Assembly (NCBI GenBank): GCA_027382625.1
Contig: JAJKFJ010008851.1
Location: forward strand, 1 to 15,170
Reading direction: 5' to 3'
Source: Tetmemena sp. SeJ-2015
Taxonomy: Eukaryota > Ciliophora > Spirotrichea > Sporadotrichida > Oxytrichidae
Length of the DNA stretch: 15,170 nucleotides
Of the stretch, positions 1-15,170 are shown piece after piece. Every line of letters starts with the position of its first letter. Positions within the stretch are counted from its first letter, which is position 1. A model generated the notes under the pieces. That model ran no database searches. It was not told the DNA's origin and saw nothing but the letters and a program-made list of their open reading frames with translations. A program made the position numbers and the translations under genes.

Positions 1-137
1 TCCACTTTCATAGGAAGGTGGGCGACGAAAAGTTCATCAATAGGCTTACATAGCTACTTAAAAATGATTTAACTTAGATCCTAGTTCCTTAGGTTTTTTG
101 AAAGTCTCATGAGAGACAGATTGCTTTTAAATGTCAT
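1..137 (-). CDS. Partial hypothetical protein, runs off left edge
   Basis: A minus-strand frame starts with ATG at 137-135 and stays open for 45 codons to the edge of the window under the ciliate code, using TAG and TAA as Gln three times. The visible peptide begins MTFKSNLSLMRL and has no recognisable motif. It lies only 49 bases beyond the stop of the channel gene and is on the same strand. A second minus frame is also open over most of this stretch, so the choice of frame is weak and the piece could equally be spacer or eliminated DNA. Function is not known. Confidence 0.3.
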
Positions 138-186
138 AAAATTTACGGAATAAGTTTCTACTAAATCAAAAGCGAGTTTATGGAAT

Positions 187-3100
187 TCAGAATTAAGAAA
201 TTTAGCTTTTATCCTCTTCCTCCTCATTTGAAGATAGGTTACTTTCTGTTTCCTCTTTAATTATATCTGAAAAAGAAGTAAAGCTGCTATTTGAGTTTGT
301 ATCATCATGCTCATCTTGCGAATGCTAAATTGAGTACTCCATTGATTGGTCAATAAATGATCTTCTTTAAGAGTTATTGATTTGAGATTAAGACTCATGC
401 AGTTCTGGATGGTTAGCGCTATTTCCTACTCCCTCTTAAGTTTTTGGAGGTGTTGATATATAACTTGATTAATCAAACTTGAAATTAGCGCTGTTACTGT
501 TAATGTTGTTGGCATGACTGCTATTTATGTTGCTACTTTAGCGCATTTCATAATCTCCATACTCACTTTCTTCAATCACCGGGAAAAGACTAGTTGTCTT
601 ATCAGACGTAACTGTATTAGTAGACTTCTTAATGTCAGGATGCTGCTAAATATTTATACGAATCACGTCTTTCTCCTGTTTGCGTTTTTTCTCAAGCTTC
701 TTAAATTCTCTTTCTAGTTTAAAGAGCTTGACTAGCTTATTCTTAGTAGCTTGTGACAAATTCAGTAGTTCCTTGCTCAGTTCCTAAGTTTCTTATGCTT
801 GATAGTTCAATTGATGTATGCGAGCCTTATTACGAGTATCATAGTAGTTAAATAATTAGTCACTCTTCTGATTCTAAAAAGAAACCATAGCCATTTAAAC
901 TTTCACAAAGTTAATCAGTTCTAACTTGTATTGATTCTCACTAGTCAATTTTTAAGGTAAAGCACTCAGACATAGCTTTATAATAAAAAGGAGAATGATT
1001 AGATTCAACAATCAATTATAAGTTGACTTGATTATGGCCTTGATACTTTGACACAAAAATGAACTTGTTAAGAAAATTCTCAATTATAAATAGTCCCATA
1101 GAGACTTTACTATATAAAATTTATAGCTCCAGCATTTACTCATCTACAGCAGTCTGGATTTTGAACTCAAATTCTGAATCATCAAACATATACATTTATT
1201 TATTCTTGTTCTTCCTCAAGCGAAAGAAAATGACTACTGTGGTGATAGAGTAGATGATCTCTTGAAAATATAGATGAGCTGTCCTTTCTATTCTTACTAA
1301 GAAAACTCTTTCTTCTGATTGCATCTTTGGAGCTGAGTTTCTTATTCATGTTCTTGATGAATTTGCTAAGTGACATATTGTTCCTACTTTGCGTTACTCG
1401 AGGCATGCTAGTACTTTTTCTTTGATTATAGTTTTGTTCAATTACCTTTTGCACATACTTTTTACTTAAAAGCTGAGTAGGAGCAGCCCGTAGCCCCATG
1501 TTGGATTAATTTCCCATCGTCAATGGGCGTGTGGGTTACTTCAAATAGAACCCTGAGCGACGTTCAAAGTCTGATAATTTAGATTTTGCGTATTCCTAAT
1601 ACTTAATGCGAGCTAGATAAATTCTCTCCTTCCTTAATTTAAGCCAAGTCATAATGATGAGATCCTTGTCAATAGTGAATGAGGTATCCATCTTTTGAGG
1701 ATGAAGATTCTCCTTCTTTAACTCTTTGAGTTTTTTGACAAGTTCTTCGGTGTTTTTGTACTTTGTGAGCAGCTACAGATTGCTCGAGAGTTTCTTGTTA
1801 AGTTTAGAATTTTGATCTTACTCTATTTCTTGATAAAGCTAGCGCATGCTTTCTATGACATCGTTTAGGATGCTCGCTTGTAAGCTTCTGTAGTATTTAT
1901 GCTTCTGCTTTTTAGCCTTTTCCTTTAGTAGTTGGGATTATTGCACTCCTTTCTTTAGTATTCTAAAAAGACTGAAAGTATCCTTCAGAGCTATGAAAAT
2001 CACAATTGGGATTCCTAAGAAGAACCAATACGCTGCATAAAGCATAGCTCTGCGCTTTTGAGAAATCTTAATAAAGAAAATCAGCTGGATCTTTGAGAAA
2101 ACAAAAACAGCTACTCCCAACTCGAAGGCGAGGAATATTGCTAAGAATAGAATATTTTCGACCCAGTAAATAGTGTAACTTAGAATTCTAAAGGCTCTTA
2201 TTCTTGAATCTCTTCTAAACATGAAAGGAATACATGCCAGCAAAAAGTAGCAAGCTATCATGCTTTCAGGAGGAGGATGCATTCATTATTTAATTAATAA
2301 ATCTTACTTTATGATAAATATGAGAGGTGATTGCTAGTTCACAATAGAGATTTTCCTCGCAATTTTTTCCTTTTTAATCATAGTGCTTTTTTGTTTTGAA
2401 GATGCTTTGAAATCTCTTATAAAAGGAGAACTTAATGTTATTACTCAAAGCATTTTTATTTAAATTTTGATTTGTTCTAATTTTCTGACTATATTCTGCT
2501 GGTACTCTCCATGGACGATCATCTCCTTATAGATTGAAGAGAGTAGCGCTACAAGATAATTAAGCAAGAATATTCGAGTGAGGATCAAGTGTATAATTAT
2601 GAAAATATCGTACGAGCGCTAATAAACTCCATACGCATCGTACTTGTAGTTGGAAGACATCGCATCAAACAGAGTACGGACTGAAAGGAAAAAAGTCCCA
2701 AACTAGTCCTCATTCACAATACCAAAACGCATATTAAAGATACTAGCAGCAATTATCATGTAGCAAGCAAACATGAAACTGAAAGACATTGTATTTGTAA
2801 TCATAGTCACCAAGGTAATTAGAAGTCTTGAAATGTTCTTAATTATCAAGAAGTAGTTGAAAAATCTAAACCAAGTAATTGTAACCACAGCGCAAACGTA
2901 AAAGTCCAAATTTTGCTTCTGAAGTCTGTTTAAAATCTCTTTAGATGTTGCAGAAGAAGTCACATACAAGCAAAAATAAATCTATCTTATAATTTTTGGA
3001 GATAAAATAGTTACAGATGGCTGTGAATAGATCAATCTGAGTCCATAGATCTAATTTAAACTTTTTCTTCGTGAATATGCTATATACTATCTTCTGTCCG

Positions 3101-4297
3101 AATTGAGCGAATATCATTACGCAAAATGAAATTCCTAAGGAAGCCCATTTAGCATATTCTATAACCAGCTTGTCTACCTTAGCTATTAAGGCCGGGTCAT
3201 TATCCTCATACTAATCTTGAATGACATATCCTCCTTCCTAAAGGTTCTATTTCTTGAAATAACTGAGGTAGGAATATCCAATGTATTGAAAAGTAATTAC
3301 TAGGAAGCAAGATAAAGTGATCTCTTTCCAGTAAATGAAGTCAATAGAGTAATGTCTAAAGCTATACTAAAACCAGTAGTCTTATTCTTGGATTTTTGGG
3401 CTTACAAAACTTCCATGAACTATATCCCAAAATCTTAGCTTGTTGGAAATTGTTCTCCTCCCATCGCTTTGATAGATAAAAGAGACATTGCTACTATCAA
3501 GTGGGTCCATCAATCGAGAGATTAAGTTAGAGAAGTCCTTCATCTTCCCATTATATCTCTGATTCTCCTTCCCTATCCACATTTCTTGAAGGATAGAATT
3601 AATCTTTGGACTGTTTATCATTTGAGAGAGGCCAAGTTAATTGATTATAGAGACAGCAGACTTTTATCTATGATCAAACTCAGTTATCAACTTGTCTAAC
3701 ACTATTTGATCATCTTAGCTCTCAATTATTTTCTGAACAAGTTGAACAAATCTAATTTGAGTGAGGACACAAATGTTTTTAAGGTAAGAGTGCGCATGGT
3801 AAAGTCTAGTTAGAATTTCACAAATCAAGGCAATTGCAAGTATGGGATTATGAACGGCCGTGATCATATTCTTTTCATACTCGTCTGTGCAAATTGATTG
3901 AAAGGCATTTAAATATGGATTAAAATATATCTTGAGGCAGTCATAAGAGTATTGATTTGTGTTATGTTCCAGTCTCCCAAGTTGCTGTAATTAAGTAGCA
4001 TCAGAGAGTAAATCACCTTTCCTTATTTCCTACAAAGTTAAGTTCAAATGGATTTTACTATAAATTGACTGTAATGAAGTTTATAACTGCTATATCACTC
4101 AACACCTTATTCATAGATGGCTCTAATTGCAGACAGTTAATCACAAAAGCTTCCTTAAAGTTTAGAACTGCCTCCTTCACCAATTCTGGTGTGATTTAAT
4201 TAAAGCTGATAAGATAAATATAGGATTTAGAATTTAAATAGGGATCTATGAAATAATTGTGATAATAATTATCAGTTATAAATTATTGGATTATCAT
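187..4297 (-). CDS. TRP/polycystin-like cation channel, about 1272 residues, interrupted
   Basis: This is probably a plasma- or ciliary-membrane cation channel of the TRP/polycystin type seen in large numbers in ciliates. With four introns and one IES removed, a single frame runs from ATG 4297 to TGA 189-187. Residues 1-300 are a soluble N-terminal region rich in helices. Membrane segments follow at about 313-335 (after EITLSCF), 372-392 (WASLGISFCVMIFAQF), near 411-440, and an S4-S5/S5 block at about 455-500 (WFRFFNYF, then ISRLLITLVTMI). The pore loop is near 510-525 (FGTFFLSVRTLFDAM) and S6 near 540-565 (LILTRIFLLNYLVALLSS). After S6 comes HPPP at 594-597 and further hydrophobic segments to about 690, an arrangement I recall from other ciliate channels of this class. 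The remaining 580 residues are cytoplasmic, charged, coiled-coil-prone and end in an acidic tail. Ion selectivity cannot be read from the sequence. The family call is from hydropathy and motif pattern, not a search. Confidence 0.82.
941..965 (-). other. Predicted 25-nt intron in channel gene
   Basis: On the minus strand the segment begins GTGCTTTACC and ends GACTAG. Without removal the frame meets a TGA; with removal the phase-2 donor (GA) joins T to give GAT GAG AAT and the open frame continues to the stop at 187. A micro-IES cannot be excluded. Confidence 0.6.
1166..1193 (-). other. Predicted 28-nt intron in channel gene
   Basis: On the minus strand it begins GTATATGTTTG and ends TTTGAG. 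It contains the TGA at 1184-1182 that would otherwise end the protein. Phase 0 on both sides joins ATA AAT to TTC AAA ATC, after which a coding-like frame runs on. The exact 3' end (CAG at 1174 or GAG at 1166) is fixed only by frame. Confidence 0.6.
2279..2449 (-). other. Candidate 171-bp IES with AATGC pointer in channel gene
   Basis: On the minus strand the pentamer AATGC occurs at 2454-2450 and again at 2283-2279. The upstream frame reads AAA ATG CTT TGA (stop) and the downstream frame reads TGA ATG CAT CCT, so both sides carry stops exactly beyond the repeat. Deleting 171 bases with one pointer copy is frame-neutral and joins IQIKM to HPPPES, the short linker expected between S6 and the following membrane block in ciliate channels. 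No GT..AG pair explains this gap. The removed DNA is AT-rich with no long coding frame. Confidence 0.8.
2937..2967 (-). other. Predicted 31-nt intron in channel gene
   Basis: On the minus strand the donor is GTATGT and the acceptor AAAGAG. Removal joins phase 0 to phase 0 (TTT TTG CTT / ATT TTA AAC) and connects the frame holding membrane segments 1-3 to the frame holding the S4-S6 region. Confidence 0.7.
4069..4105 (-). other. Predicted 37-nt intron (or short IES) near channel N terminus
   Basis: On the minus strand it starts GTGTTGAG and ends CATTACAG. It joins the first 64 codons from ATG 4297 to the long downstream frame. An alternative is a 40-bp IES between AGT repeats at 4099 and 4059, which is also in frame; the two cannot be told apart here. 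Confidence 0.5.
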
Positions 4298-4576
4298 ACA
4301 AATTTTAATTTAATCAATAGCATACATAATTTTTTAGGTACAATATTTTTATTTATAATTAAATTGTGGTACTATATATTTATGTTTAAAAATAAGACTG
4401 AAGTACGAAAATGAAGAAAATTAAAAATATTTGTCTTTTATTTTGCTTTAATTATTTATTTTTGTTTGACTTATGAATAAGCTAGGGAATGTAATTAGAT
4501 TCAGTATTTTTAGCAAGCATTATAAGAAGTTTCATTATATGCTTATAGTTCTAAAATCGGTTTAAAATCCTTGAAT
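4298..4576. other. AT-rich divergent intergenic region
   Basis: This very AT-rich stretch separates the start of the minus-strand channel gene from the plus-strand gene at 4577 and presumably carries both promoters. I see no RNA gene. The plus frame used by the downstream gene is open from about 4415 but has no ATG before 4577, so an unseen upstream exon or MDS is possible. Confidence 0.5.
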
Positions 4577-6061
4577 ATGTCTTCAAGAGGGAAATCACTG
4601 TTCCACCACGAACAGTTGACGGTCACCAAAAAGGAGTAGGTTTGCAAAACTCCAAGCCACAAATCCTTAGGAACTGACATGCGCAACCACACTAGATCTA
4701 ATATAAACCTTGGAACTGATGAAGCTCCACACTTCATGGAAGCTTTTGAGATTCAATAAATCTACGATCAAATTTACGATCTCCCACTTAACAATAGTTT
4801 CTTAAGTTTTAATTGAACAAGAAATTAACTGAAGAGACTCCTTAAATTATTACAGTCGCACAGCTAAACAAGAAATAAACTTTTTGATGTATTTTTAAAG
4901 CTGAAGCTTCAACCTAGATCTAAGAACTCCTAGAATATGTTTGAGAGTACGATGCAAGCTTAAAAGAACCACAAACTCGAGCAAAGTCTAGTTCTATTGA
5001 AGGAAAACCACATCAAGCATTTGACATACCAGCATGCCTATCTACAAGAGCTGAAGAAGTTAAAGAAAAAGTTTATGCAATTTAGAAGACAAACTATTGA
5101 GAAGCAATATCAGCGCTTGCTTCTTTGCTTTTGGGTTGCAGTTCACATGGAGAGAGATACATTAGTCAAATTTCTGTACAATAGATACGAAATTTTAGCA
5201 TGCTTGGTCTAGCATCTGTACAACTCAGCAAATAAGGACAAAGAGAATATCATGAAAGAGTTCAAGGAAAAGAAACTCTATTTCTAGGGAAGTCAATAGC
5301 CAGAGGCCGCTCTCTTATCAGCATCTGCAAAGAGCTTTAATCAAATCTAAAAATAAGAACTAAATGAGGCGAAAAAGTAATCTAACACTTGGCAAAATGC
5401 TATGAGATTGGATACTTTACAGTACGAGAAAGATAAGAAACCTCCATTCGATGATTGTATAAGTGATAGAGACAGGGCTAAGTGTAACTACCTAATTCCC
5501 GAGTACATGAGATTGAAATCAAAGATAGGAACTAGCTTAGATTTCTTCCCTCAGGAGATTAGAGAGACTCTTAAATCAAAGAGTGAAATAAATAAGAGCA
5601 TGAATTCAGAGGCTAGAAAATCAGGGGAGATTTCTCCATTTTAATCTGAGCAAGAGGAGAAGTAAGTGAGAGAAAGGATGGTTACTGAGAACAAGCATAT
5701 GATTGAAATTAATGTGAAAGAGATAAAACTTCTGATGATGAGTTCGATTGGTTCTGGGATAAGCACCTAGATTCTGTAAATTGCTCTAAACGATGAAGAA
5801 TTTGTAATAGCTGACATAGTGGCTATCTACTATTAAGCTCAGGTGAATAAAGCTTGCCTTTTTAGAGCAATAGTTACAAAAAACATTTCTTTCTTGAAGT
5901 TGTTATTCCTTACTGATAGGATAGCGAAAGTGCAAGATAGCCAGTACTAAACTAATTCAATTATGAGCTTGCAAAATTAAAAGTCATGTCTCAATATGAA
6001 AATGTAGGGTGAGAATATTTGTTAAAAATTTAGAAAAGACTAATGTTTAAATTCTCAATGA
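4577..6061 (+). CDS. Unknown charged helical protein, about 476 residues, one IES
   Basis: I do not recognise this protein. The frame starts at ATG 4577 (MSSRGKSLFHHEQ) and ends at TGA 6059-6061. It uses many in-frame TAA and TAG codons. A single in-frame TGA at 4814-4816 interrupts it; excising the 54-bp candidate IES at 4787-4840 removes that stop without changing frame. The N-terminal 70 residues are polar. About residues 75-220 are Leu/Lys/Gln-rich and look like a coiled coil (LQELKKLKKKF). A central basic-acidic region follows (FDDCISDRDRAKC), and the C-terminal third has two mildly hydrophobic helices (IALNDEEFVIADIVAIYY and the segment after NISFLKLLF) that look amphipathic rather than membrane-spanning. 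It converges on the small minus-strand gene at 6115, with 53 bases between the stops. A start upstream of 4577 cannot be excluded. Confidence 0.7.
4787..4840 (+). other. Candidate 54-bp IES with CTTAA pointer
   Basis: CTTAA occurs at 4787-4791 and 4841-4845, 54 bases apart. The removed stretch contains the only in-frame TGA (4814-4816) of the surrounding gene. After removal the frame reads CTC CCA CTT AAA TTA TTA CAG. No GT..AG pair of length divisible by three spans this stop. Confidence 0.6.
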
Positions 6062-6114
6062 TTATTTCTTTTTGAAAAAAAAATATAACCCCTTAAACGC
6101 TAATTAACCTCATA

Positions 6115-6414
6115 TCACTGAATTTAAACAATGAAAAATTAATCATGAAACATTAAAATATCTTGATAGTTGCATTCAGACAAGAATGCAGAGGGTTTAT
6201 CCTGAGCGATGAAAGAATACATTCGATGCTGCATCGTGAAGCTTTTGTAGTTTAGTAGTCTGATGTTATTAGAGAATTCCTGAAACATATTTGCCTTGAT
6301 TGGGAAATAGATTAGGTTTTTCAGCCAGGGTTGATTAAAGTCTTGCTCTAAAACGATTTAGAGTGCTTAGCTTGGTAAGACTATTTCAGTTAAAGATTTA
6401 TTTAGTGAATTCAT
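6115..6414 (-). CDS. Small unknown protein, 99 residues
   Basis: An uninterrupted minus-strand frame runs from ATG at 6414 to TGA at 6117-6115 and uses TAA as Gln four times. The peptide starts MNSLNKSLTEIVLPSQ, is rich in aromatic residues in its middle and C-terminal parts (PWLKNLIYFP, FTMQHRMYSF), and has no signal peptide or membrane segment. Its composition and the absence of TGA over 100 codons in AT-rich DNA argue that it is a real single-exon gene. It is convergent with the gene ending at 6061 and divergent from the gene starting at 6541. I cannot assign a family. Confidence 0.6.
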
Positions 6415-6540
6415 TCAAAAGAATCAGTCGTAAATCACACCTTACCTATATAATTATAATTACTGATGATAATTTTTTATTTTGAAGAATAGTATAGAGT
6501 AAATGCCGCTCAGGCCAAGATAATTTAAAATAAAAAGAGT
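6415..6540. promoter_or_regulatory. Short shared divergent promoter region
   Basis: These 126 bases lie between the start codons of two divergent genes and must hold both sets of upstream signals. The sequence is AT-rich (TATATAATTATAATTACTG near 6447-6465). No defined box can be named. Confidence 0.4.
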
Positions 6541-7493
6541 ATGGGTAATATCTTACTCTCATCAGCTGCTTCAGAAACCAATGATACCGACGACTAAGAT
6601 GCAACTCAACAGCTGCCTTGCTCCCAGAGTCTTAATTAGTCAGTACAACAATAGTAACAGAAGCAGCATTGGTTTCATGGGAGTTAATTCCCCCACAGGA
6701 GCTCTAATAAATTCCACCCCAACACTGGCAGGAATCTGAAAGGCAGAGCACACAGAATCGTCCAAGAAGTTCAGCAACTGCTTAATGAAACTTAATACAA
6801 TTCTACTGATAAAGAGTAATCCTTCATCCTCCCATCTACCGCAAGAATAAAGGAACCCAAGCTATACATATAAAAAGCATAAATTCTATTATATTATTCA
6901 TGAGGTGAATTTAAAATACTTGAGCTTGAGTATTAGCACAGCCAAGCGCTTTTGATGGATAGAAGAAGGATCAACTAGAGAAAGAAATTGTTTTCTCAAG
7001 GCCAAATTAAACAAACTCAAGAAAAAATTAGCAGATTCTAAAATCAATTCACCCTCAAACAACTTGGCTTAGATGTAAATGCCAAATCTGCAGAGGAAAA
7101 CAGCCAACCTCACCCTAGCATTAACATTAATCTCGAATCTTAGAGCATTTAAAAATCTATGGAGCTTTTCCCTCCTCATCTCTTAGAATTTTATTTTTTA
7201 TTAGATAGTGGCCATAAACTTGGCAAGATAAACTCACTAAATATGAAGAGCTTTCAGACCTTTGACTCATAACAATCGCAATCTTTGAAAATAAATAAAA
7301 ATAGTTTTATATTCTTTAAATATATTTCAGATTTCTGGGTGACAAGATCCAAATTTTACGAGCAGCCAAACATAAATCATTTATAAAGCAATAATTATTT
7401 ATCTTCTTCACAAGTGGCAGCCTCTTTTTCAGTAATTGCTCTTTCTCTCAATTTACAAGCGAATTAATTTAGAAAAATAAAAAAGTAAATTGA
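6541..7493 (+). CDS. Unknown Gln-rich protein, about 281-290 residues, one IES
   Basis: The frame starts MGNILLSSAASETND and has a Gln run near residues 35-40 coded by a mixture of CAA, CAG, TAA and TAG. The Gly2 start is only a weak N-myristoylation candidate because position 6 is Leu. The middle is basic and helical (GRNLKGRAHRIVQEVQQLL; QALLMDRRRINQRKKLF), followed by a conserved-looking segment FPPHLLEFYFLLDSGHKLG. A 39-bp IES at 6892-6930 removes an in-frame TGA. A 41-nt intron at 7432-7472 is needed to reach the stop TGA 7491-7493, and a 27-nt GT..AG segment at 7304-7330 is an optional intron that does not affect frame. The next plus-strand gene starts 32 bases after this stop. I do not recognise the family. 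Confidence 0.65.
6892..6930 (+). other. Candidate 39-bp IES with TATTA pointer
   Basis: TATTA occurs at 6892-6896 and 6931-6935. The segment carries the in-frame TGA at 6901-6903; 11 of its 39 bases are G or C. Removing 39 bases keeps frame and gives ATT CTA TTA TAT TAG CAC AGC, reading KAQILLYQHSQALL, a smooth helix. The pointer match stops at mismatches on both sides. Confidence 0.72.
7304..7330 (+). other. Possible 27-nt intron
   Basis: It begins GTTTTATATTC and ends ATATATTTCAG, a good intron-like 3' end. It is a multiple of three and holds no stop, so it could be retained as coding sequence. Only a transcript would decide. Confidence 0.4.
7432..7472 (+). other. Predicted 41-nt intron
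   Basis: Donor GTAATT after TTT TCA, acceptor AATTTAG. Removal shifts the frame so that the protein ends AAA AAT AAA AAA GTA AAT TGA at 7493; without removal the frame would run on into the next gene. Confidence 0.65.
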
Positions 7494-7525
7494 GGAGCTT
7501 GTTATAGTTTTTATTACAAATTTTA

Positions 7526-10500
7526 ATGTCTTTAGAACGGAGCCAGCGCAAAATTATCAAGCCGATAACTAATACTAACCTTATCGGTGCGCAATAACAG
7601 TTAGATGGCACTACCAGTTATACCTTCTACAACCCCTCTCGGCCAACTGACCATTAAGATTGGCTTTTCAGACTTAAACTGAAGGATAAAGATGCTCATT
7701 AGTAACTGACGAAAGAGCTTTACTCGCTCTCTAAAAAGCACATACTTCGTGAACTTGAGACTAATTTTTATGTGCCTCAATTCTTAGAGCACAATAAGCA
7801 TGCGTGGACCAACATGTTCTTGACCTAGAACAAGGTGGTTGCGAAGATCTTCTACGACTTTCAATCTTAGCTGCTGCAGCTTCTACACACAGAGATGAGA
7901 ACCAATAAGGATTAGCTGCATCACTATTTGAATCTCCCAAATCAGCAATTTCTTAAATCCTCAGGCATCAAGGATTAGAACTAGGCTAAGACCAAATTTT
8001 TAGATAACATACCAAAGATAATCCAGAAGAGGGAGAGGTTGCTCATTGAAAATGTCAAGAAGAAAATTCTAGAGGATGACAAATCTCTTAAACTATATGA
8101 GGATGTTTTGAAGGATGGAACTTCCTTCACCCAAAAGTTTGAGGCAATTAAGCATCTGAGTGAGGACTTTGAGCGAATGGAGTTTCAGAAAGCTATGCAC
8201 GAAAAAACAACAGCTAAGATTCAGCAAATCAATAAGTTGGGAGTCAAAATAGATGAGAACAACCATGACTTGGAACAGAATATTATGGAGTTCTTGGCTG
8301 AGAGTGAGTAAGACAGACTTATACAGAAGCAGTAGCCAGGGAACAAGATTACAAATATGCTTGAAACTTGGGAGGCTGAAATCAAGAGCAAGGCATGGTC
8401 TAAAGACGAGCTAGAATATTATGCAGTAAGTCTTTATAATCTTGTTAACTCTTTATTTAGGATGAATTATGGCTGACAACTGAGCAATTTGAGCGAGACC
8501 TCTAGGACGATATCAAACAATATGTATAAATTATTTTAAGAATTGCCATCAATATTTTGTGAAGGTCATGATATTGAAAAGCAAATGATGCAGAGGAATT
8601 TCAAAAACAAGCTAGAGCAACATAAGTATAAAACTGGCATGTATATCGAAGCAATTGAGGTACAACTTATACCATTAATCTATTTTTAGACCGCCCTCGT
8701 AGAGACTAAAATAAACATGGGGAGCAGATTGGACCAAGTAATGATGGAGTTGAATGACTACGAGTCAAAATTATTCAATGAGCAGATGCAGGAAGATGAC
8801 ATCTAGAAATATCTAGACAGACAAGAGAAAATTAAAGTTTCTAATTTCCATGAAGCAGAGGAGAAACTGCAGGAAAATCTTAAAATCATGAAAGCCATGA
8901 AAACTAACTTAGACAATGCCAAAAGAGAGCAGATCAGAGAAAAGAATCTAAAAGACAACATGACTGCAATTATCTATTATGAAGGTTGTATAATTTTAAC
9001 TAGGGATATGCTAACAGAGTAACTGGACAATTTTAATAACGGTTTTAAATCACTAGCTAATTCTCTATTCACAGTGATTGAGACTCTTAAATTGACAGAC
9101 CAGGCTTTAATAAATGACCTTCGATTGCACTCCACTCCCAGAGAAGGAGAACGCTGGTTGGTTTAAGAACAAATCACGAATATAAGCGAGACCCTCACTA
9201 ACTTAAATTTACACAGTAAGAGTGAGACCTTTTCAATAACCTAGAAGTAAAATGAAGTGAGGAATTAAAAGGTTCTCAATTTACTTCTTGATATCAGATC
9301 ATAGATGATAGACTCAAAAAAGATAGAGTTGAGTGACAATCAGAAAAAGATCCTAAAGGATGTGGTTCTTAGTTTCAACGAGTAAATTCAGAAAAGATAG
9401 AGTATCAATATTGATAAAAGCAAATATTCGATTGCAGCAACAGATCATCCTGAATAAATTCAGAAAGCAGGTTCTCTAAATTTAAAGGGCTTGCAAAAGA
9501 AGTCAGTTATTCTTCCTAAATCTGGTCTACCATCTGCAAACATTAAGAGTAGAGGTTCTCCTAAAAGTCCAACATCAATTAGATAGCTTAGATCTAAACA
9601 AATTGAAAAAGATATCAGTTTAATTCCAAAGAAGGACTAGTAGAAAGATTACTCAATAGATATCTAGGAAATTTGCAATAACCTTTTAGATAATTCAAAG
9701 AACAAATTCAATCTTATGGGCTTTCCAATTGCACAGATAACTAATTTAGACTAACTTCTTCTTAGCGTAAATAAATATATTATGAGTCTAAATCAAGAGG
9801 AGTCCTCGGATTTAAAATTCTAAGACTTTCTCTATATCTAAGAGCATCTAACTCAGCTCCAATTTCTACCTTTGAAACTTTTCCTCTTTCAAGGTAAAAA
9901 GCAAGAAATTGTCTAGATAATTTCTCGTTAAATTGCTATTGCAGAGATCTGTTATGAAAAGCAATAGTTATTGATTCAACCATTAGGAGTAGAAATTGAA
10001 CTTTAAACTGAGGAGGAAAATCACTACAGCTTCATTTCATAAGAAATATCTACTGCTCTTTTCACTGTCAGCAGAGAATTTCCTAATCAATGCTACGAGG
10101 TTTAATAAAGTCTCGATTCATAACAGACTACCTTGACATTCCTCTCAAATCTAATTAAAAAGATGGAATTGGATAGCTCTAAGTCTCCTAAAAACAAGCA
10201 ATCGCCTAACTAATCTCCATTTGGCAAGAGACATAACAGCATCATGAAAGAACTAGGAAATGAATCTCAAGTCAAGAGAAGGCAAACAATTAAAGGATAT
10301 ACAAAAGATGGACCTCGTGAGACTCTCAGTACAAAAAATCTAGCTCTGATTCAATAGAATTCAAGTCCCGGTAGAAAATCTCTGAATGCAGCAGACCCTT
10401 CTCTTTCTCTAAAACTGAAGAGAAATAACATGAGTATGGTTGCAGATGGTCAAAAGAATATTCTCAAGCTGCATATAGTTTCTGAAAGTGCTTCATTATC

Positions 10501-11512
10501 TGAAGAAGCTAATAGTCCTGAGAAAGGTAATACGAGGATTCACAATCTCTTTGAGTAGCATGTCAATTAAGGAAATACCATTATCTTGAAGACTCTTGAG
10601 GACAGTGTAAACTCTCAACAGCAGAGTGAGTATTCACCCGATGAAGAGGAGTCTGATATTTTATTAGATATCTGTTATTTATATTTCTAAGTCTAGTTTT
10701 ACAGCAGGCCATGGAGTCGATACTGATAAAGGCAGTTACTAAAAGAGCAACAGACGAAGTAACAAAGTGAAGTCCTTCAGACGTTCTAATGTGTCTGTCA
10801 ACGATTTAGAATTGAACTAGATCGATAGCTTTGAACCGACCTATAATCCTCCAAGTCCCTTCAGAGAAGAAAGAGTCAGAAACGACAAAGGAAAAAGGTA
10901 ATCTTTAAAGAAACTGAATGATGAAGCTAATTTGAAAGAGCAATTACTGAAGCTGAGCGGATAAAATAGAAATTAAAGCTCAGAGGAGTACCTCAAATAG
11001 TTTTAGACGAAGTAGAAAAATAATTCAATGAATGAAGAAAAAGCATTAGCAAGTTAGAGAAATAAATAAGCTGCTATTCTGGGATAGAAAGCTTTGAGAA
11101 ATACAGATATTATTGTCTAATAAAAACGGCTAGGGATGGTTGATGAAGGCATAAATACTGCCATCGAAATGAAGGACCTCGAGATTATTCTAGAAGTTAA
11201 GAAAGAGGCTAAGAATACCATAAAGGCTCTAGAAAACTTGCTTGAAGAATAATTTTAGTTTATAACTGCATATCTATCTTAAAGATATTCAATTTTATTC
11301 TTTGAAAAATAGTCCGAAATCTCTATTTAAAAGCTAGTTCAATCTTTCATCACAGTAAAACTTAAGCTTCTTTAAGCCAATTCAGCAGCAGAACCAAGAA
11401 TAGCTAAACAGAGATTTGAAATAGCTGATGGTTAATTTAATTTGACTTTATTTCAGCATAAGAATACTATAAATCTGCTTTTAGAATAATTTAAGTTAAT
11501 TTAGTAAAATGA
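7526..11512 (+). CDS. Large coiled-coil protein, about 1267 residues, one IES and four introns
   Basis: The start is ATG 7526 (MSLERSQRKIIKPI). With introns at 8426-8460, 8660-8689, 10674-10704 and 11431-11456 and a 61-bp IES at 8509-8569 removed, one frame runs to TGA 11510-11512. Residues 1-130 are mixed. About 150-480 are strongly charged and helical (FERMEFQKAMHEKTTAKIQQ; KLQENLKIMKAMKTNLDNAK), typical of a long coiled coil. About 600-720 is basic and Ser/Pro-rich with repeated SP or SPK sites (SRGSPKSPTS). A more globular stretch about 730-850 follows, then another basic Ser/Pro-rich region, an acidic patch (DEEESD) next to the third intron, and a helical C terminus. Such architecture suits a cytoskeletal or ciliary scaffold, but I recognise no family and the role is inference. 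The stop overlaps the ATG of the next gene by three bases. Confidence 0.78.
8426..8460 (+). other. Predicted 35-nt intron
   Basis: Donor GTAAGT after GCA and acceptor TTTATTTAG, phase 0 on both sides. This is the clearest intron in the window and sets the small-intron expectation. Confidence 0.8.
8509..8569 (+). other. Candidate 61-bp IES with GATAT pointer
   Basis: GATAT occurs at 8509-8513 and 8570-8574. The frame before it and the frame after it differ by one base, and 61-bp removal corrects this, giving GAC GAT ATT GAA AAG CAA. The result reads FERDLQDDIEKQMMQRNF, a continuous charged helix. G plus C is 14 of 61. The only GT..AG alternatives are a 17-nt segment in the wrong frame and 58- or 70-nt segments unlike the other introns. 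Confidence 0.78.
8660..8689 (+). other. Predicted 30-nt intron
   Basis: Donor GTACAAC, acceptor CTATTTTTAG, between GCA ATT GAG and ACC GCC CTC. It is frame-neutral and has typical boundaries. Confidence 0.65.
10674..10704 (+). other. Predicted 31-nt intron
   Basis: Donor GTTATTTA and acceptor GTTTTACAG. It joins GAT ATC T to CA GGC CAT and avoids the TGA met near 10728 in the unspliced frame; about 240 further codons are then open. Confidence 0.7.
11431..11456 (+). other. Predicted 26-nt intron
   Basis: Donor GTTAATTT, acceptor TTATTTCAG. Splicing gives a C terminus AQEYYKSAFRIIQVNLVK ending at TGA 11510-11512. If retained, the frame stays open to a TGA at 11541-11543 instead. Confidence 0.65.
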
Positions 11513-11956
11513 ATTTAGAGGCAAACTCAAAGCGGGTAGATGAAGTAGTCTTCCCAAATGACTCTACGATGATAATGCAAAAGATTAACGCCTAGATGGT
11601 TGAGTTTAACCCTCAAGGCTCGCTGGTCGCCATAGGTTGCAAGTATGCAAGTGTACTTATCATGGATTTCCTAACCAAGGAAATGATTAGGTGCTTTAGC
11701 ATTTATGAAGACTACGATCTAGAGGCAAATGAAGATGTGGACTAGTTTGCAAACTTCCGCAAACTCAATTACGCCTATCTCGAAGATGACTTCATCCTTC
11801 ACTAAAAGCCTTAAGATGAACGAGAAGCAGATATGCTAGTGAGGAGAGGCCTTGAATATAAAAAGCTCATCCAGTTTGAGCCTAAGGACAAATCGAAATG
11901 CAAAGCTTAGATTGCCTCTTTTGACTGGTCTTTGGATGGGAGACTCTTAGTTGCTT
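11509..11956 (+). CDS. RBBP5: RBBP5/Swd1 homologue, N-terminal germline segment
   Basis: This is the first part of the COMPASS subunit RBBP5 (Swd1 in yeast), a WD40 propeller that supports SET1/MLL-type methylation of histone H3 lysine 4 in the nucleus. From ATG 11509 the peptide reads MQKINAQMVEFNPQGSLVAI, then GCKYASVLIMDFLTKEM, which matches the RBBP5 first blade (TFNRRGTLIAVGC, IWDFLTR) as I recall it. About 55 extra residues follow, rich in acidic and Lys residues, before the next blade strand, SFDWSLDGRLLVA. The homology stops abruptly at the 7-bp pointer GTTGCTT (11950-11956): beyond it the frame adds a few unrelated residues and reaches TGA at 12007-12009. The remainder of the protein lies on the opposite strand at 13081-14841. 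I read this as a scrambled, inverted MDS and not as a truncated gene. A later start at 11569 or 11575 is possible. Confidence 0.82.
11950..11956 (+). repeat. Pointer GTTGCTT, plus-strand copy
   Basis: Seven bases, with the first six in frame as GTT GCT (Val-Ala), identical to the minus-strand copy at 14841-14835. Flanking bases differ on both sides, so the match is exactly seven. Confidence 0.75.
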
Positions 11957-12016
11957 TATTTCAATAGCATTACTATTTTAAATGTTAATTTGAGATAATC
12001 TAAATTTGAATTTAAA
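11957..12016. other. Short spacer between RBBP5 segment and TMEM231
   Basis: Sixty AT-rich bases with no recognisable coding sequence. In the proposed inversion this spacer would be joined to the sequence from 14842 onward. Confidence 0.5.
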
Positions 12017-13007
12017 ATGGCTGTATTGTTTCGAGAGTACTTTGCAAAAAATTATATGGCTAAGGCAGCCTCAGGAACTGCTTTAATTTGCTATTTCTTT
12101 ATGATAGTTGCCTTCGTCCTTCCCTTAATCTTGGTAACAAGAACTCATAGTAAGTTTCATTGGAAGTGCAACTGATTTAGATTTCTGGGTGATTAGTTTA
12201 CATTCAATAAATCATCTAAATGACATCTTGATAATGTTTCAAACAACTTCAGGTGTGAAGTATGCCAGTTCAAATCAAGAAGTCTAAAAGATATTTGCTC
12301 CTTCTTCACTTTAAATATATATTCTCTCAAATTTGTAGGTGGATAATTCAGACCTGAATGACGACTAGACCACAGATAAAATTCAAGCAAAAATTACCGC
12401 AACTCTAGACACCACTACTATTCAGAGCATCATCATAATTTAGCAGTTCTCATACCAGCTCTAGACAAAGAAAAACATTTTTCTCAGAATTATTTAAAGA
12501 TTAAGGCAGACATATTAATGACATCTTTTAGCATAATCCAAACTCCCTTTGGGGTTCAATCATTGAATGCTCTTGGTCATCTCGATTTAAATCAAAGATC
12601 AACCTTCGCGCTTGGAAATTTAAAGAGAGTTATAAATTACGATACTGACCCAATGCTTTTGCAGCTTCAGGACAAAAGTGTACTCGAATTCTATCAATAT
12701 ATTATGCAGCAAAACGCAACTCTTCAATATAAAACAGACAATATAAATGTCATTCCAGGATAATCATAAACCTTTGTAAATTATTTTTGAAGCAGTCCTT
12801 GACATGAGAATCCCAAGCTTGCAAGCCATAGTCTACGTACCTGGAGTTCTTGAAAGCCTGAAGAATTCATGGATTCAGTATTTAGCTCTTCTTATCCCGT
12901 GTCTATGGGTAATTCATAATCTGATTTTAGGCTTTGCTTTCAGAAATAAAGTTCTGCCTGCTCAAATCAAAGTTGACATACCATAGTTGCAGACCACTAA
13001 ATTTTGA
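12017..13007 (+). CDS. TMEM231: TMEM231, ciliary transition-zone membrane protein, about 294 residues, two IESs
   Basis: TMEM231 is a two-pass membrane protein of the B9/MKS complex, which forms the diffusion barrier at the base of cilia. Removing one intron (12150-12180) and two IESs (12467-12495 and 12749-12794) gives one frame from ATG 12017 to TGA 13005-13007. An N-terminal membrane helix lies near residues 17-40 (TALICYFFMIVAFVLPLILV), followed by RTHNFW, like RSHGFW in the animal protein. The body contains FSYQLQ, then 37 residues that match the animal protein length without a gap once the first IES is removed. The second membrane helix near 250-273 sits in SWIQYLALLIPCLWV, matching AWVQYVSILLIFLWV. 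The animal protein is about 316 residues. The gene lies between the two halves of the RBBP5 homologue. The call is from remembered similarity and topology. Confidence 0.85.
12150..12180 (+). other. Predicted 31-nt intron in TMEM231
   Basis: Donor GTAAGT, acceptor GATTTAG. It splits the codon A|AT and joins RTH to NFW, matching the conserved family motif; the unspliced frame hits a TGA inside the intron at 12174-12176. Confidence 0.78.
12467..12495 (+). other. Candidate 29-bp IES with AAAGA pointer in TMEM231
   Basis: AAAGA occurs at 12467-12471 and 12496-12500. Only 5 of the 29 bases are G or C. Removal corrects a two-base frame offset, giving CTC TAG ACA AAG ATT AAG GCA, and leaves exactly the residue spacing seen in animal TMEM231 between FSY and the later LDLNQ/LRLQQ motif. 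No GT..AG intron fits. Confidence 0.8.
12749..12794 (+). other. Candidate 46-bp IES with GTC pointer in TMEM231
   Basis: GTC occurs at 12749-12751 and 12795-12797. Removal of 46 bases corrects a one-base frame offset that otherwise ends in TGA at 12788-12790, and gives AAT GTC CTT GAC ATG AGA. The resulting YQ-to-YVP distance is 35 residues, against 36 in the animal protein as I recall it. The pointer is short, so the exact ends are less certain than the existence of the interruption. Confidence 0.68.
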
Positions 13008-13080
13008 TTATATATATATTAGTTAAGTTTAAGATATAACTTTTAGTAAATTAATTATCTTTCAACCATTTATTCCAAAC
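13008..13080. other. Tail-to-tail intergenic spacer
   Basis: Seventy-three AT-rich bases separate the stop of TMEM231 from the stop of the minus-strand RBBP5 segment. It must hold both 3' ends; a TATATATATAT run lies near 13009-13019. No hairpin or gene is evident. Confidence 0.5.
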
Positions 13081-14841
13081 TCACATGTGTATCTTACTAA
13101 ACTTCTCTTTGAAAACGTCCGTATTAAATTTAGCAAGCAAGCCATAAGTGTCGTACTTAAAGACTTGTATTGGCATCTAGGCAAGATATTTCTAGTAGTT
13201 ATAGTCCATATTATGAAGGCGTTTCCTAAACATCAATTCTAAGTTGTTTGGCTAACCTGAATGCTGCCTAGCTTCTATTTACGTATAGTTACAAAGATGA
13301 TTCTCATCAACAAATTCGACGTCTAACTCAACTTGAGACATTAGCTTTTATCTCATAATCTCCTCCGATAAGCCAAGTCGCTTTCTCTCTTCCTCTTGAT
13401 CATCTGTCAATAGGGTTTGCTTGCTGTTATTTTCAAATTCATCCTCCTTCTCGATATACTCCTTATTCTCTTCTATTTCTGTAAAATATGGAGCAAGGGG
13501 CTAAATAATTCGAGCTGGTCTAGTTGACCACATGAAAAGACTGCCATTATTAGTGACTATGAAAATTGAGAAATGAGCTTTTGAATGAGCAGTCAAAGAT
13601 AAACAGCCCTCTTAAGTTAATTCCAGTCTTTAAATTATTGAGTAATCATCTACGTTATAGAATTTCAACTCATTAGATCCCGATTCTCCAATACTGCTTA
13701 CGAAGAGTTCTTACTAGTAGAGAAACTTATCCTACTACTCTTGCATTTACTACTGATTCTTTTGGTTATAACTCATCGAGCTGAGCATTTACTTAGATTC
13801 ACTCAGCAATTAAGCAGCATCTCCTTTGCCAAGTTAAGATTGCTATTCGATAATCTTTTAATTTGAGCTTAGCTTAAGGAAGCAAGCGTTCATCCATCTT
13901 CTTCTATTTATTACGTCTTGAAATTCGTTCCTCAAAACTAGCATTCTTTAGAAAGGCCCAACCTTATTATATCTCACATGGAAAAGTCTAAGAACTCTAT
14001 CTGAGCATATCATTATTATCTTAGAGAAATCCTCATTAGTAGTAACGCTTTGCACAAATAGGTTGTTGGTTTAAAATCTCACCAGAGCAACTATTTTGAA
14101 CTTTGCTTGGTCGACTTAATTTATCCCATCTTGAATTAACTCTAAGTCCTCATTATTGACTGGCTCTCTTTCATCCTCCATATCATCTGAATAGCTTTCA
14201 TCTTCCATTTTTTCATCTTCATCTGCTGCTTTATTGTGAGCTTATTAATTAGAGTGTGATTGCTTTTGCTATTCCTTCGTATCCTATTTTTTAGGGGAAG
14301 GAACCTTAAATAGATCTTTTGCTTTTAAGAGCTCTGACTTTGCACTACTCTTATCATTTATCAAGGGCTAGAGTATCATGATAAGTTTGTGTTGATTATT
14401 AACTTGAAGGATATAGCTTTGGCCATCCTTAATTAGACTTTGCGTTAAGTAGGCTGAAAACTTAGGCCCTTTCTTTTTGGCTTGCGAGATAGAAGCATTT
14501 TATTGCTATTAGTTAGGAGATTGATCTCTCTTGGCTTTTGAAGGCTGCTATTGATCTACTATCATGGGTTGAACTCCCTCACAGATATCCTAATTATTTC
14601 CAATGACTACTATGTCTGCCTCCTTGTCAAGTGTCACTCTGCATAGGAGAGACTTTTCCCCACTGAGAATAATATATGTATTACAATATGAATTTTTGAG
14701 AAGTAGATAATTAGGGTTGAAGGTGAAGAACTTGGCTGAGAAAATCTAGCATCCAATCTCATGCTGGTGCTAGTGATATAGCTTATTGCAGTTCAGCACG
14801 TCCCAGACGACCACTTGGTTTTCCACTCTGAAGCAAGCAAC
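13081..14841 (-). CDS. RBBP5: RBBP5/Swd1 homologue, inverted main germline segment
   Basis: This supplies the rest of the COMPASS WD40 subunit, reading on the minus strand from the pointer at 14841-14835 to TGA 13083-13081, 587 codons including the stop, with no break. It begins GTT GCT TGC TTC AGA and reads RVENQVVVWDVLNC, completing the blade left unfinished at 11956. Later landmarks match RBBP5 in order: FQDVINRRRWMNACF (family LQDLVNRTPWKKCCF), GSLFMWS, then LAPYFTEIEENKEYIEKE followed by an acidic Asp/Glu stretch (family FAPDFKELDENVEYEERE), the hinge that contacts ASH2L and the methyltransferase. A long low-complexity insert rich in Gln, Lys and acidic residues sits between blades, making the joined protein about 733 residues against 538 in human. 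No Met lies near the N-terminal edge and no sensible start is seen upstream, so this segment cannot be a gene by itself. Confidence 0.86.
14835..14841 (-). repeat. Pointer GTTGCTT, minus-strand copy
   Basis: The plus strand reads AAGCAAC here. It is the inverted partner of 11950-11956 and lies in the same codon phase, at the exact point where RBBP5 homology resumes. Confidence 0.75.
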
Positions 14842-14926
14842 CAAGATAGACTCTTTATAATTGCGTAAGAGTGAATTTGCGATAAATAAGTAAATATCGT
14901 CAATAGCAATAATCAACTGAAAATAA
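14842..14926. other. Spacer between inverted segment and right-hand gene
   Basis: The minus frame of the RBBP5 segment stays open through here and on to a TGA in the region of 15035, but has no Met and lacks the RBBP5 match, so I treat it as spacer or eliminated DNA. It probably also holds the promoter of the plus-strand gene at 14927. Confidence 0.45.
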
Positions 14927-15170
14927 ATGTCTTCAAAGCAGACCAAGTCTAAAAAGAGAAAGAACTTTTATACTCAGCAGCAAGTATACCTTGCCAATCA
15001 ACTTAGCCAGTAAATCGTAATTCAAGAAGAGAAAATCAAAAATATCTATCTAGCCAAGCAAGAAAGGAAAAAGAAGCAGCAATAGATCATCAACGATATC
15101 CATGCACAGCAGCTACTTATTCAGATGCCTCTTATCTAGAGAGTGGTTAGTTCTTAAAAAAGCAGTAACA
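14927..15170 (+). CDS. Partial Lys/Gln-rich protein, runs off right edge
   Basis: ATG 14927 opens a frame of 81 codons to the window edge with no TGA and several in-frame TAA/TAG codons. The peptide starts MSSKQTKSKKRKNFYT, a strongly basic head that could be a nuclear localisation signal, and goes on as a Gln/Lys/Ile-rich helix (LAKQERKKKQQQ) likely to form a coiled coil. The opposite strand is also open over much of this stretch, so the call rests on the ATG, the AT-rich sequence before it (AAATAA) and helical periodicity. The family is unknown. Confidence 0.5.

Follow-up and report, generated by a model that had tools for sequence, protein, structure and literature searches.

How a gene whose coding sequence is divided between opposite strands of the same chromosome could give rise to a single protein is the question raised by an RBBP5/Swd1 locus in the spirotrich ciliate Tetmemena sp. 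SeJ-2015. The DNA analysed here (the window) is a stretch of 15,170 nucleotides, listed as contig C639 in an assembly of 146 Mb. A first-pass annotation of this stretch had described the locus as a scrambled germline gene with an inverted MDS, its two pieces to be joined at a 7-bp pointer. Our analysis supports this description and indicates that the locus is very probably a micronuclear copy of RBBP5/Swd1 in two opposite pieces, which are likely rejoined in the developing macronucleus by recombination at inverted pointers. RNA guidance of joining has been reported for Oxytricha.

Layout of the RBBP5/Swd1 pieces and their inverted repeat

With TAA and TAG read as glutamine and TGA as stop, RBBP5/Swd1 is encoded by two segments that differ in orientation, the second being inverted relative to the first in window coordinates (Table 1). 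All of the coordinates that the first-pass annotation had assigned to the N-terminal and C-terminal pieces hold. The earliest ATG in the C-terminal piece is at codon 93, and there is none in the 35 codons upstream either. In a second haplotype, carried by contig C3319, the N-terminal frame hits a TGA immediately 3' of the pointer. The next gene downstream gave zero Pfam matches at E 0.01.

Table 1. Features of the RBBP5/Swd1 locus in window coordinates.
Feature	Position	Strand	Remark
RBBP5/Swd1 N-terminal coding piece (MDS 1), residues 1-149, pointer at end	11509..11956	+	ORF with code 6
Pointer copy 1, GTTGCTT	11950..11956	+	RBBP5 homology edge
Window equivalent of C3319 13-bp repeat, copy 1	11945-11957		
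Spacer 3' of pointer copy 1	11957..12016	+	haplotypes diverged there
TMEM231-like gene, between RBBP5 pieces	12017..13007	+	Pfam PF10149 TM231 match at both profile ends
RBBP5/Swd1 C-terminal coding piece (MDS 2), 586 codons plus stop, pointer at start	13081..14841	-	ORF
Pointer copy 2, GTTGCTT, inverted	14835..14841	-	RBBP5 homology edge
Window equivalent of C3319 13-bp repeat, copy 2	14834-14846		
Spacer, pointer edge to next + strand gene	14842..14926	.	C-piece frame without ATG here
Next gene, 5' part, unnamed, ends at contig end	14927..15170	+	ORF

The claim that GTTGCTT is present at both edges in inverted orientation and identical codon phase was confirmed, and the window contains two copies of the motif in total. 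The 7-mer is in itself not uncommon, with 2.65 copies expected, and its unusual aspect is its placement at homology edges in the correct codon phase. When opposite-strand registers of the window were drawn at random 200,000 times, runs of at least 7 within 24 nt were obtained at a frequency of 0.0019. The pointer stands at the end of one segment and again at the start of the following one, as a repeat of 7 bp in the window and of 13 bp in C3319 (TCTTAGTTGCTTG). A run of at least 13 was obtained in 4 of 1,000,000 random registers of a 13.5-kb C3319 stretch, which contains 29 inverted 12-mer pairs in total when overlapping and AT-rich ones are counted. The window bases that shorten the repeat are 11957 and 14842, each located on the outer side of its pointer copy.

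Taken alone, the N-terminal piece has only a weak match to human RBBP5 (E 0.029-0.079) and a better one to the WD40 protein PkwA (E 1.7e-4), and the C-terminal piece matches yeast SWD1 (E 8e-10) with human RBBP5 absent among its matches at E 0.01. The joined protein matches SWD1 at E 1.2e-11 and human RBBP5 at E 2.6e-7, and exhibits the WD40 repeats followed by a conserved acidic hinge that characterize this COMPASS subunit. Four stretches of the joined protein, in collinear order, align with both SWD1 and RBBP5 (including LAPYFTEIEENKEYIEKEDEFE versus LAPDFEEVEENVDYLEKEDEFD), and its WD40 stretches are individually weak. Joining at the repeat rebuilds one WD40 repeat, with the cut sitting within that single repeat. 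The WD40 strand that the join had been said to create, aligned with RBBP5 with a one-residue gap, was recovered as one alignment stretch spanning the join (IASFDWSLDGRLLVACFRVENQVVVWDVLN versus VCSLCWSRDGHKLVSA-STDNIVSQWDVLS), though by itself this stretch is weak, with scores that range from 0.1 to 3.4 bits over five alignments. The improved match of the joined protein comes from the collinear set. A search with the joined protein against a set of 5.8 billion proteins gave 4833 candidates with none at E 0.001, and consequently there was no ciliate orthologue usable for checking the join.

Probable germline DNA and a second haplotype

The assembly contains both somatic and germline (micronuclear) DNA of a spirotrich, because telomere-capped contigs are found beside matching contigs that lack the telomere, one of which has an IES-like insert at a pointer. 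Nine contigs begin with a 20-base C4A4 telomere from base 1; a reversed-pattern control is uninformative because this 20-mer is identical when read backwards. C298 and C586 are capped in this manner, with the corresponding sites in C1815 and C500 devoid of a telomere. C298 aligns with C1815 as two collinear blocks around an insert, with about 6.5 kb extra in C1815, a TTA repeat (a 3-bp pointer) at the site and C4A4 repeats at the left edge of the insert. C586 aligns with C500 as one block reaching the contig's end, and C1030 with C4981 as two collinear blocks, with 444 bases in C1030 alone. When their first 10,000 bases were used as query, no long near-identical counterpart was obtained for C1301, C739, C4966 or C4311. 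Eight of the nine capped contigs served as queries in this way, and all but C770 were scored. Long near-identical counterparts were present for 3 of these seven scored telomere-capped contigs, none of them scrambled, and absent for the other 4, and no second inverted gene was detected in the first 10 kb of each of the seven. We infer that the window contig is germline DNA because its 166-kb counterpart, C3319, is unfragmented.

Each RBBP5 piece has just two matches in the 146-Mb assembly, and in both cases the second one lies on C3319, where the layout is inverted as well. A complete separate RBBP5 gene had been named by the first-pass annotation as part of a refuting outcome; the matches in the assembly were of the inverted form only. 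C3319 is 95.5% identical to the window (compared over 1650-15170). In the N-terminal piece all 14 changes are synonymous (0 nonsynonymous), where random placement of 14 changes gives a mean of 10.4 nonsynonymous and a minimum of 2. Of the 78 changes in the C-terminal piece (585 codons compared), 75 are synonymous and 3 nonsynonymous, where random placement of as many gives a mean of 57 nonsynonymous and a minimum of 44. Synonymous divergence in the gene is near 0.2. With almost only silent changes in both halves, there is no sign of relic-like decay in either, and the gene is very likely alive, as judged from these substitution patterns. Beyond the pointers, the N-side spacer has 7 differences in 61 nt (11957-12017) and the C-side spacer is well conserved with 2 in 85 nt, such that divergence rises past the pointer on the N side only. 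The next gene exhibits 5 synonymous and 2 nonsynonymous changes.

Alternatives to joining at the DNA level

The first-pass annotation had argued that splicing cannot join opposite strands and that the locus must be rearranged at the DNA level. The first statement is too strong, as trans-splicing is capable of such joining, and the inversion could be kept in the somatic nucleus with the mRNA produced by trans-splicing of two opposite-strand pre-mRNAs. Two GT-AG pairs are present in both haplotypes within the ranges 11920-11995 and 14905-14776, one of which loses 20 residues while the other is an in-frame join that leaves both halves whole (GT at 11950, exon start at 14850) and adds SIL to give DGRLL-SIL-VACFRVENQ. 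The predominance of synonymous change in both halves is also as expected from such a product. However, the three added residues are not called for by the RBBP5 and SWD1 alignment, the 7/13-bp repeat would be left as a coincidence, and DNA-level differences at a pointer do exist in this assembly. A weak additional objection is that the 5' site, GTTGCT, is unlike that of the two frame-fitting introns (GTAAG, at 8426 and 12150), which were found with the search pattern GTA[A/T]G. We consider trans-splicing to be very improbable. Rearrangement at the DNA level is a strong inference but not a necessity, and the joined RBBP5 form had 0 matches in the 146-Mb assembly with up to 3 mismatches allowed. 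This assembly may simply not include short somatic chromosomes, as the contigs whose length was inspected all exceed 10 kb.

Another possibility is that an evolutionary inversion broke the gene and made it a pseudogene, or that a functional copy lies elsewhere. Both haplotypes in the assembly are indeed broken, and the C3319 C-terminal piece has a single-base deletion at codon 57 that would be a frameshift if real. The ratio of 89 synonymous to 3 nonsynonymous changes over both halves argues strongly against a neutral relic, and the two matches of each half in the assembly are both of the inverted form, which makes this explanation scarcely credible. Equally hard to sustain is the view that each half is a protein of its own and that the two form a single propeller together. 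The TGA directly 3' of the pointer in C3319 would end such an N-terminal protein, and constraint is apparent in both halves, but the C-terminal half lacks an ATG before codon 93, yet its codons 1-92 have 13 synonymous and 0 amino-acid changes (with one single-base gap), the cut falls within one WD40 repeat, and the DNA repeat would be left unexplained. Finally, the evidence here comes from assembled contigs alone, yet a chimeric or wrongly flipped contig, the misassembly that the first-pass annotation had named as a refutation, is strongly disfavoured and most improbable given that both junctions occur at the same base in two contigs about 4.5% apart.

Predicted inversion and relation to known scrambled genes

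Under the favored explanation of programmed inversion, recombination at GTTGCTT would invert 11957-14834, leave one pointer copy and rebuild a frame of 733 codons. Also in its favor are the stop that the N-terminal frame meets right after the pointer in C3319 and the outer-side position of both bases that shorten the repeat. Counting against it are the conserved C-side spacer, the codon 57 gap, the low score of the join-spanning stretch and the lack of a second inverted gene in the first 10 kb of the seven contigs scored. After a simple inversion of this type, the TMEM231-like gene would face RBBP5 tail to tail and the next gene head to head. As it would merely reorient the interior gene, nothing in 11509-14926 need be eliminated, and the TMEM231-like gene would remain beside RBBP5. 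The arrangement itself probably arose through a single evolutionary inversion, one breakpoint lying inside RBBP5 and the other in the spacer that separates TMEM231 from the next gene. The pointer repeat may have its origin in that inversion or in earlier microhomology; a staggered-break inversion would likewise leave inverted repeats behind without programmed use. We tentatively suggest, as one possibility, that this is a first-step scrambled gene created by one germline inversion with no DNA eliminated, in which a lossless somatic reversal at a single pointer pair carries TMEM231 along and the pointer, as its 13-bp and 7-bp forms in the two haplotypes would show, erodes on its outer sides only.

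Scrambled genes with inverted segments are a familiar feature of spirotrichs, and the RBBP5 locus is a new and unusually simple example. The actin I gene of Stylonychia lemnae, as described in PMC2394655, is a scrambled germline gene with ten segments, nine IESs, inverted segments and permutations as well, and the pointers reported for genes in that study are 3-19 bp. Like actin I, the RBBP5 locus has coding segments in opposite orientation, pointer repeats and a probable need for inversion in macronuclear development (PMC2394655). Unlike actin I, it has two segments, one inverted junction and no recognisable eliminated spacer, which is about as simple as inverted scrambled genes get. Inversion-type scrambling is common, with a reported share among scrambled chromosomes of 21.4% in Oxytricha trifallax and 69.4% in Strombidium cf. 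sulcatum (PMC10901763), and pointers at scrambled junctions are described as generally longer than other pointers (PMC9797194). The inversion loci in these two reports were defined by somatic-to-germline mapping, whereas the RBBP5 locus is defined by haplotype substitution patterns. Comparison of germline haplotypes can give strong grounds for regarding a germline gene that looks broken as alive, without recourse to a somatic genome. The locus also raises the questions of how an inversion that would be expected to kill a gene becomes fixed, for how long a pointer must remain exact, and whether a somatic nucleus can reverse an inversion without discarding DNA.

The presence of a TMEM231-like gene inside the segment predicted to invert, between two segments of another gene, is a point that the first-pass annotation did not mention. 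It recalls the nested or Russian-doll loci of Oxytricha described in PMC5940158, where the MDSs of one somatic chromosome all fall between those of a second, and the RBBP5 locus may be a case of this kind with one layer only. Two portions of the 301-position PF10149 TM231 profile are matched, with positions 243-299 over the family cut-off (E 2.9e-10) and positions 3-47 under it (E 0.0016), and the middle of the profile is unmatched. The gene contains an intron-like GTAAG...TTTAG at 12150-12180 and differs from C3319 by single-base gaps at 12483 and 12998. Single-base gaps also occur elsewhere between the window contig and C3319.

An RBBP5/SWD1 gene in two inverted pieces

Under a code in which TAA and TAG specify glutamine and TGA ends translation, the window contains long open frames of up to 745 codons; under the standard code 13 frames reach 60 codons, and the longest has 114. 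The two gene halves claimed in the first-pass annotation are present, one in a plus-strand frame from 11509 and the other in a minus-strand frame at 14946-13081. By itself the N-terminal piece (residues 1-149) resembles RBBP5 only weakly: PkwA, a WD40 protein, is its top match (E 1.7e-4), with chains of human RBBP5 at E 0.029-0.079. The C-terminal piece alone matches yeast SWD1 at E 8e-10, and human RBBP5 is not among its matches at E 0.01. Once joined, the two pieces encode 733 residues that align in four collinear stretches with SWD1 (E 1.2e-11) and human RBBP5 (E 2.6e-7). The second stretch crosses the join with one single-residue gap, as had been claimed, and on its own is weak, at 0.1-3.4 bits across the five displayed alignments.

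Features of the window
Feature	Position	Strand
Ion-channel-like gene (probable)	187-4214	-
RBBP5/SWD1 N-terminal piece	11509-11956	+
Pointer copy, N-side	11950-11956	+
Segment proposed to be inverted	11957-14834	
TMEM231-like gene	12017-13007	+
RBBP5/SWD1 C-terminal piece	14841-13081	-
Pointer copy, C-side	14835-14841	-

A TMEM231-like gene, matched by PF10149 at both ends, separates the halves; it starts 60 bp past the N-side pointer and is convergent with the C-terminal piece, with 73 bp between their stops. From the C-side pointer edge to the start of the next gene is 85 bp. Flipping the segment between the pointers would leave no surplus sequence and would place TMEM231 (-) between RBBP5 (+) and the next gene (+), which is an ordinary arrangement of genes. 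In the simplest history a single germline inversion would have cut RBBP5, and the break would have been tolerated since the halves would be put back together at the repeat during macronuclear development, possibly under RNA guidance. Of this account, the two pieces, the repeat, its presence in both haplotypes, the substitution pattern and DNA removal at a pointer elsewhere in the assembly are observed; the joining and its product, the inversion history and the RNA guidance are inferred.

Scrambled genes with inverted segments are already well described. The published record describes actin I of Stylonychia as such a gene (PMC2394655) and scrambling of 13.6% of Tetmemena loci (PMC9797194). Inversions account for 21.4% of scrambled chromosomes in Oxytricha and for 69.4% of those in Strombidium (PMC10901763), and Oxytricha also has nested loci (PMC5940158). 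Of 113 papers matched by a full-text search of a collection lacking most subscription journals, the 10 listed do not mention RBBP5. The simplicity of the locus is notable, as are the gene nested in it and a pointer seen in two haplotypes.

Haplotype comparison and selection

In the assembly of 146,216,379 bases each half has two matches, one on C639, of which the window is the whole, and one on the 166-kb contig C3319, which carries the halves in the same inverted layout. Window positions 1650-15170 align with C3319 over 13.5 kb at 95.5% identity, and our reading of this end-to-end match is that the contigs represent haplotypes and not recent duplicates. Misassembly of the inverted layout is unlikely because two diverged contigs carry both junctions at the same base.

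Between haplotypes the N-terminal piece shows 14 synonymous and no nonsynonymous changes in 149 codons, and the C-terminal piece shows 75 and 3, respectively (dN/dS 0.009; 585 of 586 codons compared). Random placement of the same numbers of changes, assuming 60% transitions, gave means of 10.4 and 57 nonsynonymous changes with minima of 2 and 44. The C-terminal piece has no ATG before codon 93, and codons 1-92 carry 13 synonymous and no amino-acid changes; this region is therefore very likely translated and in need of an upstream partner. One of these codons, codon 57, has a single-base gap in C3319 that would be a frameshift if real, and is a probable assembly error since further single-base gaps occur between the contigs. 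In C3319 the N-terminal frame meets a stop directly past the pointer, where 7 differences fall in 61 bases versus 2 in the 61 bases before it. On the C-side no rise in divergence past the pointer was seen, with 2 differences in the 85-base spacer. The substitution pattern argues strongly against a neutral pseudogene, and the missing start codon of the C-terminal half against two separate proteins.

Elsewhere in the window, non-coding positions 4215-4560 diverge by 14% between haplotypes versus 3-5% in the measured genes around them. The minus-strand ORFs at 187-4214 probably form one gene, with Pfam Ion_trans just below the cut-off for 2448-3035 (E 1.7e-5) and weak matches to PDB ion channels (E 0.005). 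Two of these ORFs overlap at 2710-3035, which may reflect an intron or an assembly indel; a single G at 2998 differs between the contigs.

The pointer repeat and possible routes of joining

GTTGCTT does occur exactly twice in the window, once per edge, as first reported, although as a 7-mer it is common (2.65 expected). When 200,000 opposite-strand registers were drawn at random from the window, exact runs of 7 or longer within 24 nt appeared at a frequency of 0.0019. The C3319 repeat is 13 bp, TCTTAGTTGCTTG, a run length reached in 4 of 1,000,000 random registers of the 13.5-kb C3319 stretch. That stretch holds 29 inverted 12-mer pairs, and it is therefore the placement of the repeat that counts. 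The window repeat is this 13-mer with two substitutions (11957 and 14842), one at the outer side of each copy. The 13 bp of the second haplotype strengthen the case against a chance origin.

The inversion could also be present in the somatic nucleus, with mRNA produced by trans-splicing of opposite-strand pre-mRNAs. The earlier argument that splicing cannot join opposite strands is too strong, as strand logic alone does not exclude this route. Among GT-AG pairs between 11920-11995 and 14905-14776 that keep the frame and avoid stops, two are common to both haplotypes, of which the first drops 20 residues after the join and the second, with GTTGCT as its 5' site, adds SIL; three further pairs are found only in the window and four only in C3319. 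Two introns consistent with frame changes begin with GTAAG (8426 and 12150), a difference from GTTGCT that says little since the search pattern required GTA[A/T]G. We consider trans-splicing very improbable.

Germline and somatic DNA in the assembly

The assembly contains 67 copies of the 20-mer CCCCAAAACCCCAAAACCCC, which stands at base 1 of nine contigs. C298 has a telomere where its sequence continues upstream in C1815 without one, and C586 and C500 show the same relation. The TTA of C298 (2352-2354) marks a join where C1815 has an additional ~6.5 kb. This insert is bounded on either side by TTA and carries C4A4 repeats on its left, features resembling the hypotrich elements termed telomere-bearing elements in PMC9797194. 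The assembly thus contains a spirotrich's somatic chromosomes alongside germline precursors that are still unfragmented, and at least one insert has been removed at a pointer. The joined RBBP5 junction is absent from the assembly with up to 3 mismatches allowed, and short somatic chromosomes are apparently not included. Eight telomere-capped contigs served as queries and seven were scored; three have long collinear counterparts, four do not, and no second inverted gene was found among the seven.

In telomere-capped C1030, 444 bases (4685-5128) have no counterpart in C4981, in which the matches on either side share 4 bases; this stretch may be an internal eliminated sequence that was retained, or may represent an alternative form. 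In C586, 84 bases (3749-3832) match C2429:12131-12214 at 100% but lie within 5.7 kb that otherwise match C500 at 94%, and this piece was perhaps supplied or duplicated from another locus. A ~230-base segment of telomere-capped C739 (9765-9998) has dozens of matches, with identities of 77-97%, and is likely a dispersed repeat.
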